Assembly (NCBI GenBank): GCA_902798365.1
Contig: CADBWP010000011.1
Span: forward strand, 1-53,460
Source: an uncultured Ruminococcus sp.
GTDB taxonomy: Bacteria; Bacillota; Clostridia; Oscillospirales; Acutalibacteraceae
Direction: 5' to 3'
DNA length: 53,460 nt
This document shows, in pieces, positions 1-53,460 of the stretch; position 1 is the first letter of the stretch; each line of letters begins with the position of its first letter. Below the pieces are notes generated by a model that was not told the origin of the DNA, did not search any database, and was given only the letters and a program-made list of their open reading frames with translations. The position numbers and the translations under genes were made by a program.

Positions 1-2
1 CC

Positions 3-845
3 ATCACATGGAAGAACGACGACGGCACCGTTATCGACACCACAACCGTAGCTTACGGCGATACTCCCGCTCACCCGGACGCAACCAAGGAAGCCGACGC
101 ACAGTTCACCTACAACTTCATCGGCTGGGATCCCGTTCCCACAGCTGTTACGGGCGATGCGGAATACACCGCTGTGTTCAACGCAGAGGAGATAGTTGTT
201 CCGGGCGAGATCATCGACGGCAAGTATTATATTGACGGCGTGCTTACAAAGGGCGTAGGTCTGGTTGAGTTTGAGGGCGACCTCTACTACATCAAGGTCA
301 CCGGCGAAATTTACAGGAGCAACAGCCTGTATATCAGCGAAGAAAAGGCACACGGACTTGTAATTGCAGGCATGTACAGATTTGACGCAGACGGCAAGAT
401 GATCCTGACAGGCGTCAAAAACGGCGTTGTAGGCGGCAGGTACTATGCCGACGACGAGCTTGTAAAGGGCGCAGGTGTCGTTGAGTTTGAGGGCAGCCTC
501 TACTTTGTAAAGCAGAACGGCACGATCTATAAGAACGGCAGCCTTGTTGTTTCGGAAGCAAAGGCAAACGGTCTTGTTCCGGCAGGCAAGTATGCGTTTG
601 ACGCAGACGGCAAGATGATGGCAAAGAACGGCGTTATCGACGGCTACTACTACGAGAACAACGTTATCGTAAAGGGCAAGGGCGTTGTTGAGTATGACGG
701 CGACCTCTACTTTGTAAAGCAGAACGGCGCGATCTATAAGAACGGCACCCTGTTTGTTTCCGGTTCAAAGGCTAACGGCTATGTTCCTGCAGGCAAATAC
801 ACCTTTGACGTAAACGGCAAAATGGAAGTAATTCTTGAAGGCTGA
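3..845 (+). CDS. Secreted repeat protein, 3' part (5' end outside window)
   Basis: The frame is open from base 3, so this is the C-terminal 280 residues of a longer protein. The first 60 or so residues (containing FIGWDPVPTAVTGDAEYTAVF-like spacing) look like the end of an InlB B-type (Listeria-Bacteroides) repeat, a beta-grasp module of surface proteins. Three tandem repeats of about 70 residues follow, starting near bases 210, 426 and 633. They share the pattern LYFVKQNG-IYKNG-L-VS-KANG-VPAGKY-FDADGKM. Such Tyr/Gly-rich repeats resemble wall- or polysaccharide-binding repeats, but I cannot assign a ligand. No sortase signal or membrane anchor follows; the protein ends just after the third repeat. 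A GC-rich hairpin lies downstream. The secreted location is inferred from the domain type, since the signal peptide would lie outside the window. Confidence 0.75.
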   Translation: MTWKNDDGTVIDTTTVAYGDTPAHPDATKEADAQFTYNFIGWDPVPTAVTGDAEYTAVFNAEEIVVPGEIIDGKYYIDGVLTKGVGLVEFEGDLYYIKVTGEIYRSNSLYISEEKAHGLVIAGMYRFDADGKMILTGVKNGVVGGRYYADDELVKGAGVVEFEGSLYFVKQNGTIYKNGSLVVSEAKANGLVPAGKYAFDADGKMMAKNGVIDGYYYENNVIVKGKGVVEYDGDLYFVKQNGAIYKNGTLFVSGSKANGYVPAGKYTFDVNGKMEVILEG

Positions 846-861
846 AACTGAATAACCCAAC

Positions 862-890
862 ACAGGGGGCTCCGAAACGGAACCCCCTGT
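862..890 (+). terminator. Hairpin after the repeat protein
   Basis: ACAGGGGGCTCC pairs with GGAACCCCCTGT (one mismatch) across a short CGAAAC-type loop, 16 bases after the stop codon. The following bases are only moderately T-rich, so this is a probable but not classical intrinsic terminator. Confidence 0.55.
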
Positions 891-956
891 TACCTTCGGT
901 TTGAATTGAAAAAAATGTCGAACCGAGAATAACGTAAATAAAAAACACAAATGATA

Positions 957-985
957 TTGATTTTTTGTTCATAATGTATTATAAT
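957..985 (+). promoter_or_regulatory. Promoter of the ydjI-like gene
   Basis: TTGATT (957-962), a 17-base spacer, then a perfect TATAAT (980-985). It lies about 70 bases before the ATG in an AT-rich gap and fits a housekeeping sigma-A promoter. Confidence 0.7.
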
Positions 986-1056
986 TAAAGGCGTATATCA
1001 CGGGTGTTGCAGATTGCCCGTCTATATTTAATCTTACAACAAAGGAGAAGTCAGCT

Positions 1057-2310
1057 ATGGGAATTATTAAAGCGGCGATAAACGCCGTAACAGGCGGTCT
1101 TGCAGACACCTGGCTTGAAGTCCTCGAGCCTTCGCCTATGGGCAACAGCACAGTTATCGCCCCCGGTCAGCTTGTTTCGCAAAACGGCAAAAGTCAGAAT
1201 AAAAAGGGATCCTCAAACATAGTTTCAAACGGATCCGTTATACATGTTTATGATCATCAGATGATGATCCTTGTTGACGGCGGCAAGATCGTTGACTACA
1301 CGGCAGAGCCCGGCTACTTTAAGGTAGATAACAGCTCTATGCCCTCGCTGTTCAACGGTCAGTTCGGCGACGCCATCAAAGAGAGCTTCAGCCGAATCAA
1401 ATACGGCGGCGTTTCGTCACAGTCGCAGCACGTTTTTTACATCAACCTCAAAGAGATCAAAAACATAAAGTTCGGCACACCCAACCCCGTTCAGTACTAC
1501 GACTCGTTTTATGAGGCGGAGCTGTTTATGCGCCTGCACGGCACATACTCCATCCGCATCACCGACCCGTTCAAGTTCTATCAGGAGGTTATCCCCACCG
1601 AGGTAATAACCGAGAACAAGAGCCTCAACTTTGAGGGCGAGTTTATAAAGCAGTACAACGACGAGTTTGTATCTGAGCTGGGCACAGCCTTCAACAACTA
1701 TTCGGCTGACGGCAACCGCATAAGCTTCATCACCTCCAAGTCAAAAGAGATGGGCAAGTACATGGCTCAGGCTCTTGACGACGACTGGAAAGAGCTGAGA
1801 GGATTTGAGGTAGTATCCGTCGGTATGGGTCTGCCCTCTTACAGCGACAAGAGCCAGGAGATCATCGACAAGCGTGCCGAGATGGGCGCTTCGGTAAGCT
1901 TTTTGCGCGACGGCGCAAACCAGCAGGCTTACATGGCAAAGAACGTTGCCGAGGGCATAAACGCCGCAGGTCACAACACGGGCGGCGCGATGAACGCCTT
2001 CCTCGGCATGGGCATGGCTCAGAACATGGGCGGCAACGTAATGGGCGGCTATATGCAGAATCCCCAGTACGTCAACCAAAACGCTCCCACGCAGCAGCAG
2101 GCGCCTCAGCAGCAGGCACAGGCAGCTCCCGCTCAGGCGGCTCCCGAGGGCGGCTGGACTTGCTCGTGCGGCACGGTCAACACCGGCAAGTTCTGCACGG
2201 AATGCGGCGGCAAAAAGCCCGACGCACCAAAAAAGCGCTTCTGCGGCAACTGCGGCGCGCAGCTTAACGAGGGTCAGAAGTTCTGTCCCGAGTGCGGCAC
2301 AAAGCAATAA
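1057..2310 (+). CDS. SPFH-domain protein with two C-terminal zinc ribbons (YdjI-like)
   Basis: A 417-residue protein. Residues of about 1-300 form an SPFH/band-7-like domain of the 'virion core protein' type, the family of Bacillus subtilis YdjI. A Gln/Ala/Pro-rich linker (about 335-365) follows, then two four-cysteine zinc ribbons (CSCGTVNTGKFCTECG and CGNCGAQLNEGQKFCPECG). The start has a strong AAAGGAG site and a clear promoter. In Bacillus, YdjG, YdjH and YdjI act together to bring PspA to the membrane during envelope stress (known). Here the ydjG- and ydjH-like genes follow, so a membrane-stress complex is the natural inference. No pspA is seen in the window. A strong hairpin with a T-run lies between this gene and the next, so expression of the three genes may be graded. 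Confidence 0.85.
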   Translation: MGIIKAAINAVTGGLADTWLEVLEPSPMGNSTVIAPGQLVSQNGKSQNKKGSSNIVSNGSVIHVYDHQMMILVDGGKIVDYTAEPGYFKVDNSSMPSLFNGQFGDAIKESFSRIKYGGVSSQSQHVFYINLKEIKNIKFGTPNPVQYYDSFYEAELFMRLHGTYSIRITDPFKFYQEVIPTEVITENKSLNFEGEFIKQYNDEFVSELGTAFNNYSADGNRISFITSKSKEMGKYMAQALDDDWKELRGFEVVSVGMGLPSYSDKSQEIIDKRAEMGASVSFLRDGANQQAYMAKNVAEGINAAGHNTGGAMNAFLGMGMAQNMGGNVMGGYMQNPQYVNQNAPTQQQAPQQQAQAAPAQAAPEGGWTCSCGTVNTGKFCTECGGKKPDAPKKRFCGNCGAQLNEGQKFCPECGTKQ

Positions 2311-2325
2311 TATTCCGATAATACG

Positions 2326-2350
2326 GGGCGGCTGCGGCAGCCGCCCTTTT
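2326..2350 (+). terminator. Intrinsic terminator or attenuator between ydjI-like and ydjG-like genes
   Basis: GGGCGGCTG pairs perfectly with CAGCCGCCC around a three-base loop and is followed by TTTT. It begins 16 bases after the stop codon, and the next gene's Shine-Dalgarno follows at once. Partial readthrough is likely needed to express the downstream pair. Confidence 0.75.
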
Positions 2351-2369
2351 GTCAGACAGGAGTTATTAT

Positions 2370-3467
2370 ATGGCTACGATGAATTATGTGTGCCCAAACT
2401 GCAACGGGCCGCTTAAGTTTAACCCCGACAAGCAGATGTTCACCTGCGAATACTGCTTTTCGGAATTTACCCCTCAGCAGGTTCAGGCGCAAAACGCCGG
2501 CAAGGAGCAAAGAGAGACCTATGACGAGCGCGAGGTAAACCGCTATGAGCAAAACCAGGCGCAGGCACAGGCTCAGGGCTATGACGCGGGCGACGACTAC
2601 CCCGTGTCTTATGTGTGCCCAAGCTGCGGAGCCGAGATAGTGACCACCTCTACCACCGCCGCCACCACCTGCTTTTACTGCGACAACCCCGTTGTGCTGG
2701 GCGGCAGGCTGTCGGGTCAGTTCAACCCCGACAGGGTGATACCCTTTGCGCTTTCAAAGGAAAACGCGGTCAACCGCTTTTTGGAGATGTGCGGCAAAAA
2801 GAAATTTTTGCCCAAGGGCTTTACCAACAAGGATCACGTCGATAAAATGCGCGGCGTTTATTTTCCCTATTGGTTCTGCGACCAGCAAAAATCCGCGCTT
2901 CTCACCGCTACGGGAAAGATAATCCGCACCTGGCGCTCGGGCAACAAGGAATACACCGAAACAAAGGTATATCACGTTGTTCGCGGCGGCAGCGTAATTA
3001 TAAACAACGTGTTTGAGCGAGCGCTGCAAAGCGAAAAGCGCGAAATGCTGCAAAGCGTTCACCCATATGACCTTTCCAAGGCGACGCCCTTTGCAATGAG
3101 TTATCTTTCGGGCTTTGAGGCTGAAAAGCGCGACCTTGAAAAGGCGGACGTTCAGCCTGCCGTGGAGCAGCGTATGCACAACTACGCCGAGCAGGTGCTC
3201 AAAAACACCATGGAGGGCTATGACACCATAGACACCGAAAGCTTCAGCGAACAGACGGAGCTTGAGGCGTGGACATACGACCTGCTTCCCGTGTGGGTGC
3301 TCACCTACAAATTCAACGACAGAATTCTGCCCTTTGCAATAAACGGTCAGACGGGCAAGGCGTACGGAGAGCTTCCCGTGGCTCCCGGCAAGCTTGCGAT
3401 AGCCTCGGCGATCGTTTCGGTTATCGTATTCGCACTCGGCGTGTTGGGAGGTATGCTGTTCTTATGA
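2370..3467 (+). CDS. Double zinc-ribbon membrane protein (YdjG-like)
   Basis: A 365-residue protein with two zinc ribbons at the N-terminal side: CPNC...CEYC near residues 8-30 and CPSC...CFYC near 84-105. A Gln/Ala-rich linker separates them. A single hydrophobic helix (about 341-365) ends the protein. This is the 'TFIIB-type zinc ribbon' layout of B. subtilis YdjG. I chose the ATG at 2370 because GACAGGAG lies seven bases before it; a TTG at 2349 sits inside the preceding terminator. The stop overlaps the next start as ATGA, indicating translational coupling with the TPM protein. Its role in a YdjGHI-type membrane complex is inferred from family and synteny; the ribbon ligands are unknown. 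Confidence 0.8.
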   Translation: MATMNYVCPNCNGPLKFNPDKQMFTCEYCFSEFTPQQVQAQNAGKEQRETYDEREVNRYEQNQAQAQAQGYDAGDDYPVSYVCPSCGAEIVTTSTTAATTCFYCDNPVVLGGRLSGQFNPDRVIPFALSKENAVNRFLEMCGKKKFLPKGFTNKDHVDKMRGVYFPYWFCDQQKSALLTATGKIIRTWRSGNKEYTETKVYHVVRGGSVIINNVFERALQSEKREMLQSVHPYDLSKATPFAMSYLSGFEAEKRDLEKADVQPAVEQRMHNYAEQVLKNTMEGYDTIDTESFSEQTELEAWTYDLLPVWVLTYKFNDRILPFAINGQTGKAYGELPVAPGKLAIASAIVSVIVFALGVLGGMLFL

Positions 3468-4270
3468 TAAAAAAATTATCTCTCAGGCTTTCGGCGGCAG
3501 CCGTGGCGCTGATGATCGCGCTGTTCTCCACCGCGCTCTGCTTTGCAGAGGTAACTCAGCAGTACGCCATAGAGGACGACGCGGCAATATTCACGGACGA
3601 TCAGCTTGACAGCCTTCGTGACAAGCTGTCCGAGGGCAACGAGCGCACGGGCTGGCAGCTTATTCTGCACACCAGCAGCCTCGGCATAACAAGCGAGCTG
3701 AACAATTACTACAACAAAAACTATTACGACCAAAAAAGCTTTGCGGCAGACGCCGTTGTGCTTGTGTTTGACCTTGGCAGCAACAAGGGCACGGTGATCT
3801 CGCACGGCGAGGCGATGGACTACATAAGCGACCAGCGCATGAGCTCCCTGGGCTCTATGCTGAGAAGCTACATGGACAACGGCGACTATTACGGCGCGAC
3901 CTTCGCCTTTGTGGATACCCTTGAGCAGTATCACAGCGACGGCATACCCACGGGCGACACCTTTGACAACATCACCTATGAGCAAAAGACCAACAAGTTT
4001 CTTTATGTGCTTAAGCATTACGGAATAATCATAGGCATAGCGGCAATAGCAGTCGGCGTGATAATGTTCTTCGTCATCAAGTCAAAGTACAAGCACATGG
4101 GCGTTTCGGGCACCTATGACCTTGCAGCGAACAGCTCGGTCAACCTTTCGGACGTTGAGGATCAGTTTGTAAATCAATACACCACCGTAAGAACCATAAA
4201 GGACGACAGCGACAGCGGCAGCTCGGGCGGCTCGTCCGGCGGCTCCACTCACGGCGGCGGAGATTTTTAA
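3464..4270 (+). CDS. TPM-domain membrane protein (YdjH-like)
   Basis: A 268-residue protein with an N-terminal signal peptide (about 1-28, ending ALCFAE), an extracytoplasmic TPM domain (about 30-165), one transmembrane helix (about 185-205) and a cytoplasmic tail ending in a Gly/Ser-rich stretch (SGSSGGSSGGSTHGGGDF). This is the usual plan of TPM/YdjH proteins. The ATG at 3464 overlaps the previous stop by four bases and fits the signal peptide; upstream starts in this frame would bury it. It is probably the transmembrane partner of the SPFH and zinc-ribbon proteins. TPM domains are also known from photosystem repair and thylakoid proteins, but no enzymatic activity can be read here. Confidence 0.82.
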   Translation: MIKKLSLRLSAAAVALMIALFSTALCFAEVTQQYAIEDDAAIFTDDQLDSLRDKLSEGNERTGWQLILHTSSLGITSELNNYYNKNYYDQKSFAADAVVLVFDLGSNKGTVISHGEAMDYISDQRMSSLGSMLRSYMDNGDYYGATFAFVDTLEQYHSDGIPTGDTFDNITYEQKTNKFLYVLKHYGIIIGIAAIAVGVIMFFVIKSKYKHMGVSGTYDLAANSSVNLSDVEDQFVNQYTTVRTIKDDSDSGSSGGSSGGSTHGGGDF

Positions 4271-4361
4271 TCAAATACACCAAGCTCAAAGCGGAAATTT
4301 TATTGACGCCGAGACCTTTGCAAAATCACTCCGCACACGCGGAGCTTTACGAAATTACAAG

Positions 4362-4392
4362 GGCAGCGCCATGCAAAACGGCGCTGCCTTTT
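4362..4392 (+). terminator. Intrinsic terminator before the hydrogenase maturation operon
   Basis: GGCAGCGCC pairs perfectly with GGCGCTGCC around the loop ATGCAAAAC and is followed by TTTT. A weaker hairpin, CTCCGC/GCGGAG, lies at 4329-4344. The loop holds an in-frame ATG that would otherwise look like the start of the next gene. Confidence 0.75.
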
Positions 4393-4409
4393 GTGTCGGA
4401 GGAAATAAA

Positions 4410-4664
4410 TTGGAAGAAAAAGATACACGCGTCGCGGTGATCAGCATTATCGTTGAAAGCCCCGACAGCGTAAACCGGATAAACGAGATACTGCACGACG
4501 CGTCCGAAAGCGTGATTGGGCGCATGGGACTGCCCTACCGCGAGAAGAATATAAGCATAATCAGCGTGGTGGTTGACGACACCCAGGATGTTGTAAGCAA
4601 TATATCGGGCAGGCTGGGCAGGCTGCCCGGAGTAACGGTAAAGACCGCCTATTCCAAAAAATAA
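4410..4664 (+). CDS. Iron-only hydrogenase system regulator (TM1266-like)
   Basis: An 84-residue protein with an ACT-like fold (RVAVISIIVE...SVVVDDTQDVVSNISGRLGRLPGV). It matches the TM1266 family of putative iron-only hydrogenase system regulators in both length and position next to hydE and hydG. I chose the TTG at 4410 because GGAGG lies just upstream and the length then fits the family. The ATG at 4371 lies in the loop of a terminator hairpin and would add 13 unrelated residues. One base separates its stop from the hydE ATG, so it is co-translated with the maturases. The family's function is poorly established; a ligand-sensing role is inference. Confidence 0.8.
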   Translation: MEEKDTRVAVISIIVESPDSVNRINEILHDASESVIGRMGLPYREKNISIISVVVDDTQDVVSNISGRLGRLPGVTVKTAYSKK

Positions 4665-4665
4665 T

Positions 4666-5706
4666 ATGAGTAATATCGAAACAATAAACAAGCTGAAAAA
4701 CGAGCAAAGCGCCTCTCGCCGGGAGCTGACCGCTCTTTTGCAAACCATAACAGACGATGAGCGCGAGCTGCTGAGGCAGGCGGCGCAAAAAACCGCGCAG
4801 GCTGTTTTCGGAAACAAAATATTTATTCGCGGGCTGATTGAGTTTACAAGCTACTGCAAAAACGACTGCCGTTACTGCGGACTGCGCCGCTCAAACAAAA
4901 ACGCCGTCCGATACAGGCTCAGCGAAGAGCAGATAATGTCCTGCTGCAAAGCAGGCTACAGCCTCGGCTTTCGCACCTTTGTTTTGCAGGGCGGCGAGGA
5001 CGCGTTTTTCACCGACGAGGTGATGTGCGGCATAGTAAGCGCGATAAAAAGGGAATACCCAGACTGCGCCGTAACCCTTTCTCTGGGCGAACGCAGCGAG
5101 GACAGCCTGCGCAGGCTGTTTGAGGCAGGCGCCGACAGATACCTTCTGCGGCACGAGACCGCCGATGAAGCGCACTATGCAAGGCTGCATCCGCCGGGCA
5201 TGAGCGGAGCGCACCGCAAGGCTCTGCTGTACAGGCTCAAGGAGATAGGCTATCAGACGGGAGCGGGCTTTATGGTGGGCTCGCCGTACCAGACGTTTGA
5301 AAACCTCGCGGACGACCTGCTGTTCATAAAGGAGCTGTCGCCGCAGATGTGCGGCATTGGTCCCTTTGTTCCGCACAGGGACACCGAATTCGGAAACATG
5401 CCGGCAGGAGATCTTAAGCTGACCCTCACCCTGCTGTCGGTCATACGGCTGATGAATCCGCGCATCCTTTTGCCTGCCACAACGGCGTTGGGAACCATTC
5501 ATCCAAACGGGCGCGAGCTGGGCGTGCTGCACGGCGCAAACGTGGTTATGCCCAACCTTTCGCCTGCCGAGCACAGAAAGGACTACGCGCTGTACGACAA
5601 CAAGATATGCACGGGCGACGAGGCTGCGGAATGTATCCGCTGTTTGTCGCGGCGCATGGAAAAAACAGGATATAAAATCGTCTGCGAACGCGGCGATTAT
5701 CAATAA
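4666..5706 (+). CDS. hydE: [FeFe]-hydrogenase maturase HydE, radical SAM
   Basis: A 346-residue radical-SAM enzyme. HydE works with HydG and HydF to build the 2Fe subcluster of the [FeFe]-hydrogenase H-cluster, where it acts on an organometallic Fe-CO-CN-cysteine intermediate delivered by HydG (known). The SAM-cluster motif CX3CX2C is at C64, C68 and C71 (CKNDCRYC). A TIM-barrel body follows with the family motifs LQGGED and GIGPFVPHRDT. Length and order (regulator-hydE-hydG-hydF) are typical. It starts one base after the regulator's stop. No hydrogenase structural gene is in the window, so it must lie elsewhere. Confidence 0.95.
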   Translation: MSNIETINKLKNEQSASRRELTALLQTITDDERELLRQAAQKTAQAVFGNKIFIRGLIEFTSYCKNDCRYCGLRRSNKNAVRYRLSEEQIMSCCKAGYSLGFRTFVLQGGEDAFFTDEVMCGIVSAIKREYPDCAVTLSLGERSEDSLRRLFEAGADRYLLRHETADEAHYARLHPPGMSGAHRKALLYRLKEIGYQTGAGFMVGSPYQTFENLADDLLFIKELSPQMCGIGPFVPHRDTEFGNMPAGDLKLTLTLLSVIRLMNPRILLPATTALGTIHPNGRELGVLHGANVVMPNLSPAEHRKDYALYDNKICTGDEAAECIRCLSRRMEKTGYKIVCERGDYQ

Positions 5707-5726
5707 TACGAAACGGAGCGATCACA

Positions 5727-7154
5727 ATGGCAATTTACGACCCTAAATCCCTCAAGGCAGAGGAATTTATCAACGACGGCGAAATTATGGATTCACTTAA
5801 ATACGCCGACGAAAACAAAGACAACTTTGAGCTTATCGACAGCATAATAGAAAAGGCAAGGCTGAGAAAGGGCATAACCCACCGCGAGGCAAGCGTGCTT
5901 TTGGCGTGCGACGACGAAGAGAAAACCAAAGAGATATTCGCCCTTGCCGAGCAGATAAAAAAGGATTTTTACGGCGACCGCATTGTTATGTTTGCGCCGC
6001 TGTACCTGTCAAACTACTGCGTCAACGGCTGCGTGTATTGCCCATATCACGCCAAAAACAAGCACATCTGCCGCAAAAAGCTGACTCAGGACGAGGTTCG
6101 CACCGAGGTCACGGCGCTGCAGGACATGGGTCACAAGCGTCTTGCCATAGAGGCAGGCGAGGATCCCGTCAACAACCCCATAGAATATATTTTGGAGTGC
6201 ATTGACACCATCTATTCCATCAAGCACAAAAACGGAGCCATCCGCCGCGTCAACGTCAACATTGCCGCCACCACGGTCGAAAACTACAAAAGACTGCACG
6301 ACGCGGGCATAGGCACCTATATTCTTTTTCAGGAGACCTACAACAAAAAGAGTTACGAGGTGCTTCACCCCACGGGACCGAAGCACAACTACGACTATCA
6401 CACCGAGGCTATGGACAGAGCCATGGAGGGCGGCATAGACGACGTGGGTCTGGGCGTGCTGTTCGGGCTTGAGCTGTACCGCTATGAGCTTGCCGGACTG
6501 CTTATGCACGCCGAGCACCTTGAGGCGGTTCACGGCGTTGGTCCCCACACCATAAGCGTGCCGCGCATAAGGGCTGCCGACGACATCGACCCCGATCAGT
6601 TTGACAACGGCATAGACGACGACACCTTTGCAAAGATCATTGCGATCATCCGCATCGCCGTTCCATACACGGGCATGATAATCTCTACGCGCGAAAGCGC
6701 CGCCATGCGCAAAAGGGCGCTCAGGCTGGGCATCTCGCAGATAAGCGGCGGCTCGCGCACCAGCGTGGGCGGCTATGCCGAGGAGGAGCCCGAGGAGGAA
6801 AACTCGGCGCAGTTCGATGTTTCGGACCGCCGCACTCTTGACGAGGTTGTGCGCTGGCTTATGGAGCTGGGCTACATCCCGTCCTTCTGCACCGCCTGCT
6901 ACCGCGAGGGCAGAACGGGCGACCGCTTTATGTCGCTGTGCAAGAGCGGACAGATACAAAACTGCTGCCACCCCAACGCGCTTATGACCCTTGAAGAGTA
7001 CCTGATGGACTACGCAAGCCCCGAAACCAAGGAGATCGGCGACCGCGTTATTGAGGAGCAGCTTCAAAACATTCCCAAGGAAAAGGTAAGACAGATCGCC
7101 GCCGATTATATTGAGCAGATAAAGAACAACGGCAAGCGCGATTTCAGATTCTGA
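5727..7154 (+). CDS. hydG: [FeFe]-hydrogenase maturase HydG, tyrosine lyase
   Basis: A 475-residue radical-SAM tyrosine lyase that cleaves tyrosine to give the CO and CN ligands of the H-cluster (known). The SAM cluster motif is C98-X3-C102-X2-C105 (CVNGCVYC). The C-terminal auxiliary iron-sulfur cluster motif CX2CX22C is complete at C388, C391 and C414. These two clusters distinguish HydG from the thiamine enzyme ThiH, which lacks the second. It lies 20 bases after hydE with an ACGGAGCG Shine-Dalgarno. A GC hairpin (7161-7184) separates it from hydF. Confidence 0.96.
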   Translation: MAIYDPKSLKAEEFINDGEIMDSLKYADENKDNFELIDSIIEKARLRKGITHREASVLLACDDEEKTKEIFALAEQIKKDFYGDRIVMFAPLYLSNYCVNGCVYCPYHAKNKHICRKKLTQDEVRTEVTALQDMGHKRLAIEAGEDPVNNPIEYILECIDTIYSIKHKNGAIRRVNVNIAATTVENYKRLHDAGIGTYILFQETYNKKSYEVLHPTGPKHNYDYHTEAMDRAMEGGIDDVGLGVLFGLELYRYELAGLLMHAEHLEAVHGVGPHTISVPRIRAADDIDPDQFDNGIDDDTFAKIIAIIRIAVPYTGMIISTRESAAMRKRALRLGISQISGGSRTSVGGYAEEEPEEENSAQFDVSDRRTLDEVVRWLMELGYIPSFCTACYREGRTGDRFMSLCKSGQIQNCCHPNALMTLEEYLMDYASPETKEIGDRVIEEQLQNIPKEKVRQIAADYIEQIKNNGKRDFRF

Positions 7155-7160
7155 TCATTC

Positions 7161-7184
7161 CGGGGCGGGCGCAGGTTCGCCCCG
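7161..7184 (+). promoter_or_regulatory. Intercistronic hairpin hydG-hydF
   Basis: CGGGGCG pairs with CGCCCCG over a ten-base loop, between the hydG stop and the hydF Shine-Dalgarno (GGGAGG). No T-run follows, so it more likely stabilises mRNA or modulates hydF expression than terminates. Confidence 0.45.
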
Positions 7185-7206
7185 AAGCTTTACGGGAGGC
7201 GTTTAA

Positions 7207-8400
7207 ATGAGCCTTAATTCCACACCCTCGGGCGAGAGGGTGCACATCGGCTTTTTCGGCAGGCGCAACGCAGGCAAGTCCAGCGTTGTAAACGCCTTTA
7301 CAAGCCAGCAGATCTCGGTGGTGTCCGACGTAAAAGGCACCACCACCGACCCCGTTACAAAGGCGATGGAGCTTTTGCCGCTGGGTCCCGTTATGATAAT
7401 CGACACCCCCGGCTTTGACGACGAGGGCGCCCTGGGGCAGGAAAGAGTAAAGCGCACGCGCCAGGTGCTCAACCGCGTCGATATAGCCGTGCTGGTGGTT
7501 GACGGAACCGCAGGCATGTGCGAGTCCGACCGCGAGCTTGTGGGGCTGTTCAAAAGCAAGGATATTCCGTATCTTGTCGCCTACAACAAAAGCGACCTTG
7601 CCGGAGAAAAAGAATACGCCGACGGTATCTCCGTCAGCGCAAAAAACAACACTAATATTAATCTGTTAAAGGAGACCGTGGCGCGGCTTGTAAAAAGCGA
7701 CGGCGACGGCAGACGCATATGCGGCGATCTGGTGAGCCCCGGCGACCTTGCGGTGCTTGTGGTGCCCATAGATTCCGCCGCGCCCAAGGGCAGGCTTATC
7801 CTTCCGCAGCAGCAGACCATACGCGACCTGCTCGACGCCGGCGCGGCGCCCGTTGTCACGCGCGATTCGGAGCTTGCAGGCACGCTTGAAAAACTCGGCA
7901 CAAGGCCGTCGATGGTGATAACCGACAGCCAGGTGTTCGGCAGGGTGAAGGACATTGTGCCGGCAGACATACCGCTCACCTCGTTTTCGATACTCATGGC
8001 GCGCTACAAGGGCTTTTTGAGCACAGCCGTAAAAGGCGCCGCCGCCATAGAAGCCCTGCGCGACGGCGACAAAGTTCTTATATCGGAGGGCTGCACCCAC
8101 CACCGCCAATGCGACGACATAGGCACGGTAAAGCTGCCGCGCCTGCTCAGGCAATACACCAAAAAGGAAATAGTCATAGAAACCTCGTCGGGCAGAAGCT
8201 TTCCCGAGGATCTGTCGCCCTATGCACTTGTCATTCATTGCGGCGGCTGTATGCTGGGCGAGCGCGAGGTGGGCTATCGCCGCAGGCTTGCTGAGGACAG
8301 CGGCGTGCCCTTCACCAACTACGGCACGGCTTTGGCGTATATGCAGGGTATTTTAAGGCGCACCCTGAGCGTGTTCCCCGATTTACAGGGGTTGCCTTAA
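7207..8400 (+). CDS. hydF: [FeFe]-hydrogenase maturation GTPase HydF
   Basis: A 397-residue scaffold GTPase that assembles the 2Fe subcluster and transfers it to apo-hydrogenase (known). The P-loop is GRRNAGKS (about 18-25), followed by a TTTDP switch region, DTPGFDD and NKSD. The C-terminal iron-sulfur ligands are C296-T-H298 and, 46 residues later, C345-G-G-C348, the HydF CXH...HCXXC signature. Start at the ATG after GGGAGGCGTTTAA. The stop overlaps the stop of the convergent DUF6062 gene by four bases. Confidence 0.95.
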   Translation: MSLNSTPSGERVHIGFFGRRNAGKSSVVNAFTSQQISVVSDVKGTTTDPVTKAMELLPLGPVMIIDTPGFDDEGALGQERVKRTRQVLNRVDIAVLVVDGTAGMCESDRELVGLFKSKDIPYLVAYNKSDLAGEKEYADGISVSAKNNTNINLLKETVARLVKSDGDGRRICGDLVSPGDLAVLVVPIDSAAPKGRLILPQQQTIRDLLDAGAAPVVTRDSELAGTLEKLGTRPSMVITDSQVFGRVKDIVPADIPLTSFSILMARYKGFLSTAVKGAAAIEALRDGDKVLISEGCTHHRQCDDIGTVKLPRLLRQYTKKEIVIETSSGRSFPEDLSPYALVIHCGGCMLGEREVGYRRRLAEDSGVPFTNYGTALAYMQGILRRTLSVFPDLQGLP

Positions 8401-9098
8401 TTTCCTGCCGGGTCAACGCTTTCTTTTGTGAGGAACTGTATGCTGCGCTCGATGGCGTCAACCGAGGTTCCCCACTCCAGCCCCTTGCTGCGGTAGTCGA
8501 ACATCATAACAAAATGCCCGATGTCCCGTCTCAGCTCTGCAAGATAGTTTTTGGTGAGCGCAAGGGTGTCGGCGTGAAACTCGCCCAGCAGCTTTGAAGG
8601 CACTCCGCGCTTGCCCGTCGCCGCATTCATTATCAGCCTGTAATGCTCAAGGCAGATGAAGGGCTGCTCTTTGTACAGTGTTTTGAACTCTCCGCCCTTT
8701 GCCCACTCGACAAACACCGTGGCAAGCAGGTGGAGCATGTCCGCCCTTACGCGGTCGCACACATAGCACGAGTCAAGCATTTCGCCGAGCGCCGCCATCT
8801 GCTTTTTGTCGGGCTTTGCCGCCTTTTGCGGAAGAAGCTTTTCCTCTATCTCCTGCAAATGGGTTTCAAGTATGAGCGCGTTTGGCAGCCGCTGACCCAC
8901 GCGGGTCATTTTTGCATAGTGCCTGTGGCAAAAGCCCGTTTTGTTTGTTTCCACACGCACGGCAGGCTCCATCATGGCGTCGCCGGTAACAAACTCGCAG
9001 TACTGATCCTCAAGCATTCCCTCCATGCGGCACAGCGGACAGCCGTCTTTGGGACCGAAAAGGTCGTTTACGGGTATGGTAACTATGGTTTCCTTCAC
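8397..9098 (-). CDS. DUF6062 family cysteine-pair protein
   Basis: A 233-residue cytoplasmic protein with no signal peptide or membrane segment. It has paired metal-ligand-like motifs: GCPLCR and FCHRHY in the N-terminal half, CYVCDR and ICLEHY further on. The two Cys/His sets are arranged as an internal duplication, suggesting two zinc or iron-sulfur sites. This matches the uncharacterised DUF6062 family as I recall it. It is convergent with hydF, sharing four bases at the stops, so co-regulation with the hydrogenase genes is not implied. Its promoter has an extended -10 (TGCTATAAT on the minus strand, 9149-9141). Confidence 0.7.
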   Translation of the reverse strand: MKETIVTIPVNDLFGPKDGCPLCRMEGMLEDQYCEFVTGDAMMEPAVRVETNKTGFCHRHYAKMTRVGQRLPNALILETHLQEIEEKLLPQKAAKPDKKQMAALGEMLDSCYVCDRVRADMLHLLATVFVEWAKGGEFKTLYKEQPFICLEHYRLIMNAATGKRGVPSKLLGEFHADTLALTKNYLAELRRDIGHFVMMFDYRSKGLEWGTSVDAIERSIQFLTKESVDPAGN

Positions 9099-9140
9099 AA
9101 AAATCAGCTCCTAAAAATTTTTTTAAAAAATTATGAAAAT

Positions 9141-9173
9141 ATTATAGCATAAAAAATTAAAATGTGATATACT
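9141..9173. promoter_or_regulatory. Divergent extended -10 promoters (DUF6062 gene and ogg)
   Basis: On the minus strand TGC-TATAAT (9149-9141) precedes the DUF6062 gene. On the plus strand TGA-TATACT (9165-9173) precedes ogg. Neither has a convincing -35, as is usual for extended -10 promoters. Confidence 0.55.
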
Positions 9174-9199
9174 GTTTTTAAGATTGTGAGTGAAACGGT

Positions 9200-10006
9200 A
9201 TGATAGTGTTTGAAAACGTCGCAGACCTCGATTTAGCGCAGACTCTTGACTGTGGACAGAGCTTTCGCTGGACAGAGCGACCCGATGGTTCGTTTGACGG
9301 CATCGCCTTTTCGCGCAGCGTAAATGTCAGCCTTGACGGCAGCTCCCTTGTTATTGACGGAGCCGGCGAGGACGACCGTGCGCTGTGGCGCGAATACTTT
9401 GACCTTGACCTTGACTACGGCATGGTTCGCAGGCAGATAAGCGGGCTGCACCCTGTTCTTGCCCGCGCCGCGGAGTATGCCCCGGGGATAAGGGTGCTCA
9501 GGCAGGAGCCGTTTGAGACGCTGATTACATTTATCATTTCACAGAATAATAATATCAAAAGGATAAAGGGCATTGTAAGCAGGTTGTGCGAAAGCTTCGG
9601 AGAACCGATAAGCGGAGGCTTTGCCTTTCCGGCTGCGCAAAGGCTGTCGGAGCAAAGCGCAGAGGCTCTTGCTACTCTCAGGGCAGGGTTCAGGGCGCGG
9701 TATATTTCGGACGCGGCGAAAAAGGTCGCGCGCGGCGAAATAGACTGGCAGCTGTGCCGCACGGGCGACTACGGCGCCGCACGCGCCGAGCTTATGAAAA
9801 TAACCGGCGTAGGCGTCAAGGTTGCCGACTGCACGCTGCTGTTTGGCCTGCACCGCATAGAGGCGTTTCCGGTGGATGTGTGGATGAAGCGCGCAATGGA
9901 AAAGCTGTTTCCCGAAATGGCTCCTGCCGACTTTGGGGAATATGCAGGAATTGCGCAGCAGTACATATTTAATTACAGCCGCATGCACCCCGAAATTTTT
10001 GAGTGA
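9200..10006 (+). CDS. ogg: 8-oxoguanine DNA glycosylase/AP lyase (Ogg1-type)
   Basis: A 268-residue HhH-GPD glycosylase that removes 8-oxoguanine opposite C and nicks the abasic site. The N-terminal domain starts with the OGG motif DCGQSFRW. The helix-hairpin-helix is ITGVGVKVADC with catalytic Lys207, and the catalytic Asp226 is in FPVDVW. The 19-residue Lys-Asp spacing equals that of human OGG1 (K249/D268). Length fits the bacterial eukaryote-like Ogg of Clostridia. It has its own promoter and is not in an operon with its neighbours. Confidence 0.9.
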   Translation: MIVFENVADLDLAQTLDCGQSFRWTERPDGSFDGIAFSRSVNVSLDGSSLVIDGAGEDDRALWREYFDLDLDYGMVRRQISGLHPVLARAAEYAPGIRVLRQEPFETLITFIISQNNNIKRIKGIVSRLCESFGEPISGGFAFPAAQRLSEQSAEALATLRAGFRARYISDAAKKVARGEIDWQLCRTGDYGAARAELMKITGVGVKVADCTLLFGLHRIEAFPVDVWMKRAMEKLFPEMAPADFGEYAGIAQQYIFNYSRMHPEIFE

Positions 10007-10129
10007 AATCGCAGATTTTGTTGAAGTTTTACAATAGTTTGGCGGTTGCTTTATGCACCTTGCTATTTTTACCGTTAAAATCAACAAAATATTGCCATAA
10101 AAATTTCATACCAAAAACAAAATACTTAA

Positions 10130-10158
10130 TTGCCACATTTATTCCTTTATGATATAAT
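10130..10158 (+). promoter_or_regulatory. Promoter of the cohesin-like secreted protein gene
   Basis: TTGCCA (10130-10135), a 17-base spacer and a perfect TATAAT (10153-10158). The resulting leader of about 80 bases contains a GAAA-capped hairpin (CGCC/GGCG, 10192-10203) before an AGAGGAG ribosome site. Confidence 0.75.
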
Positions 10159-10247
10159 TATCACAGACAATCGTCTATCCACAGGAACCTGCGCCGAAAG
10201 GCGTTAATTGGAGAACCCAATAATTTATTAGAAGAGGAGTCATTAAC

Positions 10248-11669
10248 ATGAAAGCAATCAAAAGAACCGTTTCCGTTCTGCTTTCCCTGATGCTTGTTCT
10301 CGGAATGATGACAATCGGCATCAGCGCAAGCGCTGCGGGAATCAGTACAGTAACAGTCACATCCAACTTAGGCGACAACGGTACAGTCAAAATTGACGAA
10401 AACACCCAGACGGTGACCGTAACCTACAAGCTCCAGAGCACCAACGGCATTGCCAATGTTCAGGGCGTGGTTACATTCGATCCCGCAGTGCTCACCTACA
10501 ATTCCTATTCTGCACCCGTTCTTACAACCGGCGGCAGCGCCATCGTTAACACCGCTAAGGTTGCTCAGGGCAGATTCCTTATCAATGCCACCAGCGCAGA
10601 CCTTTATGATTACACCGAAAAGGATACCGTTGTTGCGGTAACCTTCAACGTTGCAAACGCAGCCAATACTACCGTTAACATGGAGTATCAGGTTATCACA
10701 GCCAACACGGCTACCTCGGAACCCACAAGCGCTACCGACGTATCTCTTGTTGACTATGAGTACATCAACCCCGACTCAAGCCTTTCCAGCACAGACGTAG
10801 CTGCGGAAGCTGTTCCTCCCGTACAGGAGCCCGGCCCCATATACAACTACACCATCCGTGATTTCCTCAGAGCTGCTTCCCTTAACCTCCAGGGCAAGAT
10901 CGGCGTTAACTTCGGCTTTAAGCTTCCCGCAGACCTCGGCAACAAGACCGTTAAGGTAGTCACCTCCGCACCCGGCCTTGAGGAGCAGGAAGACATCATT
11001 ACACCCTCCAACCTCAACACCACATACTTTGTATATGCAAAGATGATGACAGACGACATTACTATAAGCGTGTATGTTGACGACGCTTATGTTGACAGCT
11101 ATACTTACTCGGTTGTTAAGTACGTTAACAGCAACGCTGTAAAGAACGGCGCTGCAAACCTTAAGAACCTTGTTTATACCATGGCTAACTACGGCGCAGA
11201 GGTTCAGAAGCAGTTTGACTACAAGACCGATTCTCTTCCCAACGCACAGACCGGTTATGCCCTCGTTCCCGTTGCGGGCTCGGATATTCCCGACACCCGT
11301 TCCTACAACAGGACAGACCTCGACGCTACAGGCGTTACCTTCTCCGGTGCATCTCTTGACCTTCAGAGTGATACAGCTATCAACTTCACCTTTAAGAACG
11401 CAGCAACCGCAACCGCAACCGCTAACGGCGAGGCCATTGATCCTTCTTCCGTAAACGGAACGACCAAGGTCTTCACCATCAAGAACATCCGCTCCAGCCA
11501 GCTTGACGATCCCCAGACTCTGGTAATCACCCAGAACGGCAAGAGCGCAACACTCGGTTGGTCGGTACTCGACATCTGCAGATCCTACATCAACCAGGGC
11601 GGCGATACCAAGGATACCGCAATGGCTCTCTACAGATACAGCGAGGCTGCTAACGCTTACTTTGGTTAA
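10248..11669 (+). CDS. Secreted protein with N-terminal cohesin-like domain
   Basis: A 473-residue protein with a clear Sec signal peptide (about 1-30, ending ISASAA). Residues of about 35-165 resemble a cohesin/carbohydrate-binding beta-sandwich (VTYKLQSTNGIANVQGVVTFDP...VVAVTFNV). The rest has two related beta-rich segments around FLRAASLNLQGKIGVNFGFKLP and LDLQSDTAINFTFKN. Each is followed by a short helical segment containing NLVYTMANYGAEVQKQF or ICRSYINQG. No dockerin, sortase motif or membrane anchor is seen, so it is probably released or bound non-covalently. Strong promoter and ribosome site suggest high expression. A 41-residue peptide gene follows 49 bases later. Function unknown; a scaffold or binding role is inferred from the domain. 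Confidence 0.75.
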   Translation: MKAIKRTVSVLLSLMLVLGMMTIGISASAAGISTVTVTSNLGDNGTVKIDENTQTVTVTYKLQSTNGIANVQGVVTFDPAVLTYNSYSAPVLTTGGSAIVNTAKVAQGRFLINATSADLYDYTEKDTVVAVTFNVANAANTTVNMEYQVITANTATSEPTSATDVSLVDYEYINPDSSLSSTDVAAEAVPPVQEPGPIYNYTIRDFLRAASLNLQGKIGVNFGFKLPADLGNKTVKVVTSAPGLEEQEDIITPSNLNTTYFVYAKMMTDDITISVYVDDAYVDSYTYSVVKYVNSNAVKNGAANLKNLVYTMANYGAEVQKQFDYKTDSLPNAQTGYALVPVAGSDIPDTRSYNRTDLDATGVTFSGASLDLQSDTAINFTFKNAATATATANGEAIDPSSVNGTTKVFTIKNIRSSQLDDPQTLVITQNGKSATLGWSVLDICRSYINQGGDTKDTAMALYRYSEAANAYFG

Positions 11670-11718
11670 TTAAATTTTAGTATAAGCTTACACCAAAAAA
11701 AGGAGGTGCACAACATCC

Positions 11719-11844
11719 ATGAAAGAATACACAAAGAGCATGATCGAGGTTATCGAGATCACAGCTGAGGACGCTGTTCTTACAAGCGGCCAGGGTTCCA
11801 TACCCGGTTGCGAGCAGACTCCTGAGGTAGATCCTTTTAGCTAA
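11719..11844 (+). CDS. 41-residue small peptide with strong ribosome site
   Basis: A short ORF (MKEYTKSMIEVIEITAEDAV..., ending PEVDPFS) preceded by AAAGGAGGTG about 11 bases before the ATG and followed at once by a 16-bp-stem terminator. The N-terminal half is charged and amphipathic; the C-terminal half is Gly/Ser/Pro-rich with one Cys (TSGQGSIPGCEQTP). Short clostridial peptides beginning M-x-Y-x-K followed by an acidic stretch and a TSG turn are familiar to me but have no established function. A leader/core peptide is possible, but no modifying enzyme lies nearby. It probably shares the transcript of the upstream secreted protein. Coding status rests on the ribosome site and terminator placement. 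Confidence 0.6.
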   Translation: MKEYTKSMIEVIEITAEDAVLTSGQGSIPGCEQTPEVDPFS

Positions 11845-11854
11845 GAAGGAACTT

Positions 11855-11895
11855 AAAACCCCGGCAGTATTATTTATACTGCCGGGGTTTTTCTT
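11855..11895 (+). terminator. Very strong intrinsic terminator
   Basis: AAAACCCCGGCAGTAT (11855-11870) pairs perfectly with ATACTGCCGGGGTTTT (11876-11891) around the loop TATTT, and a T-rich tail continues. It ends the transcript of the cohesin-like protein and the 41-residue peptide. Confidence 0.92.
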
Positions 11896-11986
11896 TTTAT
11901 GCCTGCGCATAAAAAAGGGTGGCGTGTGGGCTTCATCTCAAGCAGTATGCGCATTCTCTTATTTCTGTCATTTCAATCGAGTGGAG

Positions 11987-12223
11987 CGCAAAACGTATAT
12001 GGCTACGCAAAAAGCCTCCCCTGCGATAAGGGGAGGTGTCAGCGATAGCTGACGGAGGGGTCGAAAACCTTTCTGTTCTTGGTCGGCGTTTGATATTTGC
12101 CAAGCGTTACCGACCCCTCAGTCGCCTCACGGCGACAGCTTTTTCTGCGAAAACGGCAATCCTTTTGTCGCTGCGCGATATTTTCCCTAACAGGGAAATC
12201 ACCTTAGCGCAAGGGAGCCTAAC
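11987..12223. repeat. Palindromic interspersed element, copy 1 (module in right arm)
   Basis: A 237-bp non-coding element also present at 28003-28241. The two arms are inverted relatives: the left has GCCTCCCCTGCGATAAG then GGTGTCAGCGATAGCTGACGG, the right ends in CGGCGACAGCT...AAGGGAGCC. A 63-bp module (12141-12203) lies inside the right arm; in the other copy the same module, reverse-complemented, sits in the left arm. No transposase is encoded. ORFs predicted across it are not credible. The stretch 11896-12319 otherwise holds only the tatD terminator. Confidence 0.85.
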
Positions 12224-12280
12224 GTAATATCGAAAAATGTATGACTCATATAGAATAGTTCCGTAAACTACCCGTGATTA

Positions 12281-12316
12281 CAAAAAGGGCTGCCGTCAAA
12301 AAACGACAACCCTGTT
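12281..12316 (-). terminator. Intrinsic terminator of metG-tatD
   Basis: On the minus strand AGGGTTGTCG pairs with CGGCAGCCCT (one mismatch) across a T-rich loop and is followed by TTTTTG. It begins a few bases after the tatD stop. Confidence 0.8.
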
Positions 12317-12319
12317 TTA

Positions 12320-13087
12320 CTATGCTATTCCGTAAAATGTCTTTGCGTTTTCGGCTGTAATGTCGAGCAGCCTTTGTACCTCCATGCCTCGCAGGGCGGC
12401 TATTTTCTCTGCCTCATACACTATCATGGAGCTGTCGCAGCGCTTGCCGCGAAACGGCACGGGCGCCATATAGGGCGCATCGGTCTCGAGCAGCAGCCTG
12501 TCCGGCGGTATCTCGCAGGCAACGTCGATGCTGTGGCGTGCGTTTTTGAAGGTCACCACGCCGCCCAGGCTGATGTAACAGCCGAGCCTGACTGCCTCGC
12601 GCATAAGCTCTACGCTGCCCGAAAAGCAATGCACCAAAGCCCTCGGGCGGTATTTGCGCAGAAGGTCAAACACGTCGCCGTGAGCCTCGCGGTCGTGAAC
12701 CACAAGCGGCATGTCAAGGTCGAGCGATAGCTTTATCTGCTCCTCAAAAACGCGCTTTTGCAGCTCGCGCGGAATGTCCCAATGGTAATCAAGCCCCGTT
12801 TCGCCTATTGCCACCACCTTTGGGTGGGTCGTGAGACCGGCGATTCGGTCGAGGTAGTCGTCGGGAAGCTCTTCAAGGTTCTCGGGGTGAAAGCCCACCG
12901 CCGCATAGCAGTAGTCGTACCGCTCGGCGCAGGCTATGACCTCTGCCGCCGATTTCAAATCAACGGCATTGTTGACAACACCGCACACGCCCTTTTGCGG
13001 CAAGCTCCCGAGCACCGCCTCGCGGTCGTCGTCGAACCAGTCGTCGTAGTAATGGGCGTGAGCGTCAAAAATATTGTAAAATCCCAT
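12320..13087 (-). CDS. tatD: TatD-family metal-dependent DNase
   Basis: A 255-residue TIM-barrel metallohydrolase (3'-5' exonuclease/DNase family). It shows DAHAHYYD with the HxH metal motif at the N-terminus, GETGLDYHWD, VVHDREAHGD, HCFSGS and LETDAPYMAP, all family signatures. The ATG at 13087 comes immediately after the metG stop (one base between), the usual metG-tatD coupling in Firmicutes. An upstream ATG at 13132 would overlap metG by 44 bases and add residues with no family match, so I rejected it. There is no good Shine-Dalgarno; translation probably depends on coupling to metG. Confidence 0.92.
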   Translation of the reverse strand: MGFYNIFDAHAHYYDDWFDDDREAVLGSLPQKGVCGVVNNAVDLKSAAEVIACAERYDYCYAAVGFHPENLEELPDDYLDRIAGLTTHPKVVAIGETGLDYHWDIPRELQKRVFEEQIKLSLDLDMPLVVHDREAHGDVFDLLRKYRPRALVHCFSGSVELMREAVRLGCYISLGGVVTFKNARHSIDVACEIPPDRLLLETDAPYMAPVPFRGKRCDSSMIVYEAEKIAALRGMEVQRLLDITAENAKTFYGIA

Positions 13088-13088
13088 A

Positions 13089-15044
13089 TCAGCAGATTTT
13101 TGAGCCTGCCGGCATACCATCAACGGTGACAACCTGAAGCTTGCCGTCGTGCTCCATTGAAAGTATCATGCCGCAGCTTTCTATTCCGCAAAGCTTTACG
13201 GGAGTAAGGTTGGACACAAAAAGAATCTTTTTGCCCAAAAGCTCCTCGGGGGTGTGGTACTGAGCTATTCCGCTGACGATGGTGCGCTCCCTTGTTCCGT
13301 CAAATATGCTGAACTTTAGCAGCTTCTTGGACTTTTTCACCTTTTCGCAAGCCTTTACCTCGCCCACGCGGATGTCGCTTTGGGCAAAGGTGTCTATGCC
13401 GATCTTGGGAATACTCTCCAAATCCTCGGTTTCTTCCTCTATTTCTTCAATAGCCTTTTCCTCGGCGGCGGCTGCCTTTTTCATCTCCTGAACCTGTTCC
13501 TCAAACTTCTTGGGGTCTATGCGCACAAACAGGGGAACCGCCTGACCGAGCTGCGTGCCGGGCTTTGTTGCGCCGAACTCGGCAAGACTTGCATAATCCG
13601 CCGTGTCGCAGCAGAGCTGCTCAAGGATAGCCTTGTTGGTGTCGGGCATAAAGGGCGCGATGAGCACGGCTATATAGCGGATGCCCTCGAGCAGGTTGTA
13701 AAGCACGGTGCCCAGACGCGGCTTGCTTTCCTCGTCCTTTGCAAGCACCCACGGCGCGGTTTCGTCAATGTATTTGTTGCAGCGCTTGGCAAGGTTTATT
13801 ACCGCCTCTACCGCGTCGCTCATATGGAAGATGTTTATGGAGTCGTCAACCTTTTTTACGGTGTCAAGGCAGAACTGCTTAAGCTCGTCGTCAAGAGCGT
13901 CGGGTGCGCAGGGAGCCTGAACAACTCCGCCGAAATATTTGTTGTTCATGGCGATGGTGCGGTTTACAAGGTTGCCCAGAGTGTTGGCAAGGTCGGAGTT
14001 AAAGCGCTCAACGATGGTGTCATAGGTGATGGAGCCGTCGTTGGCAAAGGGCATTTCGCTGAGCAGATAGTAACGCACAGCGTCAACGCCTATCATGTTG
14101 CAAAGCTCGTCGGCATAAATAACGTTGCCGCGGCTCTTGCTCATCTTGTCCTCGCCGAACAGCATCCACGGGTGACCGTAAACCTGCTTGGGCAGGGGCT
14201 CGCCCAGCGCCATAAGCATGATAGGCCAGTAAATGGTGTGAAAACGCACTATGTCCTTGCCTATGATGTGAGCGTCGGCAGGCCACAGCTTTTTGTACTG
14301 CTCGCTGCTGCCGTCGGGGTCGTAGCCTATCGAGGTGATATAGTTTGACAGCGCGTCTATCCAGACATATACGACGTGCTTGTCGTCAAAGTCAACGGGA
14401 ATACCCCACTTGAAGCTTGTGCGCGACACACACAGATCCTGCAGGCCGGGCTTTATAAAGTTGTTGAGCATCTCTTTTTTGCGGCTTTCGGGGTAAATAA
14501 AGTCGGGATGGCTCTCGATGTACTCCTCAAGCTGCTTCTGATACTTGGAAAGGCGCAGAAAATACGCCTCCTCCTTCATGGGCTTTACCTCTCTGCCGCA
14601 GTCGGGGCACTTGCCGTCAACAAGCTGGCTCTCTGTCCAGAAGCTTTCGCAGGGGGTGCAGTACAGACCCTCGTAGCTGCCCTTGTAGATGTCGCCCTGC
14701 TCGTACAGCTTTTTGAAGATCTTCTGCACAACGCGCTCGTGCTTTTCGTCGGTGGTGCGAATAAAATAATCGTAAGAGGTATTCAGCACGTCGCAGATGG
14801 CGCGGATCTCTCCCGCCACCTTGTCAACATATTCCTTTGGCGTGCAGCCCTCGGCGCGGGCGTACATCTCTATCTTCTGACCGTGCTCGTCGGTGCCGGT
14901 CTGGAAAAACACGTCGTAGCCCAACATTCTTTTGTAGCGCGCGATAGCGTCGGTCAGCACGATCTCGTAGCTGTTGCCGATGTGCGGCTTGCGCGAGGTG
15001 TAGGCTATTGCCGTGGTGATGTAGTATGGTTTTTTATTACACAT
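13089..15044 (-). CDS. metG: Methionine-tRNA ligase
   Basis: A 651-residue class I synthetase that charges initiator and elongator tRNA-Met. The HIGH motif appears as HIGN near residue 22, and KMSKSRGN near 306. A zinc knuckle (CTPC...CPDC) lies around residues 127-146. A Glu-rich linker (AEEKAIEEIEEETEDLE) leads to a C-terminal EMAP/Trbp111-type tRNA-binding domain (about 550-651), as in homodimeric Gram-positive MetG. Start is the ATG preceded by AAGGAGG. The promoter is TTGATT-17-TATAAT. It forms an operon with tatD. Confidence 0.96.
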   Translation of the reverse strand: MCNKKPYYITTAIAYTSRKPHIGNSYEIVLTDAIARYKRMLGYDVFFQTGTDEHGQKIEMYARAEGCTPKEYVDKVAGEIRAICDVLNTSYDYFIRTTDEKHERVVQKIFKKLYEQGDIYKGSYEGLYCTPCESFWTESQLVDGKCPDCGREVKPMKEEAYFLRLSKYQKQLEEYIESHPDFIYPESRKKEMLNNFIKPGLQDLCVSRTSFKWGIPVDFDDKHVVYVWIDALSNYITSIGYDPDGSSEQYKKLWPADAHIIGKDIVRFHTIYWPIMLMALGEPLPKQVYGHPWMLFGEDKMSKSRGNVIYADELCNMIGVDAVRYYLLSEMPFANDGSITYDTIVERFNSDLANTLGNLVNRTIAMNNKYFGGVVQAPCAPDALDDELKQFCLDTVKKVDDSINIFHMSDAVEAVINLAKRCNKYIDETAPWVLAKDEESKPRLGTVLYNLLEGIRYIAVLIAPFMPDTNKAILEQLCCDTADYASLAEFGATKPGTQLGQAVPLFVRIDPKKFEEQVQEMKKAAAAEEKAIEEIEEETEDLESIPKIGIDTFAQSDIRVGEVKACEKVKKSKKLLKFSIFDGTRERTIVSGIAQYHTPEELLGKKILFVSNLTPVKLCGIESCGMILSMEHDGKLQVVTVDGMPAGSKIC

Positions 15045-15076
15045 GACTTTTCCTCCTTGTGGTTGCTTACCGGTTT

Positions 15077-15105
15077 ATTATACCAATTTTTTTCGGGAAA
15101 ATCAA
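15077..15105 (-). promoter_or_regulatory. metG promoter
   Basis: On the minus strand TTGATT (15105-15100), a 17-base spacer and TATAAT (15082-15077), followed by a short leader with AAGGAGG. The spacing and hexamers match those upstream of dnaA and the ydjI-like gene. Confidence 0.75.
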
Positions 15106-15111
15106 TATTAA

Positions 15112-15280
15112 TTAAGGCAATACCGCATAATTCAGGTGTGCGGATTGCGAAGTAAGATTTTTCGTCAGGGTGCACAAACAAATTGAGGTAAGGCTGACGC
15201 CTTGCCGAGACTTTTTGGGCAGGCTGACGGAACAATATTCAAGCAAGCCGTGCGCCTTGAATTGTGCGGTGTTGCCTTAA
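15112..15280. repeat. TTAAGGCAA element, copy 1 (full length, 169 bp)
   Basis: MITE-like element with inverted ends TTAAGGCAATACCGCATAATTCA and the matching right end TGAATTGTGCGGTGTTGCCTTAA (one or two differences). It has an inner hairpin GGTAAGGC/GCCTTGCC followed by a T-run, which could act as a terminator. It encodes nothing credible. Its right TTAA supplies the stop codon of the purA-like gene. Related copies are at 30284-30405 and 43402-43486. Confidence 0.85.
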
Positions 15281-16461
15281 ATTATGTCGCGCGAAAACGG
15301 CGTTGATGACAAATATATTCTGTCAAAGGCGCCGCCGTATGTTTTTATCCATTCGCTTTGAGCAAGGTCGCCGCCTGCGGTCAGCAGTTTTCCGCCGGTT
15401 TCGTTGAGGTGGGTGACAAACAGCGAGAGCGTGTGCGGCGCGGCGGCCTTTATGTCGTCGGTTACCGGGCGCAGAAAATCCCCGGGGCTGCCGTGCCGCG
15501 CAAAGCGCAGGCTGCCCTGCCATTCGTTGGTTATGTTGGTGCGGTCGGTAATATTGTAACGTGTCTTTATGCCGCTGTCCTCGTGCGGCAGAGATCCCGC
15601 GCCGTGTCGGGTGACATAGGCGCGCGTGACATACACCACCTCGGTATCGGCGCCGGGCAAATGCTTCTCTATAAACCGCGCGGCGTTAAAAACGCCCGTG
15701 CGCGAGGATGTGAGGTGCGGCGCGAACTCTGTGCGGTTTTCGTCGAGCAGCAAGCCCTGTGCGCCCTCAAATATCACCTCGTCATACCCCTGCGCGACGT
15801 CGCCGCCGGTAAGGGTGACAAGCTCCGCGTTTCGCTTCATGCGCTCGGCGGCGTTTCGCAGCACAGCGTCGCTTTGCAGCAGCTCGCCGTACTCTCCTGC
15901 CTCAGACAGCGAAAGGTCAAGCTCTGCAAGGCGAATAGCGAGGTACCGCAAGCGAACAGCCCTGAGCCTGTGGTACAGCTTCTCGGCGGTATCGGTCACA
16001 ACGGTTTCAAGAGAACGGCAAAACCGCTTGGAGCGCTGAACCGCCTCGTCTATGCCCATGCCGCAGCTTCCGTGGCGGTCGGCTCCGCGGCGGGTTTCGA
16101 GCGCCATGTTTATTAAAACGTCGTCGATATATACGCAGCGGCATAAGGGCGAGGCAAAGACCACAGGAATCCTGTGCCCCATTGCGGCAAGCTCTGCCGT
16201 CTCTTCGCCGAGCTTGTACATATCGGGGAGAAAATCTTCTGCCCAATAGGTGAGAGCGCCTCTAAAAGAGCCCGAAGAGAGCTGATGAAACACCATGCGT
16301 TCTCCGGGCAGATCTACGGTATGACCCGCCTGAGCGCCGCCGTTGAAGCGGACGGTCAGGCAGTCTTTGTTGTTTTGCCGGGCAAGACGGGCAAAGAAGT
16401 CCGTCGCCAGACCCTTGCCCTCGTCGCCGAAGTTTTTTCCTATTATTATCCTTGCGTTCAT
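15277..16461 (-). CDS. Divergent adenylosuccinate synthetase-like ligase
   Basis: A 394-residue protein of the adenylosuccinate synthetase family, which joins IMP and aspartate using GTP. The GTP loop GDEGKG (catalytic Asp13) and GGAQAGHT (catalytic His47) are kept, as are FEGAQG-LLD, LTSS and VGAG-like TRHGAGSLP. The loop that binds aspartate in the housekeeping enzyme (TTGRRRRTGW) is replaced by QGSLRFARHG near residues 315-324, and the protein is shorter than E. coli PurA (432). I therefore avoid the symbol purA. The ATG at 16461 overlaps the upstream VWA stop by one base (TGATG). It is the last gene of a four-gene operon, so a paralogue with another amine donor or product is plausible. 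A plain but divergent PurA remains possible. Confidence 0.75.
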   Translation of the reverse strand: MNARIIIGKNFGDEGKGLATDFFARLARQNNKDCLTVRFNGGAQAGHTVDLPGERMVFHQLSSGSFRGALTYWAEDFLPDMYKLGEETAELAAMGHRIPVVFASPLCRCVYIDDVLINMALETRRGADRHGSCGMGIDEAVQRSKRFCRSLETVVTDTAEKLYHRLRAVRLRYLAIRLAELDLSLSEAGEYGELLQSDAVLRNAAERMKRNAELVTLTGGDVAQGYDEVIFEGAQGLLLDENRTEFAPHLTSSRTGVFNAARFIEKHLPGADTEVVYVTRAYVTRHGAGSLPHEDSGIKTRYNITDRTNITNEWQGSLRFARHGSPGDFLRPVTDDIKAAAPHTLSLFVTHLNETGGKLLTAGGDLAQSEWIKTYGGAFDRIYLSSTPFSRDII

Positions 16462-17342
16462 CAAAGACTGATTCCCGCTATGGCTGCGCGGACAATGTCC
16501 TTTGTGCTGCCCTGCCATTGATTTATAACGTCCTCGCGCGGGGTTCCGTTTGCCATTTGCATTATTGAGGTGATGACCTCGGACAGGCAGTCGATGTTTT
16601 TGGATGACAGCGCGGCATTTCTGCCGGGAAGGAACTTGTTCCAGGTCTGATACGCCTTTTGAACCTGATAGCCCGTTACGATGTGGAATATCTCGTACTT
16701 TTGGCTCGCCATATAGCGCAATTCCTCCAAATCGAAATAGCTGCCCACGGAGTCGCCGAACACAGACTTGATCTCGTAGGCGGACAGCCTTTCGCCCTCA
16801 TCTCCGCCGCAGACCTCGTCGCCCACGCAGAAGATAAAGCCCTTTTTGCCGCGCTTTTCAAAGCAGTCGGTGCGCGTGTGCTTTGCGGCAAAGTACCACA
16901 CAAGCGAATCGTAGCTGTAGCGGTTGCCGCCCATTCCCACCTTGAGCTCCAAAAGCTGTTCCACAACGCGAATGTCCGCCTCGAACTGCGTCACCTGCAA
17001 GCCCGTATCGGCAACGGGCGAGGTAAAGGGCGCGCACATAACGTGCGGATTGGTTACGGGCTGCTTGTCGTATATGTATGTGATGGTTTTGTTGAGCGAG
17101 TTTTTGGCGATCTCGGCAGCCAAATAACCCATTGAGCCCGTGACGTCAAAGCCTATGATTATCGGCGTTGACAGGGGCGAGTCCGCGCTGTCGCAGGATT
17201 CGCGCATCTCGATGAATTTGGGGTTGTACTTGTCCTGAATCCTGTTGTCTTTAAAAATCTGTTCCGCTCCCGACGCGTTGTTTATGCCGCGGCTTTGCTT
17301 GAGCTTTGTCCAGTCGCTTGCGCGATAGCTTCCGTAACCCAT
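16461..17342 (-). CDS. VWA-domain protein 2
   Basis: A 293-residue cytoplasmic protein with no signal peptide or membrane segment. The MIDAS-type motif is D66-V-T68-G-S70 (IIIGFDVTGSMGYLA), so a divalent-metal von Willebrand A fold is expected. Other conserved blocks shared with the neighbouring gene are LQVTQFEADIR, WYFAAKHT and DCFEKRGKKGF. The two proteins start alike (MGYGSYRASDW / VGRGSYTAGDW), so they are tandem paralogues. Start at ATG 17342 after an AAGGAGG site, 12 bases past the previous stop. VWA proteins usually mediate protein-protein contact, often with ATPases or kinases; the partner is unknown here. Confidence 0.75.
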   Translation of the reverse strand: MGYGSYRASDWTKLKQSRGINNASGAEQIFKDNRIQDKYNPKFIEMRESCDSADSPLSTPIIIGFDVTGSMGYLAAEIAKNSLNKTITYIYDKQPVTNPHVMCAPFTSPVADTGLQVTQFEADIRVVEQLLELKVGMGGNRYSYDSLVWYFAAKHTRTDCFEKRGKKGFIFCVGDEVCGGDEGERLSAYEIKSVFGDSVGSYFDLEELRYMASQKYEIFHIVTGYQVQKAYQTWNKFLPGRNAALSSKNIDCLSEVITSIMQMANGTPREDVINQWQGSTKDIVRAAIAGISL

Positions 17343-17354
17343 AAAGTTACCTCC

Positions 17355-18278
17355 TTAAAAAGATATTATATTCTTCTTTTTCGCGGCGGGTCGAACGTCG
17401 ATAAGCGCTATCGAACGGGCGATGACCTCCGCCGCGTTTTGATCCATGCTTTTGAGCGCGGCGTTTGGCGGCGTGCCCGCGGCTACGGAAATGATCGCCG
17501 TGATGAGCTGCGCCAAACAGCCTATGTCTTTTTTGTGTATCTCGGTCGCGCAGCCCGGCATGAGCTCGCGCCAGTCGGCAAGCGCTTTTTTTGAGCCTGC
17601 CGCGCCTGTGTCTATGTGAATGTGGAACACGTGGTATTTTTCGCGCACAAGGCGCAAAAGCTCGGCGTTGCCCTGCGCGTAGGGAACCTCGTCGCCGAAT
17701 ATGCGGCGAATCTCCGCCGTTTCAAGCCTGGGGTGGCAAAGGTCGTCGCCTATGGTGAACAAAAAGCCCTTGCCGCCGCGCTTTTCAAAGCAGTCTGCCG
17801 CCGTGTGACGCGCGGCAAAATACCACAGCAGGTTGTAGGATTCGCCGCCGTTGCCGCCGCCTCCGCCCTCGAGGTAAAGCTCGGTGAGCTGGCGGATGAT
17901 GCGTATGTCCGCCTCAAACTGGGTTACCTGCAAGGGTGACGCGTCGCTTTTGCAGTCGCCTATAGCCGCGCACAAAAGCTGCGGGTTCGATATGGGCTTT
18001 TCGTCCAAAAGGCTCATAACGGTTTTGTTAACGGCGTTAAGCGCCAGCTCGCGCGCCAGATAGCCCATTGAGGCGGTGACGTCAAAGCCTATTATCACGG
18101 GTGTAGCCTCGGGCGAATCCTCGCTGTCGCGCGACTCGCGCACGGGTATTGTGTTGACGGAATAGCGGCTGTGTGCCGCTGTCTGTGCAAACAGCTGCCG
18201 CTCTGTGCTCTTTTCGCTGAACGAACGGCTTGAGCGCAGCGCCGCCCAGTCGCCTGCGGTATAGCTTCCTCTGCCCAC
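17355..18278 (-). CDS. VWA-domain protein 1
   Basis: A 307-residue paralogue of the following gene. The MIDAS motif is D66-V-T68-A-S70, at the same residue numbers as in VWA protein 2. I chose the GTG at 18278 because its first residues (VGRGSYTAGDW) align with the paralogue's N-terminus and GAGGT lies eight bases before it. The ATG at 18374 would add 32 Arg-rich residues read through the upstream gene. A Gly-rich insert (LEGGGGGNGGES) replaces the MGGNRYSYDS of the paralogue. The upstream stop is only five bases away, so the two are translationally coupled. Confidence 0.72.
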   Translation of the reverse strand: MGRGSYTAGDWAALRSSRSFSEKSTERQLFAQTAAHSRYSVNTIPVRESRDSEDSPEATPVIIGFDVTASMGYLARELALNAVNKTVMSLLDEKPISNPQLLCAAIGDCKSDASPLQVTQFEADIRIIRQLTELYLEGGGGGNGGESYNLLWYFAARHTAADCFEKRGGKGFLFTIGDDLCHPRLETAEIRRIFGDEVPYAQGNAELLRLVREKYHVFHIHIDTGAAGSKKALADWRELMPGCATEIHKKDIGCLAQLITAIISVAAGTPPNAALKSMDQNAAEVIARSIALIDVRPAAKKKNIISF

Positions 18279-18283
18279 GGCGT

Positions 18284-19252
18284 TTACCTCGCGTTTCCGT
18301 AAATTTGCTCGTCGTCGGCGTTCATGCTTATAAATTTCCGTTCGCCGTATGCCTTGATGAGCATTTCGTCCCAATAGGCAAAATCGTCATATGCGTTGCC
18401 CCTTGGCTTGCTGTTGATAAAATCAGCGAGCGCCTTTGGCACGTCGTCGGTCACGCGCACCTCGCCTGCCTTGGCATAGCCCAAAAGATTTGCCGCCGTG
18501 TCGCGCAAAGCCGTAAGGTTCTGCTCTGTTTTGAGCACGCCGCCGCGCGTTGCCGTGTTGCGGCGGTCTGCCTCCCACCAGCCGCCGTAAAGGCTTGCCT
18601 GATGGGTGTATGGATTTATATAAAGAGAATTGACGTTTATTGCAGGGTGAACCAGCGCGTTGTATTCGAGCACGCAGCACAGGTTTTCCATGCGGCTGAT
18701 TATCCACGCCACGTGCCTGCCGGGCAGGTTGCCGAACAGACAGAGCGGATATTCGTCCATGTCCTTTGAAACAACAAGCACACAGGTGCCGTCGCAAAGC
18801 TCAAAGCCGCCGCTGATGGTCGGGAAAAAGCTTTGCAGGCTGCGAGTGTCGGCAGAGGGATAGTCGAGAAGCGACACAGCGCGCCTGAACCTCTCCGACC
18901 CTGCCGCTCCGTCGGTCAGAAAGTGAAAAATTATATTGCGCCGCGCAACATATACCTCAACCCCGGGCAGGGTATAGCTGTACATGTATTTTATCTCTAT
19001 GCGGCTGCCGTCGGTGCAGTCAAACGCCTGCTCGTCGGCATCCTGCCAAAGCGCGTCAGCCTTAAGCCTGCGAGCCTGTTCGTCCGCTCCGCCCGACAAA
19101 AACTCGGTCATTCTGCGGTAAAAGCCGCGAAAATAGTCGGTGTCCTCGTGATTGAGCACATATTTGGTGCCGCAGTAATGACACACCGCCGTCATGCCGG
19201 AGGCGTCGAGCAGCATGGGTGCGCCGCAGTTTTTGCAGTTAAGGTGTTTCAA
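18284..19252 (-). CDS. Zinc-ribbon protein with degenerate kinase-like region
   Basis: A 322-residue protein and first gene of the VWA operon. An N-terminal zinc ribbon has ligands C6, C9, C24 and C27 (CKNC...CHYC). Residues of about 95-290 are reminiscent of a protein kinase C-lobe: VAWIISRMENL, then VHPAINVNSLYI (201-212), which occupies the place of a catalytic loop HxDxKxxN, then LYGGWW (221-226) in place of DFG. The catalytic Asp, Lys and Asn positions read Ala204, Asn206 and Ser209, so if the alignment is right this is a pseudokinase. No transmembrane segment is seen. Promoter TTGCGG-17-TACAAT lies upstream. The kinase assignment is inference from motif shape; the zinc ribbon is direct. 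Confidence 0.65.
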   Translation of the reverse strand: MKHLNCKNCGAPMLLDASGMTAVCHYCGTKYVLNHEDTDYFRGFYRRMTEFLSGGADEQARRLKADALWQDADEQAFDCTDGSRIEIKYMYSYTLPGVEVYVARRNIIFHFLTDGAAGSERFRRAVSLLDYPSADTRSLQSFFPTISGGFELCDGTCVLVVSKDMDEYPLCLFGNLPGRHVAWIISRMENLCCVLEYNALVHPAINVNSLYINPYTHQASLYGGWWEADRRNTATRGGVLKTEQNLTALRDTAANLLGYAKAGEVRVTDDVPKALADFINSKPRGNAYDDFAYWDEMLIKAYGERKFISMNADDEQIYGNAR

Positions 19253-19278
19253 TCAAATCACTTCCCCTTTACAGCACT

Positions 19279-19307
19279 ATTGTATCATATATACGGTGTT
19301 GCCGCAA
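19279..19307 (-). promoter_or_regulatory. Promoter of the zinc-ribbon/VWA/ligase operon
   Basis: Minus strand TTGCGG (19307-19302), 17-base spacer, TACAAT (19284-19279) with an extended TGA just before it. The leader is about 25 bases and ends with AGGGGAAGTGATTTG before the ATG. Confidence 0.65.
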
Positions 19308-19346
19308 TCCAAAATATACCGCAAATCTTTGTGCAAAACGACAAGA

Positions 19347-19368
19347 CCGGCGGAGCTAACTCCGCCGG
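19347..19368 (-). terminator. Terminator whose loop holds the stop codon of the DUF2974 gene
   Basis: CCGGCGGAG pairs perfectly with CTCCGCCGG. On the minus strand the loop contains the TAG stop (19358-19356), so the last codons (GRRS) form part of the stem. The sequence after it is moderately T-rich (TCTTGTCGTTTT). Confidence 0.7.
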
Positions 19369-20483
19369 CCGCGCTTTGTTGTGTTTTGACTGCTCCGCTT
19401 TTTCTGCTTTGCGGTTTTGAACAGGTTTTTGCCCGCCGATTTTATCAGCTTTCCGCTTTGCGACAGAATAAGCGCGCGGGTCCCGGGCTTCATGCTTTTT
19501 ATTGAGCCGAGCATTTTTGCTATGCTCTTAAGCAGGTTGTCCGCCATTTCGTCAAAGGTATCGACGTCGGCGCCCGTCACCAGCTCATACAGGCCGCTTA
19601 TCAGCCTTTGCTTTTCCTCCGCGCTCATGCCGTCGATAAATTCCTTGAGCGTCCGGTCAAAAAACACGCTTGTGGCTGTGGTTTGGGGCAGGGTAATAAG
19701 CTCTGTGCGCTCAACGTCCCACGAATATATGTCATGCTGCAAAAAGCCCCTGCGGCTGCTGCGCACCACCGTGTAGCTTTCCATATGCTCAAACAGCATA
19801 CCGAAAACCGAGGACTGCGGCACAAGGGTGTGTATTCGCTCCTTTATGCCGCAAAAGCCGCTGCCCTCAAGGCTTTTTCGTTCAAAGCCGGGGCCGTCCA
19901 GGCTATACACGGCGTCTATTCTTTCTCTTATACTCTCGGTGCAAAACGAAGCGGCATACACCGCCAGATTGCCGCCCTTTGAGTGGCCGCCGAGTATAAG
20001 CCTTCCGTCGCCTTCGGCAGCTGCCTCAAGATAGGCGAGAGCCTTTTTCTGCGACGGAAACGGAAAGTGGCAGAACATGTAAAAATCCTCCTGCCAGCCC
20101 ACAACGGTGTTGTCGGTGCCGCGGTAGGATATAAACCGCCTGCCGTCGGGCAGGGCGACGGTGAGCGCCGCAAACTGCATCCACGCGCTGCCGTCAACTA
20201 TGTTGACATAGTTTGTTATCTTAAGACCGCCGAACCTGCCGCTGTCGGCGGCTGCGCGCAAAAGCTCGGCGTCGCCCTTCCAAAGCACGTTTTCGGTTTT
20301 GCTGCCGTATGCAAAAAAGCGGTCGGCTGCCTCGCGTATCGTCAATGCCGTGCCCGTGCTCACTATTCCGTCAAGCTGCAAATAAGACAGGCGCGACAGT
20401 ATCACCGCGTCAACGGTGTTAAAGCCGTCGGCGGTCATGCTCAGGTCGCCGCGCCAGTTGATATAGTCAAATACATTTGCCAT
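19356..20483 (-). CDS. DUF2974 (Mbeg1-like) alpha/beta hydrolase
   Basis: A 375-residue lipase-like protein. The nucleophile elbow is GGHSKGGNLA with Ser168; FISYRGTD upstream would form part of the oxyanion region and YSLDGPGF follows. This matches DUF2974/Mbeg1 proteins, which are common in Firmicutes and of unknown substrate. The C-terminus is strongly basic (KNLFKTAKQKKRSSQNTTKRGRRS is the type of tail seen). I chose ATG 20483 after GGAAGGTGA; the ORF start 26 codons upstream would precede the promoter. Promoter TTGATA-17-TATAAT (20531-20503) fits this start. No signal peptide, so it is probably cytoplasmic. Confidence 0.82.
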   Translation of the reverse strand: MANVFDYINWRGDLSMTADGFNTVDAVILSRLSYLQLDGIVSTGTALTIREAADRFFAYGSKTENVLWKGDAELLRAAADSGRFGGLKITNYVNIVDGSAWMQFAALTVALPDGRRFISYRGTDNTVVGWQEDFYMFCHFPFPSQKKALAYLEAAAEGDGRLILGGHSKGGNLAVYAASFCTESIRERIDAVYSLDGPGFERKSLEGSGFCGIKERIHTLVPQSSVFGMLFEHMESYTVVRSSRRGFLQHDIYSWDVERTELITLPQTTATSVFFDRTLKEFIDGMSAEEKQRLISGLYELVTGADVDTFDEMADNLLKSIAKMLGSIKSMKPGTRALILSQSGKLIKSAGKNLFKTAKQKKRSSQNTTKRGRRS

Positions 20484-20502
20484 ATAGTCACCTTCCGGGG
20501 TT

Positions 20503-20531
20503 ATTATATCACCCGAAAAAACACATATCAA
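20503..20531 (-). promoter_or_regulatory. Promoter of the DUF2974 gene
   Basis: Minus strand TTGATA (20531-20526), 17-base spacer and TATAAT (20508-20503), the latter with an extended TGA. The leader to the ATG at 20483 is about 15 bases. Confidence 0.7.
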
Positions 20532-20591
20532 CAAAAAACCGCAAAATTCACGTTTTTTCAAAAAGTTTTCATTCCCCTGTCACATATAATA

Positions 20592-20600
20592 TGGTATAAT
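20592..20600 (+). promoter_or_regulatory. Extended -10 of the signal peptidase gene
   Basis: TGG-TATAAT with a second overlapping TATAAT at 20585-20590. No convincing -35. It lies 34 bases before the lepB ATG. Confidence 0.5.
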
Positions 20601-20633
20601 GTAATACACAGCCCAATCAAAGGAGTCGATAGC

Positions 20634-21200
20634 ATGAATGAAGAGACCGCAGCGGTAACGACTAAAAAAACGGCAGCTCAGCGCCTGCGCGGATGGATAG
20701 GCTATATCGCCATAATTCTGTCGGTGGTTATGGTTTTTCTGATTTTCGGGATACGCGTGGTAAACGTTGACGGCGCGTCAATGGACACAACGCTTGTGTC
20801 GGGCGAAAAAATAGTCATCACAAACTTTTTTTACACGCCGCAGGACGGCGACATTATAGTTGTGTCGCGCGGCGCGCATTACGATAAAAGAATAGTCAAG
20901 CGCGTTATCGCCACCGAGGGTCAGAGCGTAAAGCTTGACTATGCAAACAACAAAATATATGTTGACGGCAAAGAGCTGGACGAGCCGTATGTTAAGGACG
21001 GAACCACCTTTGGCGGCAACTTCGGCAATTACGCTATTCCCGAGGTGGTGCCCGAGGGTAAGATTTTTGTCATGGGCGACAACCGCAGCGTATCGCTCGA
21101 CAGCCGCAGCACTCAGATAGGGCTTGTGAACACGAGCGACGTAATGGGAAAGGCTCAGTTTGCCATCTTTCCGTTTGACCGCTTCGGCGCGATAGGATAG
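20634..21200 (+). CDS. lepB: Signal peptidase I
   Basis: A 188-residue type I signal peptidase that removes Sec signal peptides outside the membrane. One transmembrane helix (about 21-42) is followed by the catalytic serine in GASMDTTL (Ser49) and the catalytic lysine in IVKRVIA (Lys89). The box MGDNRSVSLDSR is complete. Single-pass form and length are typical of Gram-positives. Start at ATG 20634 after CAAAGGAG; the longer frame upstream is antisense to the DUF2974 gene. The next gene encodes a secreted dockerin protein from its own promoter. Confidence 0.95.
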   Translation: MNEETAAVTTKKTAAQRLRGWIGYIAIILSVVMVFLIFGIRVVNVDGASMDTTLVSGEKIVITNFFYTPQDGDIIVVSRGAHYDKRIVKRVIATEGQSVKLDYANNKIYVDGKELDEPYVKDGTTFGGNFGNYAIPEVVPEGKIFVMGDNRSVSLDSRSTQIGLVNTSDVMGKAQFAIFPFDRFGAIG

Positions 21201-21204
21201 GCAC

Positions 21205-21233
21205 TTGCACAGGCGGTGAAAATAGTGTATAAT
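21205..21233 (+). promoter_or_regulatory. Promoter of the dockerin protein gene
   Basis: TTGCAC (21205-21210), 17-base spacer, TATAAT (21228-21233), directly after the lepB stop and 32 bases before the ATG. Confidence 0.7.
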
Positions 21234-21264
21234 CTTATCACGAAAAAGAACGGGGAGGATAAAT

Positions 21265-22146
21265 ATGAGTCATATATTCAAAAAGCTTACGGCTGTTTTA
21301 GTATCTGCGGTTTTGGCGGCAACGCTTTGCGCCGCGCCTGCGGCTGCCGCTGAGGTCGAAAACAATACCGACCTTCACATTATCTGCACGTCAAACGTAT
21401 TCGGAACCGCCGACATGAGCATAACTCAGCTTGACGAGGCTTTTGACGGCAACTCTTATGTTACCGTGCAGTATCTTGTGCGAGCCGAAAATCAATATCT
21501 GATAAATGCAAGCCTCAACGCAAACTCTCACATCTCTTACGACAAAAACGTGCTCGCGCTTGCGGACGAATACAACTCGGTGACCATAGGAAGAAACACC
21601 CTTCCCTCGGTGTTCCGCACGGTTATTGAGCAGAACTGCGGAGCAGGTATGCCTAACCTTATGTTTGCAGGCAATGTATATGGCAATTTTGCCTCTATGC
21701 AGCCGCCCATATATGCCTATAACGACACCGAGCCCGTTGTTGTCATCCAGCTTCGGTTCAGGGTGCTCGACAGGACTGCCGGCGAAACAAAAATAGACTG
21801 CAACCTTGACGCGCTTTGCTTCTGCGACACAAACGTTTCGGAGCCCTACGCCCAAAACAGAGCGGTGGTTTCGGGCAAGGTGAACAGCGACGTGATGAAC
21901 GGCATAGAGACATCTACTCAGATACACCCCATGGCAGCCGGAGATTTGAACTATGACGGCAAAATAAACGCCAGGGACAGGATAGAGCTTACCAGATATA
22001 TCGCAAAGTGGAGCGGCTACGAATTTATAGACACCTACAGCGCTGCAAGCATAGACGGCAGCGAGGGTATAAGTGCCAAGGACAGAATAGCGCTTACCAG
22101 ATATATTGCAAAGTGGAACGGCTACGAGACCCTTCCCAAAATATAA
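21265..22146 (+). CDS. Secreted cohesin-like/dockerin type I protein
   Basis: A 293-residue secreted protein. The signal peptide is about residues 1-29 (ending APAAAAE). A beta-sandwich domain (about 32-205) belongs to the same family as the C-terminal repeats of the CotH protein at 44387 (shared VTV-Y-L, YD..L, NVYGNF, V-I-LRFRVLD). The C-terminus is a dockerin with two calcium-loop repeats, GDLNYDGKINARDRIELTRYIAKWSGYE and a second starting IDGSEGISAKDRIALTRYIAKWNGYE, each truncated here only in description. Dockerins bind cohesins on scaffoldins in cellulosome-type assemblies (known). A GGGGAGG ribosome site and a strong terminator frame the gene as a single unit. Confidence 0.85.
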   Translation: MSHIFKKLTAVLVSAVLAATLCAAPAAAAEVENNTDLHIICTSNVFGTADMSITQLDEAFDGNSYVTVQYLVRAENQYLINASLNANSHISYDKNVLALADEYNSVTIGRNTLPSVFRTVIEQNCGAGMPNLMFAGNVYGNFASMQPPIYAYNDTEPVVVIQLRFRVLDRTAGETKIDCNLDALCFCDTNVSEPYAQNRAVVSGKVNSDVMNGIETSTQIHPMAAGDLNYDGKINARDRIELTRYIAKWSGYEFIDTYSAASIDGSEGISAKDRIALTRYIAKWNGYETLPKI

Positions 22147-22153
22147 ACACAAC

Positions 22154-22186
22154 GGCCGGCTAAAAATGCCCGGCCTTTTGTTTTTT
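22154..22186 (+). terminator. Intrinsic terminator of the dockerin gene
   Basis: GGCCGG pairs with CCGGCC across an A-rich loop, followed by TTTTGTTTTTT. Confidence 0.88.
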
Positions 22187-22200
22187 ATCTCTTCAACATA

Positions 22201-22229
22201 TTGCACTTTACACGGATTTATATTATAAT
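22201..22229 (+). promoter_or_regulatory. zapA promoter
   Basis: TTGCAC (22201-22206), 17-base spacer, TATAAT (22224-22229), 36 bases before the start. Confidence 0.75.
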
Positions 22230-22264
22230 ACAATGTGGATAATTATATAATAAGAGGTGCAGTC

Positions 22265-22885
22265 ATGGAAAAGAAAAGGGTAAGCGTTCAGATAGAGGGG
22301 CGCAACTATGTTGTTATTACTTCCGACGATCCCGCGTATGTTCACGCGGTGGCAGGCGAAGTGACCGCAGGCATACGAAAGGCGGCGCAGACGGGACGGC
22401 ACCTGAGCACGCGTGACTGCGCGATAATCACCGCCATGAATTTTTGCGACGACGTGCACCGCGCCGAGCAAAAGAACAAGGATGTTGCGGAAAAGGCAAA
22501 TCAGATTATACGTCAGTCGGGCGAAACCGGCAGGCAGACCCGCGAGCTTAAGGAAAAGCTGACGGGCGCCATAAATGAAAACACCGCCCTTACAAAAAGG
22601 ATTCGCGCACTTGAGGATCAGCTGCACACCCTGATAAAGGAAAACGAGCAGCTTAAAAAGGCGGCGGAATCAAAACCGCTTGAAAACGAGAAAAAGTTTG
22701 AGCAGACCGTGCGCGACAAAAAGACCGAAAAGCTGATGGGCTATGTGCCCATGCGCCAGTACTCGCTGTTTGAGGAGGAGGGCGGACAACCCTCCGCGCC
22801 GAATCAGGCTACTCAGGCTATACAAAACAGCCAAAACAATCAAAACAACAAATACAACCCGGGCAAAAAGCATGGCAGGCATTGA
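22265..22885 (+). CDS. zapA: ZapA-like cell division protein
   Basis: A 206-residue protein. The first 95 or so residues form a ZapA domain (VSVQIEGRNYVVITSDDPAYVHAVA... through a helix with DCAIITAMNFCDD). ZapA promotes FtsZ protofilament bundling at the division site. A long coiled coil (about 80-145) follows, then a Gln/Asn-rich low-complexity tail (SQNNQNNKYNPGKK). It is longer than E. coli ZapA (109) because of this tail. The ATG at 22265 has AGAGGTG upstream; an ATG ten codons earlier overlaps the promoter. Its 3' end overlaps the U32 peptidase start by 14 bases. Confidence 0.85.
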   Translation: MEKKRVSVQIEGRNYVVITSDDPAYVHAVAGEVTAGIRKAAQTGRHLSTRDCAIITAMNFCDDVHRAEQKNKDVAEKANQIIRQSGETGRQTRELKEKLTGAINENTALTKRIRALEDQLHTLIKENEQLKKAAESKPLENEKKFEQTVRDKKTEKLMGYVPMRQYSLFEEEGGQPSAPNQATQAIQNSQNNQNNKYNPGKKHGRH

Positions 22886-24932
22886 GATACTTGCGCCTGC
22901 GGGCGGCATTGACAGCGTGATAGCCGCCGTTCGCTCGGGAGCCGACGCCGTGTATCTGGGCGGAAAACGGTTTTCCGCCCGCGCCTCTGCCAAGAATTTT
23001 GACGACGAGGAGCTTAAACAGGCTGTGGCTTACTGCCACATCCACGGCGTAAAGGTGTATGTAACGCTGAACACCATTGTGTTTGACAACGAGCTTGAAG
23101 AGCTTTGCAGCGCTATCCGCGCCATCGCCCGTGCGGACGCCGACGCGCTTATAGTGCAAAACCACGGCGTGGCACGGCTTGCGCGGCAGATCGCGCCGGA
23201 GCTGGCGCTTCACGCCTCCACCCAAATGAGCGTTCACACCGCGTCGGGCGTAAGAGCCCTGTACGAAATGGGCTTTAAGCGCGTGGTGCTTGCAAGGGAA
23301 ATGAGCCGCGACGAGATAAAGGAGGCGGCGCAGATCCCCGTTGAGCTTGAGGTGTTCGTTCACGGCGCGCTGTGCATGAGCGTGTCGGGTCAATGCTATT
23401 TCAGCGCGATGCTCGGGTCGCGCAGCGGAAACCGCGGCGCCTGCGCGCAAACCTGCCGCCTGCCCTTTACGGTGACCGGCAGGCGCGGAGCTCACGCGCT
23501 GAGCCTTAAGGACAACAGTCTTGTAAGCCATCTGCGCGATTTGCAGCAGATAGGCGTGACCTCGGCAAAAATCGAGGGCAGGATGAAGCGACCCGAATAT
23601 GTTGCCGCCGCAGTTCGCGCCTGCGTGGAGCAGCGCGACCTCGGCTTTATCACCGACAGCACAAATGCGTGGCTCAGGGGCGTTTTCTCGCGCACGGGCT
23701 TTACCGACGGCTATTACAAGGGCAGGTTGGGCAAGGAGATGTTCGGCACACGCACGCGCGAGGACGTGACCGCCGCGGACGAAGGCCTGCTTTCGGACAT
23801 TCGCCGCTCTTATAAAGACGAAATACAGAATAAAAATATCAGCGGAAGCTTTTCCGCACACATAGGAAAGCCGGCGGAGCTGACGCTTACCGACGGAAAA
23901 AACACCGTTTGCGCCCAAAGCACGGTCGTTGCCGAAAGGGCTCTTACCACGCCCTTGGACAAAGAAAAATGCCGCGCGCAGCTATGCAAGACAGGCGGCA
24001 CGGCTTACAACATTACCTCGCTCGACATCACGCTCGACGACGACTCCTCGCTGCCGCTGTCGGCGCTGAACAATCTCAGGCGCGACGCGCTGGCACAGCT
24101 TGACGAAAAACGCGCACTCGTTCACGCATATAAGATAAACGATATTGCGCCGCCCGTATTTACACCGTACCGACCCGAAAAACACGAGTGGCACTCGCGC
24201 GTTACGGGCACCAAAACAGGAAAAGCGTTTTTGGACTGCGACCTTGTTTTTGTGCCGCTGTTCTGCGACGTAAGGGAGCTTGAACGGCTGATTTCCGAGG
24301 GCTATAAAATAGGCGTGGAGATACCGCGCGGAATGTTCGGGCGCGAAAAGCAGATAGATAAACAGCTTGAACGCGCAAAGACAGCAGGCGTTTCTCACGC
24401 GCTGTGCCACAACATAGGCGCGCTGTATCAGGCAAAGCGGCTGGGCTTTGTGCTGCACGGCGGCTTCGGGCTGAACCTTGCCAACACCCCCGACCTGCTT
24501 TGGGCGGAGGAATACGGGCTTGCCGACGCCGAGCTGAGCCTTGAGCTGACCTTTGCGCGCATAAACCGCCTGGGCGGAAGCATTGGCAGAGGGATAGTGA
24601 GCTACGGCTATCTGCCGCTCATGCTGTGCAGGAGCTGCCCCGCCAAAAGCGAGGGCGTAAGCTGTAAATCCTGCAAAAATCAGTCAAAAATGACGGACAG
24701 AAAAGGAAAGCGATTTTTGCTGAAATGTGACGGCTGCTGCGTTGAGGTGCTCAATTGCGTGCCTGTTTATATTGCTCCGCAGGAATATTCAAAACTGCCG
24801 ACATCTTTCCACACCACAAGGTTTAGTGTGGAAAACTATGTGGAAAACGTGGAAAACACCGCGGAAATCACGGGTTTTTCAATGTTAAAAGATAATTTTA
24901 CCCGTGGTTTGTACAAGCGCGGCGTGGAATAG
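22872..24932 (+). CDS. U32-family peptidase
   Basis: A 686-residue U32 'collagenase-like' protein. It begins EILAPAGGIDSVIAAVRSGADAVYLGG, the family's TIM-barrel start, and holds the U32 signature ELEVFVHGALCMSVSGQC followed by SRSGNRGACAQTCR. The C-terminal domain (about 380-686) has further cysteines (CRSCPAKSEGVSCKSC) that could bind iron-sulfur. E. coli relatives RlhA and TrhP (YegQ) hydroxylate 23S rRNA or tRNA, so an RNA hydroxylation role is as likely as peptidase activity. Start ATG 22872 overlaps zapA. The last 130 bases contain four TGTGGAAAA-like words (see findings). Confidence 0.88.
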   Translation: MAGIEILAPAGGIDSVIAAVRSGADAVYLGGKRFSARASAKNFDDEELKQAVAYCHIHGVKVYVTLNTIVFDNELEELCSAIRAIARADADALIVQNHGVARLARQIAPELALHASTQMSVHTASGVRALYEMGFKRVVLAREMSRDEIKEAAQIPVELEVFVHGALCMSVSGQCYFSAMLGSRSGNRGACAQTCRLPFTVTGRRGAHALSLKDNSLVSHLRDLQQIGVTSAKIEGRMKRPEYVAAAVRACVEQRDLGFITDSTNAWLRGVFSRTGFTDGYYKGRLGKEMFGTRTREDVTAADEGLLSDIRRSYKDEIQNKNISGSFSAHIGKPAELTLTDGKNTVCAQSTVVAERALTTPLDKEKCRAQLCKTGGTAYNITSLDITLDDDSSLPLSALNNLRRDALAQLDEKRALVHAYKINDIAPPVFTPYRPEKHEWHSRVTGTKTGKAFLDCDLVFVPLFCDVRELERLISEGYKIGVEIPRGMFGREKQIDKQLERAKTAGVSHALCHNIGALYQAKRLGFVLHGGFGLNLANTPDLLWAEEYGLADAELSLELTFARINRLGGSIGRGIVSYGYLPLMLCRSCPAKSEGVSCKSCKNQSKMTDRKGKRFLLKCDGCCVEVLNCVPVYIAPQEYSKLPTSFHTTRFSVENYVENVENTAEITGFSMLKDNFTRGLYKRGVE

Positions 24933-25099
24933 TATGTGAAAAGTGTGAACAGGGCGTATTTTTCAAAATGGAAAAATACAATTTTCCGCTTTGGAAATAT
25001 TATTGCGCTTAATATTCCAAACGATAATTACAAAACGGAATTATAAAAATATTAACTTATAAAAAATTCAAAATTTACAAAAAATGAAGGATATGAAAT
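24933..25099. other. AT-rich gap between U32 gene and dut
   Basis: 167 bases, very AT-rich, with TATTCCAAA and GGAAAATACAATTTTCC-like inverted words. No credible ORF. It presumably contains the dut promoter, but I cannot pick hexamers with confidence. Confidence 0.5.
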
Positions 25100-25540
25100 A
25101 TGGAACTGAAAATCAAAAAACTGAGAGAAGCAGCCAAAATACCCATGCGCGCCACAAACGGCTCGGCGGGAATGGATCTGTACGCCTGCCTTGACGCGCC
25201 GCTCACACTCGCACCGGGTCAGCTTGCCGTGGTGCCCACCGGCATTGCCATAGAGCTGCCCGACAACACCTGCGCGGCGTTTTTGTACGCGAGAAGCGGA
25301 CTGGGCGTAAAGCACGGCATCTGCCTTTCAAACGGCGTTGGCGTTATTGACAGCGACTACCGCGGCGAGGTGTGCGCCGGGCTTTGCAACGTGAGCGACA
25401 AGCCATACACGATAGAGCCGGGCGAACGCGTGGCGCAGATGGTCATTGCGCCGGTACTCACCCCCGAAATATGCGAGGTCGATGAGCTGGGCGGCACCGA
25501 GCGCGGCGCCGGCGGCTTTGGCTCAACGGGAAAGCGCTGA
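25100..25540 (+). CDS. dut: dUTP diphosphatase
   Basis: A 146-residue trimeric dUTPase (dUTP to dUMP and PPi). All five motifs are present: AGMDLYA, YARSGLG, NGVGVIDSDYRGE, ERVAQMVIAP and a C-terminal RGAGGFGSTGKR. Length is typical. Start ATG after GAAGGATATGAAAT. It stands alone between the U32 and mreB genes; a weak hairpin ATCGGG/CCCGAT follows it. Confidence 0.96.
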   Translation: MELKIKKLREAAKIPMRATNGSAGMDLYACLDAPLTLAPGQLAVVPTGIAIELPDNTCAAFLYARSGLGVKHGICLSNGVGVIDSDYRGEVCAGLCNVSDKPYTIEPGERVAQMVIAPVLTPEICEVDELGGTERGAGGFGSTGKR

Positions 25541-25630
25541 GCCTTCGACAAAATCGGGTTGAAATTTTGCGCCCGATATGCTAATACTATTTTTACGAAT
25601 TTCTTAAATCGGATATAAAGGAGCCGGGCT

Positions 25631-26644
25631 ATGTTTTCATTTTCAAAGGATATAGGTATCGATCTTGGCACAGCAAACACCCTTGTCTGCCTTAAGGGCA
25701 AGGGGATAATCCTGCGCGAACCGTCCGTGGTGGCGGTTGACATCCGCAGCGACAGCGTGCTTGCGGTCGGCTCGCAGGCAAAGGACATGATTGGCAGAAC
25801 ACCGGGGTCTATCGTTGCGGTAAGACCGCTTAAGGACGGCGTTATTGCCGACTTTAAAATAACGGCAAAAATGCTGCAGCACTTTATAAAAAAGGCGGTA
25901 AAGCCCGGTATATTCAGCAAGCCGCGCGTTATCATCTGCATGCCCACGGGCGTTACCGAGGTTGAGCGCAAGGCGGTTGAGGACGCGGCGTATCAGGCAG
26001 GGGCAAAGCCTCCCGTAATTCTGATAGAGGAGCCAATGGCGGCGGCGATAGGCGCGGGTCTTCCCGTTGACGAACCCACGGGCAGCATGGTTGTGGATAT
26101 AGGCGGCGGCACAAGCGAGGTAGCCGTTATTTCGCTGGGCGACATAGTCACCGCCGTTTCGGTGCGCGTGGCAGGCGACCGCTTTGACGAGGCGATAACG
26201 ACCCACATCAAGAAAAAGTATAATCTGCTGATTGGCGAACGCACCGCAGAGGACATCAAAATAAAAATAGGCTCGGCATATCCCTACGAAAACGAAAAGA
26301 GCATGGTGGTAAAGGGCAGAAATCTTGTTGACGGTCTTCCCAAGGACGTGACCGTGACCGCCGCCGAGATACGCGACGCGCTTGCAGACCCCCTTAACAC
26401 CATAGTAGAAGCGATAAAGACAACTCTTGAAAAAACTCCGCCGGAGCTTTCGGCGGACATTATCGACCACGGAATAATGCTTACGGGCGGCGGCGCGCTG
26501 CTTCGCGGCATAGACATGCTGGTCATGCAGCAGACAGGTATGCCCGTTCACATAGCCCAGCGTCCGCTGGACTGTGTTGTTGACGGCGCAGGCAAGCGTC
26601 TGGGCAAGGCAATGGGCAGCAAGTATAAACACAACCGAAAGTAA
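25631..26644 (+). CDS. mreB: Rod-shape actin homologue MreB
   Basis: A 337-residue actin-like ATPase that organises elongation-complex wall synthesis along the membrane. It starts [22 protein letters not shown] (given in part), with phosphate loop 1, then [17 protein letters not shown] (phosphate 2) and [13 protein letters not shown] (adenosine motif). Ribosome site AAAGGAG. It is first of mreB-mreC-mreD-PBP2, all on the plus strand. The order is canonical, so a rod or ovococcoid with lateral wall growth is inferred. Confidence 0.96.
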
Positions 26645-26648
26645 AACT

Positions 26649-27482
26649 ATGAGAGACAGACTTAAAAGCAAAAACTTAAAGGCGCTGATAATCACGCTCA
26701 TCATCATTGCGGTGCTGAGCGTTTTGTCGTCGGGCGAGGGCTCGCCCGTGTCCTCTGCGCTTAACGCGGCGTCAAAGGGGCTGTTCAGGCTGAGTGCGGC
26801 GGCGACCGCCAGCGCGGACTCGGCAGATTTGGAGCAGCTAAAAGCCGAAAACGCCGAGCTTAAGGCGGAAAACGCGCGGCTGAGACAAGAGCTTTCCGAC
26901 TACATAGACATCAAGGCGGAGAACGAACGGCTCTGGCAGTATTACGAGCTTAAAAAAGCGAATCCCTCTTATAAAATAGTTCCCGCAAATGTTATTCGGC
27001 GCGACCCGAACGACGATTTTTACTCCTTTACGCTCGACATAGGCACCGCCGACGGCGTGTCCGAGGGCGCTCCCGTGGTAGGCGCAAACGGGCTTGCGGG
27101 CTGGGTGTTCAAGGCAGACGCAGCAACCTGCATGGTAAAAACCGTTTTGTCGCCCGACACCAAGGCGACTGCGCGCGACAAGCAGAGCGGCGACACGGGC
27201 ATTTTGAGCGGCAGCGCCACCCTTTGCTATCAAAACCTGACTGCGGTGGGCAAGCTTGCCGAAAACAACACCGTAAAAGAGGGCGACGTGATAGTGACTG
27301 CGGGCACGGGCGGCGTATATCCCGAGGGACTGCTTATCGGCGAGGTGAAGTCGATAGAGTTCAACAGCTATGACGCGTCGCGCAGCGCGGTGATAAAGCC
27401 GTATGAGGATGTAAAGAATCTTACGGCGGCGGCTGTTATAACCGATTTTGACTCGAAGGGTAGGATCGGCAATGAGAATTAA
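26649..27482 (+). CDS. mreC: Rod-shape protein MreC
   Basis: A 277-residue protein with one N-terminal membrane helix (about 9-30), a coiled coil rich in LKAENA repeats (about 60-100) and the two-lobe MreC beta domain (VIRRDPNDDFYSFTLDIGTADGVSEGAPVV to VIVTAGTGGVYPEGLLIGEV, in part). MreC links MreB with PBP2 outside the membrane. ATG 26649 lies four bases after the mreB stop. Its end overlaps mreD by 11 bases. Confidence 0.93.
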   Translation: MRDRLKSKNLKALIITLIIIAVLSVLSSGEGSPVSSALNAASKGLFRLSAAATASADSADLEQLKAENAELKAENARLRQELSDYIDIKAENERLWQYYELKKANPSYKIVPANVIRRDPNDDFYSFTLDIGTADGVSEGAPVVGANGLAGWVFKADAATCMVKTVLSPDTKATARDKQSGDTGILSGSATLCYQNLTAVGKLAENNTVKEGDVIVTAGTGGVYPEGLLIGEVKSIEFNSYDASRSAVIKPYEDVKNLTAAAVITDFDSKGRIGNEN

Positions 27483-27987
27483 CCGCGTGTTCGTGCGCTA
27501 TCTTGCATATTCACTCGAGATCATCCTGCTTTGGGTGCTGCAAAGCTCACCCAAGCTTTTTCCCGAGCTTTGGGGAACAAAACCGTTTTTTCTTTTGGCT
27601 CTGGCAATGAGCATTGCGGCGTGTGAGGACGTCATTCCGTCGCTGATTTTCGGCGCTGTATGCGGCGCGCTTGCCGACCTTTCGGCAAGCGGCGGCGTGG
27701 GCTTTTTTGCCGCGGCGTTTGCGCTTGCCTGCTTTGGCGCGGCGTCGCTCACCTCGACATATCTCAACCGCAACTTTTTTACCTTTATCGTCCTGACCGT
27801 CGCGGCTTCCGTCGCCGTTACTGGGCTTTATTTTCTGCTGTTCAGGCTTGCGGCAGGTGTTCCCGACAGCGGAGCGTTGTTTTTGACACGCTATCCGGCT
27901 CGCATGGGGCTCACCGCGGCGGCTGCCGTACCGCTGTACTTCCTTAACCGTTTTCTCTCAAAAAGCCTTACCGCAGCGCAGCGGTAA
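27472..27987 (+). CDS. mreD: Rod-shape membrane protein MreD
   Basis: A 171-residue integral membrane protein with about five predicted helices and the MreD layout. ATG 27472 overlaps the mreC end; a CGAAGGG-like site lies upstream. It completes mreBCD. The palindromic repeat element begins 15 bases after its stop. Confidence 0.88.
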   Translation: MRINRVFVRYLAYSLEIILLWVLQSSPKLFPELWGTKPFFLLALAMSIAACEDVIPSLIFGAVCGALADLSASGGVGFFAAAFALACFGAASLTSTYLNRNFFTFIVLTVAASVAVTGLYFLLFRLAAGVPDSGALFLTRYPARMGLTAAAAVPLYFLNRFLSKSLTAAQR

Positions 27988-28002
27988 GCCGAAAGCTTAA
28001 TA

Positions 28003-28241
28003 GCGCAAAACATATATGCCTACGCCTAAAAGCCTCCCCTGCGATAAGGTGATTTCCCTGACAGGGAAAATGTCGCGTAGCGACAAAAGGGTTGCCGTTT
28101 TCGCAGAAAAAGGTGTCAGCGATAGCTGACGGAAGGGTCGAAAGCTTTTCTGTTATTGGTCGAAATATGACAATTGCCAAGCGTCTCCGACCCCTCAGTC
28201 GCCTTACGGCGACAGCTCCCCTTAGCGCAGGGGAGCCTAAC
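28003..28241. repeat. Palindromic interspersed element, copy 2 (module in left arm)
   Basis: A 239-bp relative of 11987-12223. Here the 63-bp module (28048-28110, starting GGTGATTTCCCTGACAGGG) is inside the left arm and the right arm is intact (GGCGACAGCTCCCCTTAGCG...GGGGAGCC). It separates mreD from the PBP2 gene and ends one base before an in-frame ATG of that gene. Confidence 0.85.
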
Positions 28242-28292
28242 ATGCTATCAAAAAACGTTAAGCTTACGACATTAGCTGAAAGCCGGTATGAT

Positions 28293-30287
28293 ATGAAACA
28301 CAACAAAACTCCCTTTACCGTTTGCATAGTTATTGTGCTGGCGGCGGCGGCGCTGTTCATAGCGCGGCTCGCCGACTGGCAGCTTTGGCACGGGACAGAG
28401 TATAAAAATACCGCCAAGCGTTCCACGGGCTATCAGGTTAAAACCGAGGCTACGCGCGGCGAGATATTAGACAAAAACGGCGTGGGACTGGTGACCAATT
28501 CCACGCATTATAAAATAGTTATAGACAAGCTGTATGCCGACGAGGCGGCTCTCGATTCCACGGTTCTGCTGCTCTCGCAGCTTGTGGCGGCAACCGGCGA
28601 CAAATGGGACAACGCCCTGCCGCTTGCCCCGTCAGACGGCGGCTACGCCTTTGCTCAGGGCAAAGACGAGGATGTCGCGGAGCTGAAAAAGCTTCTGAAG
28701 CTGAACGACGGCGCAACGGCGGACGAATGCTTTGCCGCCCTGCTTGCACGCTATTCCGTAAGCGCAGAGCTTGCTCCCGATCAGCAATACACCGTGGCGG
28801 CGGTGCGTTACGGTATGGAGGTCGGGGGCTATTCCAACGCAAAGCCCTATGTGTTCGCCTCTGACGTAAGCCGCGCGGCGGTGAGCGCCGTTAGTGAAAA
28901 CACTCAGGGCATAGGCGGCGTTGACGTGCAGACATATCTGGTGCGCTCTGCCGCAAACCCCACCCTTGCTCCGCATATTTTGGGCGCGCTGGGAGCGATA
29001 ACGGAGGAAGAATACAAAGACCTGCCCTATAACGGAAAGAACTATGAGCTGACCGACACGGTGGGCAAGTTCGGCATTGAGCTCGCCTATGAGGACGAGC
29101 TTAAGGGCGAGGGCGGCGCAAAGCTGATTCAGCGCAACGCCGACGGCGCGATAGTCGATACCGTTGAATCGGTTGACGCAAAGCCCGGCAACACTATCTA
29201 TCTCACCCTTGACAGCAAGCTGCAGCAGATCGCCGTTGACTCGCTTGAAACAAACGTAAAGGCGGCGCGCGAAGAGGGCGAGGAGGAAAGCGAGGAAAAG
29301 GGCGAAAAGCTTTTGGGCGAGGACTGCGAGGGCGGCGCTGTGGTAATGCTGAGCGTCAGCGACTTTTCGGTGCTTGCCGCGGCAGGCTACCCCACCTATG
29401 ACCTTAACCGCTACAGCGAATACGGCGACTATTATGTTCAGCTTGCCAACGACGAGCGGTCGCCCATGTACAACCGCGCGTTCTCGGGCACCTTTGAGTG
29501 GGGCTCGGTGTTCAAGCCCTGTGTTGCCATGGCGGCTCTTGAAGAAAAGGTTATAAAGCCCGACACCGAGATTTTCTGTACACAAAAGTACGATTACTAC
29601 CCCTCTAACGTTGTTGAGTGTATGCACCGCCACGAGGAGCTTGACCTTCGCGGTGCGCTTACCCAGTCCTGCAACTATTACTTTGCCGAGACGGGCAGGC
29701 TGCTGGGCATAGACACCATGTACCTGTATGCCGAGCGGTTCGGTCTGGGCGAATACACGGGGCTTGAGGTGGAGGAATCCAAGGGCGTGCTTGCAGGCAG
29801 AGACAGCGAGGTCTGGCAGGCAGGCAACACGGTTCAGGCGGCAATCGGTCAGTCGGACAACGCCTTTACTCCCGTGCAGATGGCAACCTACGCCGCCACC
29901 ATAGCCAATAACGGCAAGCGGCTCAAAACACACATAGTAAGCAAGATAACCGACTACGAGCGGCAGAATGTCATCGCCGAATACAGCACACCGGAGCAGG
30001 TTGACGACTGCGGAGTGTCGGCGGAGAATATGAAAACCGTGCAGAGCGCCATGCTCAATGTAACTCAGGCGGAGGACGGCACCGCGTATCAGGTGTTCGG
30101 CGATTACAAAATAAAGGTCGCCGCCAAAACGGGAACCGCCGAAAACTCGGGCTCGGATCACACCACATTCATTTGCTATGCGCCATACGACAATCCGCAG
30201 GTGGCAATTGCCGTCGTTTTGGAGCACGGCGTAAAGGGAAAATACTCCATGCAGGTGGCAAAGGATCTGCTCGACGGCTTTTTTTAA
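28293..30287 (+). CDS. mrdA: Penicillin-binding protein 2, class B transpeptidase
   Basis: A 664-residue class B PBP that cross-links lateral-wall peptidoglycan with RodA and MreBCD. A single N-terminal membrane helix (about 8-26) is followed by a dimerisation domain (RGEILDKNG) and the transpeptidase domain. The active-site motifs are SVFK (EWGSVFKP), SCN (TQSCNYYF) and KTG (AAKTGTAEN). A Glu-rich insert (EEGEEESEEKGE) lies between domains. I chose ATG 28293 because the helix then starts normally. An in-frame ATG at 28242, right after AGGGGAG at the edge of the repeat, would add 17 residues and has the better ribosome site. The TAA stop is part of a TTAAGGCAA element. Confidence 0.9.
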   Translation: MKHNKTPFTVCIVIVLAAAALFIARLADWQLWHGTEYKNTAKRSTGYQVKTEATRGEILDKNGVGLVTNSTHYKIVIDKLYADEAALDSTVLLLSQLVAATGDKWDNALPLAPSDGGYAFAQGKDEDVAELKKLLKLNDGATADECFAALLARYSVSAELAPDQQYTVAAVRYGMEVGGYSNAKPYVFASDVSRAAVSAVSENTQGIGGVDVQTYLVRSAANPTLAPHILGALGAITEEEYKDLPYNGKNYELTDTVGKFGIELAYEDELKGEGGAKLIQRNADGAIVDTVESVDAKPGNTIYLTLDSKLQQIAVDSLETNVKAAREEGEEESEEKGEKLLGEDCEGGAVVMLSVSDFSVLAAAGYPTYDLNRYSEYGDYYVQLANDERSPMYNRAFSGTFEWGSVFKPCVAMAALEEKVIKPDTEIFCTQKYDYYPSNVVECMHRHEELDLRGALTQSCNYYFAETGRLLGIDTMYLYAERFGLGEYTGLEVEESKGVLAGRDSEVWQAGNTVQAAIGQSDNAFTPVQMATYAATIANNGKRLKTHIVSKITDYERQNVIAEYSTPEQVDDCGVSAENMKTVQSAMLNVTQAEDGTAYQVFGDYKIKVAAKTGTAENSGSDHTTFICYAPYDNPQVAIAVVLEHGVKGKYSMQVAKDLLDGFF

Positions 30288-30405
30288 GGCAATACCGCAC
30301 AATTCAGGTGTACGGATTGCGCAGCAAGATTTTTCGTCAGGTTGAACAAATAAATCGAGGTAAGGCTGACGCCTTGCCGAGATTTTTTGGGCAAGCTGAA
30401 TATTG
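30284..30405. repeat. TTAAGGCAA element, copy 2 (right end lost)
   Basis: Matches copy 1 from TTAAGGCAATACCGC through the inner hairpin AAGGCTGACGCCTT and its T-run, then diverges after GGGCAAGCTGA. Its left TTAA gives the PBP2 stop codon. The hairpin plus TTTTTT probably terminates the mre-PBP2 transcript. Confidence 0.8.
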
Positions 30406-30491
30406 CGCGAATCTTTTTTCGTGTTTCGGTTGACTTTTTTCACGATGATATATAAAATGATATTTAAACGATTATAAAAGAGGTTGAAAAA

Positions 30492-31283
30492 ATGCGTAAA
30501 ACTCTCACATTAAAAACAGCGGCGGTACTTACGGCGGCAGCGGCGGCGTTTGCGCTTTGCTCCTGCTCGCAGGACGGCGGCGAAGCCGAAAGCAGCGCGG
30601 TAAATACCACGGTTGCCGAACAAACCGAGGCTGAAACCACCAAGGCGGCGGAAACAAAAACCGAGGTCGATCTTGATTCGCTTCACGGTGTTAAAAGCAA
30701 CGACAGCAAATTCAGCGGCTACTGGCAGATAACCGAGGGCACGGGCAGTCAGCTTGAGCATTTTGTGTTTATGTTTGACGGTGAGAACACGGCGTATCTT
30801 ATGGCGGGCAACCAAGGCTACATCGGCTCCTACGGGGTAACCTCAAACGGCGCCGAGAGCATTTTTAAAACCCAGCTGATGTTCGGTCTTGACGGCAGCT
30901 ACACCTACACATTTTCGGATGAGGCTAAAACCGTAGAGCTTGTCAACTGCGACGACAACTCCGTAACCAAAATGAAAAAGCTGGACAGCTATTCAAGCGT
31001 TCCCACACCCTCGGGCAAAGAAAAAATCGACGACGCCCTGCTGGGAGCGTGGCTGGACAGCAACGGCGAATACCTGTATTTTGACAAGAGCGGCGTGATG
31101 TACCGAAGCCAGAAGGGCTTTGACTTTACCTATTACACCTATTCGGTGTCAAATAAAAAAATCAACATGAAATACAACTTTGTAAACGACTACTCCGAAA
31201 AAGCCGATTACGAGGTCAACGGCGACGTGCTTACCTATAACGGTATTCAGTATAAAAAAATCCCCCTTGATGAGCTGGAGTGA
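30492..31283 (+). CDS. Putative lipoprotein with two lipocalin-like or beta repeats
   Basis: A 263-residue exported protein. The signal ends in LCSC, a plausible lipobox with Cys at about residue 26. A Glu/Thr-rich linker (AEQTEAETTKAAETKTEV) follows. Two similar segments come next: FSGYWQITEG...YLMAGNQGYIGSYGV and LGAWLDSNGEYLYFDKSGVMYRSQKG. Both read like short 'hydrolase-associated' beta modules (W...G.Y..F...G....). I do not recognise a named family. Ribosome site AAAAGAGGTTG. A possible promoter is TTGACT at 30430 with TATAAA at 30451, but the spacing is short. Confidence 0.65.
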   Translation: MRKTLTLKTAAVLTAAAAAFALCSCSQDGGEAESSAVNTTVAEQTEAETTKAAETKTEVDLDSLHGVKSNDSKFSGYWQITEGTGSQLEHFVFMFDGENTAYLMAGNQGYIGSYGVTSNGAESIFKTQLMFGLDGSYTYTFSDEAKTVELVNCDDNSVTKMKKLDSYSSVPTPSGKEKIDDALLGAWLDSNGEYLYFDKSGVMYRSQKGFDFTYYTYSVSNKKINMKYNFVNDYSEKADYEVNGDVLTYNGIQYKKIPLDELE

Positions 31284-31290
31284 TTTTTAA

Positions 31291-31334
31291 GTCGAGTAGA
31301 AGGCTTTGCTTGTCAGATGTCTTTTATTCCCGAC
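31291..31334. repeat. GTCGGGA palindromic unit A
   Basis: GTCGAGTAGAAGGCTTTGCT... ending TTTTATTCCCGAC. Ends are inverted (GTCGRG / TCCCGAC), so the transcript folds into a hairpin. Nearly identical units lie at 31394-31437, 31881-31924 and 47897-47940. It sits just after a stop codon. Confidence 0.75.
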
Positions 31335-31393
31335 CGTTATGTTAATGCACAATTTAACAATGCACAATGCACAATTTAGGTCGGGTTTTTTAG

Positions 31394-31437
31394 GTCGGGC
31401 AGATGGCTTTGCTTAGCTTATGTCTTTTATTCCCGAC
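31394..31437. repeat. GTCGGGA palindromic unit B
   Basis: GTCGGGCAGATGGCTTTGCT...CCCGAC, a direct repeat of unit A together with the following TTATGTTAATGCACAATTTA. A shorter hairpin of the same ends lies at 31459-31492. Confidence 0.75.
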
Positions 31438-31535
31438 CGTTATGTTAATGCACAATTTAGGTCGGGATGAAAGGTTTTTTTCTTCCCGACCTATTTGTTT
31501 TTTTATCTATTATATACGCTGTCATTCCGAGCGGT

Positions 31536-31758
31536 GCGCCGGTGGGCGCTTTCTCCGCCTGCGCCGGTGGGCGCTTTCTCCGCCTTTGGAAAGGTTGGTA
31601 TTAACAAAGCCTTTCTGCAACGGCGGGTCGGGACGCGTGCGAACGTTTCCGGTAATCGTAGTGACAGCCCTTGCGCCTGCGCCGGTGGGCGCTTTCTCCG
31701 CCTTTGGAAAGGTTAGTATTAACAAAGCCTTTCTGCAACGGCGGGTCGGGACGCGTGC
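31536..31758. repeat. Direct repeats, 80-base unit
   Basis: GCGCCGGTGGGCGCTTTCTC begins at 31536 (25-base partial), 31561 and 31679. The two full units (31561-31640 and 31679-31758) differ at only about one position and end CGGGTCGGGACGCGTGC. Their starts are 118 bases apart. Confidence 0.8.
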
Positions 31759-31880
31759 TGTGATGTAACCTTTCTTACAAACGTTAGGTGCGCGGAAAAA
31801 GCGTCCGCTAACGCCCCGCGAGGGGCTCCCCTACAGCCAAACCCAAAACATGCGCTGAAAAATCGCGCCATAGTGATACA

Positions 31881-31924
31881 GTCGGGAAAAGAAGTTTTCT
31901 CCCAAGCAAAGCTGTCTTCCCGAC
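31881..31924. repeat. GTCGGGA palindromic unit C (reversed)
   Basis: Reverse complement reads GTCGGGAAGACAGCTTTGCT, matching units A, B and E. It lies downstream of the minus-strand lipoprotein gene. Confidence 0.72.
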
Positions 31925-31977
31925 CGAAATTTTCAATTCTCCATTTTCAATTTTCAATTCAAACCTGTCTTTCCGAC

Positions 31978-32694
31978 CTAAAAAATATATTCCTGCAGCT
32001 TCCATTCCTTTCTCAGCTCCTCGGATATGGGAAACACGCGGAACAGCATTACGTTGTTTTTTCTGTCGTTTTTGTCCTCGCGCGTGCTCAGGTTAAACAC
32101 AAAGCCCTTGTACCAAAGCGTGTCGTTGGACTCGGTTGCGGTGCGAAAGAAAATGTCCTGTATCACGGAGCGGCTTTCCTTTGGAAACTGACAAACCGTC
32201 TGAGCCATAAGCGCCGCCTTGGCAAGAATAAGGTCGCTGTTGTTTTTGTCGCCTGTCTGACCCATAAAGGTGCTCATGGTGGTGCCGCAGCCGATGTTGA
32301 GCAGCTTGCCCGTGTGAGCCTCCACGGTTGCGGTAAAGTTGACGTTTATGTCGTCATAGTAGTAATAGTCGATCTCTGTGCCGTTGTCGTCCTTTTCGGT
32401 TTCTCCCTGTTTGCGCCAGTTGCCGTAAAAAATAAGGTCGTTCTGACCCAGCTCCTTTTTTGAGTTGTTGTAGCTTTGAGAAAACCCGAGCAGATCGAAG
32501 GTGAACCTCATACCGTTCACGTTCTCGCTTTTTTCCGCGGCTCCCGTCATCTCCTGAATCTGCGCCTCATCGCCCGTAGCAAAGCCCTCGGGGCGGCTTA
32601 TGTCGCTCAGATTTTCCGTTTTTTTGCAGGAGGTAAGGCTCAGAAGCGCACAAAGCGCGAGCAGCAGCGCCGCGGCTTTTACCTGTCTTTTCAT
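31978..32694 (-). CDS. Putative lipoprotein, unknown family
   Basis: A 238-residue exported protein with an N-terminal signal and lipobox LTSC (Cys at about 23). The mature part contains FTFDLLGFSQSYNNSKKELG, an Asp/Tyr-rich strand (EIDYYYYDDINVNF) and TGKLLNIGCGTT. I do not recognise the family. It follows gyrA on the same strand, 53 bases after its stop and past a GC hairpin, but it is unlikely to be functionally linked. Confidence 0.65.
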   Translation of the reverse strand: MKRQVKAAALLLALCALLSLTSCKKTENLSDISRPEGFATGDEAQIQEMTGAAEKSENVNGMRFTFDLLGFSQSYNNSKKELGQNDLIFYGNWRKQGETEKDDNGTEIDYYYYDDINVNFTATVEAHTGKLLNIGCGTTMSTFMGQTGDKNNSDLILAKAALMAQTVCQFPKESRSVIQDIFFRTATESNDTLWYKGFVFNLSTREDKNDRKNNVMLFRVFPISEELRKEWKLQEYIF

Positions 32695-32713
32695 ATATAC
32701 CCTCTATTTATTT

Positions 32714-32740
32714 GCGGCAGCGCCACTCAGACGCTGCCGC
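32714..32740 (-). terminator. Hairpin after gyrA
   Basis: GCGGCAGCG pairs perfectly with CGCTGCCGC around a nine-base loop, eight bases past the gyrA stop. The following minus-strand sequence is AT-rich but not a T-run, so termination may be partial. Confidence 0.55.
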
Positions 32741-32747
32741 AAATTGT

Positions 32748-35285
32748 TTATTCGTTTGTTTCTTCCGTTGCTTCTTCTGCGGGCTCCGTATCATCGGCGC
32801 CCTCGTCGGCGTCCTCGTCGTTTTCGGGAACGTCGGTAACCTCCTCGTCCTCGTGAGGAGCTCTGGCAACGGTAACGACCCTGTCGCCCTCGCCTACCTT
32901 CATAACGGTGACACCCTTTGACGGGCGCGAGCACACGCGTATGGACTCGGCGGCAATGCGGATTATTATGCCGTCCTGCGAGATTATGATAACATCATCG
33001 TCGAGATCAACCACCTTGATTGCGGCAACATCGCCGAACCTTTCAACATGGTAGTTTTTGAGACCCTTGCCTCCGCGCGACTGCAGTCGGTAATCGTCAG
33101 CTGCGGACAGCCTTCCGTAGCCCGTTTCGCTGACGGTGAGCACAAGTCCGCCCTCGCGCACTACGCTCATGCCCACTACCTCGTCGCCCTCGCGCAGGCT
33201 GAGAGCCTTTACGCCTCGCGCCATGCGTCCCATGGGACGGACGTCGGTTTCCTTAAAGCGGATGGCAAAGCCCTTTTTGGTGGCAACTATGACGTTTGCG
33301 CTGCCGTCGGTCATTCTTACCCAGGCAAGGCGGTCGCCGTCGTTGAGGTCGAGCGCGATAAGTCCGCCCTTGCGCGCCGTGTTGTAGGCGTTGAGCGAGA
33401 TCCTCTTGATTATACCCTTTCGGGTGACCATTACAAGGAACTTTTCCTCGTCAAATTCGGGCACCCTTATCATCGAGCTCACCTTTTCGTCGGGCGAAAG
33501 CGGCAGCAGGTTGGCTATGTTTATGCCCTTTGACTGGCGGCTTCCCTCGGGAACCTCGTAGCACTTAAGGCGATAGACCCGTCCCTTGTCGGTAAAGAAC
33601 AGCACGTAGTCGTGCGAATTGATGATGAACATTTCGGTGGCGACGTCCTCCTCGCGGCGGGACATGCCCAAAACGCCCTTGCCTCCTCTGCGCTGGATCT
33701 TATAGGTATCAACGGCAAGTCGCTTTACGTATCCGAACTGCGTGAGCGTGAGCACACACTCCTCCTGTGGAATCAGGTCCTCTATATCGACCTCGCCGCT
33801 GATTGCGCAGATCTCGGTGCGGCGCGGATCGGCGTATTTGTTTCTGATGGCGAGCAGCTCGCTTTTTACTATTTCGAGCTTTCTGGTGTCGCTTGCCAAT
33901 ATCTCGTTGTACTCGGCTATCTTGGCTTGCAAAGCGGCTATCTCTTCCTCTATCTTGGCGCGCTCCATATTGGTGAGCTGCCCCAGGCGCATCTGCACTA
34001 TCGCCTGAGCCTGAACCTCGTCAAGACCGAAACGCTCCATAAGCGCGGCTCTGGCGGTTGGCAGATCCTTGCTTTTGCGGATGATAGCTATTACCTCGTC
34101 GATAAAATCTATCGCTATCTTAAGTCCCTCTAAAATGTGAGCCCTGTCAAGCGCTTTTTTCAGGTTGTACTCTGTTCTGCGGTGAATGACCTCCTCCTGA
34201 AAGTCGATATAGCAGCGAAGCATATCCTTCAGGGTGAGTATCTTTGGCTGACCGTCAACGATGGCAAGCATTATAGCGCCGAAGGTGACCTGAAGCTGTG
34301 TGTAGGAGAACAGCTGGTTGAGCACTATCTGAGGCGAGGCGTCGCGCTTGACGTCTATCTCGATGTGCATACCTATTCTGTCGGAGTGGTCTTCTATGTT
34401 TGAAATGCCCTCTATGCGCTTGTCCTTTACAAGATTGGCTATGTTTTCTATGAGCCTCGCCTTGTTTACCTTATAGGGCAGCTCGGTAACGATTATTTTG
34501 AATCTGCCGTTTTTAGCCTCGATTATCTCGGTCTTGGCGCGGACGGTTATTTTTCCCTTGCCCGTGGCATAGGCTGCGCGGATGCCGCTTCTGCCCATGA
34601 TGATGCCGCCCGTGGGAAAATCGGGACCCGGCAAACATTCCATAAGCTCTGGAAGCTCTGCGTCGGGATTGTCTATGAGAGCGCACACCGCGTCGATGGT
34701 CTCGCCAAGGTTGTGCGGCGGAATCTCGGTTGCCATGCCCACGGCTATGCCGCTTGAGCCGTTTACAAGAAGATTTGGAAAACGGCTGGGCAGAACAACG
34801 GGCTCCTTGAGCCTGTCGTCGTAGTTGGGAACAAAATCGACGGTGTCCTTGTCTATGTCGGTCAGCATGTCGAGCGAAATTTTGCTCATGCGCGCCTCGG
34901 TATATCTGTACGCCGCAGGCGGATCGCCGTCAACCGAGCCGAAGTTTCCGTGACCGTCAACAAGCATATAGCGCATTGAAAAGTCCTGCGCAAGCCTTAC
35001 CATGGCGTCATAAACCGACGCGTCGCCGTGGGGATGATATGCACCCAGCACGGAGCCTACGGTGTCGGCGCACTTGTGATACGGCTTTGACGGCTCCAGA
35101 CCTCTTTCATACATTGTGTAGAGTATGCGCCTGTGAACAGGCTTTAAGCCGTCGCGCACGTCGGGAAGCGCACGGGCTATGATGACGCTCATGGAGTAGT
35201 CAAGAAAGCTTTTGCGCATCTCGTTTTGCAAATCGACGTCGATTATTCTTTTGCCGTTTTGCATTTCGTTGTTTTGTCCGTCCAT
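32748..35285 (-). CDS. gyrA: DNA gyrase subunit A
   Basis: An 845-residue type II topoisomerase subunit that breaks and reseals DNA. The quinolone-region sequence [19 protein letters not shown] and the catalytic tyrosine in YRYTEARMS are intact. The C-terminal beta-pinwheel has repeated [13 protein letters not shown]-type blades and the GyrA box QSRGGKG. An acidic tail (about 810-845, rich in Glu/Asp) ends the protein, as in many Firmicutes. ATG start after CTGAGGTAT. The order gyrB, thioesterase, gyrA is slightly unusual because of the inserted gene. Confidence 0.97.
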
Positions 35286-35318
35286 TTTTATACCTCAGTT
35301 GCTGTTATTCAAATAATC

Positions 35319-35750
35319 TTAAAGCTCTTTAATATTTCCGTTGATCATATCGTACAGCTCCGGCAGACGCTTTTTGGCGTTGCAGGGGCGGAAGGTTTTT
35401 GTATCCACAAAGCCGTGCTCGGTGGTTCCGTAGCAAAGCTCGGTTTCGGTGCCGTCGTCGGCTCTTTTCTTTACGGAATATGCAAACTCTATGCGCGCGG
35501 CGGTCATGTGGATGCACCAGGTGCGCACGATAAGCCTGTCCTCATAATGTGCGGGCAAAGCGAAGTGGCAGTTGAGGTTGACCAGCGGTATCATAACGCC
35601 CGCCGCTTCCATCTGGGAATAGGTCATGCCGAACATTTTGATAAAGTCGGTTCTGCCCACCTCGAACCACACGGGATAGTTGGAGTGATGAGCCACTCCC
35701 ATTCTGTCTGTTTCCGCATATCTTACGGTAATGTATGATCTTGAATGCAT
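35319..35750 (-). CDS. Hotdog-fold acyl-CoA thioesterase (YbgC/FadM-like)
   Basis: A 143-residue 4HBT thioesterase. The signature VRYAETDRMGVAHHSNYPVWFE contains the catalytic-type Asp and the HHSNY motif of the YbgC family. ATG 35750 gives a normal-length protein; an upstream start at 35789 overlaps gyrB. It is inserted between gyrB (16 bases upstream) and gyrA (33 bases downstream), so it is probably cotranscribed with them. The substrate cannot be told from sequence. Confidence 0.85.
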   Translation of the reverse strand: MHSRSYITVRYAETDRMGVAHHSNYPVWFEVGRTDFIKMFGMTYSQMEAAGVMIPLVNLNCHFALPAHYEDRLIVRTWCIHMTAARIEFAYSVKKRADDGTETELCYGTTEHGFVDTKTFRPCNAKKRLPELYDMINGNIKEL

Positions 35751-35766
35751 ATCAATACCTCGCTTC

Positions 35767-37767
<2,001 letters not shown>

Positions 37768-37768
37768 T

Positions 37769-37804
37769 TATCCGTTTTATTTCCTGTATCCGTTTTATTT
37801 CCTG
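37769..37804. repeat. 18-bp tandem duplication
   Basis: TATCCGTTTTATTTCCTG occurs twice in a row, covering the stop codon of the upstream minus-strand gene. The copies are identical. Confidence 0.8.
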
Positions 37805-38097
37805 AGTTCGATATATAGCGGCAAAAGATAAACCGCTGCCGCCGCGGGTATTATATTTATGATGAACAGCGGCAGTACGCTTTGCATATTAAGCAGGCTG
37901 AGCGCGAAAATGTTGATTAACGCGTACAGCGCCGCAAGCTCGATAGCGAGCCACAAAAAGCCCGCCTTGCTCACCTTGAACCGCTTTTTGCAATGATAAC
38001 ATTCGTCTGATTTTTTCCGCATCGTTTTTTTGATGTCGCCGTATCTGTATATTGCGCCGCAATGCGGACAGGTGCAGCTTTTCGGTAAAAGCTTCAT
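37795..38097 (-). CDS. Small zinc-ribbon membrane protein
   Basis: A 100-residue protein. The N-terminal zinc ribbon is CPHC...CYHC (about 11-36). Two hydrophobic helices follow (about 47-67 and 73-93). It resembles the next upstream gene in plan and may be a shortened relative. It lies between remB and gyrB, two bases after the larger zinc-ribbon gene. Function unknown. Confidence 0.7.
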   Translation of the reverse strand: MKLLPKSCTCPHCGAIYRYGDIKKTMRKKSDECYHCKKRFKVSKAGFLWLAIELAALYALINIFALSLLNMQSVLPLFIINIIPAAAAVYLLPLYIELRK

Positions 38098-38099
38098 GC

Positions 38100-38819
38100 C
38101 TAAAACCTTCTGTTGGCGGAATACTTGTTTGTATCCTGCTTTTTATATTCCTTTACGTCATCTTCCGGCTCGGGCTCGGGCTGACTTGGAATATAGTGTC
38201 TCGGGCGCGCAACGGGAGCGCCCTCGGAGTGGAGCTTTTTCAGCGGCGCCGAGGAGCCTGCGTGATCCTCGCTTACGTTTGCCGCCACGCGCACGTAGCT
38301 TTCGCCGTCGGGCTGAACGGAGCTTGAGCTTATGTTGTCGGACTCGGTCTGATCCTTGCCCGAGCTGCGCTCCGCCTTTATCTGATTGAAAACATCTGCG
38401 TTTATTTTGAATGAGCCCGTGTCGGACGACGCCTTTGTTTCATCCTCAAGCTCGGAATATATAAAGTTGTCGGAATACTCTATGCCCGCCTTTTTGGCTT
38501 CCATTGATTTCTGATATTTTTTGAGCGGTTCAAGCTGAACGAACTTCGGCGTAAAAAGACCGAAGATGACAAGCGGCAGCGCCACCAGCGCTATGCCGAG
38601 CGGATTGCTTGTGAGCTTGAACAAAAACCAGCAGCCTATAACCGCAAGCGAGATCATAGCCACAATAATAAAGATCGGGATAATGATTTTGCTTATGACC
38701 ACCCTGCATTCCCTTCCGCAGCGCGGACACACATAAATAGCCTTTCTGCGGGAAAAATACGCGGAAAAATACGATATCCGCTTTCCGCAGTAGGGGCATC
38801 TTTGTTTGCTTCTTTTCAT
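38100..38819 (-). CDS. Zinc-ribbon membrane protein with acidic tail
   Basis: A 239-residue protein. An N-terminal zinc ribbon (CPYC...CPRCGREC, about 8-38) is followed by two membrane helices (about 45-67 and 73-90). The tail from about 105 is cytoplasmic-type, Ser/Glu/Lys-rich and probably disordered. Same plan as the 100-residue neighbour. No family recognised beyond the ribbon. It lies 16 bases after remB and is in the dnaN-to-gyrA run of minus-strand genes. Confidence 0.68.
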   Translation of the reverse strand: MKRSKQRCPYCGKRISYFSAYFSRRKAIYVCPRCGRECRVVISKIIIPIFIIVAMISLAVIGCWFLFKLTSNPLGIALVALPLVIFGLFTPKFVQLEPLKKYQKSMEAKKAGIEYSDNFIYSELEDETKASSDTGSFKINADVFNQIKAERSSGKDQTESDNISSSSVQPDGESYVRVAANVSEDHAGSSAPLKKLHSEGAPVARPRHYIPSQPEPEPEDDVKEYKKQDTNKYSANRRF

Positions 38820-38835
38820 ATTTACCTCATAAAAA

Positions 38836-39090
38836 TCAAATGATGTGGTATCTTCTTTTGCTCAGCGTTTTTGTTGAAAGCTGAGATATATATACAAGCT
38901 GCCTGCCGCCGTCGTCACACACGATAAACGACCGCGGAAGCTCGGTGCACACGTTTATGACCTCGCCGTTCTTCTGAGCGGCTGACAGATAGTCACGCGT
39001 CCGCTTTGACACCGTTACGGCGTCTATGTCAAACATGGCAACTATGCTTTTGTCGTCTATGACAGTACTCTGTCCCAGGTGCAGATACAT
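38836..39090 (-). CDS. remB: DUF370 protein RemB (YaaB)
   Basis: An 84-residue protein of the DUF370 family, starting MYLHLGQSTVIDDKSIVAMFD, the hallmark of B. subtilis YaaB/RemB. RemA/RemB proteins are linked to extracellular matrix gene regulation in Bacillus. Position after recF is the same as in Bacillus. ATG 39090 has GGAG five bases upstream; a GTG two codons earlier overlaps the recF stop. Confidence 0.88.
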   Translation of the reverse strand: MYLHLGQSTVIDDKSIVAMFDIDAVTVSKRTRDYLSAAQKNGEVINVCTELPRSFIVCDDGGRQLVYISQLSTKTLSKRRYHII

Positions 39091-39092
39091 AT

Positions 39093-40193
39093 TCACTCCG
39101 AAATAACGCCGTTTGAAACGGTGAAAAATTTGCCTTCCCTCAGCTGCTCCTTGTTTGACCTTTCACAGCAGGTTATAAAAACCTGACTGCCGCCCAGCTT
39201 GTTGAGCAGATAGTCCTGACGTCCGCCGTCGAGCTCGGAAAGCACGTCGTCAAGCAGAATGACCGGCTCCTCGCCCATTCTGTCTCTGAGCACGGCGGCC
39301 TCGGCGAGCTTGAGCGAGAGCACCGCGCTGCGCTGCTGACCCTGAGAAGCGAACGCCCTTGCGTTTTTGCCGTTTATAAGAATCTCTATATCGTCTCGGT
39401 GAGGACCGCACAGGGTCACTCCCGCGGCAATATCGGCGCGCCTGCTCTGCCTGCATTTTTCGGCGAACGCCGCGCGAATCGCTTCGGGATCGTCGTCCTC
39501 GCCTATGCCCTCGGTAGATATATACCTTACGGCGAGCCTTTCGGCTCCGTCGGATATTCCGCTGTGATAGCCCTCGGCGCTTTGTGAGAGCAGCCTTGCA
39601 TAGTCAAGGCGTTTTTTTATGAGAGCCGCGCCGTAATGCACAAGCTGAGAATCCCATATGTCAAGGGTATCCTCAAGGGCGGGTCGGCGGCCTATGTCCT
39701 TAAGCAGAGAATTGCGCTGCTGCAGCATACGGTTATACTTTGACAGTATCACCGCGTTCTTCAGCTTTTCGCGGCAGATGGCGCTGTCTATGAACCTGCG
39801 CCTTTCCGCGGGTCCCCGTTTTATCAGGTTGAGGTGCTCGGGTGAAAACACCACCGCGCAGAATTTTTCTATAAGCGAAGACGCCGACGGCTTTTCAACG
39901 CCGTTTATCGAAACGGTTTTTTTGCCGCTGCCGAATCTTATTGACGCCGTCTGTTCTCTCTCCTGCCCGTAAAAGGCAAGCTCTATCTGCGCGCCGCTTT
40001 CGCCCCAGCGGATGACCTCGCTGTCCTTGGCTGTGCGAAAGGAATGACCTCCGCAAAAAAACCACAGCGCCTCTATCATATTTGTTTTTCCCTGCGCGTT
40101 GTCGCCGAATATCACATTGACTCCCTCGCAGGGCGATACCTCCGCGTCACACAGGTTGCGGAAATTTTTAAATGCTATCTTTCTTACCTTCAA
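39093..40193 (-). CDS. recF: DNA replication and repair protein RecF
   Basis: A 366-residue SMC-like ATPase that loads RecA at gaps. Walker A is GDNAQGKTN, the signature loop is ASQGQQRS, and Walker B is VILLDDVLSELD. The start is a TTG at 40193, four bases after the yaaA stop, which gives the normal N-terminus MKVRKIAFKNFRN. Standard place between yaaA and remB. Confidence 0.95.
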   Translation of the reverse strand: MKVRKIAFKNFRNLCDAEVSPCEGVNVIFGDNAQGKTNMIEALWFFCGGHSFRTAKDSEVIRWGESGAQIELAFYGQEREQTASIRFGSGKKTVSINGVEKPSASSLIEKFCAVVFSPEHLNLIKRGPAERRRFIDSAICREKLKNAVILSKYNRMLQQRNSLLKDIGRRPALEDTLDIWDSQLVHYGAALIKKRLDYARLLSQSAEGYHSGISDGAERLAVRYISTEGIGEDDDPEAIRAAFAEKCRQSRRADIAAGVTLCGPHRDDIEILINGKNARAFASQGQQRSAVLSLKLAEAAVLRDRMGEEPVILLDDVLSELDGGRQDYLLNKLGGSQVFITCCERSNKEQLREGKFFTVSNGVISE

Positions 40194-40197
40194 TTTT

Positions 40198-40410
40198 TCA
40201 GCTTACCGTAACGGTAACTTCCTCAAATTCGGCGCAGTCGCCCGGCCTCAGCTTTTTGCCGCGCATGGTGCAGACCTCGCCGTTTACCTTTACCTCTCCG
40301 TTTTGGATGACCACCTTGGCAAAGCCGCCTGTGTCGCACAGTCCGCAAAGCTTGAGCAGATCCTGCAAGCGGATGAATTCGCTGTCAATTTTTATCGTTT
40401 CAGCCCTCAT
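40198..40410 (-). CDS. yaaA: S4-domain RNA-binding protein YaaA
   Basis: A 70-residue S4-like protein ([20 protein letters not shown]... VKVNGEV...RGKKLRPGD), the small protein found between dnaN and recF in Firmicutes. Its start overlaps the dnaN end by 11 bases. It probably binds structured RNA. Confidence 0.92.
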
Positions 40411-41506
40411 TTGCCAACCTCACGGGCACCACAAGATTCAAAAACTCGTCTCCGCTGACGGGGGTCATCACTATGGGTGAAACCGCGCCGTTGAGTATCA
40501 GCTTTACCTCGTCGGTGTCGGCATTTTTAAGGGCGTCAAGCATATAGCGGTTGTTAAAGCCTATTTCAACGCTTTCGCCAATGATCGGCGCTTCTATAAC
40601 GTCGCTCGCTCTGCCCACCGCCGAAGCGCAGGAAAGGCGGATCTGATTTTCGCTGAATTTGCATCTTACCGGGCTTTGGATCCTATCGCTGTTGAGCAGA
40701 GCCATACGCTCGACGGAATCTATCATCTTGCCGATATTTATAACAAGCTCGGTCTTTTTGCCCGAGGGTATTGTCGATCTGTAGTTGAGGAAGGTGCCCT
40801 CTATAAGACGGGAAACCACCCTGTAGCTGCCTATCTTAAACATGATATGGCGCTGACCCACAAGGATCTCCACCTTGCTTTCGCTGTCTGTCAAAAGCTT
40901 CAATACCTCTGACTGGGTCTTGCCCGGAACAACAAAGGACGTGTTGCTTTCGCTTTCAACCGCCTCCTTGCGTATAGCCATGCGGAAGCCGTCTATGGCG
41001 ACGATGGTCAGCACGCCTTCATTTATCTCGAAAAGCGAGCCCATATAGATGGGCTTTGCGTTGTTGTCGCTCACGGCATAAACCGTGCGGCGGATCATAT
41101 CGCGCAGTCTTTCGCAGTCCATCGTTATTGTATCTGTCTGCTGGAAGGACGGCAGATCGGGGTACTCCACCGAGGACATTCCCACTATCTGATAATCCGC
41201 CTTTCCGCAGGTTATGTAGGTCACAAGCCTGTCGTCGGTTTCTATAAGCACGATCTCCTCGGGCAGCCTGCGGACAATGTCGAGAAACAGCTTTGCGCCC
41301 AGCACTATCTCACCCTCGCTTTGAACGGTTGCCTCTATGTCGGTGGTGATGCCTATTTCAAGATTATAGCCCGAAATGTTGATGCTGCTGCCGTATGCCT
41401 TTATAAGCACGCCCTCAAGGGCGGGAATGGAAGATTTGATGCTGACCGCCCTTGACACATTTGACAGAGCGGAAACAAGGTCGGTTCTGAGACAGGATAT
41501 CTTCAC
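40400..41506 (-). CDS. dnaN: DNA polymerase III sliding clamp (beta)
   Basis: A 368-residue clamp with the usual three domains and motifs ([21 protein letters not shown] at the start, in part; PYGSxx...RLPEEIV). It encircles DNA and tethers Pol III. It follows dnaA after a 243-base gap and overlaps yaaA. Confidence 0.95.
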
Positions 41507-41749
41507 GGTGAAAAACTCTCCAATCTATTCTTTCTTTATTTTTATTAGTGTTAGTAGGGGATGTTAAAACATGGAAAAGCGCGGATAGTCAAGGCTTTAT
41601 CGCGTTTTTCGGTCAACAGGCGCAGGTGGAGGCTTTTGGGACAATTGTGAAACCGGAAATCCACATTTTTCAACTCGTCAACATGTTTTGTTCATCATTA
41701 AACATCCCAACATGGAATCAACGGTGTATTATGAAAAAAATGTTGAAAA
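41507..41749. other. dnaA-dnaN gap, possible origin component
   Basis: 243 bases, AT-rich in parts, no gene. It contains ATCCACA (41659-41665), the 7-base core of a DnaA box, and a CGCG-ended weak hairpin. No perfect TTATCCACA. The dnaN promoter must lie here, but hexamers are not clear (TTGACT near 41590 on the minus strand is the best -35). Confidence 0.4.
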
Positions 41750-43072
41750 CTATCTGTCGCGGATATTCTTTATGGTGTCATCGACAAGCTCTTTTATTTT
41801 TCTGTCCTTGTCTATCATCTTCTGTATCTTTTGCAGGGAGTAAATAATAGTGGAGTAATGCCTGCCGCCGAATTCCTCTCCTATGTTCACCATGGAGAGC
41901 GTGGTCATCTCGCGCGTGATGTAGATGGCAATGTGGCGCGCGTTCGAGATGTTTGCGCTTTTGTTTTTCTGCGAGCGTATCTCTTCGGCGGTGACGCCGT
42001 AGGTGCGTGCTACCTCGTCTATTATTCTTTCAACGGTGACCTCGGGGGGAACGTCGTTGTTGAGAATGTCCGCGATGACCTCCTGAGCGGTGGAGATGTT
42101 TATTCTTTCGTTGTTCAAAAGCGACTTTGCCTTGAGCTTCTTTACCGTGCCCTCAAGCTGGCGGATGTTTGACTTGAGCTTGGAGGCTATGTACTCGCAC
42201 ACCTCGTTTGAAAGCTCGATATCGACAAGCTCAGCCTTGCGCTTGATGATGGCTATCCTCGTCTCGATGTCGGGCGGCTGGATGTCCGCTATAAGATCCT
42301 GCTCAAAGCGAGAGCGCAGCCTGTCGGCAAGGGTCTTTATCTCCTTTGGAGGACGGTCCGAGGTGAGAACGATCTGCTTGTGTGCGTCGTAAAGCGCGTT
42401 GAAGGTGTGGAAGAACTCCTCCTGCATACCCTCCTTGCCGCCCAAAAACTGAACGTCGTCAACCAAAAGCACATCTACCTGGCGGTACTTCTGCCTGAAC
42501 TCTATCATGGTCTTCATTTTGAGCGACTCGACAAGCTCGTTTATAAAGTCGTCTATCTTGATGTAGCAGATGTTTTTTTCGGGATAATTCTTTTTTATCT
42601 CGTTTTGAATTGCAAAAAGCAGGTGGGTTTTGCCGAGTCCCGAGTTGCCGTACAAAAACAGGGGATTGTAGGCGTTGCTCGGATTGGTTGCAACTGCAAG
42701 ACACGCGGCGTGGGCAAAGTTGTTTGAGGAGCCTACGATAAAGGTGTCAAAGGTGTATTCGTAGTTGCTTTTCTTTTCCTCTTCAACGGGCTTTGGCTCG
42801 GGCTTGGGCTGGTCGATCTCGTCGGGGGTCTTAAGAGCTATGTTGAACTTGTTGTCAAAGATAGCCTCAAACGCCTCGTTGAGCAGCGGAATATAGCACC
42901 TGTTTACGGTCTGACGATGAAAGTCTGTCGGAACTATAAGATATGCGGTGTTGGTTTCAAAATCAAGCTCAAGCGGCTTGATGCGGACGATCCATGTGTT
43001 GTATGCGACGTCGGTTATTTTGTTTTTGCAGTAGGAGCACACAAGCTCCCATGCGTCGCCGAATGAATTCAT
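41750..43072 (-). CDS. dnaA: Chromosomal replication initiator DnaA
   Basis: A 440-residue AAA+ initiator. Domain I is about 1-85, the linker is charged, and the AAA+ core has Walker A GNSGLGKTH, Walker B LLVDDVQFL, and the sensor/arginine region DRLRSRFEQDL. Domain IV ends in a helix-turn-helix whose signature reads GGRHYSTI instead of the usual GGRDHTTV/STV, changing the two residues that help contact the DnaA box. ATG start after AGGAGAGGAAG. Promoter at 43273-43245. First gene of the replication block. Confidence 0.96.
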   Translation of the reverse strand: MNSFGDAWELVCSYCKNKITDVAYNTWIVRIKPLELDFETNTAYLIVPTDFHRQTVNRCYIPLLNEAFEAIFDNKFNIALKTPDEIDQPKPEPKPVEEEKKSNYEYTFDTFIVGSSNNFAHAACLAVATNPSNAYNPLFLYGNSGLGKTHLLFAIQNEIKKNYPEKNICYIKIDDFINELVESLKMKTMIEFRQKYRQVDVLLVDDVQFLGGKEGMQEEFFHTFNALYDAHKQIVLTSDRPPKEIKTLADRLRSRFEQDLIADIQPPDIETRIAIIKRKAELVDIELSNEVCEYIASKLKSNIRQLEGTVKKLKAKSLLNNERINISTAQEVIADILNNDVPPEVTVERIIDEVARTYGVTAEEIRSQKNKSANISNARHIAIYITREMTTLSMVNIGEEFGGRHYSTIIYSLQKIQKMIDKDRKIKELVDDTIKNIRDR

Positions 43073-43400
43073 AAGCTTCTTCCTCTCCTGCGGTTTTCGG
43101 TACCGTTATTTCCTTATTTTTGTTTGTTGTATTATGTGTAAAAAACAGTAAAAAATCCGATGAATACTGAGTTTTTGTCACTCACCGAATATGCGGGCGG
43201 ATTTGATGTCGCAAATTAATCCACATTAAAATCCATACTAATTCATTATAGCAAACCTGAGGTAAAAAATCAAGTAAATAATCATTTTTAGGGCTGTTTT
43301 TCGGTCGTTTTTTTGCGGTCGTTTAACATTGTTAAACATAAAAAGAAGGGAGCAGGCAAGGGCTCCCTCCGTCCGTATTAAAATGACAAAAAATCCGATG
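43073..43400. other. dnaA upstream region, candidate origin
   Basis: AT-rich 330 bases between dnaA and the TTAAGGCAA element, no gene. It holds the dnaA promoter, one near-consensus DnaA box TAATCCACA (43217-43225, one change from TTATCCACA) in the dnaA leader and an inverted repeat GTTTAAC/GTTAAAC (43321-43337). Origin status is inferred from position next to dnaA and parAB only. Confidence 0.4.
43245..43273 (-). promoter_or_regulatory. dnaA promoter
   Basis: Minus strand TTGATT (43273-43268), 17-base spacer, TATAAT (43250-43245). The leader of about 165 bases carries the near-DnaA box at 43217-43225, which would allow autoregulation. Confidence 0.72.
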
Positions 43401-43401
43401 C

Positions 43402-43486
43402 TTAAGGCAACACCGCACAAATCAAGGCGCACGGCTTGCTTGAATATTATTCCGTCAGCTTGCCCAAAAAATCTCGGCAAGGTTAA
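43402..43486. repeat. TTAAGGCAA element, copy 3 (85-bp form)
   Basis: Reverse orientation relative to copy 1. It runs from TTAAGGCAACACCGC through GCCCAAAAAATCTCGGCAAGG and ends in TTAA, so it is a shortened element with TTAA at both ends. The terminal TTAA contains the stop codon of the phosphoribosyltransferase gene. Confidence 0.78.
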
Positions 43487-44118
43487 AGCATTGAAAGACC
43501 GTAGCTGTTGATAAGCGCCTCTATTTTTTCGCCTGCCTTGCATTTTGGGCAGCGGTGAGGCTTGTAGCTTTCGTAGTCGCCCAGGTCGTTCGGGTTGAAT
43601 ATGGAATGGACAGGGTGACCGTCGCACTCCTTTACCGTTGCAAATATAGCGGAAACGCCCACGACCTTGCCTCCGTAGTAGTTGATGGCGTCAATGGCGG
43701 CGAGTGCGCTTTTTCCCGTTGTTACCGACGCGGCGAGCAACAGCACGTGCTTGCCTGCAAGCATGGGAACAAGGTTGTCGCGGAACATCATCTGACCGCC
43801 GCCTATGTATTCGGGCGACATAACATAAATGGTCTGGTGAGCGTTCATGTTTATGTAGTCATCCCTTGTAAGGGCGCTTGCCATGCACGCGCCTATTACC
43901 TCCGTGCCGTCTATGCAGAGGATGGTGTCTATAACGGTGTTGGAGCGGTAGTGATGAACAAGCTCCTCTGCCACAGCCTTTGCCTCGGACAAACGGTTCT
44001 TCTGGGTGGTCACGTCTATATAGTAATTTGTGTGGCTGTGCATGGTGGCAAAATGTCCCTTTGCCACGCGAAGATATACGTTTTTGTTTTTTGTTCTGAT
44101 TTTATACATCTGTGCCAT
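43483..44118 (-). CDS. Orotate phosphoribosyltransferase-like PRTase
   Basis: A 211-residue type I phosphoribosyltransferase. The PRPP-loop region reads HVLLLAASVTTGKS: the TTG-K/S part is kept, but the two acidic residues before it (usually ED or DD) are Ala-Ala. A C-terminal CPKC motif (about 192-195) suggests a metal site. Usually annotated as orotate PRTase (OMP synthesis), but the altered loop makes the substrate uncertain, so no symbol. Promoter TTGAAA-17-TAAAAT (44201-44173). Stop is supplied by the TTAA repeat end. Confidence 0.75.
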   Translation of the reverse strand: MAQMYKIRTKNKNVYLRVAKGHFATMHSHTNYYIDVTTQKNRLSEAKAVAEELVHHYRSNTVIDTILCIDGTEVIGACMASALTRDDYINMNAHQTIYVMSPEYIGGGQMMFRDNLVPMLAGKHVLLLAASVTTGKSALAAIDAINYYGGKVVGVSAIFATVKECDGHPVHSIFNPNDLGDYESYKPHRCPKCKAGEKIEALINSYGLSML

Positions 44119-44172
44119 GATAAGCCCCCAATTGTAATTATGCCTGTTTATTCTTTAATGTTTCCATATACT

Positions 44173-44201
44173 ATTTTACACTATTCCGATAGAATTTTCA
44201 A
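44173..44201 (-). promoter_or_regulatory. Promoter of the PRTase gene
   Basis: Minus strand TTGAAA (44201-44196), 17-base spacer, TAAAAT (44178-44173) preceded by TG. Confidence 0.65.
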
Positions 44202-44311
44202 TGCTTTTAAAAATTAAGTAAAACTTTTTTGTCGGGACACCGATGTTAAAATCAAGTCCGACTTGTATTCTCGAAATAAAATATTGACGTGTTTTTTTGT
44301 TTTAAAGATTA

Positions 44312-44340
44312 TTGCATAAAGAAATAGTGTATGATATAAT
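44312..44340 (+). promoter_or_regulatory. Promoter of the CotH/dockerin gene
   Basis: TTGCAT (44312-44317), 17-base spacer, TATAAT (44335-44340) with extended TGA. Confidence 0.72.
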
Positions 44341-44386
44341 TCTGATATGTATAATTATTTTTGTTTTTAATTTTACAGGATATATT

Positions 44387-47300
44387 ATGAAATATATAAA
44401 TAAAAACTGTACCAAAATATTGTCTTTAATAATATTGTTGAGCATGTTTTTTTCAATGTCCGTTATATATGCCGAGGGTGCGCAGGCTGATGAGTCCGTG
44501 TCCGCAACGGCTTTCGGCATTGAAAAAAAGCTCCTTTGCGCGGGCGATGAGCTTGTTATAAATAATCCCTCGGGATATGAGCTTAAGCTTTTTGCGGGCG
44601 GAAGCGAGGTCGCGCCCGACGGCTTTGTATTGACCGAAGATCATTACGAAAAATGGATAGAGGTAAGGGCTTTCGACGGCGGCGAACAGGTCGATGCGGA
44701 CAGGGTTTATTTCAGCAGGCTTCCCGTGCTGTATATCAACACCGACGACGGTCTGCCCGTCACCTCAAAAATCGAGTACAAGTCCGGCTCCATGACTGTT
44801 CAGAACAGCGGCGGTGCGCCATATACAAGCTATGACGGCGCTGTGTCAATAAAGGGCAGGGGAAACCTTTCATGGGGTATGCCCAAAAAGCCGTACCGCA
44901 TAAAACTGAATAAAAAAACCGATATGTTCGGCATGGGCTCAAACAAAAACTGGGTTTTGATAAACAACTACACCGACGAGTGCTTTCTGAGAAATACCAC
45001 AGCCCGGCAGATAGCCGCCCGGCTCGGGCTCGAATATATGGACAACACCTGGACTACGGTTGTTTTTAACGGAGAATATGCAGGCAATTATCTGCTGTGC
45101 GAGCAGATAAGGATAGATGAAACCAGGGTTGATATATATGACTGGGAGGAAGCCGCAAAGGATTTAGCCTCCATCATAAACAAGGCGGAAAAGAAAAGGG
45201 GAAACAAGATAGATAAGGACGCCCTGGAGGATGAGCTGAAAACCGATTTGAGCTGGGTTACGGGCGGAAGCTATACGATCAACGGAAACGAATACAGTCT
45301 TCCCGATTACGATATTTCGGGCGGTTATCTTTTTGAGCTGTCCGAGGAATATGACGAGGTTTCAAAATTTACGTTGTTGTCGGGACTGAAAATAATGGTT
45401 AAGTCGCCTGAGTATCTCAATACGAATCAGGCGATGATGAGCTATGTAAAAAACTACTGGCAGAGCTTTGAAAACGCGTACAAGTCCGAGGACGGTTATG
45501 CGGAAACCGAAAACGGAAGAAAGCATTACACGCGGCTTGCCGATATTGATTCGATGGTGAGCTTTTGGCTTGTAAATGAAATAATGGGCAACCTTGACAT
45601 GAACAAAAAGAGCAGGTATGCCTATCTGGATAAGGGCGGTAAAATAAAGTTCGGACCCGTGTGGGACTTTGACTGGGGCTGCGGCACATCTGTGGCATAT
45701 ACGCCTTATTACGGATGGGTAAGCGCGGGCGACGCCAACACCCAGTCATTTTTCAAGGAATGGCTTGACGATCCCATGTTCGTTGCAAAGGCGACCGAGC
45801 AGTATTGGAAAATCAGACCGTATCTTGAAGCTCTTGTTGAGGACGACGGCGTTTTGGACAGCGAAAGCGCTTATCTTAAGGAATCGGGCTTGGCTGATGA
45901 AGCAAGGTGGAACAGGAGAAATTATTCGTTGATGAAAAACAACGCGAGGGGTTATTTGTCCGACACCGGTTATTTCAAAAAATTTCTCGCCGACAGGATA
46001 GGCTGGCTTGACAGTCAGTTTGAATCCGATAAAAAGCTGCTTGACAGCACGCGCGATTCGCACAGCTCTTACCCCTATACCCGTGACGACGACGCTTTGT
46101 CGATTGATATTTTGAATAAAAAAGATGATTTTATCACACCCGAAAATCACGCCAAGGCTGACGCAATCGTAAATGAGGGGCAGGACGTCGCCGTAAGCAT
46201 AAGGGTAAATGACGAGAGCACAACGTCGTGTAAGATTTACATAAACGGGCTGGAATACGGTTCGGCAGATGTTAAGGACGGCTCCGCCGATTTTGTTATT
46301 CAAAGCTTTAAGCTGACTGTGCCCGAGCCCGGAAAGAATACAATATCTGTAACGGGAAAGAATGCGGAGGGGCAGACCACGTGCAGAAGCTTTGCCACCC
46401 TGATAAGCAGAGGCGACGTGAATACCCATATAGTAAGCTTTGAGCCGAATGGCGGAAGAAGCATAGTACCTCAGATTTTGTATGAGGACAAGCCCTGCAC
46501 GGAGCCGAAAAACATGTTTAAGGACAGGCATGTTTTTACCGGCTGGTACTCCGACCCCGATTGCAATGACAGATGGAATTTTGACACCGCCGTGACGGGC
46601 GACCTGACCCTTTATGCAGGCTGGGTGTATGACGAAAACGCCTCTGCCGCGATCGGTGACGTAAATTTTGACGGCTTTATAGATGTTCGAGATGTCACCG
46701 CGATCCAGCGCTATTTGGCGGAGTATGATATCATCGGCGCAGAGAGGCTTTTGTTTGCCGACATTAACGGCGACGGAAGCGTTACAATAGAGGACTCGGC
46801 AGAGCTTCAATTGTACATCGCGGGCTACGATGTAAGCCCCGGCACGCCGTACAGAATGCCCGACGGAGAGCTGCTGCTCACGGTGAAGTCAAACCTGTTC
46901 CCCGACAAGTGCGCAAACTATTCTCTGCTGCGACGGGACGAAAACGATAATTATGTAACTGTCACGTTCACGCTTGACAGCGACCGCGATCTGCTCAACA
47001 CCGACTGGCTGCTGACCTACGACGGAAGCCTGCTCAAATATTGTTCGGCGACAATGCCCTGCGCTGAAAATGAAGTTATAAACGCCGCTCCCGCAAGCGT
47101 TGAGTATGGCGTAAAGGGCAACTATACCGATCTGATTCTGTCGCCGCTTTCAGACGCGGAATTTGTCACCGTCAGGTTTAAAATCATGGGCTCGGGCAAC
47201 GCCGCAGTTGAGCTGAATGTGAGCGACCTTAAGGTGTCGCTCGCCGATGAGTACGGTGAAACGATTGAGGCAGAGGAAAGAGCCGTTGTGAGAAACGGTG

Positions 47301-47875
47301 AGGTCGTTGCGGACAAATCAGACTACAGCTGCCGGACGGATATATCCTTTGAAGCTGCGGAAAAGACCTTGGAGGAGCTGACCGTTACGGCAGGCTCAAA
47401 TCTGTTCCCATATACCGAAGCAAAATTCAGCTCGCGCAGCTTTGATGAGGGCGGCAGCTATGTAACCCTTACCTACAGGCTCGACAGCGATTACGGTCTG
47501 CTCAACACCGACTGGCTGCTGACATATGACGGCGACAAGCTTGAATACTGCTCGGCGTCAATGCCCTGTGTTTATAATGAGATGATCAACACAAGCCCGG
47601 GCAGCGTTGGGTTCGGAATAAGAGGCAACTACACCGATCTGTATTTGGAGCCCCTGTGCGACGCCGAGTTCATAAGGGTAGTGTTCAGAATAAAAGAAGC
47701 CGGAAGCACACATGTCGATTTGAGAATAAACGACCTTAAGCTCTCGCTCCCGGACGAATTTGGAGAAACCATTGAAGCCGAGGAACGCTCGGTCATAAAG
47801 GACGGAGAATACATTTCGGGCGGCGTTGACATTCTTTCCGAAACGGCGATAGGCTTTAGAGAGAGAAAGAGATAG
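44387..47875 (+). CDS. Secreted CotH-kinase, dockerin and cohesin-like multidomain protein
   Basis: A 1162-residue exported protein. Signal peptide about 1-30. A CotH domain (about 85-480) has SIKGRGNLSWGMPKKPYRIK, LINNYTDECFLRN, GEYAGNYLLCEQIRID (each in part) and the late motif FGPVWDFDWGCG, where the metal-binding Asp residues of CotH-type atypical kinases lie. Next come an Ig-like segment (about 575-675), an InlB-type repeat (about 685-745), a dockerin with two calcium loops (GDVNFDGFIDVRD, ADINGDGSVTIED; about 760-820), then two cohesin-like C-terminal repeats (about 828-985 and 1000-1140) that are close copies of each other. ATG 44387 fits the signal peptide and has AGGAT upstream. Attachment to a scaffoldin is inferred from the dockerin. 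Confidence 0.85.
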   Translation: MKYINKNCTKILSLIILLSMFFSMSVIYAEGAQADESVSATAFGIEKKLLCAGDELVINNPSGYELKLFAGGSEVAPDGFVLTEDHYEKWIEVRAFDGGEQVDADRVYFSRLPVLYINTDDGLPVTSKIEYKSGSMTVQNSGGAPYTSYDGAVSIKGRGNLSWGMPKKPYRIKLNKKTDMFGMGSNKNWVLINNYTDECFLRNTTARQIAARLGLEYMDNTWTTVVFNGEYAGNYLLCEQIRIDETRVDIYDWEEAAKDLASIINKAEKKRGNKIDKDALEDELKTDLSWVTGGSYTINGNEYSLPDYDISGGYLFELSEEYDEVSKFTLLSGLKIMVKSPEYLNTNQAMMSYVKNYWQSFENAYKSEDGYAETENGRKHYTRLADIDSMVSFWLVNEIMGNLDMNKKSRYAYLDKGGKIKFGPVWDFDWGCGTSVAYTPYYGWVSAGDANTQSFFKEWLDDPMFVAKATEQYWKIRPYLEALVEDDGVLDSESAYLKESGLADEARWNRRNYSLMKNNARGYLSDTGYFKKFLADRIGWLDSQFESDKKLLDSTRDSHSSYPYTRDDDALSIDILNKKDDFITPENHAKADAIVNEGQDVAVSIRVNDESTTSCKIYINGLEYGSADVKDGSADFVIQSFKLTVPEPGKNTISVTGKNAEGQTTCRSFATLISRGDVNTHIVSFEPNGGRSIVPQILYEDKPCTEPKNMFKDRHVFTGWYSDPDCNDRWNFDTAVTGDLTLYAGWVYDENASAAIGDVNFDGFIDVRDVTAIQRYLAEYDIIGAERLLFADINGDGSVTIEDSAELQLYIAGYDVSPGTPYRMPDGELLLTVKSNLFPDKCANYSLLRRDENDNYVTVTFTLDSDRDLLNTDWLLTYDGSLLKYCSATMPCAENEVINAAPASVEYGVKGNYTDLILSPLSDAEFVTVRFKIMGSGNAAVELNVSDLKVSLADEYGETIEAEERAVVRNGEVVADKSDYSCRTDISFEAAEKTLEELTVTAGSNLFPYTEAKFSSRSFDEGGSYVTLTYRLDSDYGLLNTDWLLTYDGDKLEYCSASMPCVYNEMINTSPGSVGFGIRGNYTDLYLEPLCDAEFIRVVFRIKEAGSTHVDLRINDLKLSLPDEFGETIEAEERSVIKDGEYISGGVDILSETAIGFRERKR

Positions 47876-47896
47876 CTTGTTTGAATTGATTTTTAG

Positions 47897-47940
47897 GTCG
47901 GGAAGAAGGGTTTGCTTGGGTGATGACTTCTCTTCCCGAC
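47897..47940. repeat. GTCGGGA palindromic unit E
   Basis: GTCGGGAAGAAGGGTTTGCT...TCTTCCCGAC, 21 bases after the CotH gene's stop. Longer stem than units A-C (GTCGGGAAGA / TCTTCCCGAC). Confidence 0.75.
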
Positions 47941-47956
47941 AGAACAATACAACAAA

Positions 47957-47989
47957 AAAAGGGTTGCCGCACCATGCGACAACCCTTTT
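47957..47989. terminator. Bidirectional terminator between CotH gene and serS
   Basis: AAAAGGGTTGCCGC pairs with GCGACAACCCTTTT (one mismatch) around a five-base loop, with A-run before and T-run after, so it can end both convergent transcripts. Confidence 0.88.
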
Positions 47990-48006
47990 AATGATTCAGG
48001 TATATT

Positions 48007-49284
48007 TTATTTGATTATCTCTTTGCCGCCCATGTAGGGTCTGAGGGCTTCGGGAATATTTACCGAGCCGTCGGCGTTGAGGTTGTTCTCGAGGAACGCA
48101 ATGAGCATTCTGGGCGGAGCCACAACCGTGTTGTTGAGGGTGTGGGCAAAGTACTTGCCGCCCTTGCCGTTTACTCTTATTTTGAGCCTGCGCGCCTGAG
48201 CGTCGCCGAGGTTTGAGCAGGAGCCCACCTCAAAATATTTCTTCTGTCTGGGAGACCACGCCTCTACGTCGAGCGAACGCACCTTAAGGTCGGCAAGGTC
48301 GCCGGAGCAGCACTCGAGGGTGCGCACGGGAATGTCGAGCGAACGGAACAGATCGACCGTGTTTTGCCAGAGCTTGTCAAACCACATTTTGCTTTCCTCG
48401 GGCTTGCAGACAACTATCATCTCCTGCTTTTCAAACTGATGAATACGATACACGCCGCGCTCCTCTATTCCGTGGGCGCCTTTTTCTTTTCTGAAGCAGG
48501 GTGAATAGCTGGTGAGGGTGTAGGGAAGCTGATCCTCGTTGTTGATGGTGTCGATGAACTTGCCTATCATAGAGTGCTCGCTGGTGCCGATAAGATAAAG
48601 ATCCTCGCCCTCTATCTTGTACATCATAGAGTCCATCTCGGCAAAGCTCATTACGCCCGTAACAACATTGCTGCGAATCATAAACGGCGGCACGCAGTAG
48701 GTGAAGCCGCGGTCTATCATAAAGTCGCGCGCATACGAGATGACCGCGCTGTGAAGCCTTGCAATGTCGCCCATAAGATAATAGAAGCCGTTGCCTGCCA
48801 CCTTGCGCGCAGAGTCGAGGTCGATACCGTTGAGCTTTTCCATGATGTCGGTATGATATGGGATTTCAAAATCGGGCACAACGGGCTCGCCGAAGCGCTC
48901 TATCTCGACGTTTTGGCTGTCGTCCTTGCCTATGGGAACGTCGGGGTCTATCATCTGGGGAATCTGCATCATTATCTCGGTCACATTTGCGCTCAGCTCC
49001 GCCTCGCGGGCTTCAAGCTCGCTGAGCTGCTCTGCCTGACGGGTGACCTCCTCCTTAAGAGCCATGCCCTCTTCCCTTTTGCCCTGCGCCATAAGCGCGC
49101 CGATCTGCTTTGAAATTTTGTTGCGGTTTGCGCGAAGCTCGTCTGCCTGCTGCTTTGCCGCTCGGCTCTGAGCGTCAAGCTCTATAACCTTATCCACAAG
49201 CTCAAGCTTTGAATCCTGAAACTTCTTTTTGATATTTTCCTTTACCGCGTCGGGATTTTCTCTTAAAAATTTAATGTCGATCAT
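48007..49284 (-). CDS. serS: Serine-tRNA ligase
   Basis: A 425-residue class II synthetase. An N-terminal coiled-coil arm (about 25-105) for tRNA-Ser, motif 2 (SPCFRKEKGAHGIEERGVYRIHQFEK, in part) and motif 3 (TVVAPPRMLIAFLEN) are present. Start ATG after AAGGAGTAACAG. It lies 11 bases after parB, so a parA-parB-serS transcript is likely. Confidence 0.97.
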   Translation of the reverse strand: MIDIKFLRENPDAVKENIKKKFQDSKLELVDKVIELDAQSRAAKQQADELRANRNKISKQIGALMAQGKREEGMALKEEVTRQAEQLSELEAREAELSANVTEIMMQIPQMIDPDVPIGKDDSQNVEIERFGEPVVPDFEIPYHTDIMEKLNGIDLDSARKVAGNGFYYLMGDIARLHSAVISYARDFMIDRGFTYCVPPFMIRSNVVTGVMSFAEMDSMMYKIEGEDLYLIGTSEHSMIGKFIDTINNEDQLPYTLTSYSPCFRKEKGAHGIEERGVYRIHQFEKQEMIVVCKPEESKMWFDKLWQNTVDLFRSLDIPVRTLECCSGDLADLKVRSLDVEAWSPRQKKYFEVGSCSNLGDAQARRLKIRVNGKGGKYFAHTLNNTVVAPPRMLIAFLENNLNADGSVNIPEALRPYMGGKEIIK

Positions 49285-49295
49285 GCTGTTACTCC

Positions 49296-50147
49296 TTATT
49301 TAAGTTTATTGGAAAGCTCTGTCAGCTCCTCGTCCGAGTAAAACTCGATTTGGAGCGTTCCGCCTTGTTTTCCTTTGCTTTTTGTTATTTTTATTTTTCT
49401 TCCCAGGCTCTCGTTCAGCGCAAGCTCTACCATGCTGTAAAACGAGGGCTTTTTTTCGGGCGCCTCCTCCGCTTTGGGCTGCTTTTGGGCTTTTTTGCAA
49501 AGCTGTTCGGTCTGCCTTACCGACAGGTCCTTACTTACTATCAGATCGCACAGCTCCTGCATATTTTCTTCGTTTTCAAGACCGAGCAGAGCCCTTGCGT
49601 GACCCGCGGTTATTTCGCCCGAGGCGAGCCTTTCGCGCACATATTCGGGAAGCTTTAGCAGCCGCAGGGCGTTGGCTACCGCGGGGCGCGATTTGCCCAC
49701 AGATTTTGCCACGTCCTCCTGAGTAAGCCCGTGCTCGTTCATCAGCACGCTGTAGCCCTCCGCCTCTTCAAGCGGCGTCAAGTCCTCGCGCTGCAAATTT
49801 TCAATAAGCGCAAGCTCCATGGTTTCGCCCTCGCTCAGCTCGCGTATTATGACCGGAACCTCCGTAAGCCCCGCCATGCGGCAGGCGCGGTAGCGGCGTT
49901 CGCCCGCGACTATCTCGTAGCCGCCCAGCGTAAGCGGGCGCACAAGAATGGGCTGCAAAAGACCGTGGCGCGATATGCTGTCTGCAAGCTCGGACAGCGC
50001 GTCCTCGTCAAACTCCTTTCGGGGCTGGGTGCGGTTCGGCTCCAGCTCCGATATTTTAAGAGTGACGGTGCTGCCGCTTTCTTCGCTGTCGTTTTCCTTG
50101 AAGATGGCGTTAAGTCCCTTGCCGAGACCGCCGAGTTTTTTTGCCAT
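49296..50147 (-). CDS. parB: Chromosome partitioning protein ParB (Spo0J)
   Basis: A 283-residue ParB CTPase clamp. The CTP-binding motifs GERRYRA and ENLQREDLTPLEEAEGY are intact, followed by the HTH (LTQEDVAKSVGKSRPAVANALRLLKLP, in part). The N-terminus KKLGGLGKGLNAIF is the segment that contacts ParA. It starts with an ATG overlapping the parA stop by one base. A parS site lies 110 bases upstream of parA. Confidence 0.96.
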   Translation of the reverse strand: MAKKLGGLGKGLNAIFKENDSEESGSTVTLKISELEPNRTQPRKEFDEDALSELADSISRHGLLQPILVRPLTLGGYEIVAGERRYRACRMAGLTEVPVIIRELSEGETMELALIENLQREDLTPLEEAEGYSVLMNEHGLTQEDVAKSVGKSRPAVANALRLLKLPEYVRERLASGEITAGHARALLGLENEENMQELCDLIVSKDLSVRQTEQLCKKAQKQPKAEEAPEKKPSFYSMVELALNESLGRKIKITKSKGKQGGTLQIEFYSDEELTELSNKLK

Positions 50148-50914
50148 TAACGTCTCTCCTTTGCGATTATTTCATTGGCAAGCGCGGTGTATGCCAGACT
50201 GCCCTTGCAGTTTTTGTCGTAATAGATAACCGGCATACCAAAGCTGGGCGCTTCCGAAAGCCTTACTCCGCGCGAGATGACCGTGCCGAACACCTTGCCG
50301 GGAAAGAACCTTTTGACCTCATCCACAACCTGCTGGGTGAGGTTGAGCCTGCCGTCGTACATCGTCAGCAGCACGCCCTCCAAATCTATTGAGTAGTTGT
50401 ACTGCCGCTTTATTCTGCGCACCGTGCTCATAAGCTGAGACAGTCCCTCCAGCGCGTAGTACTCGCATTGAATGGGAACGATGAAGGTGTCGGCAAGCGT
50501 AAGCGCGTTTGCCGTGATAAGCCCCAGCGACGGCGGACAGTCGATTATGATGTAGTCGTAGTATTGCTTAACGGGAAGTATAGCGTTTTTAAGCAGAGCC
50601 TCGCGGTGGGGCTTTTCCGCTATTTCAAGCTCTGCCGCCGCCAAATCTATGCTTGACGGAAGCACATGAAGATTTTGATAGGGCGTTGTAAGAATACATT
50701 CCTCCGCCTTTGCCCCGTCAACAATTATGTTGTAGGTCGAGAGCTTTACCTTTCCCTTGTCTATAGCCACACCGCTTGTGGCGTTGCCCTGTGGGTCGGC
50801 GTCAACAAGCAGGGTTTTCTTTCCCAGAGCTCCCAGACAAGCCGCCAAATTGACGGCGGTGGTGGTTTTGCCGACTCCTCCCTTTTGATTGGATATAGCT
50901 ATTATTTTTGCCAA
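50147..50914 (-). CDS. parA: Chromosome partitioning ATPase ParA (Soj)
   Basis: A 255-residue deviant-Walker ATPase. Walker A is KGGVGKTTTAVNLA, Walker A' DADPQGNATSG, Walker B IIIDCPPSLGLIT. It positions origins with ParB and regulates DnaA in Bacillus. Extended -10 TGA-TATAAT lies at 50963-50955. Confidence 0.96.
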   Translation of the reverse strand: MAKIIAISNQKGGVGKTTTAVNLAACLGALGKKTLLVDADPQGNATSGVAIDKGKVKLSTYNIIVDGAKAEECILTTPYQNLHVLPSSIDLAAAELEIAEKPHREALLKNAILPVKQYYDYIIIDCPPSLGLITANALTLADTFIVPIQCEYYALEGLSQLMSTVRRIKRQYNYSIDLEGVLLTMYDGRLNLTQQVVDEVKRFFPGKVFGTVISRGVRLSEAPSFGMPVIYYDKNCKGSLAYTALANEIIAKERR

Positions 50915-50954
50915 AATATCACCTGATTAGCCTTTTCTTAAAATTACCTTTGAA

Positions 50955-50963
50955 ATTATATCA
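50955..50963 (-). promoter_or_regulatory. parA extended -10
   Basis: Minus strand TGATATAAT. The -35 position reads TTTAAA, which is weak, so recognition is probably through the extended -10. Confidence 0.5.
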
Positions 50964-51020
50964 CATATTGGCTTGTTTTTAAAGATATTTTGGAATTTTT
51001 ATTTGTTTTTCTTGTTTTAC

Positions 51021-51034
51021 GTTTCACGTGAAAC
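51021..51034. promoter_or_regulatory. parS: parS centromere site
   Basis: GTTTCACGTGAAAC, a perfect 14-base palindrome and the core of the conserved bacterial parS (TGTTTCACGTGAAACA; here 15 of 16 with flanks). It lies in the divergent gap between parA and the ECF sigma gene. ParB loads here as a sliding clamp. Confidence 0.93.
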
Positions 51035-51124
51035 ATTTGTGTTTTAAAAAATCTGTGATATTATAAAAAAGATTGAAACCAAATCGCCTTTCGGGGCGTG
51101 TATATAGTGAAGGGGGTTGAAAGC

Positions 51125-51610
51125 ATGAAACTGTACGCAGGGCTTACATATGAGCAGACTGTGCGAAGGTATGCGGACTGCGTGCTCAGGGCTTGCAGCG
51201 TTCATATAAACAACGCTGCCGACGCCGAGGATTGCTTTCAAAACACCTTTGTAAAGCTGTATGTCAAATCACCGGACTTTAACGACGAGGAACACCTTAA
51301 GGCATGGCTGCTGCGTGTTGCCATCAACGAGTGCAACAGCTGTGCCCGAAGCAACAGCCGCAGAAGAAGCGTTGCGCAGCCTCCTGTTTTTGCCCCTTCT
51401 GCCGAGGATACGGGCGACATCTCTTGGGCTTTGTCGCTTGTAGAGCTGAAATACCGTCAGGTGCTTTATCTCCACTACTGCGAGCGGTATAAGATAGATG
51501 AGATAGCCCTTATCCTCGGTAAAAATAAAAACACGGTCAAGACCATGCTCAGCCGGGGACGCGACAGACTGAGAAAAATTTACGGGGGTGAACAGAATGA
51601 AAAAGCTTAA
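51125..51610 (+). CDS. ECF-type RNA polymerase sigma factor
   Basis: A 161-residue sigma-70 family protein. Region 2 lies in residues of about 15-80 (DAEDCFQNTFVKLYVKSP, AWLLRVAINECN) and region 4 in about 105-155 (YRQVLYLHYCERYKIDEIA...NTVKTMLSRGRDRLR). ATG 51125 has AGGGGGTTG just upstream; a GTG at 51098 would add nine residues. Extended -10-like TGATATTAT lies at 51056-51064, beside parS. It overlaps the next gene by 14 bases, the usual sigma/anti-sigma layout. Confidence 0.88.
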   Translation: MKLYAGLTYEQTVRRYADCVLRACSVHINNAADAEDCFQNTFVKLYVKSPDFNDEEHLKAWLLRVAINECNSCARSNSRRRSVAQPPVFAPSAEDTGDISWALSLVELKYRQVLYLHYCERYKIDEIALILGKNKNTVKTMLSRGRDRLRKIYGGEQNEKA

Positions 51611-52481
51611 TTTTGATGCTGTAAATAATTTGAAAACACTCGACGAGCTATTGCAAAGGGCGCTTGATATCCCCGGAGAGCAGGAGAAAAGGAAGCTGAG
51701 GACTATAATACTCAGACAGAGAATAATATCGGCGGCGTGCATTGCTGCCGTAGCGGCGGTAAGCCTTGTTCAGCTGTTTAATTTGGGAGGCAGGCAGACG
51801 ACACAAATACAAATTCTGCCGACCGAGAAATCAACCGCGCAATACACGACCGTCAATGAAAGTAAAGCAGCGGAGGAAAACGCAGATCGTTATGTGACCG
51901 AGAGCACGGAGACAAACACGGACAGTTCTGCACAAAGCGTTACGCAGGCAAACGGAGTTTTTTATTCTTCCGTTATCGAGCCAACCGAGAAGGTTGAGCA
52001 GCAAACGGAAAAGCCTGCCGAAGCTGTTCCAAACACCGAACCCGCAACTCAGCCGCAAATACAATCTGTTGTGCCTGACCCGACAGAGCCTGCCGCCGAA
52101 CCTCAGACCGAAGCCGTGACCCAAACGCAAACGGAGCCTGCAACGGTGCAGGCGTGCGAAAACTCATTGCCGACCGTTCCGCCGACCACCGAGCCCTCTG
52201 CGGAGTACGTTGATGAAATAGTCAGAATCTTTTACGTGCCCGATAACTGGGCAATGTACTGCAAAATAACCGATTTGTCGGGAAGCGTGACATACGGCGA
52301 CGCGGATTTGTATTCGGAGCAGCATTTGTGCAGCTTTATCGAGCGTAAAAAGCTTGCTAATACTTATTCATATTCACCGAAGGACAAGGGTATCATTCCG
52401 GACAGAGGCTGTTATCTCTGTGTTTTTTACGACAGCTACGGGATAGTGTTTTCATCGGAAAAGGTTTATCTGAATAATTGA
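51597..52481 (+). CDS. Probable anti-sigma factor, single-pass membrane protein
   Basis: A 294-residue protein. A short cytoplasmic N-terminus (about 1-43, helical, LKTLDELLQRALDIPGE) is followed by one membrane helix (about 44-63) and a long Thr/Glu/Pro/Gln-rich linker (about 70-200). A small C-terminal domain follows (about 205-294; IVRIFYVPDNWAMYCKITD). The gene overlaps the ECF sigma gene, so an anti-sigma role is inferred. No zinc anti-sigma HxxxCxxC motif is seen. Start ATG 51597 after GGGGGTGAACAG. Confidence 0.65.
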   Translation: MKKLNFDAVNNLKTLDELLQRALDIPGEQEKRKLRTIILRQRIISAACIAAVAAVSLVQLFNLGGRQTTQIQILPTEKSTAQYTTVNESKAAEENADRYVTESTETNTDSSAQSVTQANGVFYSSVIEPTEKVEQQTEKPAEAVPNTEPATQPQIQSVVPDPTEPAAEPQTEAVTQTQTEPATVQACENSLPTVPPTTEPSAEYVDEIVRIFYVPDNWAMYCKITDLSGSVTYGDADLYSEQHLCSFIERKKLANTYSYSPKDKGIIPDRGCYLCVFYDSYGIVFSSEKVYLNN

Positions 52482-52512
52482 CGTAACGGCAACAGACAGG
52501 AGCGCGAGGAAA

Positions 52513-53460
52513 ATGAAGCAAAAGGCTCTCCCCAAAAAAGAGGAGCAAACCAATTTACAATTCAAGCTTTTGTCTGCCATAGGAATAATAATCATTGTTT
52601 CGGGTCATTGCTATCACGGCGGAATCTCGCTTGCCTATGAATGGTTTCCAACGTATTCGTTCAACATTTCGCTGTTTGTTTTTATCTCGGGATATTTTTA
52701 CAAGGCGGAATATGAGCAGTCGGCCTTGCGGTATATTTGGAAGCGGTGCAAGAGGCTTGTTATTCCGGCGTATTTATGGAACATCGCCTACGGGCTGTTT
52801 GTGCTGCTTATGCAAAGCCTTGATTACACTATAGGAGCACAGGTCAATCCGTACAATCTGTTTGTAATGCCGATTATCGACGGCGAGGCGTTTCAGTATA
52901 ACCTCGGGTCGTGGTTCGTTTATCCGCTGTTTTTGGTCTGCGTCCTTAACGTGCTGTTCAGAAAATTGTGCGGAAAAACGAAAATAAAAAACGAGTATTT
53001 TATTCTTGCCTTGTATCTGGCGGTGGGCATGTGGGGAATACAGCTTGCCGCAGACGGACACAATTCGGGAATGTTAAAGCTTTTGACAAGAACAATGCTC
53101 TTTCTCCCGTGCTTTCAGCTGGGCAGGCTGTACAATACGCGGTGGGAGCAAAGGAGCAAAGGGACACGCTTGACAGCGTAAGCTACTTTTCGATTTTGTT
53201 TGCCGTTCAGCTGCTTATCCTCACCCTGTTTGACAACCTTGAATACACACCGTCATCTATGGCAGGGTTTAAAAACGGCGTGCTGCTCCCTTATATAACA
53301 TCAATAACGGGAATAGCTTTTTGGCTGAGAGTATCGAGGCTGCTCACACCCGTTGTAAAGAATTGCAGGCTTGTAAGACTGATAGCCGACAACACATACA
53401 GCATAATGATCCACCAAATGCTCGGCTTTATGTGCGTAAAGTGGCTGTTTTACATACTCG
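52513..53460 (+). pseudogene. Acyltransferase 3 family membrane protein, frameshifted and cut by the window end
   Basis: Residues 1-210 or so read as an integral membrane acyltransferase (ISAIGIIIIVSGHCYHGGIS-type start, SLFVFISGYFYK, then several helices), the family that O-acetylates wall or capsule sugars. The frame stops at 53181. A different frame continues without stops to the window end (DTLDSVSYFSILFAVQLLIL... YSIMIHQMLGFM, with the family's late IHQ). The break is at GGAGCAAA repeated twice in tandem (53145-53160): removing one 8-base copy restores one continuous frame. So the gene is inactivated, or switched on and off by repeat slippage, unless this is a sequencing error. Confidence 0.8.

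Follow-up and report, generated by a model that had tools for sequence, protein, structure and literature searches.

A mobile gene module linking a divergent PurA-fold ligase to VWA proteins and interchangeable adaptors in phages, plasmids and bacteria

The window, a 53,460-nucleotide stretch of DNA from an uncultured Ruminococcus sp., carries a compact operon of four genes on its minus strand. The operon starts with a zinc-ribbon pseudokinase (18284..19252; 322 aa, TTG start), continues with two VWA genes, VWA1 (17355..18278; 307 aa, GTG start) and VWA2 (16461..17342; 293 aa, ATG start), and ends with a PurA-like ligase (15277..16461; 394 aa), whose ATG, at 16461, shares 1 nt with the VWA2 stop. 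Spacing is 5 nt between the pseudokinase and VWA1, 12 nt between VWA1 and VWA2, and -1 between VWA2 and the PurA-like gene; the four-gene operon of the original prediction was correct in its coordinates, strand, and spacing. The likely operon promoter, TTGCGG-17-TACAAT (19279..19307, minus strand), is a by-eye reading. Its -10 element matches at 5 of 6 positions and is extended by a TGn; its -35 element is weak (3 of 6), and a consensus promoter scan did not list the site. The promoter sequence was as predicted, but the description of it as clear was overstated. The scan gave 7 promoter-like sites, versus 2.3 in shuffles, one of them upstream of metG at 15105-15077, and its 7 terminator-like sites did not exceed the shuffle mean of 7.2. 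A terminator-like hairpin (19345..19370, minus strand) with an 11-pair stem, 9 of the pairs GC, separates the operon from the DUF2974 gene upstream of it.

The same neighborhood recurs far beyond chance, supporting the idea that the four genes form one set. We confirmed the VWA at 580 or more places in a genome collection covering bacteria and archaea and at 334 in a viral one. When loci were scanned for with the VWA alone, the 80 best bacterial loci contained the PurA-like gene in 78 cases and the pseudokinase in 76, and 75 of 80 viral loci contained the PurA-like gene; a scan based on the PurA-like gene found the VWA in 74 of 79 further viral loci. One VWA is present in 48 of the 80 bacterial loci and two in the other 32. 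A single VWA is also what Hungatella effluvii carries at locus L059. The median VWA-to-PurA spacing in bacteria is 2 nt (60 nt or less in 76 of 78), and in each of 10 genomes examined the divergent PurA has a VWA beside it on its contig. The genes were not separate in most relatives, the outcome named beforehand as evidence against a shared system. There are exceptions: the VWA of locus L083 and the second VWA of genome G421 stand alone, locus L092 has no pseudokinase, a Rhodovulum plasmid locus lacks the PurA-like gene, and a Methylorubrum plasmid locus lacks the pseudokinase. The G421 and Rhodovulum cases leave the main linkage pattern intact. Distribution is patchy: the module occurs in 3 of 98 relatives and, across the class, in 8 of 391 genomes, and both counts include the window's own genome.

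The operon is one copy of a mobile module that phages, plasmids, and bacterial chromosomes have in common. The PurA-fold ligase and the VWA form its core, and most copies include a third, adaptor subunit: a pseudokinase of the zinc-ribbon or the J-domain type or, in phages, a Met-rich protein. As had been anticipated, we found no description of this gene set as a system in the open-access literature. In the part of PMC9476963 used here, a Ser/Thr kinase and a PurA-like gene are listed separately as conserved in cluster C1 mycobacteriophages, with no system named.

Genes flanking the operon in the window do not belong to the module. At E 1e-10, one of the 80 bacterial loci has metG and none has DUF2974, which rejects a link to either and agrees with the expectation that the set would co-occur without them. 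We inspected six of 60 relatives, picked because their metG matched closely, and metG-tatD was present without the operon in all six. DUF2974 and metG share a contig only in the window's own genome among the matches listed. No non-core family exceeds 18 of the 80 bacterial loci, and the commonest, at that count, is by eye an ABC ATPase.

Both VWA assignments depend on remote homology. Pfam found no VWA domain in VWA1 or VWA2, and a PDB search with the VWA alignment returned nothing up to E 10, as did one with VWA2 alone. A profile-profile alignment to canonical VWAs spanned 165 columns with P 4.9e-5 and an HH-suite probability of 68%, compared with P 0.36 and 0.45 in two control alignments. 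Every one of the 71 rows of alignment A5 carries the motif DxTxSM; in the 13-row alignment A1, it reads DxSxSM in a Rhizobium phage and lacks the Met in a mycobacteriophage. The profile comparison and the motif together bear out the two MIDAS/VWA proteins that had been proposed. VWA2 is a paralogue of VWA1 (44% identity), and both match phrog_2971 (E 5e-25 and 2e-39). VWA1 is a divergent VWA with a conserved N-terminal Met-Gly tail. Across A5, whose rows were trimmed to the profile start, all 71 VWAs have Gly as residue 2, and 70 of them begin with Met-Gly, the exception being L039 with Thr-Gly. A larger set of 146 rows was picked by a Gly-containing pattern, which makes its Met-Gly count partly a matter of construction; of 11 rows outside that pattern, 9 start with Met-Gly and 2 are cut by contig ends.

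The window pseudokinase consists of an N-terminal CxxC...CxxC ribbon followed by a kinase-like body without the HRD Asp and the DFG Asp. Its family profile matches StkP, VRK3, and PknA (best E 1.6e-4) and also DnaJ. The predicted absence of catalytic residues holds for nearly the whole family, with 9 of 76 rows keeping the HRD Asp and 4 of 76 the DFG Asp. A J-domain-type start replaces the ribbon in most pseudokinases from phages and plasmids. A tblastn search with the window pseudokinase against phage records gave nothing up to E 0.1, so it is profiles that tie the window pseudokinase to those of phages. The slot before the VWA in phages is filled by either a pseudokinase or a Met-rich protein without a Pfam match; the two were seen together 0 times against 11.6 expected (P = 2.3e-8 for mutual exclusion). 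Of the 116 unique viral VWAs, about 30 are accompanied by neither of the recognized adaptors.

The combination of a VWA with a zinc-ribbon kinase-like protein raises the possibility of a TerY-P-like phosphorylation or metal-sensing anti-phage switch in which a PurA-fold nucleotide enzyme just happens to serve as the effector. Passages of PMC11090510 describe the TerY-P triad as a VWA, a PP2C phosphatase, and a Ser/Thr kinase with a zinc ribbon, report VWA duplication in some CoCoNuT systems as well, and cite TerY-P-like modules with an OB-fold kinase as stand-alone defenses. The patchy distribution would also suit such a switch. On the other side, the window operon contains no PP2C gene, inspection by eye of the 45 largest neighbor clusters found no recurrent PP2C-type neighbor, and the kinase lacks the HRD Asp in 67 of 76 rows and the DFG Asp in 72 of 76. 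Many phages carry the module, which fits poorly unless competing phages are what is excluded. Searches of five proteins against the PADLOC 2023 models gave no match up to E 1, and a known PADLOC defense system was rejected because no model matched. We consider an anti-phage switch unlikely and reject TerY-P membership itself, given that no recurrent PP2C was seen among those clusters and that the kinase residues are lost. The Ter-type link of the original prediction is reduced to an analogy, as neither a recurrent PP2C-type neighbor nor an intact kinase was seen.

The ligase is a divergent homologue of adenylosuccinate synthetase, as proposed (E 5e-32 to PurA). It keeps the GDEGKG, GHT, and EGAQG cores, and its aspartate-binding loop now reads N-x-W-Q-G-x-L-R. 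We compared 78 family members with 30 housekeeping PurAs (30 of 31 housekeeping loci were usable). The family keeps counterparts of the PurA phosphoryl-transfer residues Asp13, Lys16, His41, Gln224, and Thr239: Asp13, Lys16, His47, and Gln235 occur in 78 of 78 members and Thr251 in 75 of 78, so that the catalytic Asp13/His41 core is present throughout. One phage copy carries an intein exactly between the His and Thr of GHT, and inteins favor active-site motifs. The aspartate site has changed. The column of Val273 is His286, and that of Thr301, a residue of the L-aspartate-binding loop, is Gln315, both in 78 of 78 members. Arg303 is Arg in 5 of 78 members versus 30 of 30 housekeeping PurAs; in E. 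coli PurA, R303 touches free aspartate (a portion of PMC8342488). Arg319 matches a loop arginine in 77 of 78, in the region where the alignment is weakest. The Lys of the housekeeping nucleotide motif, found in 22 of 30 PurAs, is gone in 78 of 78, and the Asp of that motif is kept in 36 of 78.

Could the enzyme be an ordinary second adenylosuccinate synthetase under altered regulation, still converting IMP and L-Asp to adenylosuccinate? The shared fold, the intact phosphoryl-transfer core, and the retained Arg319 speak for it, and the residue swaps could leave the amine donor the same and only tune its use. However, every member has other residues at the Thr301 and Val273 columns and nearly all lack Arg303, a full housekeeping PurA already accompanies the divergent one in 10 of 10 genomes, and the linkage to a VWA is near-obligate, which together make this account very unlikely. 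In the tree, all 78 family members fall in a single clade (support 0.994) that excludes the housekeeping PurAs and the phiVC8 PurZ; this outgroup comprised 30 Firmicutes-phylum PurAs and one PurZ only. A housekeeping PurA is rejected on the basis of the separate clade, the second copy, and the changed aspartate site. Clustering of the ligase with housekeeping PurA as a genome's only copy, a result that the original prediction had said would count against it, did not occur.

Database labels point instead to a PurZ-type enzyme making 2-aminoadenine precursors for DNA. The ligase matches phrog_1211 (E 2e-48), labeled "2-aminooxy adenylosuccinate synthetase," and GenBank gives several phage members the same label. 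This label is contradicted by the key catalytic residue in the sequences: phage PurZ has Ser at Asp13 in 100% of 147 sequences (from part of PMC12884076), versus Asp in 78 of 78 here. The single PurZ in our tree, from phiVC8, falls outside the family, and the window ligase scored 37.7 on the NCBIfam PurZ model against a cut-off of 300. We therefore reject a PurZ/Z-genome enzyme, a reading that we regard as extremely improbable. By subtraction from the figures in that part of PMC12884076, 365 of 767 PurA-type sequences from phages and prokaryotes belong to neither the PurA nor the PurZ group, and we infer that the present family is among them.

The PurA-like tree also contains 29 phage and 4 plasmid sequences, and in their midst the 45 sequences from Firmicutes cluster as a single group (support 0.69). 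This placement would suit a phage operon for nucleotide metabolism or counter-defense, remaking or neutralizing a nucleotide or NAD-type metabolite, that was captured and kept by Clostridia. By-eye names place NMN adenylyltransferase-like genes near 9 of 80 viral loci and NAMPT-like genes near 10 of 80, in keeping with such an origin. A NUDIX-wHTH-type gene adjoins the module in 7 of 9 plasmid loci fetched, which also favors it and hints at sensing of a nucleotide-type ligand. The NUDIX link appears in 1 of 80 Firmicutes loci, and in 11 of 159 viral loci as weak matches (18-38 bits) that may be NMN adenylyltransferase-NUDIX proteins. Against a phage origin, the recurrent bacterial neighbors do not resemble phage genes (by eye), backbone supports range from 0.12 to 1.00 with the narrow outgroup described above, and NAD genes occur across jumbo phages generally, according to a section of PMC7824862. 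We regard capture from a phage as possible, if on balance improbable.

The explanation we favor, tentatively and at a little short of an even chance, is a ligase controlled by the VWA and an adaptor, which would join a purine nucleotide to a partner other than aspartate. Because the equivalents of Asp13, Lys16, His41, Gln224, and Thr239 are kept, the enzyme would phosphorylate a 6-oxopurine nucleotide, of the IMP type or another, at its C6 oxygen in an NTP-dependent step, as PurA does. Because the aspartate pocket has changed, the purine would then be passed to a nucleophile other than free L-aspartate. The VWA and adaptor would recruit, present, or gate either the second substrate or the signal triggering the reaction, as suggested by the tight linkage and by the fact that VWA, J-domain, and zinc-ribbon folds are partner-binding folds. 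The active-site pattern, as read from sequence, fits the making or use of a modified purine nucleotide, and the likeliest setting is phage-host conflict or nucleotide-pool stress.

A more speculative version, which we regard as a long shot, is that the enzyme attaches the purine nucleotide to a protein ("purinylation"), the nucleophile being, now that the free-aspartate site is changed, a protein amine that the VWA and the chaperone-like adaptor would present. The target might possibly be the N-terminal glycine of the VWA itself, a candidate because of the near-invariant Met-Gly start. If true, this would be a new covalent protein modification in phages and bacteria, and with IMP the loss of water would give a shift of about +330 Da. 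More broadly, a purine-biosynthesis enzyme fold has apparently been turned into a mobile module with a metal-site binding protein and interchangeable adaptors. Its product, once found, would be new in either case, whether a nucleotide metabolite or a protein modification, and testing the module takes just three to four genes.

Several known systems share some of these features. Like TerY-P, the module unites a VWA, sometimes duplicated, with a zinc-ribbon kinase-like protein in one operon. It differs in that it is seen without PP2C, has lost the kinase residues, and includes a PurA-like ligase; the TerY-P kinase has a C-terminal zinc ribbon, whereas the ribbon here is N-terminal. In VMAP ternary systems and MoxR-VWA pairs, the VWA acts as a partner-binding subunit, as we propose here, but no MoxR-type AAA+ ATPase was found by eye among the recurrent neighbors of the module. 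The family phrog_2971 represents the phage side of the VWA family and is a bare sequence cluster with no function or system attached. PurZ and PurZ0 of Z-genome phages are likewise phage-encoded PurA paralogues, but PurZ has Ser in place of the Asp13 that the PurA-like family retains. PurA itself (PF00709) shares the fold and the phosphoryl-transfer residues; it differs in its loop, TTGRRR rather than N-x-W-Q-G-x-L-R, and in the Val273 that is His here, and the PurA-like family stands apart in a separate clade, nearly always beside a VWA.

The operon lies at 15277-19252 on the minus strand and encodes, in order, a zinc-ribbon pseudokinase, two VWA proteins (VWA1 and VWA2), and a divergent homologue of adenylosuccinate synthetase (PurA-like). 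The first three genes are separated by gaps of 5 and 12 nt, and the last two overlap by 1 nt; all four genes, their coordinates, and their strand match the original prediction exactly. The promoter it quoted is also present and has an extended -10, but its -35 is weak. A separate promoter-like site precedes metG, and a terminator-like hairpin follows DUF2974 (19370-19345), in a scan that found no more terminator-like sites in the window than in its shuffles. Two secreted-type proteins are encoded elsewhere in the window, at 10248-11669 and 21265-22146. By eye, the second contains two dockerin-like repeats, which suggests cellulosome-type genes in the source genome.

This operon is one copy of a conserved module. 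Scanning bacteria and archaea with the VWA family as the sole query matched at least 587 stretches, at least 580 of which were confirmed, and our bacterial counts rest on the best 80 of these loci (78 with Clostridia-type record names and two from other groups, L083 and L092). A PurA-like gene was present in 78 of the 80 and a pseudokinase in 76; the proposed gene set recurs, and its members are not separate in most of these loci. Three loci with missing genes (L033, L053, and L065) sit at contig ends; the true exceptions are L083, a lone VWA, and L092, which lacks the pseudokinase. Two VWAs occurred in 32/80 loci, the median VWA-to-PurA spacing was 2 nt, and no non-core neighbour family appeared in more than 18/80. 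Co-occurrence did not extend to the flanking genes (metG in 1/80 and DUF2974 in 0/80 of these best loci), a pattern that the original prediction had named as support for a system, and metG-tatD was found without the operon in all six same-genus relatives inspected. The operon is patchy, occurring in 3/98 relatives and 8/391 genomes of the class, with the source genome counted in both. Lone family VWAs with no nearby PurA-like or pseudokinase gene were seen at L083:7001-7873 and L331:6006-7103, the latter from a genome (G421) that also carries the module as a complete pair.

In viral contigs, the VWA-only query gave 334 confirmed loci out of 364, and among the 80 kept, 75 had a PurA-like gene and 37 a pseudokinase. 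The reverse scan from PurA-like found a VWA in 74 of 79 further viral loci, some on contigs common to the VWA-based set; three of the five without one begin within ~1 kb of a contig end. The VWA was present in 206 phage records (Mycobacterium 188, Rhizobium 10, Vibrio 6, others 2), and PurA-like matches at E up to 1e-3 in 225, part of which are probably other PurA homologues. Mycobacteriophage Pleione has the order gp265 (Ser/Thr-kinase-like), gp266 (VWA), gp267, and gp268 (PurA-like). The window pseudokinase had no tblastn match in phage records; its kinship to phage pseudokinases was detected by profile. In Vibrio phage Va1, a TROVE/Ro-like protein, noted by eye, lies 3' of the module (L008:13354-14862).

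The VWA was also found in 21 plasmid records. Nine of these loci were fetched, with PurA-like in eight and the pseudokinase in eight. A NUDIX gene with a winged-helix tail (NrtR_WHD by Pfam in the Allorhizobium protein, E 2e-15) adjoins seven of the nine; since its profile was built from three of them (L012-L014), the further matches are L011, which is fragmentary, L288, L289, and L292, a close relative of L013. Elsewhere, the profile matched 1/80 Firmicutes loci and, weakly, 11/159 viral loci. The Allorhizobium pAtS4e copy (L012:1-16885) adjoins a type VI secretion VgrG gene and also an AAA/DUF5682/DUF4132 gene group. In the Methylorubrum extorquens AM1 megaplasmid copy (L291:5025-6958), the reading frame of the VWA is short and no pseudokinase was recognised.

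A PurA-like protein could simply be the cell's housekeeping PurA, but a different contig of the source genome encodes a full PurA (549 bits, against 110 for the window copy). Each of the ten VWA carriers found among relatives and class genomes matched PF00709 twice and no more, with scores of 525-549 bits for one match and 93-145 bits for the other; by coordinates, the weaker match adjoined a VWA on the same contig in 10/10. The ligase is thus not the only PurA copy, nor does it cluster tightly with housekeeping PurA: all 78 family members formed one clade (support 0.994, stem length 1.02). Within it, 45 Firmicutes members grouped together (0.69) amid 29 phage and four plasmid sequences, with backbone supports of 0.12 to 1.00.

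We compared residues of these 78 members with 30 same-phylum housekeeping PurAs and phiVC8 PurZ. Asp13, Lys16, His47, and Gln235 are kept in 78/78 and Thr251 in 75; the family also has Asn309 in 78 and Arg319 in 77. Where housekeeping PurA has Val273, Thr301, and Arg303, the family has His286 (78/78), Gln315 (78/78), and seldom Arg (5/78); free aspartate is contacted by R303 in E. coli PurA (PMC8342488). In the [NT]KxD-type nucleotide motif, Lys is absent from all 78 members and Asp kept in 36. PurZ identity was rejected on Asp13, which is Ser in all 147 phage PurZ sequences of a recent survey (PMC12884076). With Asp13 kept, the aspartate-site columns changed, and Ser in PurZ, the family is, judged by its residues, neither standard PurA nor PurZ. 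The PurZ name "2-aminooxy adenylosuccinate synthetase" on phrog_1211 and several Rhizobium, Vibrio, and Mycobacterium phage records is probably propagated misnaming. One phage PurA-like gene (L135:3403-5925) carries a LAGLIDADG intein that splits the GHT motif precisely at the His-Thr junction.

The slot before the VWA usually holds a putative adaptor. By simple patterns, a zinc ribbon occurs in 75/76 bacterial pseudokinases (four of which also match HPD/HSD) and HPD/HSD in 32/37 viral ones. The kinase-like body lacks catalytic residues, as originally described: the HRD Asp is missing in 67/76 rows and the DFG Asp in 72/76. Phage loci often have a Met-rich protein in this position (L133:5198-5947 and 40 other viral loci); the one member scanned had no Pfam match. 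For the 116 unique viral VWAs whose upstream sequence exceeds 2.5 kb, the pseudokinase was present at 42 and the Met-rich protein at 32, and they never coincided, against an expectation of 11.6 (P = 2.3e-8); the two were together in 0/163 viral loci. A related Met-rich protein occurs in 11 of the 41 viral loci that lack both (nine matching the Met-rich profile at E 4e-4 or better), leaving ~30 without a recognised adaptor. The VWA itself, phrog_2971 (function not given in PHROG), aligned to canonical VWAs over 165 columns in a profile comparison. DxTxSM is invariant in the 71-row alignment, Gly is at residue 2 in 71/71, and 70 start Met-Gly; this conserved N-terminal tail, which a variable linker follows, may serve as a docking point for a partner.

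We propose that the PurA-like protein would act as an NTP-driven purine ligase, with an amine partner other than free aspartate, and that its action may depend on the VWA and adaptor. Partner binding is a shared property of the J-domain, zinc ribbon, Met-rich stretch, and VWA; the substrate could therefore conceivably be a protein, although we think this quite improbable. The likeliest setting is phage-host conflict or nucleotide stress.

We found no description of this gene set in the open-access literature; in PMC9476963, the kinase gene and the PurA-like gene of cluster C1 mycobacteriophages are each named individually. Membership in the TerY-P triad (PMC11090510) fails on PP2C, absent from the window operon and, by eye, from the 45 largest neighbour clusters, and on kinase residues, and that triad is the closest kind of system to the module.
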